This document shows positions 1-64,000 of a DNA stretch of 64,000 bases, one piece after another. This DNA comes from Apoda limacodes. Taxonomy: Eukaryota; Arthropoda; Insecta; Lepidoptera; Limacodidae. The notes below the pieces were generated by a model. It did no database searches. It saw only the letters and a program-made list of their open reading frames with translations, and was not told the DNA's origin. Made by a program: the position numbers and the translations under genes. Location of the stretch: contig OX291561.1 of assembly GCA_946406115.1 (NCBI GenBank), forward strand, positions 9,726,273 through 9,790,272, in the 5' to 3' direction. Each line of letters opens with the position of its first letter. The stretch's first letter is position 1.

Positions 1-457
1 TGGTGCGTCCACAGGAAATTTTGCTTGCAATTTTACTATCGGTATATATACATGGAGCAAGTTTTACCTGACAATCAAGACTATTGTAGCTTAGGCCGTG
101 AGTTACATTGTGAAAAACACATAATAATTCTGCTTTTGAAATGTGCTGTTCCTCAAGAGTTTCTTTCCTCACAAAAAAATTTTGTAGATTGCCGGATATT
201 TTCTGGCACGATATAAGTTTACTGTGCTTTATTGTCTGCTTATGCTTGTCTAATGCGTGACTACCTTCATATTTTACAGAAATATCAGTTTGACACAATC
301 GGCACATTGCAGTGTAGTCATCTTTTTTCTGTATCCATTTTGAGAAATTAGGATGCCTTTCCCATTGATCACTATATACAGTATAGCACTTTTTTCTTTT
401 AGATGGGCCCGGTCCAGTCTCTTTCTGAAGCTCTTCCGATCCCTCAGGTTCTGACAT
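1..457 (-). CDS. hAT-like transposase, N-terminal 152 codons (partial)
   Basis: An uninterrupted reading frame starts at ATG 457-455 and continues off the window at base 1. After a charged leader (PGPSKRKK) it has a BED/hAT-type zinc finger. The ligand pattern is CRLC, then a small gap, then H and H in HALDKHKQTIKH at roughly residues 56-80, with an aromatic lead-in (FSKWI). Further on it reads IASKISCGRT, a run I associate with this hAT-like transposase group. No stop or frameshift is seen in the visible part, so the copy may be young. The DDE core is outside the window. The frame is the longest one open to the window edge, and its antisense frames are treated as shadows. Confidence 0.65.
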   Translation of the reverse strand, partial: MSEPEGSEELQKETGPGPSKRKKCYTVYSDQWERHPNFSKWIQKKDDYTAMCRLCQTDISVKYEGSHALDKHKQTIKHSKLISCQKISGNLQNFFVRKETLEEQHISKAELLCVFHNVTHGLSYNSLDCQVKLAPCIYTDSKIASKISCGRT

Positions 458-1798
458 AATCTACAACAAAAATAACATGCCATACCAAAACCACACCACA
501 CATGCACAAAAAGCATAAACTGCAATTCATAATGATACAATTAAAATATTTTAAATTTTCCGCCACAATGCCGATTAAATATTTGACAACAACGCAGTCT
601 TTAAAAAAAGCTTTTAAACACTAGACCATGGTGGCCGGCCGTCTCGTATATTCCCGTGAGCTAAAGTACCTTGTTAGTTTATTTTCCATTAATAAAATAA
701 GTTAGTAAGGTATGTTTAATTAAAAATCGCTATCTCAATCACATACATCAAAAAGTATTAGATAGTTATGAAAATCGTTATTAATTCACCTAATGTTAGC
801 TTCACGCACACACAGACATATCATAGGTATTTAAAATAAAACATCACAAAAAACAACAGCAGGTAAAAGCATAGATTGTTATAACGTGTTTTAATTCATT
901 GTTTATAGTCATAAACTGTCTTGTCATTAATTATACAAGTATTTTTACTTACTTACTGAAGTCTCCTTCCTTCAACAAATATATTTTGTTATATTAACTT
1001 GGTTCACCGAACTTAGATTTAGATGACGGCGTAATGCTACACAGACAACAGTCACAGATTTGGCGCGCTGAGCGAATGACAGAATGACTCGCTCCTCGGG
1101 GTGGCGCGGCGGGCGCTTCGTCCGTCGTTCGCCTTCGTCGGCCCGCCCCTCCCTCACCTCACCGGCCGACCGTCAGCTCGACTCAGACGGACGGAGTACA
1201 CGGAGTGCTTGCTTTGCAATGTTTTGTCGCTCTGCGCCAAGCGCTCGAGTGGTTTGGAAGTTTCGTTTGATGAAAATGTGAATTTAGTAATCTAACTGGT
1301 TTTATAAGAAACAAGTTTTTGCTTAGTTTTGATTTTTTTATTAATAAGGATTTGATATTTTGATACCATACTTGAACTTCTGTACACAATTTCTTAATTA
1401 ATTAGTTTAAATGAAAACTGGTTTCTTAAGATACAAGTCCAGCTTAGTTTGGGAACTACTGGTAATTACCTATGTTTAACATAATAACTCAGATAAATTA
1501 AGTCAAACATGTACCTACACTTTACTTTAACTAAATCAAATGTAATTTAAATAAGTTTATTTTACTTTACATCAGTATTCAGATGTGAACGGTTTGTTAT
1601 CTAGAGTATCTTAACAGATAAATAAGTAACATGTTTATCCTTGTAATGTATGCAACTCAAACTTCAAATAAACATATTTTATTAAAAAAAATAATTAGTG
1701 AACCTGTTTTACGGGAGATTATTTGCTTTGTCGGGAGTCGGGAGGACATACAAAAATTCGGGAGAATCCCGCCAATTCCCGACCGTCTGGCAACCCTA
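1..1798 (-). mobile_element. hAT-like DNA transposon, 5' part, runs off the window
   Basis: The outer end at about 1789-1798 reads, on the minus strand, TAGGGTTGCCAGAC. This is the type of terminus seen in a group of insect hAT-like elements, and a related sequence recurs at 50428. It sits directly against gypsy protease coding sequence, so the element inserted into that retrotransposon. Positions 458-1788 are 5' non-coding sequence, including a GC-rich block at 1080-1200 that may be a promoter. The other end lies before position 1. The 8-bp target duplication cannot be checked here. The family call is by motif and is moderately sure. Confidence 0.6.
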
Positions 1799-2706
1799 AT
1801 CATATGGTAGGTTTATGTCAGAGATTACATGGAACTTGTGTAAGATGTGTTTGGTAGAGTGGTCAAATATGTGGAGTTTTAAGAGAAAATGGCCAACGGT
1901 TTTGGTCGATTCTTCTGTCGGATCAATACCCTTGAGGTTTATTGGCTCCTTGTTGAGCGTAGGCTGCCTTTGTATACATGACTCCTTTAGTAGACTGACG
2001 GAGGAGCCTGAATCAATGAGAGAGGTACAGAAGATACAGAGGAATGGAGTAACACGTGTGGGAGTAACATTTTGGAAGGGTCGCAGGTTATTTCGTAGAC
2101 CTCTAAATCAGGGATTGTTTCAGATGCGCTTGAAGAATTGGTAGGTGCTTCCAAATTTGTAGCTACTGAGGCTCGTTTTCCTATAGCGGTTACTTCAGCG
2201 TAACTTGATTTGATATGGGGTGTAGTTGTTTCTATAAGTTCGGTAGTTTGAGAAATGGCATCTGAAGCAGAGACCGTGGCACTAGTACGGGTTTTTGGAA
2301 TGGTAGTAAATGTAGCGTTTCTTATTCCGCTAGATATAGTAGAGGATGGGTGTTTGTTATTTGATTCTGGATTAGAGATGGGTTTCAGGTTTGGATTTGG
2401 TACAACGGTGTTTGATTTCGTTCTTTGGTTAATGTAGGATCGAGGAACAGATACAGAGGATATAGTAATATTAGGGTTCGGCGAGCATCCTTGTTGCGGA
2501 GCTATTTCGTTATTTACAGAAGTGGAAAAGTGGCTCTGTGGATAACCATGTAGCGGTCTGTTTAGAGCTTTTGAAATGGAAACAGTGGATTTAGAAATGT
2601 TCGGGTTTAGAGGGCTTCTTTGAGACAGCGTTGTTTTAAAGGAGACGGGGACCCGTAACCTGTCATCCCTTTGAGTCGTTTGTCTCGAGACAATTATTCG
2701 TTTTTT
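1799..2706 (-). pseudogene. gypsy pol start: retropepsin-type aspartic protease, truncated
   Basis: The frame is entered by a -1 shift at 2706-2700 and stays open for about 220 codons of Ser/Thr/Pro-rich sequence. It then reaches the protease region with the active-site motif LIDSGSSVSLL, followed by FHVISDINLPYD near 1800. The active-site segment is one frame away from the preceding open stretch, so a small indel lies around 2030-2045. The frame ends abruptly at the hAT-like element. The protease would process the Gag-Pol polyprotein. Reverse transcriptase is not present on this side of the insertion. Confidence 0.65.
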
Positions 2707-3647
2707 GGGGTTTCGTGATCCGGTTCGCCGCGGGATTGGTAATCGGGATATGGATTTTCAATAAAATTTACACGCGGTACGTTTGGTCTACCTCTGTAGC
2801 CGGACGGGGAAGGTTGATTTGGGTCAGAGTTCCTAAATCGATTATTGAACTCTCTTTTCCTACAGTTTTCGATTGTGTGACCGGGATACTTGCAATACCT
2901 GCAGAAGATTGTGTTATTGTCATTATTGTTTCTAAAGGGTGTCAGAGAAGGTTGCCTTGGAGTATTGAAGCGAGCGGGTCTATTAGCGGGATTTCTTTCC
3001 GCTGGAAAGCGATTTCGGTTTTGATAATTGTTATTAGGCATATTTGACATTGGATTCCGTTTTTCTAGACTTAGTAGGATTTTTTCCTCTGCTATTGCGA
3101 AACTAACTGCTTCGCTTTAGCTTTCAGGGTCGCGGCATCTTATAATCGGAGCTATTTTGGGGTTGAGTCCTGTTACGAATGTGTGCAATGCGAGATCTTG
3201 CATTGCGCCGACTCTTCCCGAGATCTCTCCCTTCTTTTGTGTATGTAAGGAAATATTTATTTCGGTTATCAATTTTGCAAGACAAGTTTCTATTCTAAGG
3301 GAAAATTGGTTAACCGTTTCGTCGCGGGTTTGTCTGCAATCCTGCAAGTCGGATAGCAAATGTGAGTAATGTTTGCGTTCCCCAAACTGGGTTTTGAGAA
3401 ACTGTTCTAATTGTGACCAATTGTCAAATTCTTTAATGGCACAAGCAGTTTGTGCCTTGCCTTCCATTTTGCATAAAATTAATTTTAGTAAAATATCCTT
3501 TTGCCAAACATTTGCCAGCCCCATTGCATGCCTACAGTTTGTTATGAATGGATTAAGCTGTTCTCTACAACCGTCAAATTTCTGGATAAATTGAGTCAGA
3601 ATATTCATGTCCATTGTTGGGGTGGTAGTGGTATCGTCTTTAGGCAT
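2694..3647 (-). pseudogene. gypsy gag with CCHC zinc knuckle, one internal stop
   Basis: The start is placed at ATG 3647-3645 (MPKDDTTTT). The N-terminal and middle parts resemble Ty3/gypsy capsid (FDGCREQLNPF, VWQKDILLKLILCKMEGKA, FGERKHYSHLLSDLQ). A single in-frame TAA at 3119-3117 interrupts the protein after RCRDPES. The same frame then continues to a basic, Asn-rich region with the nucleocapsid knuckle CRYCKYPGHTIENC (CX2CX4HX4C) at about residue 250. Gag ends at TAA 2696-2694. Gag packages the element RNA into virus-like particles. The single stop with the frame otherwise preserved suggests recent inactivation. Length, about 318 codons, is ordinary for the family. Confidence 0.8.
2700..2706 (-). 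promoter_or_regulatory. -1 ribosomal frameshift heptamer A AAA AAC between gag and pol
   Basis: In the gag frame the codons read CCA AAA AAC GAA TAA, so the heptamer has the canonical X XXY YYZ phasing four bases before the gag stop. A -1 slip enters a frame that is open for more than 600 nt and leads to the protease. The downstream structure was not folded. Confidence 0.6.
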
Positions 3648-4383
3648 TTTGGATAATTTTAATTTAATATTATTCAAGTATAAGTATAAAGAACTAGAAT
3701 TATAGCAATAGCTCTGACACAATAAAATAATTCCGAAACAATTTCATCAAACAATAGTTTCAGCACACAAAAGGACATAAAATCAAGGTAAATCAGTAGA
3801 ATATAGAAGTAAAGTAGTACCTAGGCAAATAAAACATATATAAAGAACAATCACAATATTAAAACAAAATAAAAGAATTTTCTTCACGGCAAAAGTTAAA
3901 GTCTTATTACGGTAATGGTTCTGCAAAATACAGACCCCTAAAATATAGATTGGCAATGACAAAGACTCACAGTATGAAGCATAAGTATGTAGCGTAGGCT
4001 GTAGACGACATTTCTCGGATATGACGGTGACGGCGGCGCAGCGGCGGCGACGCGGGCTAGCGGCCGGTCTAGACGCAGCGACAGCAGTCTGGCTGATAAG
4101 GAAGCTGGCTCGTTGTGCTGTGGGTCGTTGATGTGTTGCACAGCGACGGATAGTATTCTTTTTGGATACTATGACTTTTCGCAAATATGGAATTGCGACT
4201 TTATTTCATAAACCGCTGATATGTTCTTATTAATTTGATGCACTTTATAGTGAGATTGAAGTCGATTATATCTTCGTAGTTTATTTTCGATTCACTTTTA
4301 GTTGCACTTTACTGTGAATTTAGCGTTTTGTTTCACTTTTATTTACGAAGGCGTACCGAGGAATCTTTTTTTGATCCCCTTGA

Positions 4384-4393
4384 GCTGCCACCA
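4384..4393 (-). other. putative primer-binding site of the gypsy element
   Basis: Two bases after the LTR end the minus strand reads TGGTGGCAGC, the usual place and TGG start for a tRNA primer-binding site. The tRNA was not identified. Confidence 0.45.
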
Positions 4394-4395
4394 AA

Positions 4396-4650
4396 TGTTA
4401 GAGCAAGACTCCGAATTCGAGTTTTAAAAAATAAAATTCGAAATACAAAATTAAATTGTTTAATATGAAAATAGGATAACTTAGAAATAGCACAAAACAG
4501 AGTTTTATAGGAAAATGGTAAGGGCAGCCGACGCGGTCGGAAGGTGGAAGGAGACTAAAGTTCGAGCTGGACTCTATTGCTAAACTAAACTGTATGTAGC
4601 TGAGTCAGCACGGCTGTCAGCACTTCTACTTACTAGCTAGGGGTGTAACA
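4396..4650 (-). repeat. gypsy 5' LTR, 255 bp
   Basis: On the minus strand it begins TGTTACACCCC and ends GCTCTAACA, giving TG...CA termini and a short inverted repeat (TGTTA/TAACA). It is followed directly by the primer-binding-like site and preceded by unrelated MULE coding sequence. The 3' LTR is not in the window, so the target duplication cannot be checked. Confidence 0.75.
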
Positions 4651-5573
4651 GTACGATGCAGTTGATTGTAAATGCACCATTCTTTTTATAAATGCATAAC
4701 TTTTTAGCCAATATTTGTTCATGTAAGTCATAAACAATTTTATATTTCGCATCTCGTGACACTCCGATTTAATGTATTGCCATCCCTCATTTATATATTC
4801 TATAGGTAATAATGGAAGTGCTGAACACAATCGCACTATGCGACGATCCATTTTTGTTTTTAATCCTAATGACTTTGCTTTTCTCCAAAATGCGTTGACG
4901 AAATGGTAAAGGCACCGTTTAATTATAATAGCAGGGAATACTTTTTTTATATCATGGCTGTCTAGAAATCTGAATGGAAAATTTTTGGCCTTCATTAGGG
5001 GCATTGTGCTTTCATAATTTTAAATAAGACGTCGTAACTCTTTTCAGTTTTATCACTCATAAGGCAATATATAAGTGGCACTATATTTGTTGTCTCAGAG
5101 GTACTTTCAAAGTTTCCATGTATTGTGAATAATTGAGATAATGGGACAGGTGTGCTTCGGAAAGTACCGTCCCCGTAATATTTCTTCAATGTCTTTTAGT
5201 AGTTCTTAAAAATATCCAGAACAAAAAATAATTATTCTGATTCCGTCACAGTTTAAATCCGATAGTAAAAAAGGTTTAAATTTTGCAGGTATTTCAATTT
5301 CTTGATCATTATTGTAGATCAATTTATTTACATCAAATCCCTGTTTTCTTTTACCGTAGAAAGGAGTTTTTGAACCTGTACATGAAATTTCGTTATTTTA
5401 TCCAATCCCATATCGTATAGCGAAGACATAACATTTTGGAAAATAGTTGGAATTGGGTCAGTTAAAAAAGAAGCTTTCATTTTGACGTCATCAATAGCCA
5501 AATCTACAGTGTTTCTAGCTTCATCTGCTAAACAACCAACTTTATGCTCAGTTAACTTTTCTATTTTGCCATC
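4651..5573 (-). pseudogene. decayed Mutator-like (FLYWCH-associated type) transposase
   Basis: An exon appears to start at 5573 after a TTTTGTTTTAG acceptor. The frame then shows a stretch reading EHKVGCLADEARNTVD. After stops and frame changes it reaches DLNCDGI and the MULE transposase signature YYGDGTFRSTPVPLSQLFTI at about 5185-5120, where the D of GDGTF is the first catalytic residue of the family. A second block at 5004-4640 (FWRKAKSLGLKT, DRRIVRLCSALPLLP) matches the region downstream of it. At least two frameshifts and several stops make it non-functional. It is cut at 4650/4651 by the gypsy LTR, so it pre-dates that insertion. Confidence 0.7.
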
Positions 5574-5779
5574 CTAAAACAAAAATTCATTTTAAAAGAT
5601 TTACCTAACCTTAAACGTTATACAAGCTAAATATTAAGATATAAGGAACTAATACCCATATTTTTGACCAAAAAAATCAGTTACCTGTCACCCTACTGTA
5701 TGTATGCACTTCTAGTGTGCCAATGGTTTGACCTTTGGGCTATAATTTTTGAACCATATTAACTATCGGGCTAAAAAAA

Positions 5780-6570
5780 ATCACAGATTACACAAAAATA
5801 TTTGTCCTACTCTAAATTCCACGATCAATATTTTCGGAGATATAGTCCTTTATAGTTTGAGAACTATCATCTAACATGACGATTTTCGTGATTTCTGTAG
5901 AGGAACTATTAGCCTACGATAAATAGCTACGGAGATATGGCCCTTTATCGTTTGACAGCTGTAATTCGAAATGAAGGTCTTCATGAGATCTATCACTTCT
6001 GTGGAGCAATTATTAGCCTACGATAAATAGTTACGGAGATATGGCCCTCTACCGTTTGACAGCTGTCATCCGAAATGAAAGTCTACATGAGATCTATCAC
6101 TTCTGTGGAGGAACTATTAGCCTACGATAAATAGTTACGGAGATATGGCCCTCTACCGTTTGACAGCTGTCATCCGAAATAAAGGTCTTCATGAGATCTA
6201 TCACTTCTGTAGAGGAACTAATAGCCCAAGATAAATAGTTACCGAGATATGGCCCTTTATAGTTTGACAGCTGTCATCCAAAATGAAGGCCTTCATGAGA
6301 TTTATCACTTCTGTAGAGCAACTATTAGCCTACGATAAATGCTTACGGAGATATGGCTCTTTATCGTTTGACAGCTGTCATTCGAAATGAAGATCTTCAT
6401 GAGATCCATCACTTCTGTAGAGGAACTACTAGCCTGCGATTAATAGTAACGGAGATATGGCCCTTTATAGTTTGACAGCTGTCATCCAAAATGAAGGTCT
6501 TCATGAGATCTGTCACTTCTGAGAGCCTACGTTAGTTACGGAGATATGACCCCTTTAAGGTTCGACAGGT
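5780..6570. repeat. 104-bp tandem repeat array, about seven units
   Basis: The phrase GGAGATATGG, or a close variant, recurs at 5931, 6035, 6139, 6243, 6347 and 6451, exactly 104 bp apart. A shorter last unit has it at 6540, and a diverged first unit at about 5836. Each unit also carries TTTGACAGCTGTCAT and a CTTCATGAGATC segment. Units are similar but not identical. The array lies upstream of the MULE remnant and could be its subterminal repeats. No coding is seen. Confidence 0.9.
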
Positions 6571-6939
6571 GTTTGCCGAAAAGAAAAAAAAAACAAGCCA
6601 AGAAAAAAGGACAAGTCTAAAAGTACTTACGTATAATGGCTACTGACCCAGTACATTTGCTATTTTTTTATGGCTGCAGATCCATCTAGTTCTCGCATTT
6701 TTATAAACCCTATGTCTATAAAATTGATAACCATTATAAATTTAAACTTTTCCGCCTTTTCTCTTCAGAAAACGTAAATCTTTCACCATTCTCGCAAATA
6801 TCTTTATAACATTAGTGGAGTTTACAAATCCTTATAGTCCCACCGGTGGCACCACGAGTACTTTCAAATCCTACTGGACCCACTAGTGGATCTGCTCAGT
6901 GGAACCAACAGACCGTAAGGAATTTTTTTAGCAACATTC

Positions 6940-8323
6940 CATTCAAAACAACTGAACATCTTAACTCAAGTCCAATTTTAGCAGAAAATTAATAAAAACT
7001 AATGTTCCTGAATGTAAAGCTCCCTTCGTATTTAAAAACATTAGTCCTACGGATCTCATAAATACATTTAAAACATTAGAAATAAATTAACACCACAGAC
7101 CTGTGGGGACTTTCTGTTAAAACTATATACTCAATAATTCATGTTGTAGCGCAACCCTTAGCCGTAATTTTTAATAGTTGTGAGTTTCCTGATGAGATGA
7201 AACTTAGCAAAGTTATTCCTTATTTTATATCAGGTAGTTCAACAGATCCTAATAATTTTCGGCCTATTTCTATACTACCTGTACTCAGTAATAGTTATTG
7301 AAAAAATCATACTTTGTCAAAGGTTAAGCCGTTTCTGTATTAATGACCTACTCAGTAGTAAATAGTTTGGCTTTATGAAAGGCCGTTCCACAATCGACGC
7401 AGGAGTGGCACTATTAAAAAATATATTTAACGTCTGGGAGTATTCGCATGATGCTCTTGGAGTGTTTTGTGATTTTATGTAAGGCATTTGACTGTGTCCA
7501 ACATGAAAATCTTATCAGGAAGTTCTATCATTATGGTATTAGAGGCAAAACTCTCAACTTTCTGACTTCCTACATGCGTAGCAGAGTACAGAAAATAGAT
7601 GTCAACGGTGAAAGATCTCCGGGAACAGAAGTCACTATGGGAGTCTGTCAGGGCTCGATTTTAGGTCCTTTTCTATTTCTTATTTACATTAATAATTTCC
7701 CATATCATATTAAAAACCATGAAATTGACTTAATTGCTGATGACACCTCTTTACTTCTTAAAATTAAGAGACGACAGACATGTTATGATGAATTAAATAA
7801 AGCCATTTTTTAAATTGTGAATTGGTTTAACGCTTATAATTTGTTACTTAATGATATAAAAAAGGGTTCAATTTACATTACCATATAGTTTAATGACATA
7901 TGGTATCTTCAGCGCTGCTGATGTAAGTACAATTTTTTTTTTTACAAAAATTGGCAATTTGTACTATTTATAAATTAGGATATCTCTGAGGGATAGGTTT
8001 AGGGAAGTAAATATTTTAATTAGCATCGCAGTATATATATGAAAATCTTTTATATGTACATAAAAATATCAATAGTTTCAGCAAGAAAAGTGACGTTCAC
8101 AAAGTACTAGAAGTAAAAATAAGCTGTTGGTGCATGATAATGTCTACACAAAGTTAGTAACTCTTTTATGGGGCAATGTATACACGTTGACGACAAAGTT
8201 CCCAATAATATTCAAAAGCTATCAATAAGTAAATTTAAATCTTTTATCAAACAACTACTTTGTAAAAAAGCATACTACAATATTTCAGAATATATAAATG
8301 ATAAAAATCCATGGGATTGAAGA
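6940..8323 (+). pseudogene. LINE reverse transcriptase (jockey/CR1-like), decayed, 3' half
   Basis: Frames rich in stops and shifts read a LINE polymerase in order. They give an RT lead-in (SCEFPDEMKLSKVIP at about 7185), FRPISILPVLS (7255), GFMKGRST (7370), the palm motif KAFDCVQHENLI (7485), GVCQGSILGPFLFLIYINN (7640) and the catalytic box as IADDTSLL (7735). Sequence from 7814 to about 8090 is degraded. The C-terminus returns as YINDKNPWD and a TGA at 8318-8320. The reading is from short motifs in several frames. The 3' UTR of the same LINE continues at 20847 on the far side of the large transposon. Confidence 0.8.
8315..8323 (+). repeat. left copy of the 9-bp target-site duplication (GATTGAAGA)
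   Basis: GATTGAAGA directly precedes the left terminal inverted repeat and is repeated without mismatch right after the right one. It includes the stop codon TGA of the host LINE. Confidence 0.9.
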
Positions 8324-10070
8324 AGCTCCGTCAAGCTAGCGATGGCGATTTTTGCAAATGCAAAAAAAAATCACACCCTAATTTTCGGCTATTTTTCGGC
8401 AAATTTAGGGCAGCAAAAAAAATTTTTCGGCTCTTGTGGTTTTTGTTTAAATAATGTTTTTCGTGAACACTTCCAGCTTGACGTCAAGTTAGCAGGTAAG
8501 TGCAATATAGAGTGTTTTTTTTCACAATTCGAATAAGCCATATATTTCGGCTAATTATTGGCTTTACAAAAAGCTATAGATCATAAGGTTTCGTCCAGTT
8601 AATTTTTATTTATAAACTTTCCAATAGCGGCACTTCTTACTTGACGTCAAGTTAGCGGGTAAGTATATTCACAAACAATTTTTCATACAAATTTTGTATC
8701 TTAAATTTCTCGGCTAATTATAGGCTTTCCAAAAAGCATAGTCCATTGTTATTTTTCTTTTTAAAAATTATAGTGCAAACTGTTCTCACATATATAATAT
8801 ATATACGCTAAAGGTACGTTTTCATGGGAGCGATTGTCGCTCAGCGGGGCTCAGAGTTCAGCGATAGCTGGCGATAGCTGACAGCCGCTCTGCTACTGTC
8901 TGCTACTTTGCAGCATATATATGTATGTTTTGCATAACATAACCCTTAAACGATTGAGTTTATTTTTGTTTATTTTCGCAATATATGATTATATGATATT
9001 AAGGCGTTTATTAATGCAAGGTTATAAGAATACAGAGTTTTTTATTACTACATTTTAGAATTTTATTGCACTTTTGTCAATGAATTAAATGATAAAATTG
9101 TAAATTATAATTTTTTTCAACGAAAACTGAATTTTTATATTTTTCTGAATTATGTCTACAAATTTATACTTATCTACATGTTGTATATAATATTTCTTTC
9201 TACAAAATAATAATTTGCAAATAATGTATAAATTCAGTGTTTATAAATAATCTGAATTGAAAATTGACGGAAATGATAAAATTGCAAATTATAATTTTTT
9301 CCAACGAAGATTGAATTTTTATATTTTTCTGAATTATGTCTACAAATAATTATTTCAGTCTACGAATAATAATTTACAAATAATAATTATAAACTTTGTA
9401 TGTGTATTTGTATGTATATTTATTTGGCACGTCATTCATTCATTTAAAAACATAACAGATATAACATCCATGAAGAACCTGGAAAAATTATGTCACGATT
9501 TTAAGAAATCTTAAAATTTTTATAAAATGTCTTTGAAATTCAGAAACTTTTGTGGCAATTTTCGAAATGTTTTCAAAATTTTCTCATTTTTAAAAATTTA
9601 ATGATTTTTTACAAGTTTAGCATTTTTTTGTAATTCACTTCGTGGTGGATTCTTTGAAGCGAGAGACATATATATATATTGATTGACATAAAATGTCAAT
9701 CAAGTTTTTCTAACATTGATAATTGAGGATATTACATGAAAATTTCACTCAATGAAAAACTGTTGATATTTCGAGGAACTACAATGTGACCTGTTCAATT
9801 TGGAAAACAACTGAAATTTTCAAACTTTGTATGTTTGCAAAGACCAAAACATATTTTAACTTGAGTTTTCACTTAAAATTTACCACGTACAGAGATTTAA
9901 TTTTCCATATATCAAATACGGAATGTTGTGAGTGTGAATTTAAAAAAAAAATTTCAAACATTAATGTACAAAGTATTTGCTGATCATTTCTAATTATCTT
10001 GATTAGATTTAACTTGATTCTAGATAAAAAAAAAAAAAAGGTGAAAAAACACTGTGTGAGAATTGATTTT
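8324..10070 (+). repeat. left terminal inverted repeat, about 1,747 bp
   Basis: It pairs with 19134-20846. Differences include about 26 bp present only here (near 8347-8372), one fewer copy of an 11-bp repeat (CGATAGCTGG, around 8855-8880) and small A-tract changes. Inside are three related copies of GTCAAGYTAGC at 8330, 8483 and 8646. The second and third lie in the 12-bp palindrome CTTGACGTCAAG. There are also repeated TTTCGGCTA motifs. Confidence 0.92.
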
Positions 10071-10222
10071 ACGAAAAACCACTACTGATCACTACACGTA
10101 GTACAACCAATAGTGATTTGGACAATAGTGATGGGTAGTGATGATGAAAATTGGTATTTTTTTTTATTGAAATAACATTTTTACCTAAATTTTTTTATTA
10201 AAATACAAAAATACATCACATG

Positions 10223-10480
10223 TTAAGGTAGTATGCGTAAGGTGCGTACTTTTCGATTGATTGTGATAAAAAAAATTATTTGAATGTAAAAAACAGTAGT
10301 TTTCTCTAAAAAAAATTCGTAGAGTAAACTTTTTGAGTGAATGGTGAAAAGGGTTTTTACCCCATGAAAAAAATGTACAATTTGTCAAAGGACAAATATT
10401 CTTATAAGGTTCTAAATATCTCATGAATTTTTTTTATCAAAATCTATCGAAAAGTACGCACCTTATACGTACTACCTTAA
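10223..10480. mobile_element. 258-bp MITE with about 50-bp inverted repeats and TTAA ends
   Basis: The left arm begins TTAAGGTAGTATGCGTAAGG. The right arm ends with the matching complement ending TACTACCTTAA. The arms pair over about 50 bp, including the AAGTACGCACCTTA segment. TTAA at both edges suggests a TTAA target duplication, as made by piggyBac- or Kolobok-type elements. It sits between the left inverted repeat and the transposase gene of the large element. Confidence 0.75.
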
Positions 10481-10493
10481 TGTTCATTACAAT

Positions 10494-10675
10494 CTACTTC
10501 ACATTTGCCGCTTTCTCTTCGATACTCCTGGGTGTAATGAAGTTCTGCAATAAAAGTAAATATTAATGTAAATAAAGAATGAGTTTTTAAATGAGTTTTA
10601 AAAGCAATACATTACATATTCTGTCGTTGTGTTTGCCACAGCATCAGCGACTTTTATGGCTTGGTCTGCTACGTT
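10494..10675 (-). CDS. possible antisense two-exon coding piece of unknown function
   Basis: On the minus strand, exon 10675-10616 follows an acceptor (TTTTTTCAG), is exactly 20 codons, and ends at a GTAATG donor. The second exon, 10544-10494, follows TTTTATTGCAG and ends in TAG. The phase-0 joint gives a stop-free reading (KVADAVANTTTEY, then NFITPRSIEEK). I do not recognise the protein. No convincing 5' exon was found, although an upstream ATG near 10760 is in frame with the first piece if the intron is retained. It could be an alternative small gene of the large transposon or chance. Confidence 0.3.
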
Positions 10676-10820
10676 CTGAAAAAATATCATAATTAAAATT
10701 TCAATTATTCTATTATTTTTCAGAAGTGAACGAGGGATCAGTTCTTCCGCGACCGGCATAGTATACCCTCAAGCACTAAATCGTACGAGGCGGCGCGATC
10801 TTCCGGGCAAATATTCGAAA

Positions 10821-11466
10821 ATGCCCCGCGGAAGACCGCGTAAGACTGATTACGATGTCATTAAACATGCGGTAGAAAAGTATCAAGATAGTGTTTTTAC
10901 CGAGGACGGGAAAGTGAAGCCACGCACGGATCCTATTTGGATAGTTCTAGAGGAAGAAACTACATACTCGATTAATTCGCTGTACGCGTATTTATTGAAA
11001 AATCGAGATGAATTTAGACCAGCAAAACAAGAATCAGCGATACAGAATGAATCCAACGACACGACAAAATTCGATTTCACATCGCATCTCTCGGACGTGT
11101 GTGATTTTGACATTGAATTTAACGGCAGCGAATTCAAAAATCTTCTCAGGGAACGAGAATGTCGAAGGAAGGAGAGAGGAAAATACATTTCGACAATAAA
11201 AACAGTTTTTAAACCGTATGAGTGGGAGCATCCAATGTCGCTTAAAATTTGGAACAAAACCGATATAACTTGTGGTTTTAAGTATCGTCACCATCAATTT
11301 GCGCCTTTCAAGAAAACAGGCGAATTCCTTGCCGGTTGCGCATGTGGATCTACCTTGGAAGGAAAAATATCCGAAATTGATCAGCCAATCGTTAAAATTG
11401 CATGCCACTTTGTGAAGGGAGCTGGCATCTGTGGAAAATCCTACATCCGAGGTTCTCATAGGCGTG
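10821..11466 (+). CDS. exon 1: AT-hook and zinc-ligand N-terminal region of the transposase
   Basis: It starts at ATG 10821 with MPRGRPRK, an AT-hook-like DNA-contacting motif. A helical DNA-binding candidate follows (residues 1-65). Later, GCACGSTLEGK and GAGICGKSYIRG place Cys and His ligands in a pattern like the zinc-binding N-termini of Mutator-type transposases. The donor is G/GTTAGT at 11467, phase 1, and it joins exon 2 as ...HRR-ELGER. The frame is open throughout. The 124- and 165-aa antisense frames over it are shadows. Confidence 0.8.
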
Positions 11467-12429
11467 GTTAGTTTATTCCATTCCAAACTTGTTATTTTAT
11501 TGAGAGATGAACAATAATTTTTATAATACACAAATAATTCGTCAAAATTAAATTTCCATCATCAAGAAATAAAAATTCAAGCTTGAGTAGAGTAGAGATG
11601 TAATATAAACGTAATTACATTTATCGAAATAATAATAAATAAACTTTTATATACTTATGAGTAGATGACATTTGAATCGCAATAATTGTATTTAAACGCC
11701 AAATTTCATGAACTTAGATCATGAATAAAAGACTCTGTTTTATATTTTTTTAATAATCACAATTTTTCATACCTAAATAATGTAAGGGGTCATTTCACAT
11801 AAAATTTGAAACCAAAAAATTTTTTATCGCACTGTTAAATGCGAAATTTTTGACACGTAATTTTTGCAACATATAAAATTTACTTGACATTTTTATAGCT
11901 GTATGCTTTAAAAGAATTAGGAAAAAAACTCTACAATTGAACCTTCGTCTTGCAAAATTAATGAACAAATGGATTGTTCTACAATTTGTACATTGTTGTT
12001 TATATATTTTTCGTTTTTAAATATGCATTAATAATGGTTGTATAGAAAATGTAAAATGTGCCGATGTATACTTGCCGGAGATATTTAATTTACAATCAAG
12101 ACTGTAATGCGTTGGAATTTTTTATATTTTACTATATTTTTATTACTTTTTTTCTATTTTTTTAGGCTGGTGATTTTTCAATAATAACGACTTTGAATTT
12201 AGTATGAGAAGTTTTTTTTATGCCATGTGATCTAATTCTTAATTGGTTTACAAATTACTATGATATATTCCGATGGACTTACCTTTTATCAATTATCCCA
12301 ATTTTCGTTCACGCGCACGGTTATACGCAATTTTTAACAAGTCACAATTTCAAATTCTGGCGATGAAAGAATAATTTTTTACTTCAAATTTAAAATGGAA
12401 TATTTTACTGTTATTTAAAAAAAATTAGT

Positions 12430-13010
12430 GTCGGACAACCGTCCGGAATCGTGACAACTTGTGCCTTTCACTTTTTATGTCTGTCTCTCTCGCTCTTAGG
12501 CGGGCTAACCATGCCGCGTGCCTCTCACTCGCTCTCATTGTGAGCGCATAACGTGAGCGGAGCGTAACGCAGTTTCTTGAAGTGTCACCCGGCAAACCAA
12601 TTTATAAGACGTTGTCACGTCAAAATCATTTAGCAATTCAAGTATATCCCATTATATAGTAAAAATGTTGAAGTAAAAGGTTGAAGGGTCTTCAGTCCTT
12701 CAAGACATCCCCATCTCATTTCACGTGAACCCGTATCGCGGGAGGGGCGGCAGGTGTGTCCTGACCTTCTCGCGCAGCGCCGACGCCGCGCGGCCGCGGG
12801 CACTGGGGAGGGGATGGCGACTTCGCGCTTTCCGCGGCTCGCGCGGAGACGCGGCCAAACGCTGCGGCAACTTTGAAATGCCATAACTCGGGAACCGCTT
12901 GATGAAATGTGATGATCTTTTTTTTATTTGATAAAGCGTTTCGAGAGGAACAATAATAAGCCCTCGAATTGGCGCTGTTGCCACTTCTTTATGCTATGGG
13001 GGGGCACCGC
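12430..13010. repeat. GC-rich block of foreign composition inside intron 1
   Basis: This stretch is far richer in G and C than the surrounding AT-rich intron, with CGCGCAGCGCCGACGCCGCG near 12770. It carries phrases such as GTCTGTCTCTCTCGCTC and GCCATAACTCGGGAACCGC that look like an independent repeat nested in the large transposon. I could not find clear terminal repeats or a target duplication. No coding frame is supported. Confidence 0.45.
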
Positions 13011-13264
13011 AAATTTTTATGAGCACTATATTGCAATAAATGTTTATTGCAAATATGTTTTTTTAGCCGAAATTTTTTTTTCGGTTTTTTAGCCGAAAAA
13101 ACCTAATTTGACTGGACTATAGAACATTTCTAAATCAGATATTAGTCTTACAGCTCTACTAGACTCAAATTTATAAATTTCCCTTATTCGATTTTTCAAT
13201 AATTTAACTATAAAAATGTGTAAAAAATTCTTTGTCTCTTTGTTTAAACTTATTTAATTTACAG

Positions 13265-13645
13265 AGTTAGGAGAACGAATGAAAGAAGGCAATATTGCAG
13301 CGAAAACGTATAGGAACAAGAAAGCAAACGACAATGTGAAATATGGACAGTTAGAACCAGGTTTTATGTACAATGAGGGTGTCTTACGACAAGTCAAGTA
13401 TGAAGTTAATATGAAATCAAGAATTGATCCTGACGTACGACGTAGCTCTCCATGAGTTGTAAAGGGAGGCGTGCAAAGACTCAATTCATGACATTGGATA
13501 TGACCCCTTTTTCGTTCATTATTCGTCGGCATATCAACTCCACCAATACAAAATATTAGAAAAGAGAGGGAAGTTGACAGCGGAAATAGATGCAACCGGT
13601 GGAATTGCCCATAAAGTAACTTACAAGAGTGGCACTTCTTCTCCG
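13265..13645 (+). pseudogene. exon 2: first catalytic acid of the DDE core, frameshifted
   Basis: Acceptor TTTACAG ends at 13264 and donor G/GTAAGA begins at 13646. The exon opens in phase with exon 1 (ELGERMKEG) and ends with LTAEIDATGGIAHK, where the aspartate codon 13589-13591 is the probable first catalytic residue. Between the two parts the frame moves by one base near 13435, and a TAA stands at 13460-13462. Outside these two lesions both parts read smoothly, so the exon was coding until recently. Confidence 0.75.
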
Positions 13646-15289
13646 GTAAGAACATTTTTTTCATAAAAACTAAATCCATCTATACTGAAAATGGCCTCTT
13701 CAAACTCTTTGAAGAACTTTTTATAAGAATTAGTAATCGAAGTATAATACTTATGTCATTACATTTTACAACGCATTCCATTTTTCATATTAATAGATAT
13801 TACTGAGCAAAATATGCGAATAATGCGAAAATCATACATATTTATTAAGGTATATTTACATGATTGTCACAGTCAATTTGTGTGATCGAGTTTATTATCA
13901 AAGTATATATATATGCTTTTGAGATATGAATTTCGATTCATTGTCCAGGTTTATTATTTCAAAATTACGGCATAATTCGAGCTTATTTTTCGCGAATTAC
14001 AATTACAATTACAAATAATTTCTTGAGTTTATTGATTTTTTTTAATTGATTTATTAATTCCTTGAATTATTTAAGAATTTCATTTTTCTGCGAGATTTAT
14101 GTTGTTTTTAGGGTGTTTAGGCTCAGTGACCGTAAATTCGACATTATTTTTGTGTAATCAATTTTTTCTGCAATTCATTCAAAAATATATTGTATTTCAG
14201 CAAAATTTAAGTGGTTTTTGATGATTTTTAGTCGAATTGAAGAACCAGAATTCGACATTATTTTTGCAACATTCATGCGATTCAACAGTGAACATTCATG
14301 CGATTATTCAAAGAAATTATTAGATGATTTTCAAGACGTATAAATGTTAGAAAAATAATGACACATTCTGGTTTATTGACACTAAAAACTATAAGAAGGA
14401 TTTTAATCTTGCAGAAATATGATATTCTGAAATGAATATTTCAGAAAAAAATGTTCAAATTGATATCACAAGAATTATGTCGAATTTTGGTTCACGAGCC
14501 TGAAAACCTTGAAGACGACATGCAAATCTTGCAGAAAAATAACATTTTCATATAATTTGTAAAGCAAATTGTTTAAATAAATTGATATAGCAAAAAAATT
14601 TTAAATTCTTTTTTAACGGCGGAAAAAACAGAAAAGTTACATAATAATGAGAAAAAAACGTTTTATCCGTAAAATGGCAATATTCTGTGATTTGCGAAAA
14701 ATAACCATTCCATATACTTTTAATTTTTTTGTTTGAACATTATCGGGTCAGAAAGAACTTTCAAAATCTCTCAGTAATTTACAAGTTCACAAAAATTGAT
14801 TACATAAAAAATTTTTTAGCAAAAGATTCATTACAATATTGTAATGAATCTTTTATTCTTGCCCTGTATGGGCCTGAGAAATTTGTAAATAATAATTATT
14901 AGTCAAAAGAAACCATATTATTAGATTTGTTAACGTTAGATTACAAAAGATCCAAATTATCTGTATAAAATTCACAAAATATTACTACGTATTTATTAAT
15001 TTCTTTATTATATAAGATCAACGGGCATTTCCATGTTTCATTACAAGAAATATATAAAATACAATCATATTGATAGCACTAGTATAATTGAATACACGCA
15101 GATTATTTCTTTTATTCAACATAAAAATGAATTATTCTGGTCACTATTTATTCATTTTCTTAATTTCCAGAAAAAAACTGCTATTGAATTAAGTAAAATG
15201 ATCAAAATGTACAAAAGTTCTTTCCAACTCGACAGGTAAACTCGTATCACATTATTACAAAAATTTAATGACATTTTATATCATTTCAG

Positions 15290-15854
15290 GTTGTTTTTTT
15301 GTACCAAATGATGGTGAGAAATTCCGATGAATCTCATGCATTCCCCGCTGCACAAATGCTGAGTTCAAAGCATAACACCAACGCTCTGAATTCCTGGCTT
15401 CTTGAAATTATCCGCAGTGGTGCTAGCAGTCCAGACGAAGCAGTGATGGATAGTAGTCTAGCGCTATTGTCAGCATCGATTCGAGCATACACCTCTTGTG
15501 AAACCATCGCTGGGTATGCCAAACAGTGCTTCCAAAACTTGAAGGGAACAGCTGCTTTACCAAAATGTTATATCAGAATCGATGTGGCCCATTACATCAA
15601 GTCGTGGCGCGATTTCATCTGCAAAACAAATCCGAACATAATGCCAACAATATTAAAATTTTATCTCAGTGCGATTGGGCAGGCCATTATGGCAGATTCT
15701 CTTGAAAAATTTGAATCCATCATTACATCGTTACTGATAGTAAGCCAAAGCACGTATGATGGAAATGGGACACCTTGCGATGAGCATAAATTGAAAATCA
15801 AAAGTCTGATTACAGCAGAGGAAAATTCTTTCGTTGGAGAAGCAAGTCAAATAG
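15290..15854 (+). CDS. exon 3: second catalytic acid and RIDVAH motif of the transposase
   Basis: The exon follows TTTCAG and joins exon 2 in phase 0. The reading goes through VFLYQMMVRN, FPAAQMLSSKHNTNAL and EAVMDSSLALL (aspartate at 15449-15451, probable second catalytic acid). It continues with YIRIDVAHYIKSW (His at 15590-15592), which takes the place of the C/D..H motif that follows the second acid in MULE transposases. No stop or shift is seen. The donor is at 15855 (GTATTA). Confidence 0.8.
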
Positions 15855-16036
15855 GTATTATATATAAGCATACTATGAATTTCCGATGTCATTATATCTC
15901 ATTTTTTTTCATTATATCTTTATAAGCATAAAAATTAGTATTTCGAATGCAATAGAACTGAACAGTTATCAAACGTTAGAATAATAATTTTTGACAAGAC
16001 CTCATAATTATTATTTTCAATATCTGCATTTTTTAG

Positions 16037-16810
16037 ATTCAAATAGCGTGACTGGAATCATTGACAAAATAACGAAAGAGCCAGTGTCATTGGTAACGAT
16101 TGCGGAAGTTGAGGAACAAATTCTCGAAGGCTCTTATGACTGTGCACAATGGGCCACAAATATCAATTTGAATATCATGGAAAAATTTATCCACCCATAC
16201 GAAAATGAAGTTTCCGAAAATATAAATGCCCATTTATGCAACGAATTTGCCGCACGATTAATTAAGGAATGTGGGACATTCCCTCTGTGGTCATGCGTGA
16301 ACCAGCCGAATTTCAACAACATTAAAAATAGGGATTTTCATGACCTTCCACAAAGAGTAGATGATTTTGTCCCCAAACATCTGGATTTATTGAATGCCTC
16401 TATGATTTTAAGAGCTGCGGAACAGGCGTTAAAAACAAAGGAATTGCACGAAAACTGTGGACTGGAGGGGACTATGAGTGATGATGAAAAAAATGATGAT
16501 GCTTACATAGGTACTAATCATATGTCTTATATTTGAAGGATGTTTATGCAACAGTTCAATTTATCAAAATATAACTTATTTACAGTGACAAACTATGAAG
16601 AAAATTGGAGGGGACTTGTTGCAGAAAATGGTCTGAAAAGAAAGAGAAAGGAAAAAACCATTCCAAGTTCGAGTTCAGAAAACGAAGATGACGCAGTGGA
16701 TTTTGTAGATGACACTGATAAATCCATGGAAGAGGACAACAAACTCAAACAATCGTGCTCCATTGTTGTAGAGAAAATTGATTTTGATAATTCATTTTCA
16801 AATGAAAAAA
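16037..16810 (+). CDS. exons 4 and 5: transposase C-terminal core and acidic linker
   Basis: Exon 4 (16037-16510) follows TTTTTTAG and joins exon 3 as SQI-DSNSVTG. Exon 5 (16586-16810) follows TTATTTACAG and joins as VTNYEENWRGL, a motif I associate with this transposase group. It then passes into a low-complexity acidic and basic linker (KRKRKEK, SSSSENEDD). The third catalytic acid is probably within exon 4 but cannot be assigned by eye. A 75-bp intron separates the two exons. Confidence 0.75.
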
Positions 16811-16893
16811 GTAAAAAGAAGTTGCGCTCATTTTAAAAAATCGCTTTTTTGATTGGAATTTACACTAAATTTATTTGCTATGTTATATTCTAG

Positions 16894-18222
16894 GATTCTA
16901 CTCAGAGGATGAAAAAGAAAAAACACAAGATTACAATATCAAAAATGACGTCTGCAAAGGAAATATTGTAAAAGAGAAGAGAGCAAGGAAAAAAGTCGGT
17001 ATTTGGATGCAAATTACGTTGACAATAACTTCATCTTGCATAGGAAGTTGAGTAAACTACCTTTAATTAAGAATGGAAACAATTTGAAACTGGAATGTAT
17101 CTCAATTGATGGAAAGATGTTTACCCTCCACAATACATGTCCAATTGACAGCCTATTTCAAGTATGTATGAATACTTTAAGTTTAGCAAATATTAAGTTA
17201 GTCTTTTGAATTTTCTAATAAGTTAGTCTTTTGAATATTCGAATTTTCAAAGTTTATACAGCCTTTTATGACTTAATCATTTGCTTGTACTTATATTTTC
17301 AGCTTGTACTGTCATCAATTGTCGACAGCCCCAGATTCAAAGAAATATGTGAGCGTACAAACAACGGATTCCTCACAATGATACACAACGTATCAGAAAA
17401 GGGACTGACAAGTGGCTCTTATCGCCAAAGAGCGATGTTAATGAAAGATATATTCAAAAACTTCATCAAAGAACCCGAAAATGGCCATTGTCTTGTGGGA
17501 TGCCATTCAAATATATGTGACTTGTACCCACAATTACTAGGAGAAATCGAAAGTGCGACGCTGCAAACATCATGCAAAAAAGATACATGCTCTGAAACAT
17601 CACGAACGAATGCTTACGACATTTTCATGCTGGAGAGGCATACTTTTAATAAAAAAGATTCTTTGAGCGAATTGATAAGAAAATGTATTTTGAAGAGAGT
17701 AACACGCATGCATCGGTGTAAAAACTTCTCTATCTCTGTAACTGGAGGTAAAAGATTTTCAAAAGTAATATTATACTCTTTTGATTGAAAAAAATTAATT
17801 GCAAATAATTTTTTCCAGGTGAATTGTTAGGGATAAATTTATACCCTACCATAGGATGGACAATGCAGTTAAATGATGTACCCCATCGCATTGATTTGCC
17901 GTATTCTAATGACCATTATGAACTGGGAGGGGTCATAGCTTTTGATCAATTTGGTGCCAATCTGGACATTGTGCCTGAAAAGAAATCGGAATTGAATACC
18001 ATGGAGATAATTGTGGACGTAACAAAGATAGAGGAAGATTTTCAGCCAAAAAAATCTTCGACCCCTAAAGTTGTCCAGAAAAAAGTCCATGGTCACTACA
18101 CGGCAGTAGTATTTCGCAGAGGCAACTGGATCGAATACGACGACTGCAAAGAAAAAGAAAAGAGGGTGTCAGGAAAACTGAAAATAGAGCCGCATCTTTT
18201 GTTCTACAGGAAACTTGGCTAA
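16894..18222 (+). pseudogene. exons 6-8: USP-like cysteine protease domain, one frameshift
   Basis: Exon 6 (16894-17161) starts in frame with exon 5 and loses one base near 16990-16997. It then reads RYLDANYVDNN and the cysteine box HNTCPIDSLFQ (Cys codon 17138-17140). Exon 7 (17303-17747) is helical, and exon 8 (17819-18222) ends in the histidine box VHGHYTAVVFRRGNWIEYDD (His 18094-18096; DD 18139-18144) and HLLFYRK before TAA. Cys and His boxes in this order, a W-x3-DD and a terminal LLFY match the papain-like fold of ubiquitin-specific proteases (peptidase C19). Its substrate is unknown; ubiquitin or SUMO-like conjugates are an inference. Confidence 0.72.
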
Positions 18223-19133
18223 ATAATAGTAAGAATCCTTTATTGTTCATTCAAAAATTGAATTGACTAATTTCATCGAATAATTTCAACGAAATAAAAT
18301 TTGGGGCGAATTTTTAACTAAATTTTCAAAAAAATAAAAAAATTAATTTAAAAAATGTTTTTTAGATATTGTTACTTAATGATTAATTAAAGAAAACATG
18401 ACCTTCAACAGATTCAATACTCGGTATAATTCTTCGAATTTATATTGTGCATTTATCATTTCGTAAAATTATGCTTGGACTTATCAACAATGTATAAATA
18501 ATTGATTTCATTTCATTTCGGCAGTGACAGCTTCGCAACTGCTATATTCTCAGCAATAAGAGCAGACTAATCAGACTTATCATCGAGAAGTCTGTCAATG
18601 GCAATAATTTTCCATCCTATCTATGGCGATTCCATCCTATTCCAGGCAAAATTGGACAAATTTCAATGGATTCGAGGGATCGCAATTTTTTTCTATATAT
18701 ATTTTAAATAAATAAGCAACGCAATTTACAAATAATTTTTGGTATTATTATGTTTAACTTTCAACATTAACAGCTATATTTCTTTAAAATGATTATTCGC
18801 ATTAAATTGTTTCTCTTGTATAATTTTTTGAATTATTTAAAAAATATATCGTCGAATATTTGTATGTTAGACAATGAAATTGTATTTTTAAATACTGTTC
18901 TGCAAAATGAATCCTTTTATCCTTGGTTCTAAAAAAATTAGAAAAAATTTTGCATTCTTCTTGCATATCAACCTTTCGATACAGATTGGATAAAATTTTT
19001 GATAAGGCTTGAAAAAATTGCAGAAATTGTATACTTTTTAGACAACTCAAAGTGAAAAAAATAAGCAAAGAAGCTTTGTATGTAAAATTATAGTTTAGTA
19101 AAAAAAGAGTAAATTTTATACCTTTATAAATAC
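18223..19133. other. 3' non-coding part of the large transposon
   Basis: AT-rich sequence between the stop codon of the transposase and the right inverted repeat. I see no coding frame, RNA gene or repeat here. Confidence 0.6.
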
Positions 19134-20846
19134 AAAATCAATTCTTACACAGGCTTTTTTCGCCTTTTATCTTTTTTTTATCTAGAATTAAGTTAAATCT
19201 AATCAAGATAATTAGATTTGTACATTAATGTTTGAAAAAATTTTTTTTAATTCACACTAACAACATTCCGTATTTGATGGAAAATTAAATCTCTGTACAT
19301 GGTAAATTTCAAGTAAAAACTCAAGTTAAAAATATGTTTTGGTCTTTGCAAACATACAAAGTTTGAAAATTTCAGTTGTTTTCCAAATTGAACAGGTCAC
19401 ATTGTAGTTCCTCGAAATATCAACAGTTTTTCATTGAGTGAAATTTTCATGTAATATCCTCAATTATCAATGTTAGAAAAACTTGATTGACATTTTATGT
19501 CAATCAATATATATATATGTCTCTCGCTTCAAAGAATCCACCACGAAGTGAATTACAAAAAAATGCTAAACTTGTAAAAAATCATTAAATTTTTAAAAAT
19601 GAGAAAATTTTGAAAACATTTCGAAAATTGCCACAAAAGTTTCTGAATTTCAAAGACATTTTATAAAAATTTTAAGATTTCTTAAAATCGTGACATAATT
19701 TTTCCAGGTTCTTCATGGATGTTATACCTGTTATGTTTTTAAATGAATGAATGACGTGCCAAATAAATATACATACAAATACACATACAAAGTTTATAAT
19801 TATTATTTGTAAATTATTATTCGTAGACTGAAATAATTATTTGTAGACATAATTCAGAAAAATATAAAAATTCAATCTTCGTTGGAAAAAATTATAATTT
19901 GCAATTTTATCATTTCCGTCAATTTTCAATTCAGATTATTTATAAACACTGAATTTATACATTATTTGCAAATTATTATTTTGTAGAAAGAAATATTATA
20001 TACAACATGTAGATAAGTATAAATTTGTAGACATAATTCAGAAAAATATAAAAATTCAGTTTTCGTTGAAAAAAATTATAATTTACAATTTTATCATTTA
20101 ATTCATTGACAAAAGTGCAATAAAATTCTAAAATGTAGTAATAAAAAACTCTGTATTCTTATAACCTTGCATTAATAAACGCCTTAATATCATATAATCA
20201 TATATTGCGAAAATAAACAAAAATAAACTCAATCGTTTAAGGGTTATGTTATGCAAAACATACATATATATGCTGCAAAGTAGCAGACAGTAGCAGAGCG
20301 GCTGTCAGCTATCGCCAGCTATCGCCAGCTATCGCTGAACTCTGAGCCCCGCTGAGCGACAATCGCTCCCATGAAAACGTACCTTTAGCGTATATATATT
20401 ATATATGTGAGAACAGTTTGCACTATAATTTTTAAAAAGAAAAATAACAATGGACTATGCTTTTTGGAAAGCCTATAATTAGCCGAGAAATTTAAGATAC
20501 AAAATTTGTATGAAAAATTGTTTGTGAATATACTTACCCGCTAACTTGACGTCAAGTAAGAAGTGCCGCTATTGGAAAGTTTATAAATAAAAATTAACTG
20601 GACGAAACCTTATGATCTATAGCTTTTTGTAAAGCCAATAATTAGCCGAAATATATGGCTTATTCGAATTGTGAAAAAAAACACTCTATATTGCACTTAC
20701 CTGCTAACTTGACGTCAAGCTGGAAGTGTTCACGAAAAACATTATTTAAACAAAAACCACAAGAGCCGAAAAAATTTTTTTGCTGCCCTAAATTTGCCGA
20801 AAAATAGCCGAAAATTAGGGTGTGCCATCGCTAGCTTGACGGAGCT
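19134..20846 (-). repeat. right terminal inverted repeat, about 1,713 bp
   Basis: It is the reverse complement of 8324-10070. It carries three tandem CGCCAGCTAT units near 20310-20335 where the left side has two, and lacks the 26-bp block near the left terminus. The GTCAAG motifs are mirrored at 20835-20840, 20708-20713 and 20545-20550. Confidence 0.92.
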
Positions 20847-20855
20847 GATTGAAGA
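20847..20855 (+). repeat. right copy of the 9-bp target-site duplication (GATTGAAGA)
   Basis: Identical to 8315-8323 and immediately outside the right inverted repeat. Confidence 0.9.
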
Positions 20856-21105
20856 TGCTCAATCACAGGATGCATAGGTAAACCAAATTTAAATGGAAAT
20901 AATATAAAATTATACGGCTTAAATTTGTTTTTTTTTTAAAGAGTAACTATCGAGTTTCTTGCCGGATACTTCGCTGTAGGAATCAACCACATTGTGAACC
21001 GGAGGGCGGGTGAAAGGTTTATAAAAATAGTATTTCATAACTTTGACGATTCAAAAGTGTTTGTTAAATCCTAATTTAAATAAAAAAAAAAATGACTTTG
21101 ACTTA
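20856..21105 (+). mobile_element. 3' UTR and tail of the LINE split by the large transposon
   Basis: It continues the LINE whose coding end is at 8320. It contains a GTTTCTTGCCGG phrase seen in LINE 3' regions and ends in an A-rich AATGACTTTGACTT tail typical of jockey/CR1-like elements. Confidence 0.65.
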
Positions 21106-21781
21106 GATGTGCCATAATTCTTGCACATTCTTCAGGTGAAAGAGGCATTATAATTAATGTTTACGTGCTAAAGATACCTTGGCTTATGAATTAAATGTAA
21201 AAAACAAATGCGAAAACAAAAGCAGAAAGCTAAAAGTAAAAAATTACAGCATTTGAAAAGGGAGCGTGTTTCTTTTTTGTTTATTTTTCAGCCATCATTT
21301 AAAAGGAGGTTGTCAAAAAGAAGTTTTTATACAACAAAACTAAATTTTCTACATAATGCTTTTTATTTCAAGTTTGTAAACTTAAATAGTACAGAAGTTA
21401 TCGTCATGTTTATAAGTGTTATACCTTCTTTTGCAGGTCAACTATTTACTCTCTAACACTGAGACAGGACAGTACAGACTTGGTAAAAAATTTATATTTG
21501 GGTTTTGGTACGGTAGGTAGGTTTAATATACTTGTGTTATCTTTGAAATCGAGATTTTTTTATAATTTAACACACATCTGTGTATAAATCATTCACATAT
21601 ATACAGTTTTAAAGTTTATATACTGAATTATTTTAGGGAGCGAGTACGAGTACAGAAACAAAAAAAATCATAGAGTACAGAGCAGGGGCTCGACATTGGT
21701 AGTGTTTCGAAATTATACTTTTGGCATTGCGTTTATTAGAAAAATTTATGTTTACTTAAAATATAAATTTTCATACATGCT

Positions 21782-22082
21782 TTAGAACGTAGAAGTAACC
21801 TTAGAATTATGCATTTTTACGAAATCATGATGAAAATAAAACATTCTGCTGCTTCCACCAATTTTTGCATCTTCATTACAAAATAACGAGGGCTCTTGTT
21901 TCACAAAATCAACTTTGCTTATAAACGATATTCTCGTTTTTCGACTTCTGTTGCTCGATATTGTATCCCCAAAACTTGGTAGCGAGGTGTCATGATGACA
22001 ACTTCGGCTATAATTAACGATGTTAGCATCTTGCCGGCGTAGATTCCGACACAGCAAAGTTTCTCGAAATGCTATGCGGTAC
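21782..22082 (-). CDS. neuropeptide GPCR, last coding exon (helix 8 and C-tail)
   Basis: The exon follows a TTTTTACAG acceptor and starts within an Arg codon completed from exon 40849-40666, giving MSGR-YRIAFRETLLCR. This is the helix-8 start of class A receptors, with a Cys that could be palmitoylated. The remaining tail of about 85 residues is Ser-rich and basic and ends at TAA 21784-21782. The intron before it is 18.6 kb. Together with the two upstream exons this marks a Gq-type neuropeptide receptor, closest in my judgement to CAPA/pyrokinin receptors. The exact subfamily is uncertain. Confidence 0.8.
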
Positions 22083-22599
22083 CTGTAAAAAGAAAATACG
22101 AGTAAAATGTGAAGTCCTGATCTTGTCGTTTAAGTTTTTAAACTTGTAGCAACTGCAAATTAGTTAATACGCGGTAAATGAACCTATGTTAAGCATGGTC
22201 CCGCTAGTCAACAATCTTACCAAAACCTCGTAAATTAAGAATATTTGTTTTTATACGGCACACGGTAATACTGAATCGTAGATATCGTGATAGAGAATCG
22301 TAATACTGAATAGACATCCACAGAAAAAAGAACAACGTGCAGTTTTATCCATTCAGTTTCAAAACGGTGGTCAAGGAAACCAACCTCGAGTTACCTAAGG
22401 TCCGTTCTGTTAAGTTTTGTTTTTGTAGTATTGATAAATAAAGTTAAAAACTCGGGAAGAACATATAAAATTAATTATTTTAATAATGTAGATTACTGCC
22501 AACTACCAGTTGCAAAAGAGTAACTTTTAGATAGCGTATACACTGTAACAACAGAACAAAGGCAAACTTCTTTTACGAAAGTTAGATCCGGGCGGAAAT

Positions 22600-22805
22600 A
22601 GTATTAAGCTTTTCTAAAACACCAAGAGAAGCCGTGATTCAAAAACTCGTGTATCAGAGTGGTTTACTAGGGTCGAAAAATATATAAAAGAAAATAATCT
22701 CGAAGACGCACGGAAAGATCCTACTAGGATTTGTAGTACTACTGACAAAAGTGCTTTTTTCCTGAACCCAAAACCTGGGCATACATCTTTTCTAACGTTC
22801 ACAAT
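22600..22805 (+). pseudogene. pogo/Tigger-like transposase fragment (DDE_1 type)
   Basis: A short frame reads WFTRVEKYIKENNLEDARKD, then PTRICSTTDKSAFFLNPKPG. This matches the segment around the first catalytic aspartate of pogo-type transposases (usual pattern DPSRIfNaDE...F.LnP), with the DE replaced by TD. It has no start, is surrounded by stops, and lies just upstream of the GPCR terminal exon on the opposite strand. Confidence 0.55.
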
Positions 22806-23890
22806 TGAGTGAAGTCAATAATGATTCTTGATGTAAAAACATCTGTTTACAGATTTGTACTTAGATTTTGTTTATATATACACACCGGCACAATTAGCGG
22901 AACAGAAAAAAAAGTGAGACTATGAGATAATAACGCATATATTTGACGAAAATGTAATTAGACACAAAATAACAAATTGATGAACATCTTTTAACAACGA
23001 CTTTGAAAAGTCTTCGTTATTTTTTATGGAAAAATATAGAAATTTGAAATGAGTGAAATTTTCAGATGATTATGAACCATCACAAAAAATAAAAAAAAGT
23101 AAGCATTCAATTTTATTAAATTCTAGTTTGGGTAATAATCTAAATAATTGACACAGAGTAAGTCTATATTGTGACATAATTTATTACCGCTGACATTTTT
23201 TTGATTGGTATTTATTGAAAATCTCAATAGGTAGTCTGCGTGGTTTTTATTGGTATTAATAAGTGTCTTATTTTTTAGTCAAAGGCAGAAATAAAAATGA
23301 AATAATGCAATAATAGGCCGCCGCCTATCTCAAATCGATAGCAATAGTGAAAGCGTTAGCTAGTGCTATGCTGCAAGCCAGATCGACCTCATTAAATGCA
23401 GTGGGTGACGGCGTTTGAAAACCAAAATTTACTACAAAAACTTGTAAGTAATAAAGGAATCTAAAAAGTTATTAAACATTAGAAGATCACCAAAAGCGTC
23501 TTCAATAGAAAATTTTAAGTATTTAACGGCAAGATACTAAGATCTACTAAAAACTAACAGTTACCCTAAAATAAAAAATAAAACCTAAAATTTATCAATT
23601 GATATGGCACCTATTTGGTATAATCTAGATACCCTTATTTACCTAACTTATGCTGATGGAATAATAGTATTTAATCATTAGCACAACATAAATAATAAAA
23701 CATAGACTTTACAAATCATACTGTAAACATAGTAGGTAGGTAATCAAAGTCGATTAGCGGAAAAAACTAATTTCTATAAGGCAGAGAGCAAATACTGTCC
23801 TACAGCAAAGCCTACAAGTAACCTTGAAGACAATGTGTTAAAAAGTAGTTTTGGAACATTTATTAGTTGTACTCCGCTATTGACATAAGT
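22806..23890. other. intronic sequence without recognised features
   Basis: Moderately AT-rich sequence in the last GPCR intron. A short GC-richer patch at 23318-23420 is of unknown nature. No gene or repeat was recognised. Confidence 0.5.
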
Positions 23891-23899
23891 TAAACACGT

Positions 23900-26300
23900 C
23901 ACACAATTATACCTCGACGCCAAAACCACCTATAACGAATTAATAAACCACCACCAAACTCATAGCTGGAAAACTTTTTGTGAACCGAGTCATCAGGAAC
24001 AGCCAAAAGACAAGAAGACATGCTACTCAGAGGGGAAGACGGAAAAAATCTACCTCTCGAAGAGTCAGCTCAACTCCTGGCCAAAACATTCTATCCAGAC
24101 GACTCGGCAGACACAGACAACCTAAGCCAAAAATAGTTTAGGGACTCCATTGACAACATCAAAACCTGGCAAAAACAACAATACCTGGGAGAAAATGACC
24201 CGCCCTTCACCGGCCAGGAACTAGATAAAGTACTGCTTTCCCTCAACACCAAAAAGACCCACGGACCTGACGGCCTTACGGCGGGTATATGTATGACAGC
24301 CATCCGAAGCGGGGAAGACATCTTCCTGGCACTAGCCAACAAGTGCCTCTGTCTTGCCCACTTCCCAACACCATGGAAAAAGGCCCATGTAGTCATGTGG
24401 CAAACCAGGTAAAGAGGATTACACCCACCCTATATCATATCGACCAATAGGCCTCCTATCCGTGTTAGGCAAAATCATAGAGAAAATGATGATTGGACGA
24501 TTACAATGCCACGTCCTACCAACACTCAACCAAAACCAATATGGCTTCATGCCCCAGCGAGGAACCGAGGACGCCCTCTACGACCTTCTCACTCATATCA
24601 GGGAAGAAGTGAGCATCAAAAAACTCTTCCTTATGATATCTCTGAACATAGAGGGCGCCTTTGACAACGCATGGTGGCCGGCCCTAAAAAACCAATTACT
24701 AAAAAAAACAATGCCCCCAAAATCTTTACAACATGATCGATTCCTACCTCTCCGATCGATCTATTACAATTAATTACGCACGAACAACAGCCGAAAAAAA
24801 ACAACAAAAGGAATCCGTAAAAGGCTCCATAGGAGGACCCACATTCAGGAACATCATCCTGGATTCTCTTCTTTAAAAAAATCACTAAAGAAAGAGTCCA
24901 TTGTCAAGCTTTTGCCGACGATGTGGTCCTTATTATCTCAGCACACACAACAACTGTGCTAGAGCACTCGGCTAACACTATCTTAAACACCGTAGCTCAA
25001 TGGGGTACCAACAATAAATTAAATTTCGCAGCTCACAAAACACATGTTATACAAAAAAAAAATCAAGTTCGACCAACCTCTATTAACAATGAGTGGCATA
25101 AATATCCAGCTAGTTGAGGAAATAAAATTACTAGGCCTTGCAAGAATTTAACTTTCACCTCGCATGTGACAGCCGTTTGTAAAAAAGCCATCTCAATATA
25201 CAAACAATTGGATTGCGCCGCAAAGGTAAAATAGGGACTAAATGGCGAAATTACGAGATTATATATAATGCAGTCATAGAACCCATCATCCTCTACGCAT
25301 CAAATACATGGTCACAGGCGACGGAGCTCAAAATCAACCGGATACAACTGGAAACGGTACAGAGAGGTTTTGCCCAAAAAATCTGTAGAGCCAAAAGAAC
25401 CGTATCAGCCCTGAGGTTAGCATCAGCCCTGATTCTCGCTGGCCTAATACCTCTAGATCTCAGGATCCTAGAATCGGCCAGCTTTTACAGAGTCAAAAAA
25501 GGAATATCGACCAACTATCTTCCACCACAAACGGAGATAAAGGAAAAAGATAAAGGAAAAAGAAAAGCCTCACCCTTCGACTCTCCTACACATCTCTCAT
25601 GAACTTCTACCAAGAATGGATCTTGAAGCCGAAGCGTCTCACAACATCACAGGCCCTCAAATATACACAGATGGCAGCAAAATCGAGGGAAAAGTCGGTG
25701 CTGACCTCACCTGCTGGGCCGATCTACAACCATCTACTCATAAAACTAAACCCAGCCTGCAATGTCTTCCAATCCGAGCTGTATGCTCTCCAAAAAGCCT
25801 TTCAGATCGCAGAAAACAACAGGGACCAAATGACAAACATCTCTCAGTGACTCAAGATCATCCCTAGAGTTGTTGAGGAACCCTTAAACCATCCAATAGT
25901 AAAGGAAATAAAAGAGAGTTACAAAAACATCATAACGGAAGGGAGAAACATAGGACTATTCTGGCTAAAGGCCCACGTAGGCTCCCAAGGGAATGAAAGA
26001 GCGGATGAACTGGCCAAAACATCCAGATGGCAACAGACTATGACGAGATACCCATATCGTATGTCAAAAACAAAATTCAAGAAGAAACCATCCGCAAATG
26101 GCAAGACCGGTACGACACTCCTAGAGAGTGACGAGACTGGGAGCCCAGGAATCAAAATAATAGGAGTGGCACTTTTCATGAACTGCAACTCTGAAAAACT
26201 AGGTTTAAGTTTCCGCCAAGCAACCTCATCTAAGGGAGTCGTCATCTCACCGGGCCTGGCAAAACTTACAAACAATAACACTAACAAAACAAACATCTAA
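23900..26300 (+). pseudogene. LINE copy A (R1-type with RNase H), linker to RNase H, decayed
   Basis: AC-rich sense strand read across several frames. A pre-RT linker at about 23940-24400 (KTHGPDGLTAGIC) is followed by RT motifs: YGFMPQRGTEDALYDLL at 24540, IEGAFDNAWWPALK at 24648 and the catalytic FADDVVLI at about 24910. The thumb region follows (IEPIILYASNTWS at 25280; LILAGLIPLDLR). RNase H comes next with YTDGSKIEGKVGA (25668), FQSELYAL (25768) and WLKAHVGSQGNERADELAK (25962). Stops and shifts occur throughout. AFDNAWWP resembles R1-clade RTs, while the RNase H recalls I/LOA-type elements, so the clade is open. It is antisense to the GPCR gene. Confidence 0.8.
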
Positions 26301-26439
26301 AAACGACTATTTGAAGAATTACACGACTTAATCATAGCAAATTAAGTCTGCAAAATCCTTCGAGTACAGAACAAAACAATAGTACTCGAAGCACACCATG
26401 AAACAGACCAATTTCAAAAAGCCTGCGCTATACAAACCG

Positions 26440-27880
26440 ACTTGAGTGATTGTAAAAATACCTTCACCCCACGGAAAATAAGCATAAACTCCATGACCGT
26501 CAGTTTCATTAAGGGCCACACAAAAAACTACGTCGGATGTACCAAAGCCTCACTCTACCATGAGATCGACATATACGAGGACACGGGAGAAAACCTAAAC
26601 CATCTAAGGCCTCCAAACCCGTCCCGCACACAACCAACAGACTGCTGGGGGGCACCCAGGGCCACAATCTATGATAACAGCACTTCCCAAACCATCAAAG
26701 GGAAGAAAATTACCACACATATGGCAGCATATAACTCATCGGAAGGCTTTGTCGAATCAGACAAAGAAGTGACGGAACAAACCGACAACATCACCTTCAA
26801 GGCGACCGAAAAGGACCCATTAGTAGTGACAACTAAAGACACAAAATTGAGGCTCATAGACAAAATCCTGAAAATGGCAAATAAAATATCCACCACCACC
26901 ACAGGAGAGCCATCTTTTGACAACTGGTCACCACCAAATATCAAACGGGTAAATGGAGTCCCCGGCTGCGGCAAGACAACATGGGTAATTAACAACTTTA
27001 ACACCGAATACGACATTATAACAACAACAACCTCCTAAGCCGCAAAAGACCTGAGAGCAAAAATCAAAGGTAAATATAACATTAAAACAAACAGGAAAGT
27101 TCGCACTATGGCCTCGATCTTAGTCAACGGTGTCACTCCCACAGAAAAGACTAACTGCAGGAGACTAATAGTCGACGAAGCCCTAATGAATCATCTCGGA
27201 GCAGTGGTAATGACAATGGTAATCACTGGGGCAAAGGAAATCCTTATCACTGGAGATATAAACCAACGGCCCTACATTGACCGACAAAATATTTTTGCCA
27301 TGGAATACAACAGACCAACACTTATGGCTTCAGTCACCCAAGAACTGTTATGTACACACAGGAACCCAATGGACGTCGCTTATGTCCTCCATGAAGTATA
27401 CATTTGCATCTACTCGTCAAAAAAAAACGTCACATCTCTCATCCTGAAAACATACTCAGACGCAGTCATTCCCAAAGACCAAACACCCTCTACCTCGTCT
27501 TCACCCAAGAGGATAAGACGCTTCTAAAAAATTCAGGGTATGGGAATGCCAGTAACTAAAGCGTCCTAACAGTACATGAAGCACAGGGACTGACATACGA
27601 TGACCTAGTAAAAATCCAGGCGTCCTCAAGGAAACTCCAATTACACAACAGTGTACCTCGTGCAGTAGTCGCTATTTCAAGACACACAACCACATGCACC
27701 TTCTATATGGACAGCACCGACAGCGCCACAGGACGGTTCTTCAAGCATGGCATAACAAGTCCTAACACCATCCTGGACTACAACATCATGATGCCCATGA
27801 ATAACCGAGACTAAAGAACCATAGAAACACTGGCAGAACTCACCAACAGCATATGGCAAAAAGTGAATGAAGTGCAGTGA
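26440..27880 (+). pseudogene. (+)RNA virus-like superfamily 1 helicase domain, endogenised or LINE-captured
   Basis: After an upstream region of unknown role (26442-26930) the ordered SF1 helicase motifs appear. They are motif I GVPGCGKT (26955), motif II LIVDEALM (Asp-Glu at 27174-27179), motif III ILITGDINQ (27252) with FAMEY, R-N-P-x-DV (27360), motif V VHEAQGLTYDD (27572) and motif VI VVAISRHT (27667). This order and wording match the helicase of alphavirus-like (+)RNA viruses. An in-frame TAA at 27036-27038 and a shift after about 27527 break it. It follows LINE copy A in the same orientation and with the same AC-rich composition, so it may be part of that element or a virus-derived insert. 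It cannot make a full protein as it stands. Confidence 0.72.
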
Positions 27881-27974
27881 CAATAAAGTCGACAAAACAT
27901 TCAAAAACTACCGACAACACACCAGATTTACCACTCCAAAATCACCAGAGACAACTAACCAACACCACTAAGAA

Positions 27975-29465
27975 GTCTCAGGGTTTGTGCAAATGGGTGG
28001 CTAGCTTTTTGTCCGGCAGACGCATACGAACCGTAGTGGACGGTAGTTGCTCTGATAGCATGGACATTAATGCTGGTGTCCCGCAAGGCTCTGTGCTGTC
28101 TCCTACGCTGTTTCTACTGCATATCAATGACATGTTGGACATCAACAACATACATTGCTATGCGGATGACAGTACTGGAGACGCTTTTTACACGGGTCGT
28201 GCAAACATCCCTCGTTCCGTTGTGGAGGAAAACCGCGGAGAACTTGTGTCTCAAATCGAGACCACACTGTCCCAGGTCTCTGACTGGGGACGGGTAAACT
28301 TGGTCCGATTCAACCCTACAAAGACACAAGTGTGCGCGTTCATCGCTAAGAAAACTCCATTCACTGCGGTCCCACAATTCCAGAACACTCCCCTCTCCAT
28401 CTCCAAGAGCATTGGGATCCTTGGTGTCGACATCTCCAGCGATGTTCAGTTCCGAGATCATTTACAAGATAAGGTGAAGCTGGCGTCCAAAAAACTTGGT
28501 GTACTCAACAGAGCGAAGCAGTACTTCACCTCGGGGCAAAGGTTGTTACTTTACAAGTCGCAGGTTCGGCCCCATATGGAGTAAAACTGAAAATCAGCGC
28601 TTTGGTAGTTTTTCTACCAAAGCAAATGCTGAGTGGGTCCAATTTGACACCTAATACAATGCAAGCTGATCATATTATTGACATTATTATTTTAATTAAT
28701 ATCAATTTATTTATTTTTTATTTATGTATTACAATTTTTATAATAATTTAGTAAATAGTCTTAGAATTAGTTTCTTCTTTGTGTATTTATTTTCTTACTG
28801 TTATTGTTATTGTTTTTTTTTTGTTTTAATAGGTATTATCTAAATGCTTGTGTAATAACTATGTGTAAATATTTTTTTTTGTTTTTTTTTTGTTTTTGCT
28901 TGTGTTGTATATGTGTGTTAAATAAAGAAATGTCTATGTCTATGTCTATGAGTACTGCTGCCATCTCTGGCTGGCACCCGGATACCAGCTTGGCCCTTTT
29001 GACTCGGTTCAACGACGGGCTGTGAGAATTGTCGACGATTCCAAACTCACTTACGGTATCGAGTCCTTAAGTCTGAGGAGAGACTTTGCCTCACTGTGTG
29101 TGTTCTACCGCTTGTACAATGGGTTGTGTTCTGAGGAATTGTTCGAAATGTTGCCCACGGCTACTTTCTACCATCGCACCGCTCGCCATCGGCAGGGAAT
29201 TCATTCTCACACTTTAGAACCTAAATGGTCGCGTACAGTGCGGTTTCAGAGAAACTTCCTCCCGCGAACGCTTAAGTTGTGGAATGAGCTCCCTGCCAAG
29301 GTTTTCTGCGAGGACTACAGTATGGAGTTCTTCAAGAAAGAAGTTATTAGATTTCTGAAGGGTCGGCAACGCGCAAGTGATACCCCTGGTGTTGCAAGCG
29401 TCCATAGGCTACGGTGACCGCTTACCATCAGGCGGGCCGTAAGCTTGTTTGCCAACTTTGGGGTA
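27975..29465 (+). pseudogene. LINE copy D (jockey/CR1-like), 5'-truncated, split by an insert
   Basis: RT sequence enters at WVASFLSGRRIRTVVDG and continues with VPQGSVLSPTLFLLHINDM and the catalytic YADDSTGD (28160). Next come the thumb (ILGVDISSDVQFRDHL) and LLYKSQVRPHME up to about 28582. After a 370-bp insert it resumes with FDSVQRRAVRIVDD and RTLKLWNELPAKVF, ends at 29417, and has a 3' UTR (CGCTTACCATCAGGCGGGCC) common in Lepidoptera. Most of the frame is still open, so it is younger than its neighbours. An A-rich end lies at 29467. Confidence 0.85.
28583..28952 (+). mobile_element. short retroelement (SINE or LINE 3' end) inside LINE copy D
   Basis: The LINE reading is cut after ...CATATGGAGT and resumes at AGTACTGCTGCC, so the target may be duplicated as AGTA. 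The insert ends in AATAAAGAAATGTCTATGTC with further repeats of TCTATG, a simple-repeat tail of retroposition. No coding is present. Confidence 0.65.
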
Positions 29466-30575
29466 TTAAAAAAAAAAAAATTTTTTTGCCGCCTACAGAA
29501 GTCCCGAAAAACAACGAGAATACATAGGATGCGGCATAATCTACGGTGAAAACAGCCTTAAAAAACACCAAGCTGACAACCACAGGAGCTGAAATAACAC
29601 CAAAAGCCCACTGAGTAAGTAACTGACAAAATTGAAACACTACAACTCACAAAACGAACCACACGTCCCTGGAAATCAGGCAAGAAATAGACATAAAACT
29701 TTTTTCCACCATAAACAAGGTCTCAACCCTACAAATAGACCTCATCCTGTTCATCTCCAAACACTAACTGGTAGCCGTGATTACACCGAACGCGCAGAAA
29801 TCATTCCCAAAGGAATCGGACCACAACTCACCGAGATACAACCAAAAAACCCGAAATAGGAAAACCTAACCCCGCACCAAAAAACTAAAGACAAAAATAC
29901 AAGGAATCCAAACGGTGGATCCCCACCAACTAAACACAACATAACCTTATAGAAGAAGGAACGGACCACCCAAAACAAAAAGTCCTGGCCAGAAAAACAG
30001 GGAAAAGCACAACTCTTTTCCACTCGGAAATTTCTGTTAAGGCCAAGCATACCACTTTCAAACTCTCATAAGAAAACTTTTCAAAAATCAGATCACCAAA
30101 AGCCGAATCAACACAAATCAGGACAAATATAGAGTCGGGAAACACTATATCAATTGTCCCACTACGAAAAATTCCTCAACACCACCAAAGAAAAGAAACA
30201 AATACATAGTAAAACAGATCACCCCTGACATTTCCAAACAAAAGGTTGGCCTTAAAGGAAATACTCGACGAGAAATCTAGGGCAAGGTGCATACTCGCAC
30301 GCCACCCAGAGGCGACGCCCACGCACAGACCAAAACAGTACAACACAGTGTGACACCCCTCAATTCTTTAATAATAAAAGCACCCCCCCCCCCCCCTCGA
30401 ACAACCCTTTCCCCCAACCCCCTTCCCCCAAATACACTGAGGCGGCAGGCCTTATTGCCGACATAATAAGCCCCCCTAGACCAGAACTACAGGCAACTCC
30501 GGAAACACCCCAATTACAACAGTTCCACAAGCACCACCCACACCGAGGCTGTCCTTATCAGGAGACACTGGCTGT
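29466..30575 (+). other. AC-rich leader before LINE ORF1 (5' UTR of copy B or 3' part of copy A)
   Basis: The sequence is A- and C-rich like the LINE copies around it, and all frames are interrupted. It includes a run of 14 C at about 30384-30397. The last 100 bp before ATG 30576 are Pro/Gln-coding in one frame. No boundary between element A and B could be fixed. Confidence 0.45.
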
Positions 30576-32360
30576 ATGGCAAACCTACCTGCCAAAACAA
30601 ACATAATCCTCCAAGGAGCTAAGGAGCAGCTGGAACAATCGGGGAACCTCAAATCTACTATCAGAGAACACTTAGAGTCAGCGATGTCAGAGATGTACAT
30701 CATCGTACTCAGACTGCATGAATCGCGAACGACACTACAAATTCAACTCCAACGAGCCCATCACCAATACAAGGAGAGCCTCCTAAAACACGAGCAAGAA
30801 CACAACAAACGACTGGAGAGAATAGTCGGGTTAGCCACAGAGGCGGAAACAAAAACCATCACACAAGACCTTCAAAAAGACCTCACCAGTCAGAGAGCAA
30901 TCATAGAAACAGACATTATTGCAACTCTACAAAACCTCTCCAAAGACGTTAAAGAGTTGCAAAAATCAAACATACAAAAGAACTCAGACAAACACGACCA
31001 GACATTAGACGCCATAAAACAACAACAAGCAGCCTCTGCAGAAGATCAGAGAATCAACAACAAAGATCTTCTCACATCTATGGAGGCTATCACAAGAAAC
31101 ATAGACAGAAAAATGGCAGCCATCACACAAGAAATTGAGTCAATAATAATTACATTAAAAGAAATAAAGACGACAAAACCAGAATTCCCTATCCGTTGCT
31201 AGGAGATTGCAGAGATAACCTCGTTAACGAAGTAAATTAACGCCAAGGTTAACCAAATAAACACCAACAGAAACCAATCTCCGACGCAGTCGGAAAAACA
31301 AAACAGGGAACTAAGAAACACGCTGACAGAAATAATAGGGCCTCACACTAAAAAACAATCGGACCTGAATAACATCACACTAAAAAACAATCGGACCTGA
31401 AAAACAGTAAAAGAGGACATCATAGGAACACTATCTCACACCCCCGAGACTCACAATTTAGAGCAAGAACTACTCAGAGAAGAAATAAAAAATCTCAAAG
31501 ATGCAATGACAAACCAACCTCAGGTCAAGCCGGCTCCTCCACTAGAACAAATAAAAAAACAAAGAACGTACTCCCAAGTGACGGCGGAACCAAGTCCAAA
31601 CCACTAACTAATCCTGGAGTCCAAAGACCCAAAACACACCAGCGAACTAGTCCTCCGGAAAATAAAAGAAGGAGTAGACGTAATAAAACTGGGCGTCGGA
31701 GTCAACTATATCAATAAGGCACAAAAACAGATCATCATATCTTGCGACAGCAAACAGAAACGTGAAAAACTGATGGAAGCCATCAAAGCGGATTCCAATT
31801 TCAACCTTGAAATCAGGAAGCCAAGAACAAAAAACCCCTACTACGGTTGAAAGGCATCGCAAAATACCTCTAAAATGACCAAATTCTAAATGCAATAATA
31901 AATCAAAACAAAAAATACACCAAGGAGTCCACTATTATAAGAAGAACAAAAGGGAGAATACAAGAACTCCAAAACATCACGGTCGAAACCACACCTGCAC
32001 TGTGACAGAAACTCAAAGACCAAAAAATTTAATTGGAGTTCCAAACTATAACAGTAAAGGACCAGTCACCGGTCACCCAATGTTTCAAGTGTCTAGGATT
32101 CGGACATCAGTCCAACACATGTGAAGGCACACAGAGATGCGGATACTGCGCCGGCAAACACGACCAGAAAATGCCTGGGCAAGGAAGAAGACGTTAAATG
32201 TATCAACTGCATTCATAGAAAAGGAGTCTCAGATGAAAACTGCAACCACCCAGCCTTCAGCTCTGAATGCCCAATATGACATAAATGGGACATACTGGCC
32301 AGGCAGACAATCAATTGCTGCTTGCCACATTCCCACCACAGACCATCAAACAGACACTTG
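30576..32360 (+). pseudogene. LINE copy B ORF1 (coiled coil plus CCHC knuckles)
   Basis: The frame from ATG 30576 is open for 208 codons and strongly coiled-coil (KSTIREHLESAMSEMY, LQKDLTSQRAIIETDI). It is then broken by stops. Later frames show an RNA-binding-like segment (LVLRKIKEGVDVIKLGVGVN at about 31650) and CCHC knuckles CFKCLGFGHQSNTC (32080) and CGYCAGKHDQKKC (32140), followed by a third Cys-rich piece. This is the Gag-like ORF1 layout of R1-group LINEs, which binds the element RNA. It is decayed by stops and shifts after 31202. Confidence 0.75.
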
Positions 32361-32369
32361 AATCTCTTA

Positions 32370-32596
32370 AAATAGACCAAATTAACTTACGCAGCCACCA
32401 AATAGGCCATTCAAAATTCTACATAAAAGGAACATCAATCCTGGAATTACCAAATTGAGGACGATAGAGGAACACAAATAATGGATCTCATAAACCATCT
32501 TGATCTAAATATCCACAACCAAGGCTCGGAGCCAACATTCCACGTCTACAGAGGCTACACATTATTCCAGACTCACGTGGACATCACGGCGTGCTC

Positions 32597-32628
<32 letters not shown>

Positions 32629-34633
32629 TCTAGATAAAATCGACAACTGGAGAGTTGATATCACTTCCACTACACTCTCCGATCACCGCATGATCAGGTA
32701 CACAATAGAGTTAGGACACAGGAAGACTACACAAACATAGAACCAGGCAACCACAAGAATCTTCAATACCAAGAACTGGCGACAAACAACATCACACCGG
32801 AAGTCATAAGCAGCATACACCAACCTGCAGAACTTGACAGTCTTGTGGAGAGAAATACAACGGCAATCAAACAAGCCTGCTACAAAACTGTCCTCCCTTC
32901 CAAAACAGACCTTAAGGCAAGATCGAATAATTAGTGGACCGAGGAGCTAAACTCGAAAAAGAGTCTAGTAAAAACTCTGAGAAGCAGAATAAGGATAACC
33001 AATCCAAATCGGAAGCCCCAAGTAATTGAAGAATATCTGGAAGCCAAAGAAGACTACAAAAAAAGCATAGAGGAAAGAACAACATCTAGCTGGAAGGAAT
33101 TCTGCTCAAAACAAAAGAAAGAAAACATCTGGCAGTCAGCATACGGAGTTTTAAAAAAAATGCGGGAAGAGCCTCACAGCGAACGCATCCTAAACGAAGA
33201 TCAATCTGCCAAACTTCTAGCAGAAACATTCTATCCTCATGACACCACAGTGGTCTCACTAGACATAGAGGGGGCTTTTGACAATGCATGGTGGCCCGCG
33301 ATAATTACGCAACTCCACCAAGCCCAAATTGACAAGCCCACTCTCAAACTAGTCACCAGTAACCTAAGCCAGCGAAGCATCACGCTGAATTAGAGTCACC
33401 AACAAAGGCTAAATACAGGGCTCAACATGCGGACCACTTTTGTGGAACGTACAATTGAACCCACTACTGGAAAAAACAGACACTCTGGAAGCACACATAC
33501 AGGCCTTCGCAGACAACATCCTTATCATCGCGACTGGAAAAAAGACCGAAGAAGTAGAAAAACAAATGCACAAAGCACTACGAGAAGTCGAGTCTTGGGG
33601 AAAATCCCACAAAATGAAGTTTGCACCATACAAGACACAAGCACTGGTCAGTACGAATACACTCAAGTATGAAATTCCGAAAATATATCTGGAGGGCCAG
33701 AGGATTTAGACAAGTGATACTCTCAAGATCTTTGGCCTCACACTGGATAAGAACATGAATTTCCAACCACATCTTGAGGAGATAAGCAAGAAAGCCGCAA
33801 ATACCTACAAGGCAATCGCAAAGGCGGCCAAAACACAATGGGGACTCAACTCAGAAATAGTCCGAACCATCTATCTTGCTATGATAGAACCAGTAGTACT
33901 CTACGCGGCCAGCTGCTGGTTACACCTCCTAGACCGCAAATACACTCAAGACAGACTAAACAAAATCACCAGGATGTTTGCCATAAAAATCTCAAAAGCT
34001 CACTCCACCACCTCCTTTGTAGCCAGCACACTCATAGCGAGAATCTTCCCATTGGACCTTAGAGCGAAAGAAATCGCCATGCTCTTTGAGATCAAAAGAG
34101 AAAAGCCCCTCCCAGAACTCCCTGGTCGAAATCTAGGAATGAGAGCAAGCCCGTTCCATCTAGAGCACCCAGCCATCGGGAAGATCTACAACTTTGGGCT
34201 CATTAACTCCGCAAAAGACCTAGAGGAGATTACCACCCAATGCCCGTGCTACTATACTGACGGAAGCAAAATGGAAGGCAAAGTGGGATCTGCAATTGCA
34301 ACTTGGCACGAAAACACAGAAACTTCCAAACATATCTTCAGATTAGAAAACTACTGCACAGTATTCCAAGCAGAAATGATGGCAATACACCGCGCCATCC
34401 AACTAAACATCAGCTCCAAAAAAAACAGCTCAAGCAACATCCTGAGTGACTCGAGATCATCTTTAAAGTCACTTCGACAATGGGCACCGCAAAAACCAAT
34501 AGCAGTGGAGATAATACAACAAATAGAGGAACTCAGGAACCAAGGACACCAAGTTAACCTCTACTGGATAAAAGCCCACGCAGGTCTACCGGGTAATGAA
34601 AGAGCAGTAAACTGGCAAAACAAGCGGCCATAA
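32370..34633 (+). pseudogene. LINE copy B ORF2: endonuclease remnant, RT with deletion, RNase H
   Basis: A degraded endonuclease end is visible near 32660 (TTLSDHRMIRYTIEL), then a linker. At about 33240 the frame jumps from the linker (AETFYPHD) to VSLDIEGAFDNAWWP, so the first RT blocks are deleted. The catalytic box reads FADNILII at about 33500, with Asn in place of the second Asp, which should abolish activity. From 33755 a 292-codon open frame gives the thumb (IEPVVLYAASCW) and RNase H (YYTDGSKMEGKVGSAIATW, FQAEMMAIHRAI, SDSRSS, YWIKAHAGLPGNER) with all four acidic/His positions present. Copies A and B are clearly related. Confidence 0.8.
32600..32629. repeat. (AT)n microsatellite inside LINE copy B
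   Basis: About 15 AT units interrupt the endonuclease-linker remnant of the LINE. Confidence 0.85.
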
Positions 34634-34639
34634 AAAACC

Positions 34640-36900
34640 ACCATTTGACTTCTAAGCTAAAGAGACAAAACAGACTTACAGAAGAAGACATTGAAATCAG
34701 ACAGCAACTAAGACTGGAATACTCAGGAAAACCTCAACAGAACACTTCAAAGAATTCGGTCAAAACCAAGACAAAGAAGATGTCTGGGGGATAACAATTC
34801 GCATTATTAAAACCGAACTCCCCAACAAACCACCCGCCACACTCAAAAAAGATGACGGCACATTCACCAAAGACAGTCAAGACACAGCACAATTACTGTT
34901 AGACATTTTTTTTTCCCGACGACACATCAGACATCAACCAAAAAACACAAACAAGACAGAAAACTACAAAAGTCCCCAACACTGACCCTGAACCTCTCTT
35001 CACCAAGACCGAAAAAGCCTCTGCACTAAGAGAGATGAGCCCAAGGAAAGCTCCTGGTCAAGATCATCTCACCTCCGATATCATATTATTATTTAATAAA
35101 TGCTTTCCAGATTATCTCCTGAAAATAATCAACAGATGCCTAACTCTGGGCTATTTTCCAGAATCATGCAGCAGTAATAAAAATAATACCTAAGCACAAT
35201 AGACTTACGCACGGCCAAACCTCAGACTTCAGACCGATCAGACTTTTGACTTCACTCGGAAAAACACTAGAAAAACTTTTAATTAATAGACCTAACCATC
35301 ACATTTACTTACACAACCTACATAGTCACAAACAATACGGTTTTAAAAAACAAATCTCCACAACTCATGCTCTGACAAACCTCTTAGACACCATTAGAAA
35401 ACTCAAAACTGACAGAAAACAAGTATTAGCAATATCCCTCGACATTCAAGCCGTGGCCGGCAATAACTGACAGACTACATCACATTAAATGCCCATCAAA
35501 CATACATCTTCTAATAAATAGCTACCTCCAAAATAGAACCGCCACCTTAACTTACGCAGACGTTACAGTCACTAAAAAACTATCAAGAGGATGTATCCAA
35601 GGCTCAATCTGCGTGCCCACATTCTGGAACTTAATCGTTGACGGGTTGCTCGAACTTAAACTGCCGGAGGGATGCAGTCTACAAGCTTTTGCAGATGACA
35701 GCCTTCTGGTAGCCGGATCTAGCAACCTAACTATTCTAGAGGCAAACACCAATCTCGCAATAGAACAAATTGTAAAATGGGAAGAAAGTGTACTCAAATT
35801 TGGCAAAAACAAGACCCAGGTAATCAGCTTCACAAACAAAGCAACCAAGACTAAATTGACAATGACAGGACATGAGCTCAGTTTCACCAACGACATTAAA
35901 ATACTAGGACTAACAATTGTCAAAAAATTTACTTTCAAAAAACACATAGAAAATGTTCTAGAAAAAACCAAAAAACTACATTACTCACTCAGCAGATTTG
36001 TCAGGCCTACATGAGGAGTCCACCCCGAAACATCAAAATGCTGTACAACCAAGTTATGGTTCCTATAATAAGCTACGCCGCCTCAATCTGGTTAGACGCC
36101 ACCAACACAAAAAACACATTCAACAAAGACAATTATCTTTTCAAAGACTGTTTGCAATCATAATAACCCGTGGATTCCGTACAATCAATACTCCAACTCA
36201 ATAGTTTTAGCACAACTCATCCCATTAGACAGTACAATTAGAGAAATTGCACAAAACGAAAGCACCAGACTAACACATAACACCATTCATCTACCTAACG
36301 ACATAAAACTCGACAAACTCACCCCAAACACCTACTGCACCCAGCTCTTCGGAAAACAATCAATTAATCAAAATAACTCAGACAGAAGACATTCAAAACA
36401 ACAAACCTAACGAACACTACAAAATCTTTACTGACGGCAGCCGACATGACGAGATGGTGGGAGCAGCAATAGTGATTTTTGACCGACAGAACCATCACCA
36501 TATACAAAAATTCAAGCTACACAGCTCGTGCTCAGTTTTCCTATCTGAGCTACTCGCCATTGAAAAAGCGCTAGCCTGGACCATAAATAATAAACCTTTA
36601 TTTTATCTGACAGCGAATCAGGATTACAAGAAATTTCAAACCCCAACAGCACAAATTCCCAAGTAGTTAAAATTCATAACGCAAATAACCTAGTATCATT
36701 CGCCTGGATCAAAGCCCATGAGGGACTAGCCGGAAACGAGCTAGCGGACGAAGCTGCTAAACAGGCAGCTACCTTAAGCGAAGCTCCTACTTTCAACAGG
36801 TTCCCCATGAGCTTTGCAAACAAAAAGAACAAAGATCTGGCATCAGAATCTCTCAAAACACTCTTTGAAATCCCTGGCAACTGCATTTCCATCAAAAATT
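34640..36900 (+). pseudogene. LINE copy C (R1-type with RNase H), decayed
   Basis: A third related element. A linker reads WGITIRIIKTELPNKPPATL near 34800, then RT pieces at 35035 (SPRKAPGQDHLTSDIILLF), 35330 (QYGFKKQISTTHALTNLL), 35595 (GCIQGSICVPTFWNLIVDG) and the intact catalytic box FADDSLLV at 35688. RNase H follows with FTDGSRHDEMVGAAIVIFD (36430), LSELLAIEKALAW (36545) and FAWIKAHEGLAGNELADEAA (36700). Many stops and shifts are present. It diverges more from A and B than they do from each other. Confidence 0.78.
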
Positions 36901-37429
36901 CTGCTTTATGTCTACAACAGTCAATGCATTTATGTATACACTTTTGACTCCTCTTACAGAATTTAAAATAAATTGTTTTTGAGATAAGCTGCTTATAACC
37001 TGTTTTTAACCAGCATGCAATAGCGCTATGTGCTCTTGCTTAATTATTAATTTTGTAATATGAAAATTTTAGACAATTTCTTGGAGTATTTTACATTAGC
37101 ATTATGTGATCTGCCGCCAACACGACAGACTACCATCTCGTCTATAAATGGATGTAGCGATTTCAGAGATGTCTTGATGTGGTCATTTTTGGTTAAGCAT
37201 TTTAATTCTGCAGTAAAGTAATAATATAAATATTTGTTTATATATATTTACTTATACGTAGTACTATTATAATTATATTTATTATACATTCGTATATATA
37301 TATGTACTTCTATTTATGTATATTTAAACATACATTATTTATATATGTTATTTATGTGTAATTATTTATTTTATATGCATTATTGTATTATATATATACT
37401 TCTTAATAACTGTATCGAAACACACCTTC

Positions 37430-37603
37430 TATACTTTGTTTAACTTTATTATTTCCTCTACCCAAAGGTTGCCTGGAAGAGATCGCTTTAAAGCGATAAG
37501 ACCGCCTTTTGTTTTTCTCTATTTGTAAATTTGTTTTGTTTGTAATTTTTTTATGTTGATGCAATAAAGTATAATAATAATAATAATAATAATAATAGTA
37601 ATA
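37430..37603 (+). mobile_element. LINE/SINE 3' end with (TAA)n tail
   Basis: The phrase CTACCCAAAGGTTGCCTGGA, followed by ATCGCTTTAAAGCGATAAGACC and AATAAAGTATAATAATAAT, is a retroelement end common in Lepidoptera. The tail ends where BEL/Pao pol coding begins on the other strand, so it inserted into that element. A related fragment without the tail is at 55960-56035. Confidence 0.65.
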
Positions 37604-39700
37604 ATGTTTTATTCCTTTAATAAACCATATTAAGGTTTCTCTGAAATCTTCAACTGACTTTCTAGTCTCATCTAAGTTACATTTTTTTGCATTTTTGTAT
37701 GAATATAAATTATGACACATACTGTTTTGTACAAACTTGAATATTTTTCGAAGAACGGATGAATTGTGTTCTTTTGAACAGTAGTATAACATGTATTCTC
37801 AAAATGATTTTTTGGAATAGCTAGTGGTATTTCAATATTAGCCAAGTGAAAATTATTTTCATTAGAGTCGAGTAAGTAGTCAGGTCCATGCTTCCATAGA
37901 GTATTGCTAGAAATTTCTTGAGGATCAGCACGTCTCGAAAGGATATCTCCAGGATTCAGGAGACCTGGTTTAAAATGCCAAAATTCATTCTCTGTAAGCT
38001 TTTTTATTTTTTTTTACACTATTTCCTATGTTTACAGGGGAAGACACGAGCCAGCCTAATACAATCTTTGAATCACAGAAAATGTATGTCTGTGATATTA
38101 AGAATAGCTGATCCGTGTGAGACAAGCTTAGCAAGCAAAATAAAGCCATTTAGCTCAAGCTTAGTAATGTTTATTTTGAATTAAAACCATTAAGCCTGGA
38201 CTTTGAACAAAGCAGATGAACATAAGACCGATTTTTATGTTGAACTTTTATGTAAATACAGCAACCACAAACATTAGCTGAAGCATCGCAGTAGCCCAGT
38301 AATTGGACTTCATCCGCAATATGGATTTGTATATAACGTGGAATATTTATTTTAGACATGTTAACAATACTGGAATAGAAGTTATTCCAAATTGTTTTCT
38401 AAATTATTTGGTAATGGAGAATCCCAATCTAAGTTATGACGCCACAACTCCTGGAAAAAAAGTTTAGCCCTCATTGTGACTGGCTCAACAAATCCAATTT
38501 TGATAACCCGACCAGTCATTTGGAGCACATCATCATTAGCATCATAAGATATTCCTAATATTTTGACAACAGCTTTGTCCTGATCCACATATTTGTGGGT
38601 AAAACCTAATTTATCTGAAAGTATATATTTAATTAGCTCTGTATTGTTAGAAATAGGCCTTCAATAGAATTACTACCGGTCTGGATATCATCAACACATA
38701 AATTGTTTAATATTGCTGCACTTGCCAATGGATACTGGTTTTCATACAGCTTTGCTAGTTCTACAAGACACCTGGTTGCTAAAAATGCAGAGCCAGTCAA
38801 TTCGCATGTCAAAGTTTGTAATTCATAACATTGTTTTCCCGTCATAAAATATTTTGCAAACAAATATGTTCTGGATGCAATTGTATAATTCTGTACATAT
38901 TACGAATGTCACATCGTAATGTATATTTATATGTACGAAATAGTAACAATATATCAAAAAGGGAACGCTGTAAGTCAGGTCCATTGCATAATAAATCATT
39001 GAGACTGGTACCACTCTGAGGCCTCCCACTGCCATCAAACACAACATGAAGCTTGTTGGTCTGTTTGTCTAACCGTAATACCCCATGAATCATGGGCCAT
39101 GATGAGGAAGAAAAAATACTAGGTCATCTATTGGATCACAGTTTTTGATATCAAAATTTTTGCATGTCCTAATTCAATATATGCGTTAATAAATTCTTGA
39201 TATAAAGTGTAATAATCTGCATCCTTCTGAAATATTTTTTTCTAAGCTGTATAATCTTTGCAAAGCGATTGCAATATGAATTAGAGGGGTCAATATTCTC
39301 AATTTTAATTTTTTGTGGGTATTGGACCTGAAATGTATTATTTTGTAAAGAGACTGATTCTTTAAATACTTGTTCACTATACTCATTTTCAGGAAGTGAC
39401 TCGTGATAGACATCCGGTACCTTTTCTGCTTCACTAAATTGACGGACACAATGATCAAGATCAGGACTTACAGTTGTATGTATAGTGACTGTTGTACTTG
39501 AATTATAGCAGCTCATTGAAGATGTGATGTATTCTAAGTGAGTGTTCAATAAAATTGGATCCGTTGGGCCACCCTCAATTTTTCCATCTAAGATAAGCTT
39601 GATCACTGGCAAAAAGTAGTGATATTTCTCCTGGAATATGAAAATTCTTCTGCCATTATTGTTGTATGTTTATTAAACCATAATGTGCGCTGCTGCGTAA
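37604..39700 (-). pseudogene. BEL/Pao retrotransposon pol (protease end, RT, RNase H), decayed
   Basis: On the minus strand, short frames line up along a Pao-type polyprotein. They give a protease tail (HYFLPVIKLILDGKIEGGP at about 39630) and RT pieces VVFDGSGRPQSGTSLNDLL (39040) and LRCDIRNMYRIIQLHPE (38910). Next are NLCVDDIQTGS (38690), where VDD is the catalytic pair, and LGISYDANDDVLQM (38545). RNase H/linker follows (LLGYCDASANVCGCCIYI; DIYFCDSKIVLGWL; PGDILSRRADPQEI). It ends at 37604 at the LINE tail. Gag is missing between the putative LTR and the protease. Stops and shifts are frequent. Confidence 0.8.
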
Positions 39701-39743
39701 ATAATTCGTCGCTGCTGCTTGCTTCAAGTTCCTTGAATTACTT

Positions 39744-40021
39744 TGTTGCAAAGAAATAAGGACGATGGCAAATAATGACGTGAAGCGGCACGCCACGTGG
39801 TATGTATGCCTGTATGCCACGCCGTTAAAATCAAATGGCCGGCGTGCTTGAAATGGTACGCCAAGTAGCTGATAAGAAACGTTTGCTTAGCACGGCAATC
39901 TCAACTGCTGGATTCGACAACAATCCACGTCGAAACAGAAGCAAGGCAATGGATAGTCGAACGAGCCGCGAAGCAAACGCTTCAACCATGTAAAACGTGA
40001 AGAAGCGAATATGTTCCTACA
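39744..40021 (-). repeat. putative BEL/Pao LTR, 278 bp
   Basis: On the minus strand it runs from TGTAGGAACATATTCGC to CTTTGCAACA with TG...CA ends. It sits about 100 bp upstream of the BEL/Pao coding remnant and in the same orientation. No second copy was found in the window, so this is an inference from position and ends. Confidence 0.45.
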
Positions 40022-40665
40022 TCACTTGCACGAAGTAGATGATCACTGTTAACAATTAACTGAATTTGTTTCGACACCATATAAAAGTTGACTTAATATT
40101 TTGATTTCCCTATTGATTACGTTCAATGTCGTAATCGGCGTTGGATATCTTCGCAGGTTAGGGGCGATCCCACTCCGCTTTCTGGGTGCTTTTGGTGAAT
40201 CGATAATGGTATATTCCTATTGAGTTTGCTTTTCATTATCAGTCTCGAGATTTTATTTTACAAAGTCGCAACAAATTTGTTTTTGTTAAAATGTTCGCCT
40301 CGACAAAAATTGAGATAAATTTTCTCGAGGACGTCATTGATTATAAATATTATTTTTAAAAGCGCATAGTTTCAGGCAGTGTAAGTTTTATTTTTTAATG
40401 TGTTATAGCTAAGTCGTACGAATACGACAAAAAAAACATGAGTCGTTCATTAAATTTTCGTCAAAATCAGTGTCGAAAAATGCTTTTAATTTCAGTTGTT
40501 TTAACAGAAACATTTTTTTTTTAATTTTAAATGTCAATATGATATTACATTTCGACTGTCAACCATATATTTTATGGTAAAACTGGCAATTAATTATGTC
40601 GAAACTTTAAACTAAGTTACAATATACATATATATCTAATTATTTTTAAAAATAATAACACTCAC

Positions 40666-40849
40666 CTGCCACTCATTACATTGTAGAGAATAGGATTGAC
40701 GGTGGCAGACACGTAATACAAGGCTCCAGCCACATTAAAGAGGTGTTCATTAATGGTGTGAAACTGGGGCAGGTTGAACCCGTATATGTAGAACAAGCGT
40801 TGGATGTGAAATGGCATCCAGCATACAAAAAACGCTATCACCACTGCCG
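40666..40849 (-). CDS. neuropeptide GPCR exon encoding TM6, extracellular loop 3 and TM7
   Basis: The exon has an acceptor (TTTTTCTACAG) and a GTGAGT donor and joins both neighbours in frame. It reads [20 protein letters not shown] (TM6 with the class A C-W-x-P motif), a short loop (FHTINEHLF) and [17 protein letters not shown] (TM7 with the NPxxY motif as NPILY). The sequence fits the CAPA/pyrokinin/neuromedin-U receptor branch. The receptor would sit in the plasma membrane and couple to G proteins. There are no defects, so the gene is probably active. Confidence 0.9.
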
Positions 40850-41181
40850 CTGTAGAAAAAAAAAATTAATGAGAACTTTAATTTAATAAAATATAATTTG
40901 TTAAAAATAATTAGATTTAATCGAGTAGATATACTGCAGGTACTAAACGCGCGCCTCATCACATATCAAAACGGTGCATATTACATGGCTATAAAAAAAA
41001 ATTAACACACTTGCTCATAAAGCACCCTTCACTGCAACGTTATCAGCTTCATATTAGCGTCAATTAATGACAATTACCACACAAGTCTGGTATACACACT
41101 AACATAAGTAATAACTGTCCTTCAAGTGTGTTATGAACAGTCGTTGATACTTGTGGCATAGCGTAATAACTACTAACGGAG

Positions 41182-41390
41182 TAGCACGGATGCTAAGCAG
41201 GAAGAATATCGTTCAATGACCGGTCACTATTTGTCTCTGTTGCACGCGCATAATTATTTGCCGTCGAACTCGCACAGATGCGATGACCGCTGTCATAGAG
41301 GAGCACAACGGCAAATAATTATACGCGTGCAACAGAGACAAATAGTGACCGGTCATTGAACGATATTCTTCCTGTTTAGCGTCCGTGCTA
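41182..41390. mobile_element. 209-bp foldback MITE with 83-bp arms
   Basis: The arms 41182-41264 and 41308-41390 are near-perfect reverse complements starting TAGCACGGAYGCTAA and ending ATTTGCCGT, around a 43-bp loop. TA at both edges would fit a mariner-like TA duplication. It lies in a GPCR intron. Confidence 0.8.
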
Positions 41391-41880
41391 TAATAGTGAG
41401 GTAACTCGGCTGTCTAGACAGGGCAACGATGACGTGCGGTGCGGATTAACGAGTAAAGAAATATCTCACACTACACTTAAATATGTTCTTAAATATTAAC
41501 TACGTACAATACCAATACATATAAGTCATACATATGTCCAAATATGAAACGTATACATAGATTCTGTAGACGTTCAAATTTATTTAATTGGTTCTCAGTG
41601 AGAAAATAGCTGGCGTCTGATCCCAATTATGATTCCTTGAGTTTTATCCGTATTTATGGAAAGACGCCGTTTACTTCATTGTGTTATGCAGTCTAATTCA
41701 GAATTCATATTTCGATGGCTTTATAAAGATCTGTTAAAGGTGCGTAGTATAGATTTGTAAATCATTTGCATGAAGTTGGAAGGGAAAATAAATTCCTTCA
41801 GATATTGCATTTTTAAAATAAAATTAATTTAAATCATCTTACAAGAAATGCCGCAAATATTTGTCAGTTTAGCATCATTA

Positions 41881-41930
41881 AAAAACCGGCCAAGTGTGAG
41901 TCGCACTGAGGGTTCCATACGTACCAACAT
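41881..41930 (+). repeat. fragment of a GGCCAAGTGNGAGT...GGGTTCC interspersed repeat
   Basis: CCGGCCAAGTGTGAGTCGCA followed by GGGTTCCATACG matches the opening of a repeat I know from lepidopteran genomes. A related start occurs at 59310-59340. Confidence 0.5.
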
Positions 41931-42619
41931 TTACTTATTTTTCAAACTCAAACAAAAAGTATGCCACTAAGCGGTCACCCATCCAATTACTGACCAATTA
42001 ACTGTTGCTTAACTTTAAATATCGTTTCCAACTGACCTATCTCTTAATGATAATTGCTAGATAGTGATGTAATGGTCTTTTAAGATGGTAAATGGCTAAT
42101 AACTGACTAATTAATGAGGGAACATACACATGCATTAATTTGAACATACAAATATTTCAATCTGCAGGAACGTACTAGCATTTTTGTGTGACAACCCTGA
42201 CACATTTTCAGTGTTGTCGACATTTTGCGCCGAGACAAAGAAGTTTGCTCACTGTTAGTAGTTATTACACTATGCTTGTGGGCTCTGCTCACTACATACT
42301 TGGCTTTATTACGCTCTCGCATACGGCTCGGGTTGCAACCCGCAGTCTCGTATGTAATGTGCAGCCTAGCTCACTATCATAATGTGCTATTATCATTTAA
42401 CTACCTGTTGGATTTAGGACCCCACAGTTGTATAATAGTATTACGGAATGATAATGTTAGGAGTTGCAGAGTTGTTATATATAAACAAAGTGTTACGCTG
42501 ACAAGCAATAATTTATGCTTAGGTCTAACAACAAAATGTACGTCGTTCCGTACACTACCTACATATTAATATTATGACTGAAAGTTTGTAAAGAATTGTG
42601 ACTCCATCAAACGTGATAA

Positions 42620-42705
42620 GATTGACGACACCCGCTCCCCCACCGCACCGCCTTACCGCAACGATGCTAACCGTTTGTCGCGAATTGATCTGCTTTATAC
42701 ACCTC
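42620..42705 (+). repeat. dispersed repeat shared with 50340-50425
   Basis: Both places read ACCGCACCGCC, then CCGCAACGATGCTAACCGTT, then GATCTRCTTTATACACCT, with few differences. Nature unknown. The second copy runs straight into the hAT-like MITE at 50428. Confidence 0.65.
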
Positions 42706-43288
42706 TCCTTCAGGGGGAAAAATCTTTATTCAACTTAAAGAATACTTATTAAGAGATTTAGAGATTTAGAGAGATTTAGATACGATTTAGAGTGCCCGCA
42801 GCGTGCTTCATTCAAACGAGTTTCTTACTATTTTTGACATTTACTATTGAATTCTCATTTGTATGAAGCTTAGACACGTATAAGTGGTTATATTTTTTAG
42901 CATTAAAGTATAGGCTGTCTTTTTTAAGCAGCAATGCAGGTTAGAATTATCTTGGAAACAAATCATTATTTGTCTTACCAGATAATTATTTTCACTCACT
43001 TGGAACAGGGAACAGGGATTTTTTCAAGATATTAAAAGACCTACATTGCTGCTTTACAATGACAGTCTTTACTTATAAATGTTTAAAACTTGGGTTGTAA
43101 CGGACCTTTGCCTCCGCCTCCGTTACTGCGGAAGCTCCGCACGAAAACTTACCTACGCCTCCGCCTTTGTAAATTTTTTGCGGAGTTGTAACGGAGGTTT
43201 CTTTATTTACGTCGAAAATAATGACTCGCACGAAATACAAAACGCGAGAACTCATCGGCGCCGTCAAGTTCAGTGCCAAGTGAACAGC

Positions 43289-43616
43289 CTACTCAGTGCA
43301 GCTGGCTTAATCTATGAGCCTCTTAGAAAACGTTTAGAAGGTGACAAAGCCACAAAGTTGTTATTTGTTAAATATAATTTGCCTCTCTAGCTGGTAGCTG
43401 CATCTTTGCTATGAAAGTATTTAATTATATTAATGATATTTTATATCAAGTACTACTCAGTGCAGCTGGCTTAATCTATGAACCACTTAGAAAACGTTTA
43501 GAAGGTGACAAAGCCACAAAATGTTATTTTTTAAATATAATTTGCCTCTCTAGTTGGTAGCTGCATCTTAGCTGTGAAAGTATTTATTTATATTAATGAT
43601 ATTTTATATAAAGTAA
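43289..43616 (+). repeat. 164-bp unit in two tandem copies
   Basis: CTACTCAGTGCAGCTGGCTT begins at 43289 and again at 43453, and the two units stay similar to their ends. The first follows GC-rich sequence (GTTGTAACGGA at about 43094 and again at 43190) that could be the end of a hAT-like element. Confidence 0.85.
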
Positions 43617-43738
43617 TGTGTAAATGTATTTTGAACAAAATATGTATATGCATATGTATGTATGCCAAACAAGCATACTCATCTTCATTTTTTATAGATA
43701 ATCATCATATAAGATAAATTATATCTTAATAAAAAAAG

Positions 43739-43812
43739 CAAACCACAAATTACAGTTTTGACGGACACAATATATATATTTTGTGACCGTCAAAATTGTA
43801 ATTTGTGGTTTG
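43739..43812. repeat. hairpin, 31-bp arms
   Basis: Arms 43739-43769 and 43782-43812 pair with two mismatches around a 12-base AT-rich loop. They begin CAAACCACAAATTACA. Confidence 0.85.
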
Positions 43813-44137
43813 AATTTTGTAGTAGGGCCGATATAAAAACAATATGTTTAACAACATTGCATTTCATTTATTTTATTTATATATCTTTTGATCTTTTATT
43901 GTACAGTAATAATCGTACTATTACTATACAATACTACGTATAAAGCATGTTAAGTGCTTAAGTGTTTCTTCAAGAATAACAAAATGTGAGCGGCGTAATG
44001 TAATCGACAAGGGATAATAACAGCCTCTCGTATTGAGAACGAGACACGTACGTAAACGACAACCAATATTAAATTGAATACTAGTTATTAGAGGAAATAT
44101 ATTTTAAATGTTATCTTCTAAAGACCACTTTTTTTTT

Positions 44138-45706
44138 AGGGTTCCGTACCCAAAGGGTAAAAAACGGGACCTTATTACTAAAACTCCGTTGTCCGTGTCC
44201 GTCAGTATGTATCTCTTGAACTGTGATAGATTGATAGTTAGGTAATTTTTATAGAAGATGTATTTCTGTTGCCGCTATAACAACATCCGAAAAACAAAAT
44301 AAAATAAATATTTAAGGGGGCTTTCATACAACATACGTGATTTGATTGCTCGTTTTTGCTCGATATTGATAACGGAAACAGGTAGACGCTTGAATTATTC
44401 CAAGAATATTAGGTTATATATTCACTTTAAAAATCAATGATTAAAATAAAACAAATATTTAAGGGGGGCTCCCATACAACAAACGTGATTTTTTTGATCG
44501 ATAACGATAACGGCAACAGGTAGACGCTTGAAATATTCACAGAATATACTACTTATATTGTAAATGTGAAAGTTTGTTTGGATGGATGTTTGTTACTCTT
44601 TAACGCTTCGACCACTGGACGGATCGAGATGAAACTTGGCATACATATAGGTTAGGTCCTGGAATAGAATATAGGCTTTTATCCCGAAATTTCCGCGGGA
44701 ATAACTATAACCGAGCTTAAACAAACTATAGCTATATATTGAAATAGCAAACTTCATTAGTATAATTAAGGAGTAAATAACAGTCGCCGATAATCGAATT
44801 TAGGGCGGGCTGATTAAGGAGTAAATCACAGTATAAATACTGAGATTAAATAAAATTTGCTAGTTAGTTAAGCCTAGTTTTATTTCACCACTGTTTAAAA
44901 TTATATATTAAGCTTGTAGTTAGCTGGTAGAGAATGCCGTATGGCATTAAGCTCGCCACTGTACACTTTTGTTTGTGCAAAACGAATAAATAAATACTAG
45001 ATTTTTAAGTTTATACCCTGTAGGTCCGTCAAGCGCCGCGCCCGACTTCGAACGTAAATATTGTTATTAAATTAGTAAGTATTAATTTTAGAATAGTAGA
45101 ATAATTTTAGATAGTTTATTAACTAATCTAAGTACCTTTTAATGGAATATGTACACAATTTATATTACCACTTTGTAGGCCTAATTAATATGTGTACCCA
45201 TGTCAAATTAAAGCTTTCTAGTAATAATGCTCTCTGAGCAAAGCAGCGGACAGACAGACAGACGGATTGACGGACATGGTGAAACTATAAAGGTTAAGTC
45301 AACCTATGAATGAGAGATAATAAGCTGAGAACTCGTATACAAATTCATTTTGAAGGTCTTAAAGGTTTACAAATTCTCGTGTCTCGTGTCGTAATTGGTT
45401 TTAGGTCAAAGGTCACAATACTCAGTTTTTCGCGATTATCACGGTTCCAATTGAAAAATTGTAGAGCTTAAATTTTTTAAGAGATTCAGTTCTAATAAGA
45501 CTTTTGAGAAAACTTTTAGAATGCCAAAATGAAGGGGTATAAAAGGTTACAGCTTATGGTCTCTCATTCCGAGATTCGTCCCTAATTTGACGAGACTATA
45601 GAATCGATGCCTTTTTTGACCTTTAGAGCATCCAATACATACATTACATAGACATACGGATGGATAGGGCGGGACTAATGTTTTTGTCATTTGTCTACGG
45701 AACCCT
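44138..45706. mobile_element. repeat element bounded by AGGGTTCCGTA inverted ends, with internal insertions
   Basis: It starts AGGGTTCCGTACCCAAAGGG and ends CTACGGAACCCT. The first 400 bp are the inverse of the element at 46338-46720 (GTTGCCGCTATAACAAC, GGTAGACGCTTG). Inside are a GTGAAAGTTTGTTTGGATGG repeat at about 44570 and a LINE 3' tail at 44880-45000. No coding frame is seen. The class is unknown to me, although the family is common in Lepidoptera. Confidence 0.55.
44880..45000 (+). mobile_element. LINE 3' tail (GGTAGAGAATGCCGTATGGC type)
   Basis: It reads CTGGTAGAGAATGCCGTATG followed by GCATTAAGCTCGCC and ends AACGAATAAATAAAT. The same tail, inverted, is at 51250-51330 next to LINE coding sequence, which identifies it. 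Confidence 0.55.
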
Positions 45707-46337
45707 AAAAAATATTATTTATTTTATAATTTTTCATATGCAAGCAACTGAAATATGATCATTAATTGTTAAGATGTTTTATATATTGGCCCTTTATAAG
45801 TGAGTCCCAAACTTTTGTACATTTTTTTGACTTTCTACAATACTTAGGTGCTTTATTATCAAGCTAAATACGTATCACGTAAATCTTTAACATCAATTTA
45901 GAAATGTGCCTCATACAATTAGAAGTTAAACAAAAAATCATAAGATGAAATAATGATCAGTTTTACGCTGTGGAGTTCGCATCCGGGTTAAGCCCAATCT
46001 TATAATTTACATAAAACTGTTTTATGTCGACCTCTCTTAAGTTTGGAGATATTTTACAATAGTTTCCAGCTATCAAAATTCTGGTGAATTCGGATGCAAT
46101 ATAGAAAATAAATGCTAGTCGACGTATTGTAATCTCAAATTGAAAAAAATACCCGCAGTAAAGCAAAGAACAGCACAACCTATCATAAGATGGGTGATCG
46201 CCGGTTATACATTTTAAGCCATCGCTTTTGCAGATACAGAATTTTAAGCTAAGACCAAGACAGTTAATTCAAATTGTCTGCGAATAATAGCTCAAAATGC
46301 CTTACTTACTTTTAGCCTAAGTGAAAAAATCGCCAAA

Positions 46338-46720
46338 AGGGTTCCGTACTATTATCTATAAAAATGGCAAAAAAATCACGTTTGTTGTATGAGGCCCTTA
46401 AGTATTTGTTTTATTTTAATTCTATAATTTATTTATTTTTAAAGTAAACTAAATATTCTGTGAATATTACAAACTACCTGTTGCCGTTATCAATATCGAG
46501 CAAAAAAGAGCAATCAAATCACGTATGCTGTATGGGAGCCCTTTTATTTTGTATTTTAGTATTTGTTTTCGTTGTTATAGCGGCAACAGAAATACATCAT
46601 CTGTGAAAATTTCAACTGTCTATGACGGTTCAAGAGATACAGCCTGGTGACAGACGGACAGACGGACAGCGGAGTCTTAGTAATAGGGTCCCATTTTTTA
46701 CCCTTTGGGTACGAAAAGGG
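46338..46720 (-). mobile_element. short AGGGTTCCGTA element, inverted relative to 44138
   Basis: The plus strand begins AGGGTTCCGTACTATTATC and ends near TACCCTTTGGGTACG. Read on the minus strand it follows the same order as 44138-44540. Confidence 0.6.
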
Positions 46721-47454
46721 TTTGGGTTCTAAAAAAGAGAAGCTAACGTGTAACAATATTGCGTAAATAGATAAAATCAGCGCGTAAATAAAGTGATTGC
46801 TTTGCGAAGGGTCGCTAGGCTTGATCGACCTGTCGCTCGGAAATCCTTTTCTTTTGATAAATTGTTTACAAGGCGACCTCGCTTGCAATTTTGATAATAA
46901 GGTTTTGTTTTTAGATACATAAATATTTAACTAGAGTAGTATGATTAATCTAAAACTAGGCAATGCTGCCAGTGATTTATTTGGGTACACTACCATCTGG
47001 CAGCGATTTAAGGCAAGTACATTATATTAATAAATGTATATTAATGTTATCATTTTGTATCAATAAAAACTTAGGAGGCATACAAGTTTTAAGTTTGGTA
47101 CGAGTATGTATGTAGACCTTTAGTTGTAAAGTTAGACTATTAGTTGTAAATAAAGAAACATTTATACAACCTATATATTACATTATTAAAAAATATTTAT
47201 TTGCCTATCCTACATAACTAAGCACAAATAGTATAAAGAGGAAAAATTTGTTTTTTTGTTTGTTTGTCCGTATGGAGTATTTGCAACTACTGAATATTTC
47301 TGCGGGTGAAACAGCGGGGCACATCTAGTAATAACACATACAGAACAGCCATTCGTGTTGCATGTACTCCCAGGTCGTGACTTACAACACCCGCGCATTT
47401 CACTATAAATATACTTTACTGACTCTCTTTACAAAAGTAAAGACGCACGACGCG

Positions 47455-47490
47455 CGCGCACACACATACCTACACACACACACACACACA
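47455..47490. repeat. (CA)n-rich microsatellite
   Basis: A CG/CA dinucleotide run with an interruption (CGCGCGCGCACACACATACC then ACACACACAC). Confidence 0.8.
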
Positions 47491-47821
47491 TTTTTGTTTT
47501 TATTTCCATTTATTATTATATACAAGTATCTTTAAGTAAGTAAGTAGTGTATCCGGCTGCTGTGCAGAGGGGAGTGGGTTTGGTCTGAACAAACATTTAT
47601 GTGATATACGTTTGTGTCTGTCTTGAGTCTGGGAGTATTTATGTATGATACGTATTTTTTTGCAAAAAAAAGTAATATATTAACTTTAAACTAAAATAAT
47701 CAAAGATCAGTAAAATAATCATATCGATTTGGCAAGCATTTAAAAACAAAAAGAAAAAACAAACATGTTAGATAGGACGTTGTTAACGCGTTATAACGCC
47801 TTAGTCCATGTAGGGTCCTCC

Positions 47822-47848
47822 TATATATATATATATATATATATATGT
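47822..47848. repeat. (TA)n microsatellite
   Basis: About 13 TA units in the GPCR intron. Confidence 0.85.
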
Positions 47849-48437
47849 TTGTATTTGTATCCGTTGTCTGGTATCCATAACAAAAGCTTTATGAACTTTG
47901 AGGCCAGACGGCGCTGTGTGTGTTATGTCCAAACATATTTACTATTATTATTATAATATTCTTTTCAAAAATATGTATACGTACCCATATATACCGCTGA
48001 CCTAATTTTATATAAAAACACCGTATCTCCAGTGCAGGTACCATGGATATCTGTAACCGGTGTATTTATATAACAACTTTATTCTCACATTATAAGCGGC
48101 AAGATTACGTAACAGATGAGTGCTAACTACCCGCCCACCGTGACAGGACAGTATCGGTGCTAAGAGGGTGGCCCCTTATGCGCCCGTCATACCTCCATCA
48201 AGCGATATACGGAAGGAGCTACGCCGATATGCCCTGATACAATTTATAATAATATAATATAATGTTATAATATATTTCAACACGTGAATCAGGTAAAATA
48301 TCTTTTCCGGACGTTTCCGCTCGATTAATAAATTTCAATGAATTGTTTATTAACATTATGATCGCTACCAATGTGTATTTATATGTATGTAAAAATATAT
48401 ACAATATATAACAAAGAGCTACTTAAATGTTTCTTAC

Positions 48438-48541
48438 CTAACATCCTTATGATGACCTTTCTGGATTTAGCCTGTCTGGTTTCACCGTGGACGTGTCCGT
48501 ATAAAATACCCATCTTTGTTTTTTCTAAGACTCGTGTTGAC
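48438..48541 (-). CDS. neuropeptide GPCR exon encoding intracellular loop 3
   Basis: A 104-nt exon between a GTTTTTCAG acceptor and a GTAAGA donor. It reads STRVLEKTKMGILYGHVHGE, then TRQAKSRKVIIRML, and joins the next exon as [11 protein letters not shown]. Basic residues next to TM6 (KSRKVIIRML) are typical of the G-protein-contacting loop. The preceding intron and the exons for TM1-TM5 were not found in 48542-64000, so they lie upstream or escaped notice. Confidence 0.82.
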
Positions 48542-48905
48542 CTGAAAAACATTAAGGTCATTGATTAGGTCTATATTCCATTTTACATAGCATGGTGCGG
48601 CAAACACGAGATCTTTTATTATGGTGACCATAATAAAGTGTATGAATATGTTCTTTTTCGACATTACACACAGCGCCGTCTGGTCCCAAACTAAGAGCAA
48701 AGCTTATGCTATAAATACATTACACAAATACATATTTTTTTTTGTAAATAAAGAAAATATTATACATAGAAAACATCCAGTCTCAAGACAAATAATAAAT
48801 GTATGTCTTTTGCGGGAATCAAAACCTTACCCTCGATTCAGAATTATATTCTTCTTTCAGAAACAAATTAAAAAAATGCTACGCCCCCTACTATGTAAAA
48901 TCTAA

Positions 48906-50339
48906 TGTAGCCGGTATTGAGAACAATATGTATTTACCATTAAGCTATTATGTTTATGTCGCAACCGAATTATAGAATTCGCTGTTTTGCACAACGGCTA
49001 GCCATTTTATAAAACAGATATGTTTTGTTTTACGGCGAATCAACGTTTAGATGGATTGTCGTTGCAATATGTTCGTTAATTATACAATACGGCTTTAGCT
49101 ATAATATAATCAAGTTGTATTAAACAAATGTATCTTAGGAACGCTCAAGGACAAAAAAAAGTTAGGTGGCGACAGAGCCGAGCGAAGCATTATTATAATC
49201 TTACAGTACTACCAAAGTACGTATAGCGCGTGCAGCCACTGCACCAGTAAGAAGGTTAACTGGAACACAAACCTTAGATGTAACATTAAACGTTATTGTT
49301 AGAATGATTTAATTAACGACATCTTTTAGTTTTATACGTTTAATTAAATTAAACAATTTAAGTGGTGGTCGTTGTTTATATTTTGTGTTACTATTTGGTT
49401 TTTAAGTTTTATTTAGTTACTTATTTATTCACAAGTAACCTTTTTGTTTCTTTCAGGAGAGTTGTTTGTGTTGTTTATACCTTCTCATAGATTTAGGCCA
49501 GGGCATAATATGTATAATATGTGTCAATTACTAAATCAAGCGTATTGTAAAGTCAAATAATGTTACTATAAGTCGAAGACTTTTTACAACAAACACATGA
49601 AGCAACTTTGTTAATATCGGTTTTCCAATATTTCCAGATAATAGAATTACGACGCCTAGTTGTCATTTTTCTTTATTTGTCAAGAATATATTTACACTTA
49701 GGTACACCTAAATAACACACTTCAAATATAGGTCGATACCTACTTCTTGTAAACTAATATAAATATAAAACTGAAACAATAATTTACGCGAATCAAAAGC
49801 AACTCGTCGCTATGAAGGTCGTTAGTAATGTGTTAAATTTATTTTAAAACGAAATATACAATTTAACGTACAAACATTGAAAGTTACTTACTCCTGACCT
49901 CAATTAAGAGCCCTACCAAATAAAGTCTATTATTTTATGTAACGTGTATAAATGTATGTTGCTTTTTAACCATGGAATAATATAAACGCCAACTTAGCTA
50001 GCTGAGTTCAAATGTGTTTTATCTTACAATAAATAATACTATTTTTAATTATCAACAAATGAGAGCGCATTCAGCTCTCGGTTCGTTTATTATGCGTGCG
50101 CGAAACATAGTTTAAAGCCGCTTAAACAGGACTGCGCAAATATTCTCAAAATTAACCCAAGCGCTTTAGCAACATCGAGCATAAAGCGATTTATACGCTA
50201 GTTGGAACTGTGCCGGCTCTCCTATTATTTTTAATATTTAACGCTTAAGGCCATATTTCATAATTAAGTTAATTTTTGAATGTGTTAAATTAAAAGTTTA
50301 ATCACCACCATTATACTCACGTCACCAGCGAGCTGTGTG
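48906..50339. other. non-coding stretch without recognised features
   Basis: AT-rich sequence upstream of the visible GPCR exons and probably intronic. No exon, RNA gene or repeat was recognised. Confidence 0.4.
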
Positions 50340-50425
50340 GTGGTCGACAGCCGCTTCCATACCGCACCGCCTCACCGCAACGATGCTAACCGTTTGGCGC
50401 GAGTTGATCTACTTTATACACCTAT
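50340..50425 (+). repeat. dispersed repeat shared with 42620-42705
   Basis: Second copy of the CCGCAACGATGCTAACCGTT repeat, ending where the hAT-like MITE begins. Confidence 0.65.
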
Positions 50426-50427
50426 AG

Positions 50428-50790
50428 CAGGGTTGCCAGACGTCCTGATTTTGGCGGGACGTCCCGATTTTTAAATTAAAATGAAATGTCCTGCGTGGGA
50501 CAGGCTCAATCCCGCTTTTCGGGTATAACTTGACCGCGCGTGCAGCGTACTGACTCAACTATTTAACGATAGGGTAAATCTGATTTAAAATATCATATTT
50601 TACATTTTCTATGTATATTTTTACTAGGTTACTTATCTATTGTCACGTAAACGTAATTTGAACTCAAATAAATATATAAATAATCATACATTTTGATTAT
50701 ATACTTTTTTTATACTATTTCCCGCTTTCGACGAAAGAATCCCGCTTTTTTCACTCAAAAAGTTCCTAAATCCCGACTTGACAAAAAAAA
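50428..50790 (+). mobile_element. non-autonomous hAT-like element
   Basis: It opens with CAGGGTTGCCAGACGTCCTG, the same type of terminus as the hAT-like element at 1798. It shares CGGGA/TCCCG-rich wording on both sides (GGCGGGACGTCCCG at the left, CTAAATCCCGACTTGACA at the right). The right terminus is degraded and the end is approximate. No transposase frame is present. Confidence 0.5.
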
Positions 50791-51239
50791 ATTCACGCAA
50801 ATTCACGGCGCTTTCGACCTTTTGGTTACTTTAGATAGCTTCTATAATTGCACGTATGTATGTTTGTACGGCATGGTATTGGTAGTAATAAAATTATAAA
50901 TTAAATTAGTTAGTTTTTAGTATTTTACTACAAAACTATGCATTTTAGAAAAAAAAAAACAAAAAGTGCAAAATTGTAGAACAAAATATTTGCAACCGAT
51001 AAAGACTTTTGATTTGCCCAACGATGTTAAATATTTGTCAAAAAAATGAAAGATTCATATTACATACATAATAATAATAATTTACTCAATAATTTGTTCC
51101 CATTGGGTATAGCGTGTGAAATTTAAAAGCATATAACGTTCCTCAAGCAATTAAATACAAAATAAATTATTCAAATCGGACTGGTACTCGTAGTTCTAGA
51201 GATTAGCGCGTTCAAACAAGCAAACAAACTCTTTACCTT

Positions 51240-52020
51240 CGTTTATTTATTTATCATAACACTGTTTCGCAATAAAATACAATAGATGGACTCAATGCCC
51301 TAGGCAATATCTACCAGTCGACCTTAGGGTCATGCAGAAAGCTTAAGGTAGTTGTTTAAGTAGGAACAGTTAATATCTATTAACATTAACGTAACATACA
51401 GTATAGGGTTTGAATTCATAAATTTAATAAATACATAGATACATATATTTAAATATACATACATCCACATACATAAATATATATAAATACGTATTTAAAT
51501 AGGTACATAAATAATTATAGGTACTGCATATGATTAATTGAAAAGTATTTATAAAATTCTTAAACTTATTTCGGGAAGGCGTTTTCTTTTTATTTATAGG
51601 AAGCGCGTTCCAGAGTAGTGCTGCCTGAATGGTAGAAGAATTGGAAATAAAATCAGTACGATGTGAAGGTAAACGTAGTAACATGTTAGAGGAAGAACGA
51701 AGCTCTCTGTCGTGAGAACAGTGAAGATATTGAAACATTTTTTTTAAATAGGCCCCTGTGAAAGAATGAGAATTATTTATTATCGTATAAAGAAAACATA
51801 GAATTCTAACATATCTGCGTTTAACATATGGGTAGCCAGCCAAGCTGAGTAGGGTATTGGTAAATGTGATCAAATTTCAAGTTGAATGCGGTCAAGTTGA
51901 AAATAAATCGAGACGTTCAAGTTTATTGAGATGATTTTGGGTCAGATCCAAATAACAAACGTCAGCATAATCAATAATGGGAATGATTAGAGTTTTTACT
52001 AGAAAGATTTTGGTTTTTGA
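51240..52020 (-). pseudogene. LINE 3' part (jockey/CR1-like): ORF2 C-terminus and tail
   Basis: The minus-strand frame 51873-51540 reads YVRILCFLYTIINN, then CSHDRELRSSSNMLLRLPSH and ALLWNALP. This is the C-terminal region after the RT in jockey/CR1-like LINEs. The tail at 51330-51250 matches the GGTAGAGAATGCC-type tail at 44880. It is truncated upstream of about 52020. Confidence 0.7.
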
Positions 52021-52049
52021 TGGCAGCTGGAAAGGTTAGTTAATATTAG

Positions 52050-53930
52050 TGTTTCATTTTTAACAGACATTGGTCAGTTTTTATAAGTATTAATTTCTGT
52101 TCCTTCAAAGAAATTAGTAAATCTGTTATTCCATTTTAAAGGTGTTGTTTTAATCAATCTAAAGATTTTTTTAATTTAACGTAATTTAAAGCTTTGTGGT
52201 AACTTCATATAAATGTCATCGTATAAATTTTTATATAAAAATGCAGTTTTAATATGAATTGCTGCTATTGGGAACATTGTTCTTAAGGTATTGGTATTTA
52301 TCACTGGACTAAATGTTTTATTATAGTCAATTCCTTCTTTTTGCTGACTAACTCTTGCGACTATTCTTGCTTTAAAGCGACCGCGTTCTTTAATATTTAA
52401 AACCCATTTTGCTCACAATATATTATTATTTTTTTTGCTTCTTTTTTGTTTATTGAATGCCATGTTTTTTTATTTCAATGATTGCACCTCTTCATGTATC
52501 GCCTTTTCCCATTTGATTTTGTCTAGACCAAATGTAGCTTCCTTATATGTCAAGTATACGAAATCAGGATGTTTCTCTTACTAGACTTAGCTCATCTTCC
52601 TCAATCTCAATTGTATTATTCTGACCATTATTGGACATTTCAATCATATTCAATTCAGAAATCTCTTCTTGTTTTTGTTCCACTTCTTTGAAACTTTTAA
52701 AACAATTACTTTTGTCTTCGTTTAATAACTGTCGTATATCAAAATTTTTTTTATTGATTTTAGAATGAGAATCATTTGTTTTTTGCTTTGCTTTTAATAT
52801 TACATATCTTCCTAAAATCACATGCCCTTTTTCAGCATTCCATTATCTGTGCCCCGTAGTAGCATATCCAACCATGATAAATTTTTTGCTTCTAGGTTCT
52901 AGTTTTTTTAGGTATCCTAAGTTCTAAGGCATAAGGAATACTTGCAAAACATTAAATGTTTTTAAGGTATGGGTTTTTATTTGTCCACGCTTCGTATATA
53001 TGATCCACATGAAGGCAACCAATTAAGTAGATAAGAAGCTGTCAATACGGCTTCACCCCACATTTCATTTTTAAGGCTCGATTCAAACAGTAAAGCTCCG
53101 CCTTCCCGTTTAGTTGAGGCATGTAAGGAATAGTGTAATCTAATTTTATTCCTTTTTTTTGACTCCACATTTTAAGAGCACGACCAGTGTACTTTCCTCC
53201 ATTGTCGCATCGTATAATTTAAACTTTTTTATCATTTGCTCGTTCAAATTCAATAATACATTCTTTTGAAATTTCTGAAACTACATGTTTATTTCTTATT
53301 AAGTAAGTTTTCAAGTGTGTATAGTCATCAAGTATGGTAACAAAATATTTTATACCATCCCATGTTTCTTCTCCTATATTACACACATCTATGTGAATTA
53401 TTTCCAACTTTCTGATTGCTTTATTTCTCGTGTAAAACGGCTTTCTAGTTTGCTCTAATACAAATTTCACATTTTAAAATATTTACTTTTCATGGTCAAA
53501 ATAACGGACGGTATCGTCTGCAACTTTTAACATTTTTATAAACTTCCATTTAACTTACATTTTACCAAACTACTGACTAGTTTGTAAAAAGAACTTCTCC
53601 ACCGTTCTTTGTAACATGATTTACGGACATAAGATTTTGAGTCAAGCTTGGCACAAACAAAGCTTTTTCCAATGTTACACCTTGACCAACAAAATTTTCT
53701 TTGGCCTTGTGTCACCGTCTTTTGCATTTAATAAATGATGCACATGTTTTTTATCTATTAACGTGATTATAAGTGCTTGTGCTTCAGCATATTTTCTTTT
53801 CCAATAAATTTTTCTAATATCATCATTACTCGATACACTCGACATTATTTCGTACAATCCTTTTGCTTGAAACATAATTTTGATTTTTCAAATATTATAT
53901 GATTCGGCATTCGGGCATTTCGCCATTTTT
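52050..53930 (-). pseudogene. Ty1/copia retrotransposon gag-pol, decayed
   Basis: In minus-strand order: a gag segment at 53875-53700 (KYAEAQALIITLIDKKHVHH); a protease/spacer remnant at 53700-53540; and the integrase start at 53470-53220 (LEIIHIDVCNIGEETWDGIK, FVTILDDYTH), where the D of HIDVC and the DD of DDYTH are the expected catalytic positions. The integrase end follows at 53168-52980 (NEMWGEAVLTASYLLNWLP). A spacer comes next, and then a degraded RT start at 52540-52200 (KARIVARVSQQKEGIDYNKT). Stops separate all blocks. No LTR was identified. Confidence 0.78.
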
Positions 53931-54214
53931 ACTTTTTTTAAACGGCTATTTTTTTTATAACGGCTCAAATAAATATACAGTAACAATACACAATTAGGTA
54001 AATAGGTAGCAGAAGCTGTGTTATGGGAGGCAATGAGTTCCATGTTCCATGTTCCGGTTGTAGCATTTTATAGGAAAGCGGTAGTATAGAGTGAACAGTG
54101 GACTTCGTAAGTATATGTGTTTGTGTCTGTGTGTGTGTGGCAAAATTTAAACTCAGATATTATTAAAAAATAAATGACTTTTAAATAGCACTTTTGAAGC
54201 GTTAGTTTTATTAT

Positions 54215-54290
54215 TAATTTAAAAAATTACCACCGGTTCGGAATGATTTACTAGCGAGAAGTACCGGCAAGAAACTCAGAAGGTTATCTT
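54215..54290 (+). repeat. retroelement 3' fragment (ACCGGCAAGAAACTCAG type)
   Basis: CCACCGGTTCGGAATG followed by TACCGGCAAGAAACTCAGAA resembles a LINE 3' region common in Lepidoptera. It is too short to assign. Confidence 0.45.
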
Positions 54291-54991
54291 TTATATTTTT
54301 TTAATTATTATATAGTCTTACACTAGGTAAAAATATAACATACAATATATTTAATAAAAAAAATACGAATGCCCCAATACAAACACAAATCGATTAAGTT
54401 CTAATTTTTCTAAGCGTTTTTATCTATTATGTATTCGTCAACCTTGTAATAGCATTTCTCCGTTAAACTATCTTTGATATATATTTTAAATTTGAGGGTA
54501 AATTAACCAAATGCTCTGGTATTTTAGTGTAGAAAATATACTTTGTATTGCGAAAAACCAAATTATCCTTATTCCTTGTATTAACACTGGGTCACATAAT
54601 ATATACTATACTAAGAATCATACTAACAATATCATATTTATTGTTTAGTTTTAAAAATACATAGCAATTAGTTATTCAAACAATGAAAATGAAAAAAACA
54701 ATGTATTTTAATACGTCTATAACTGTTGGAATAAATTTAAAGAAACCAACTCAATCATTTCGAAGTCTCAAACTACGTTAAAGAAAAAATGAACAATAAA
54801 CTCCCCAGACAGAGAAAGTTTGAAAAAAATAAAATTTATTAGATTCCCTTCGAGTATAAATAAACCCGCAATAAAATTGATCAGTGTCTTAGTAAACACT
54901 TCAATTTACATCAAATCCCTATTTTTACCGAAAACAAGCAAAGATTGATGATGGATCAACAAAAGCAAAGAGGCAAATCAGTAATTTATTG

Positions 54992-55009
54992 CTATATATA
55001 TATATATAT
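54992..55009. repeat. (TA)n microsatellite
   Basis: About nine TA units. Confidence 0.8.
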
Positions 55010-55930
55010 TAGTACGTTTTAATAAAATAAATGTAGTAAAAACAGATGCTTTTATTCGCATCGCTATTATTAGATATACATGTGTTTGTACATATGTTCC
55101 TCATGCGTAATTTTCCATAATGACCTTTAGAAAGTTTCCGTTCGTAAGGAATTTAACACATTGTTAGGCACATTCTTCTGTTTGTTTTTAAAAAGTTTAA
55201 AGAGGGTTCCGTACCGTAGCTGAGCTATACGAAACGCTAATGAAAAACTATAGCTTAGCTACTAATTATATTAATAGAAGAAGTAAAAAATAGGTACACT
55301 AACTTGCGTCACCGGGCTTTTTGGTCCCATACTTAAGCTATGTCATGCCGATAAGTGCTTTATAGGAACCCTCTTGAAGAGCAAGGTATTTTCTGGAGCT
55401 GTCATCGCAGGCAAAGGATTTGATTTATGTCAGGGCTAAAAGTACCCTGATACGTAACGTAACGTTAACTCTCATAAGATTGTAGCCGTGACGCACTCAT
55501 CTTGGGTCCTTGTCATGCGCGTTGGTCGCTCGGATCACGTAAGAAAAACCGTCTGAACTGACTTTGGTTTCACATTTCGGTAAAAGTGAATTACACAAAA
55601 GACTTGTTTCACAATTCATGATATTACTTACGTGATTATGAATAATAAAGCTTAAAGTCTATCATTTATCAAGACAAACAATGCTATGGAGAGAAAACAT
55701 ATTGGCTCTTTTGACGTTAAAAAAAACATTTTATAGGTAATCAAGTTCTTACAATTATTTTAAGTAAACGTTTACGATAATAGATCAGCTGTTAATATTA
55801 ATGACAAATGAAATGTTCCGCCTATGAATTAAAATTTAACAAACTTCTTGGTGGTGATAACGTAATAAAAAAAAACTTTTAAGGTACTATAAAGAAAAAA
55901 GAAGTAAATAGTTAAGAGGTTAAGAGGCGG
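55000..55930 (+). repeat. local duplication, copy 1
   Basis: It matches 59040-59990 over most of its length. Shared phrases include AGAGGGTTCCGT, AGGATTTGATT, GATACGTAACGTAA, GTTAACTCTCAT, CTGAACTGACTTTGG, AAAGACTTGTTTCA and ATCAAGACAAACAATGCTAT, in the same order and spacing. A detached 3' part at 57950-58100 matches 63850-64000. Confidence 0.75.
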
Positions 55931-55959
55931 CACAAATCCAGACACATTTTTCATACAAC

Positions 55960-56035
55960 GAAGTACCTCTACCCAAAGGTTGTCTGGAAGAATTTGCTTA
56001 ATAGCGATAAGACCGCCTTAATTGTACTCTACCAA
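55960..56035 (+). mobile_element. fragment of the CTACCCAAAGGTTGYCTGGA retroelement end
   Basis: It is related to 37457-37510 and breaks duplication copy 1. Confidence 0.55.
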
Positions 56036-56534
56036 TCTGCATTAACACAGCTTTGGGGATGACTGTCAGGAGTTTAACAGATAGCAGAAAAGTTCCAAAC
56101 TAGCTAACAAATATAGAATAACTCCTAGATACATACTATAAGAACTCTTAAAATGACAGCAACCTTGTATGTTAACTATTCCTTTCAAAAATATTTACCG
56201 TTACCAAGAGGCGGTAACAGGAAAGGACGTTACATGATACATGCGCTTAACTAAATTCAATCAAATCGGCTTAGCGGTTTAGCTGTACCTCTGCGCGCTA
56301 ATTCAACTAACACTTGACGTTTTTAAAGTAGTTGTGTCCTTGCAACCTTATATCAAATGTCATTCTAAACCCCTTAAGGGTTCAGTCGAATTCAAATAAC
56401 CCTCTATGCGCTATAGCTGACTTCATTTGACGTTCGGTTAAGCGGTTTAGCCTTGAATATTGGTATAGGTTTTTTTACATAAACATTTTACTCTAAAAAA
56501 ATGTATAAAAAATACGAAAAATAATAATAATTAA

Positions 56535-56537
<3 letters not shown>

Positions 56538-56565
<28 letters not shown>

Positions 56566-56640
56566 TAGCTGTCCCGGCGAACGTTGTTCCGCTGCCGTCC
56601 CTCTGTACCCGGCGAAAATGAATCAGGAGGAATTGAATCA
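56538..56640 (+). repeat. (TA)n run followed by a TAGCTGTCCCGGCGAACGTT repeat start
   Basis: A TA microsatellite leads into CTAGCTGTCCCGGCGAACGT, a repeat opening common in lepidopteran genomes. The class of the element is not clear from this sequence. Sequence after it to about 57950 shows no coding. Confidence 0.5.
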
Positions 56641-59039
56641 CTACAACCCTTTTACAATAGATGGTGCGCCAGTGTTTTAAATAAGAGAAACAACATTCGC
56701 GTGGTCAACAAGTATTGAATAAAAATACTTTTATAATTATAGCTTTCAAAGAAATGTATGATGTACATGATACATATATTTTATTAGTGTATTCTTTGTA
56801 TTAGCCGCACGGCTAAAAGAACTCATGCGGTAAAATAAATAGAAATAACAACATTTTTTCGTATGACAATAAAGACACTATTCATCCTGTGATACCAATA
56901 ATTGTAAAAGAAAGTACGAGTGATATGTTTGTTTGTAAGCTTAACGTTGCTGCGGAGCAACAAATTGATATGATTTTTGGGTCTTAAATTGTAAAAGAGA
57001 TGGAGTAGGACATAGACACATTTTTATTGCGGAAAATCAAAAGTTACCACAGAAATAACTATAGTTGCTAAGGCAAACTTTTTTACTTTTTTTTTATTTA
57101 ATTTAAGTGAGGTATCGCTCAGTGAATAACAGTAATCATCTTAGCTGCTTTAGACGCATTTGGAAGTGAAAAATCTATATAATTCATTAATTTAAAAATT
57201 AATGGTTACGAATAATAAAATTCCTTGCTGTTGTTACCTACATAATTAAGCTACTTTGAAGATTATAGCCTGTACAATAATATGATAATTTCAATTGTAA
57301 TGATTTTGAAGTGGTGATTTCGAATAAAAAACTATCGAGCCAAAATTATCGAATTATTTTTCTGACTTGACAAAGTCAAGAAGAAAAACTGAAAATACAT
57401 GAGGTTCAGTTTCAGATTGGTTGCTTTTATAGTCGATTTGTATTCTGTAATGAAAAAGTACACATTTTTCAATGCCTCACCTTAAGAGGCTGTATGCTAC
57501 CAAAATTTTTTTTGCCAAAGGTTTTTCCAGATCTGCTGAGGATATACGACTGAATTTCAATGCCTATGTTCTTCGAGATACGGTTCAAACCCTGACAAAC
57601 GTGATAACTCGATTAATGACCATTTGTTCGATTAAAAAAAAATCATAAACTAAACCCTTTTTACTGTTGTTTTTTTTTTTAAGTTTTGGAACAGAAATCT
57701 TCAAAGATTTTTAATAACATTGATTTATAATAAACTATTAATTTATTTCATGGATTTCCATAAAAATCTTAGTGAGTTGAAATGTTAGCTGTACTTATCA
57801 CGCACGCTTAGTCGCGTCATCTTTGTTTTTACTCAAGTTTTCTGTCACGTAGTACTGCCTTTTGAGGGCTTTTTGGTAGAAATTGCGCGCTGGAAACCGA
57901 ATATAAAGAGGGCGCAGCTACGGGCTGAAGCTAGCATGTAAATTGAGACATATTTTAGAATTTTTTGTAAAGAAAAAAAACATAAAACGTAAACGAGGTT
58001 TTATATTAAAATTTATATAAGTCTTGGGATCAGTGATGCGGCTATCGCAAGGGCTTACTGCTGATTGCTCCATAAAGCGTCAGGCTAGAATGAATACAAC
58101 GTTCCAAGCCTTTGAATGAAAAGGAACAGCTTTACAAGGGTTATTTAAAGAAAACAAAAAAATCCGGAAAAAAAGATAAGCAAGGATATTGTTTGCCACA
58201 GACAATTAAGGTATATGCCGAAATGGAACACAAGATTTTCCTTACGTGACAGACTTAAGAATTATTTGTCTATGAGTATTGGGTGGCACTTTTTTATGTT
58301 ATTAACAATATTCAATATGGCAGTCGAACAAAATGGCCGTGATACAAAGAAATTTCAGTACTGTTTTGTTTAAAGGGACGTTAGACGCTTGTGACCTTGC
58401 TGAAGTATAAAGCAAGCTAAAACCATTTCATGCGGGCTTTCAAAAGGTTGATCTTTGGACAGCAAGTTTAATGTTACTTACACGTGCCGCAGCGCGTTTT
58501 TGGTGTTTTTTTTTTCATGTTTTAAATGTATTAAATAATATAGAAATATTGGAAAAAAAATAGTTTTTAATTATTTTTATTTTTTACTTTTGAGTGACGA
58601 ATTTCTGTTTCCGTACCCTAGAAACATCTATACTCGTATCAAAATTTTATACTATCATCAACATAAGAGGCATTTCACCAGTTTCAAATTAACACCTATT
58701 TTTTTTTTTACTTTTTACCAAAAGTTCGAGTTTTAAATTCACTTCATTAATATGGGACCAATTTGCAAAAATAGCCAGTCGAATAAAAAAAAAATCACGT
58801 AAATCGGTTCATAAATAAAAAAGTTATGGCTGAACATCCATAAAAAAAAATATATACAGTCGAATTGAAGAGAGGTTAAAAAGCCAAGAGATTACTCGAA
58901 ACAATACAAAGCGATCTAAAAATAGCTTTTGAGTAGTTTCATATTTCGTTTTATTAAATTTTTAAATACGCTTTATACGAACAGGAAATAAAAAATATTC
59001 AATGGCGGCGCATTGGATCGTTGGAATGCCTTTAAGAGG

Positions 59040-59990
59040 GTGATGTAGATCTAATTCTGTGGTACTAACGATGTAGGTACATGCAGATATACTAAAATCA
59101 TTACGTCATACATATTACTATAAAATATATTTGTACATTTATTGTTCAAATTTATAATATGTACGTTTTAAAAGTTTCTGTTTTTTTGTATGGAATTTAA
59201 CATTTGTATAATTTTCACACCACAACTATGATTTTCAGCTAAAACTAGGTTCAGTTTGTGAAAAGTAATCATACCTTATATTGGGAAAATGTTAAAAAAA
59301 TAAACGGTCAAGTGCAAGTCCAAATCCCACGAAGAGGGTTCCGTTTTATAGTAGAGACATCCGAAACACATATGAAAAACTATAACTCACAGCTATTACC
59401 TTGGCAATTTTTGTATACATTCGTCAGCCAGCACACGTGAATAGGTACACTAGCTAGACCATGCGAATTACAGCGTCACCGGGGTTTTTTGCGGCAACTC
59501 GGGACTCGGATGGAGCTCTAGGAAAACCCGCTCGAAGGGCAAGGCATTGTCTGGGTCATTCGTCACAGGCATAGGATTTGATTCATTCGGGGCTAAAAAT
59601 ACTCCGATACGTAACGTAAAGTTAACTCTCATGCGGTCGTGGCTATGTCACACTCATGTTGGGTCCTTCAATTTTTAACACCTGCGTGGGTGACAATGTA
59701 CGTTGGTCGCGTAAGAAAAACCATCTGAACTGACTTTGGCTTCACATAAGGGTTATGATGAATTGCACAAAAGACTTGTTTCATCATCCATGATATTACT
59801 TAAAAGCGATTCTGAAAAATCAAGCTTAAAATCAAATATCTATCAAGACAAACAATGCTATATAGATAAAACATCTTGGCACTTTTGACGTTAAAAAAAT
59901 ACAATTTCTAGGAAATCAAGTACTTACATATATAAGTATATCTTTACGACAGATATAATATCATTTATCTTAAGTCATTTTGTGGGGATT
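59040..59990 (+). repeat. local duplication, copy 2 (5' part)
   Basis: Counterpart of 55000-55930. It is interrupted after about 59990 by BEL/Pao and LINE sequence, and its continuation appears at 63535-64000. Confidence 0.75.
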
Positions 59991-60194
59991 GCGTTCTTGA
60001 AAACATATCTTTGAGATAACCACAGAGGACGTATTTTAAATCAAATTACAATACCTACAGTCGACGATCCCAAACTCACAAGCCGTATTGTTTAGGAATG
60101 AATGAACCATCTAGTTGGTATTCGGATCGGTCGAACTGGTTCATTCTTGCATACTCTGGTGCGTCCGCGCCAGTCACTCATATAATCTTTGGTT

Positions 60195-60718
60195 GAAAGG
60201 TCGCGGCTGTTGTTTTTAGATCTAATTATATATTTTATAGTTATAGTGAACAGAGAAACACAATACAGACATTCACATACACACTAAATACAATGTTTAG
60301 TAAAGATTTATTCAGTTGGACCGCGGCGCATGACAAGCTTAATAGGATTGTCGCTACTCTGGGTGGACCGGCATCTCAGTCAGTCACATATAATCCTTTG
60401 ACAGGTCGCGGCGTATGTACATTGTTTTGATTGTGATAATTTATAATTAAGTTCGGTTCGCGTGAAAAAACCTACACATACACAACTTATACAGACACCA
60501 CACCACATATTCAGACAAAAACATTATACAAATCTATAGCCAAAATTGGGTAAGTCCATGCAATTTTTCTTAAGGCCTACGTTGGCCCAGTTTTTACGAT
60601 CCATACAATCTTACTCAAAAAACGTTATTACAAAAAACATCTGACGCCAAAAGGGGTAAGTTCTTGTAAATTTAGCTTGTGACCTAATTAGTTAAGGCCT
60701 ACGTTGGCCCAGTTTTTA
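60195..60718 (+). repeat. left terminal repeat of a BEL/Pao-type element
   Basis: It shares GAAAGGTCGCGGC, a 110-bp block to CACATACACACTA, and then CATACAATCTTACTCAAAAAA to TTGGCCCAGTTTTTA with 62895-63103. About 300 bp in the middle is present only here, with an internal repeat of GGCCTACGTTGGCCCAG. The true LTR limits are not certain. Confidence 0.55.
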
Positions 60719-61194
60719 CGACCCAGTTTTCTGATAGGCAGACGTGGTACGGGCCACTATCGTTTGTTGTTGTTTGGGTCGTTTTACAAATCATTTGGGA
60801 TTTACGGTTAGTTTGTTTTCGTCGGATTTACAATAAATAAATTCATAAATCGTGACTTCGGCGTCACGTCGCATAGTTTACCGGTCTCGTTATCTAATCG
60901 TTCGTCGGACATAATAATATTAGCTAGTGAATTACCCACCTTTTTTGTTATTGCGGTAAAACTTCGATATTCTACTGTATGTTATATTTGTGGTTACGGA
61001 TTGTAAGATAACGTATTATTTGTGTAAATTGTGTAGTCGGGGTTTTTGTACATGATTGTTGGGGTTTTTTTGGGGTTTATATAGTAACTTGGTTGCTGTA
61101 ACAAACTGTATATATAACAAACAGAGTCGTTTGTTTGTGTTTTTGTTTTAGTTTTGGATTGTTTTTTTTTTGTGTGGGAATTTAATTAAATAAC

Positions 61195-61460
61195 ATGACG
61201 TCATCAATTAAGGAGCACAAGGCTGTTTTAACCAATCTGACACGATGGGTTTCAGGTGTTTTAGGGATCGTTAAGCGGGACGATCGGATGTTTGCATTAA
61301 AGCAAAGAGCTACACAGTTTCCTACAAGAGTCAGTGAGCTGGATCAAGCATACAAGGGCAGTTTATTGTTAACGGATGAAGAAACTATCCTTAAGGCGGC
61401 AAATTCTGACTGTGACTTTTGTATGTCAGTAGTGGGCGATGTTAACGAGGCTGTGTCCTT
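61195..61460 (+). pseudogene. BEL/Pao gag N-terminal part
   Basis: The ATG at 61195 opens a frame (MTSSIKEHKAVLTNLTRWVS, FPTRVSELDQAYKGSLLL) that resembles the helical start of Pao-type Gag. From about 61460 the frame overlaps minus-strand pol coding and is no longer meaningful, although it stays open to 61692. Its position after a leader downstream of the left terminal repeat is as expected. Confidence 0.5.
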
Positions 61461-61464
61461 TGTG

Positions 61465-62870
61465 CGGAATTCTCTATCACGACGCATCCGGCGCTCCATG
61501 GATAATAAACTTTTTTCGGCTATTTTCCAGGAGTCACCAAGGCGCGGACGAGGGGATAAGAAAGGCAGTCGAGTGAAAAACCGGCCAGAATTTAGACGAC
61601 CCGTATTGGCGAGAAAATACGACTCGCACTCGTCGTCGACTGGTCGAGTCCGTGACGCCGGGAGGGGCTCTTCGATTTCCCAAAAGCGCTGAAGGGAGTC
61701 AGCGAGCGAGATTCCCACCTGAACCGACGAATCCGTAGACGCCTGAGCGGCGAGAGAATGTGCTGGGCCCATTATAACAGATCCGAGATCAATCGGAACA
61801 GCGACCAACCCACCTGGCTGAAGTAACATGGCCTTGTCCAGTCCGAGCAATCCAAGGACATCAGCGCCAAGCAGAAGCTCCACAGGACCAGCTAGGTAGA
61901 ACCTTTCATCGGCCAACTGCAGACCAGACGAGAGATCCAGCTCGTCCGTCGGCAGGGGCACCTGAGGGTGATGACCTAAAATATCCCTCAGGACAACAGC
62001 TCCTAGATGATACTGCATGCCAGGATGGAGCAAGGAGGAAAAGGAAAACGAGACTGTACCTACGACGTTGTCCACCCGTAGACCCCCTACTCCAGAAATC
62101 CCATGACTCCGCGAACTTACCTGTAAGCGGAGACGCTTCACCAGCCACAGCGACATTAGAGGGGTCTAGGGGTGCCTGAGCGCCTGAGTCCAAAATGGCG
62201 CGCACAACTACACCAGGTTCACGCGGTGAATGTACTAGAACCTGCGCGGTGGGTAAAACAGTTGTGACAGGTGGTGGAACTGGTGAAACGGCTGCTACGA
62301 GTCAACGGGCGCTGGCCTGACCCGAGCGCCGTACTTGGCCCCGGGGCTCCGGTGGCTCATAATGCCCCACGCTTGAACCCGTATATGCATACGGGTCCCA
62401 CGCGGGCATAAGTGGCTGCCGAGACGCGCGTGCCATCGGCGGCGCGCGATAGCCAACCGATCCCGTCCTCAACTCGCGAGTAACGCGAGGACGTTCCGCG
62501 ATAGGGAGGGGCAGAGGCTCATACTCCGCGTAATGTGCTCGTTCCGTAATACTTAACTGAGCGGAAGGGGCACGTGAAGGTGACCGACGACCATCCCGTG
62601 GGCTCGCCCGCGGTGAACGGGGCGGGGAAGGTCGATGTCGCACTGGGGACGGGGGCGATTGGGTTCGATTCAGCGGCCGTAGACACACCTCCATGTGCCA
62701 AACCTAGTACCATCCTCTCGGATGGGCATACATCAATCCGAGTGGTGACCCCCACCACACTTTATACAAGGTCGCGGCTGACGACAGTCCTTGGCTAGGT
62801 GCTCCCCCAAACAATAATAACATAGGCCTGGCCTACGGGTCAAAAATCGTTTTCAGGCCACCCCAGATTT
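61465..62870 (-). pseudogene. BEL/Pao gag end, protease and pol start in inverted orientation
   Basis: On the minus strand the order is paired knuckles CYYCLGEHLAKDC and CIKCGGGHH (about 62835-62760), and a Pro/Arg-rich region (62694-62302). The protease follows with RAILDSGAQ (62200), GPVELLLGADVLGLLG (61890) and VPIDLGSVIMGPAHS (61800). The pol start comes next (LQRFWEIEEPLP, DDECESYF, GRFFTRLPFLSPRPRLGDSW, LLSMERR) down to about 61465. These are standard Pao-family landmarks. They run opposite to the gag start at 61195 and to both terminal repeats, so this block appears inverted. Small shifts and stops are present. Confidence 0.72.
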
Positions 62871-62894
62871 TCTGAACTGGTGGCAATCAGTTCA

Positions 62895-63103
62895 GAAAGG
62901 TCGCGGCCGTTGTTTTTAGATCTTATTCTATATTTTATAGTTATAGTGAACAGAGAAACACAATACAGACATTCACATACACACTACATACAATCTTACT
63001 CAAAAAACGTTATTACAAAAAACATCTGACGTCAAAAGGGGTAAGTTCTTGTAAATTTTACTTGTGACCTAATTAGTTAAGGCCTACGTTGGCCCAGTTT
63101 TTA
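62895..63103 (+). repeat. right terminal repeat (shortened) of the BEL/Pao-type element
   Basis: Same orientation as 60195-60718 and near-identical where they align. The middle is deleted. Confidence 0.6.
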
Positions 63104-63107
63104 ACCC

Positions 63108-63475
63108 TTAAGTCTAAGGAGAGACTTTGCCTCCCTGTATGTGTTCTACCGCTTGTATAATGGAATTGTTCTAAATGATGCCCACGGCTAATTTCTACCC
63201 ACCACCATCGCAATTCATCAATTCATCCTCACACCTTAGAACCTAAATGGTCACGTACAGTGCGGTTTTAGACAAATTTTATCCAGCGAATGCTTTGGTT
63301 GTGAAATGAGCCCTGCCGAGGTTTTCTCTAAGGATTACAGTATAGGGTTCTTCAAGAATGAAGTTATTAGATTTTTAAAGGGTCGGTAACGCACGAGTCA
63401 TGCTCCAGGTGTTGCAAACGTCTATAGGCTGCAGTGACCGCTTACCATCAGGCGGACCGCAAGCCACCTTAGTTG
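63108..63475 (+). mobile_element. 3' end of a LINE of the same family as copy D
   Basis: It aligns with 29064-29455: AGTCTAAGGAGAGACTTTGC, TTCTACCGCTTGT, ACCTAAATGGTC, GTTATTAGATTT and CCGCTTACCATCAGGCGG. It contains more frame damage than copy D and is cut on the left by the BEL/Pao terminal repeat. Confidence 0.8.
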
Positions 63476-63534
63476 TATAACAAAAAGAATTTAAGGCTGG
63501 CAGTTAGTTTTTAACAGGTATTGGGGGTATTTGT

Positions 63535-64000
63535 AATAAATGTTATACTGAGATCAGCTATTAATAAAACATGTAATTCTATCTTGTTACACCATAACAA
63601 ACTAATTGTTCTGTCTACGAATTAAAAAAAAGGATTTGATGGTGATTTGGTGGTGATGTAAGCAAGGTTAAAGTAACTTCAGCTAAATTTCTAAAGTTTA
63701 GTAACAACGTAAAAAGCTGAGTCTATTCAATTAGTCCAGATATGATTATTGCTTGCACCTGTAAAACTATTATTGAATAATTGTAAATATAAATAATGTT
63801 ATAACATATTAATTTAAAGAAGAATCCGACATATGTAAATTAGGAGATATTTCAGTATTTTCTGTAAAGGAAAAAAAATATAAAACGTAGACGAGTTTTG
63901 TATTAAAATTTATATAAATCCTGGGATCAGTAATGCGGCTATCACAAGGGCTTACTGTTGATAACTCCATAAAGCGTCAGGCTAGAATGAGCAAAACGTT
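63535..64000 (+). repeat. local duplication, copy 2 (3' part), runs off the window
   Basis: The end (GGGATCAGTAATGCGGCTAT, GGGCTTACTG, CATAAAGCGTCAGGCTAGAA) matches 58020-58100 almost base for base. The part near 63560 (GATCAGCTATTAATA, TGGTGGTGAT) matches 55785-55860. Confidence 0.7.

Follow-up and report, generated by a model that had tools for sequence, protein, structure and literature searches.

Does a moth genome hold a transposon whose transposase and a protease of the ubiquitin system are encoded by one and the same gene? This question is raised by a 64,000-nucleotide stretch of the Apoda limacodes genome (the window), in which the initial annotation had placed a spliced gene of this kind at positions 10821-18222. 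That range does span the gene, but the unit to which it belongs is larger, namely a DNA transposon of 12.5 kb at 8324-20846 that holds this one eight-exon gene. The element is bordered by a 9-bp target-site duplication, GATTGAAGA, identical on both sides, and ends in long inverted arms:

8315..8323, no strand: left target-site duplication GATTGAAGA, read in the sequence, same letters as 20847-20855
8324..10049, + strand: left terminal inverted arm of about 1.7 kb, from self-comparison, outermost 22 nt read
19156..20846, - strand: right terminal inverted arm, from self-comparison and alignment to the left arm
20847..20855, no strand: right target-site duplication GATTGAAGA, read in the sequence

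In the self-comparison the left arm is made up of two pieces (8372-8880 and 8861-9857) and of weaker ones as far as 10049. The alignment of arm to arm comprises 1749 columns with 1673 matches, 16 mismatches and 60 gap columns. Each arm carries two copies of a 77-nt repeat at a spacing of 184 nt, and TRF called no tandem array at these repeats in the window arms.

The gene itself is arranged as follows:

10821..11466, + strand: exon 1, with the ATG, an AT-hook-like MPRGRPRK and an N-terminal region with Cys
13265..13645, + strand: exon 2, carries the first catalytic Asp within IDATGG (codon 13589-13591), reading frame interrupted in the window copy
15290..15854, + strand: exon 3, with the second catalytic Asp in MDSSLAL (codon 15449-15451) plus a Cys...His motif (QCF...DVAHYIK)
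16037..16510, + strand: exon 4, where the DDE domain ends, short by 48 nt near 16306 that include the third catalytic residue
16586..16810, + strand: exon 5, charged linker
16894..17161, + strand: exon 6, linker leading into NTCPIDSLFQ, the Cys box of the USP (Cys at codon 17138-17140), reading frame interrupted in the window copy
17303..17747, + strand: exon 7, middle of the USP, with Cys pairs
17819..18222, + strand: exon 8, with GHYTAVVF as the His box of the USP (His at codon 18094-18096), YDD (Asp at codon 18139-18141) and stop

All seven introns are of the GT-AG type and the junction phases (1,0,1,1,1,0,1) agree, which bears out the eight exons with consistent phases described initially. 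The motifs named there (DATGG, MDSS, RIDVAHYIK, NTCPIDSLF and GHYTAVVF with YDD) are likewise all present, and the AT-hook family of Pfam is reached by the exon 1 region at E 0.58-0.9 only. Two parts of the description have to be corrected, so that it is confirmed in part. RIDVAHYIK, named there among the DDE-type motifs, is not the third catalytic motif but the His motif coming after the second Asp; and a single product can no longer be made from the window copy, as the frame is broken within exons 2 and 6 and exon 4 is short by 48 nt. The missing 48 nt encode a VES block and are present in both of two sister copies elsewhere in the genome, which are 96.8-100% identical over the exon stretches retained. 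In the C3 sister the frame is intact at exons 2, 4 and 6 but interrupted elsewhere, and in the one at C24:4.69Mb it is intact at exons 2 and 4. The window copy, with its frame breaks and its lost catalytic Glu, is dead.

The initial annotation had proposed to look for co-occurrence of both domains in relatives, and this was found. The stitched window product matches a 1133-aa protein of the beetle Phaedon cochleariae (P0001) at E 1.3e-58, and the resemblance of the window gene to this protein and to the sister copies is, as judged from sequence, more than chance. P0001, an unnamed predicted product, consists of a transposase followed by a protease; P0002 (917 aa), likewise predicted, has both the transposase and the USP part; and P0003, a predicted 623-aa protein from one contig of 4389 bases, reaches from the end of the DDE part into the Cys half of the USP and stops before the His box. 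A search of the moth's own genome gave 21 matches in nine loci, seven of which (the window, C3:6.2Mb, C1:27.9Mb, C1:43.3Mb, C7, C20 and C27) carry transposase and protease on one strand and in the same order, five of them being further diverged loci. The remaining two comprise one locus truncated before the protease part and C24:13.2Mb, which shows the transposase without a USP. These fused relatives support the view that the DDE transposase and the USP/C19-like domain belong together. No relatives were found among viral contigs, the NCBIfam search gave no match, and the papers listed in literature searches included none with a USP on such a transposase.

The likely identity of the protease emerges from the family as a whole. 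A profile of six C-terminal domains, searched against PDB, matched 48 sequences, many of them constructs of the same USPs; 45 were USPs and two were TssM, a deubiquitinase (best E 7.2e-5), and the scored stretches lay mostly in the His-box half, the Cys box giving just 3.7 bits in the best match. The reversed profile, used as control, gave two matches, both ribosomal, and no USP. Pfam UCH is matched by three of the six domains, two of these under the cut-off, and the other three, that of the window included, are unmatched. When cut out, the Phaedon domain scores 30.2 bits (29.0 with the finger kept) at a cut-off of 23.9, the match covering profile positions 93-254 with the Cys box outside. Since full-length P0001 and P0002 have no UCH match at E<=10, a passing score requires the domain to be cut out. 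As single sequences, the window domain matched neither a USP model nor a PDB chain, the Phaedon domain matched no PDB chain, and the C1:27.9Mb domain reached USP8 at E 0.15. A two-row full-length profile found no USP in PDB (TssM at E 3.2), and the AlphaFold2 model of P0001 from a 3-row alignment has a pLDDT of 26.9, too low to be of use in judging the thumb-palm-fingers fold of USPs.

The catalytic residues follow one another as Cys, His and Asp/Asn. Cys is present in 6/6 domains, and GH[YF] and the [DN] after Y in all five that reach them; outside these six, a further Cys box and two further His boxes are kept. Their conservation holds at 21-25% identity to the first alignment row. In C48 proteases His comes before Cys. 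Ulp1/C48 was rejected because Cys here precedes His and no C48 family appears in the profile tables; of the two folds offered initially, C19 and C48, it is the former that the profile matches favour, and a USP-like rather than an Ulp1 domain is supported at the level of sequence. With cellular USPs (USP18, USP21, USP2; peptidase C19) the domain shares the Cys box, the Cys pairs, the His box and the Asp. It differs from them in being borne by a transposon, in being too diverged in the window and Phaedon for a single-sequence PDB match, and in the residue three after Cys, which is Asp in 6/6 domains where USPs usually have Asn. The Asn five residues before Cys, which forms the oxyanion hole of canonical USPs, is absent in five of the six.

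What kind of transposase is this? By alignment row, the first Asp is kept in 4/4, the second Asp in 4/4, His in 4/4, Cys in 3/4 and Glu in 4/5, the window copy having lost the last. We take the blocks to be those named D, D-x-x-x-A-L, C...H and E in MULEs. As in MULE (PF10551), the D, D-x-S-x-A-L, His and VE blocks occur in order and the target-site duplication has 9 bp (10 bp, CGATTTTCTG, in the C7 relative). On the other hand, the DDE core of neither the window nor the Phaedon protein has a Pfam match, and Pfam MULE is reached in one relative only (E 0.049-0.11; best 14.5 bits against a cut-off of 27.6). KDZ elements have target-site duplications and arms of another anatomy. The KDZ option of the initial annotation was rejected on this ground and because the Pfam tables list no KDZ family at E<=10.

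The Rehavkus DNA transposons of Repbase are an outgroup or sister of MULEs. In the consulted parts of two accounts they have a 9-bp target-site duplication, one gene and tandem repeats in the inverted termini, and Rehavkus-1_TC, of 9.5 kb, has inverted termini with a 164-bp satellite (PMC6446971, PMC10218199). The window element is similar in its 9-bp duplication, its single gene and the 77-nt repeats in its arms, and the C1:27.9Mb relative has arms with a 325/164-bp tandem array; the Rehavkus trait to which these repeats correspond is a minisatellite beside the 3' terminal repeat or tandem repeats in the termini. Its arms of about 1.7 kb fall outside the 26-400 bp of terminal inverted repeats given in a table of the few known elements, within the part of PMC6446971 consulted; those of the C7 relative measure 180 bp. 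In P0001-P0003 and at C1:43.3Mb the DDE and USP parts are separated by a Cys-rich finger, and a PHD-type finger is a Rehavkus criterion; in the full proteins this Cys-pair finger reaches Pfam finger families at E>1 only and CBL in PDB at E 0.21, and in the window family none was seen. The words 'ubiquitin', 'peptidase' and 'protease' are absent from the main text of PMC6446971. The anatomy fits the Mutator/Rehavkus kind and not KDZ, Rehavkus being compared by description only.

Taken together, the locus is probably a decayed cut-and-paste transposon of the Mutator/Rehavkus kind, with one spliced gene for a D-D-E transposase and a presumably active USP. The intact product would begin with a DNA-binding region at the N-terminus, continue with an RNase-H-like D-D-E transposase and end in a USP-type (C19) cysteine protease acting as an isopeptidase. 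This protease may remove ubiquitin (or SUMO) from the transposase and so shield it from turnover or inhibition. Alternatively, it could take the tag off histones or repair proteins at the donor or target DNA; in either case transposition would be raised. Self-protection in cis is the first choice because the domain rides on the transposase chain itself. The initial interpretation, a transposase that brings its own deconjugating enzyme, is partly supported.

Four other explanations have to be weighed. The USP fold might be kept while the substrate is SUMO or another ubiquitin-like protein, as for USPL1. The Asp in place of the usual Asn after Cys is in keeping with this, and one member matches Peptidase_C98 (USPL1) at E 0.011; the same member, however, fits UCH better (1.6e-4), and the 48 PDB matches do not include USPL1. 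A SUMO protease domain, Ulp1, is borne by plant MULEs according to the sections of PMC13317346 consulted, and still we consider a dedicated SUMO-type substrate unlikely.

It is improbable that the protease rides along as a passenger, having been picked up as a piece of a host USP gene by a Mutator-type element in the manner of Pack-MULEs and playing no role in transposition. Mutator elements are prone to take up host gene fragments, as stated in the portions of PMC6446971 and PMC8277862 used here, and the changes that set the window copy apart from its C3 sister are mostly nonsynonymous (13/14 in transposase exons and 6/8 in protease exons), as in unselected decay, though for selection this comparison is uninformative. 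Against a passenger stand the order and strand repeated in diverged families of the same genome and in the beetle, the catalytic boxes kept at such low identity, and a dN/dS of 0.45 in one USP pair of another family (Fisher p 0.0006; one member decayed). Moreover, none of the 42 UCH matches across the genome (26-113 bits) falls by coordinates in these elements, which makes it unlikely that a host USP was captured recently.

A catalytically weak or dead USP that serves as a ubiquitin-binding module and takes the transposase to ubiquitinated chromatin would agree with the missing oxyanion-hole Asn, but Cys, His and Asp/Asn are intact in all inspected copies reaching them and this possibility is very unlikely. 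Least probable of the four are two adjacent genes merged by gene prediction: the two parts at C1:27.9Mb lie in distinct open reading frames that do not share a frame and need an intron to be joined, and P0001 and P0002 are predicted products, but P0003, itself predicted, spans the junction on one contig and the window phases agree over all seven introns.

The preferred reading of a transposon-borne deubiquitinase has a parallel in plants. In the consulted parts of PMC13317346, KIU of the VANDAL MULEs is one of the element's three coding genes, carries an Ulp1 domain and is related to VANC, not to the transposase; the precise function of Ulp1 on plant Mutator elements is given there as unknown. 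The two systems share a ubiquitin-like deconjugase domain on a Mutator-type transposon and differ in host, in protease family and in that KIU is separate from the transposase (PMC13317346, same parts). Tentatively, and on sequence grounds, the beetle and the several families found here may represent an animal transposon lineage with a permanent, catalytically competent USP on its transposase that strips ubiquitin or SUMO from this transposase or from chromatin as a counter-defence against host control. If the domain is active, this would be a DNA transposon with its own deubiquitinase fused to the transposase, which parallels, via a different protease family, the Ulp1 of plant Mutator elements (PMC13317346, as consulted), and it would become testable whether ubiquitin or SUMO marks on transposases or target chromatin limit transposition in animals.

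The gene under study is enclosed by a transposon whose target-site duplication, GATTGAAGA, is perfect over 9 bp (8315-8323 and 20847-20855):

8324-20846, transposon element, 12,523 bp
10821-18222, eight-exon gene for a transposase with a USP-like protease domain

The inverted arms span about 1.7 kb, with pieces of 509 and 997 nt at 100% identity and weaker inner pieces; of the 1749 columns in the full arm-against-arm comparison, 1673 match, 16 mismatch and 60 are gapped. Each arm carries two copies of a 77-nt repeat at a spacing of 184 nt. Close to the left arm's end lie 26 nt that are absent from the right arm, and a similar stretch occurs at the corresponding place in the right arm of the copy on contig C3. 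Immediately interior to the left arm, a 55-nt inverted repeat pair separated by 148 nt (10223-10480) is possibly a small nested element. In the first intron, a GC-richer block amid AT-rich surroundings (12440-12990) may be a nested insertion. A separate feature of the window lies outside the transposon:

26346-27527, plus strand, two adjoining open frames resembling a viral superfamily 1 RNA helicase

The second frame matches Pfam Viral_helicase1 with E 6.7e-8 and the first with 0.0043; a reverse-transcriptase frame lies nearby, and the region is perhaps an endogenous RNA-virus-like fragment.

The eight exons with consistent phases proposed in the initial annotation were borne out by GT-AG introns and agreeing phases. 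The product would open with an AT-hook-like stretch followed by a Cys-containing region and the D-D-E core, and a charged linker would lead on to the C-terminal domain. The proposal that the window gene yields one product was not borne out, since frame changes within exons 2 and 6 and the loss of 48 nt from exon 4, including the VES block, leave this copy unable to encode it in full. A 1001-base probe searched against 800 Mb of genome in 31 contigs found three places, a lower bound: the window and sister copies at C24:4.69 Mb and C3:6.22 Mb, which are 96.8-100% identical to it in retained exon stretches and 87-96% in some arm or flank pieces. Both sisters possess the 48 nt. The C3 copy lacks 18 nt of exon 1, carries a stop in exon 3 and breaks frame in exon 7; the C24 copy has a 4-nt loss in exon 3, its exon 6 ends ahead of the Cys box, and exons 1, 7 and 8 were unmatched within the stretch examined. 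All three observed copies are thus broken.

The fusion of the two domains is nevertheless supported by relatives, in which the predicted co-occurrence was recovered. Of 7993 candidates scored against the stitched window protein (residues 1-1065 of 1129), a single one reached E<=0.001, the 1133-aa protein P0001 of the beetle Phaedon cochleariae (27% identity over 63%, E 1.3e-58), named 'USP domain-containing protein' in UniRef. Searching with its DDE region retrieved three of 390 candidates: P0001 itself, P0002 (917 aa, also P. cochleariae) and P0003 (623 aa, 83% identity over 25% of the region). P0003, from one listed 4389-base contig, spans the last part of the DDE core, a Cys-rich finger and the Cys half of the USP, and ends before the His box. 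Against the window's genome P0001 gave 21 matches, which we grouped into nine loci; in seven, transposase precedes protease on a shared strand:

window
C3:6.2Mb
C1:27.9Mb
C1:43.3Mb
C7:19.4Mb
C20:28.3Mb
C27:11.55Mb, the two parts about 5.5 kb apart, no Cys box seen

The truncated C24:4.69 Mb sister is without the USP part, and at C24:13.2Mb the transposase stands alone within 15 kb.

The USP/C19-like assignment is supported for the family by a six-domain profile and the Cys and His boxes, while the window's own domain alone matched neither a USP model nor a PDB chain. The six aligned domains were our choice; those of C7 and C20 were joined across breaks, and P0002 (same domain as P0001), the near-identical C3 sister and the short C1:43.3Mb and C27 sequences were excluded. 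Pfam UCH was matched by three of the six: Phaedon (4.4e-7, 30.2 bits against a cut-off of 23.9; 29.0 with the finger kept), C1:27.9Mb (1.6e-4, below cut-off; 0.0075 for its whole 403-aa open frame) and C20 (1.1e-3, below cut-off). The Phaedon match starts past the Cys box and spans profile positions 93-254. UCH was not among the Pfam matches of full-length P0001 and P0002 at E<=10, perhaps a filter effect. As a single sequence the Phaedon domain matched no PDB chain. At E<=10 the six-domain profile matched 48 PDB sequences, of which 45 are USPs (including many constructs of the same enzymes), two TssM and one transferrin, the best being USP18 (7.2e-5). Scored stretches fell mostly in the His-box half, the Cys box forming a weak second stretch (3.7 bits); the reversed-sequence control gave two matches, both ribosomal. 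The catalytic triad is conserved (Cys in 6/6, GH[YF] in 5/5, [DN] after Y in 5/5), with one further Cys box and one His box at C1:43.3Mb and a His box at C27. This genome has at least 42 UCH matches, none of those listed lying by coordinates at these transposon loci, so the transposon domain has diverged from cellular USPs.

The uninterrupted 403-aa USP frame at C1:27.9Mb was set against a relative at C24:13.43Mb; four matched pieces, overlapping by a few codons, gave dN 0.123 and dS 0.272. The resulting dN/dS of 0.45 (p 0.0006) is pushed towards 1 by decay of the relative, which has one stop in the aligned part. The transposase frames of this pair showed no match within the stretch examined. 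Separately, a diverged copy of the USP frame's end lies on the other strand at 2700-2795 of L031, a stretch of the C1:27.9Mb locus. The frame has 22 matches in its own genome, many with just the last 25-100 residues (for example C28:26197086, C18:28264913 and C5:17702711); the short ones are perhaps non-autonomous elements retaining the gene's 3' end.

The DDE-type motifs described initially are present: P0001, C1:27.9Mb and C7 retain the transposase blocks D (DATGG), D-x-S-x-A-L, His and VE...F, and the window copy has lost just the Glu, still found in the C3 sister. The best Pfam MULE match reached E 0.049 (14.5 bits, cut-off 27.6). The element is placed in the Mutator superfamily and most likely lies near Rehavkus, which is compared here through published descriptions and whose TIR length it exceeds. 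Rehavkus is outlined as an arthropod and annelid group with a 9-bp TSD, a 26-400-bp TIR, one ORF with a PHD finger, and a minisatellite ahead of the 3' TIR (in passages of PMC6446971); the 9.5-kb Rehavkus-1_TC has inverted termini carrying a 164-bp satellite (in a passage of PMC10218199). The window element shares the 9-bp TSD and has repeats within its arms, and the arms at C1:27.9Mb carry a ~325-bp (164-bp) tandem array; however, arms of ~1.7 kb exceed the tabulated TIR. Phaedon and C1:43.3Mb have a Cys-rich finger; the window family has none.

Among the literature matches listed, which took in all 8 papers of the searched library that use the word Rehavkus, none describes a USP on the transposase of a Rehavkus or MULE element; an earlier note is possible in Repbase reports or in the subscription journals, most of which lie beyond that library. 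Neither PMC6446971 nor PMC13359780 uses 'ubiquitin' or 'peptidase' in its main text; UniProt's automatic label on the Phaedon protein already flags the USP domain. The element's anatomy, the fusion and the conserved triad can be read from the sequences; beyond them, the domain may be an active enzyme that acts on some substrate to the element's benefit. Its substrate could be ubiquitin or SUMO: the USP-fold enzyme USPL1 cleaves SUMO (PMC8983731), and one family member weakly matches C98. In plant VANDAL elements, KIU genes carry Ulp1, described in a passage of PMC13317346 as of unknown precise function. By this parallel, Mutator elements may benefit from deconjugation.
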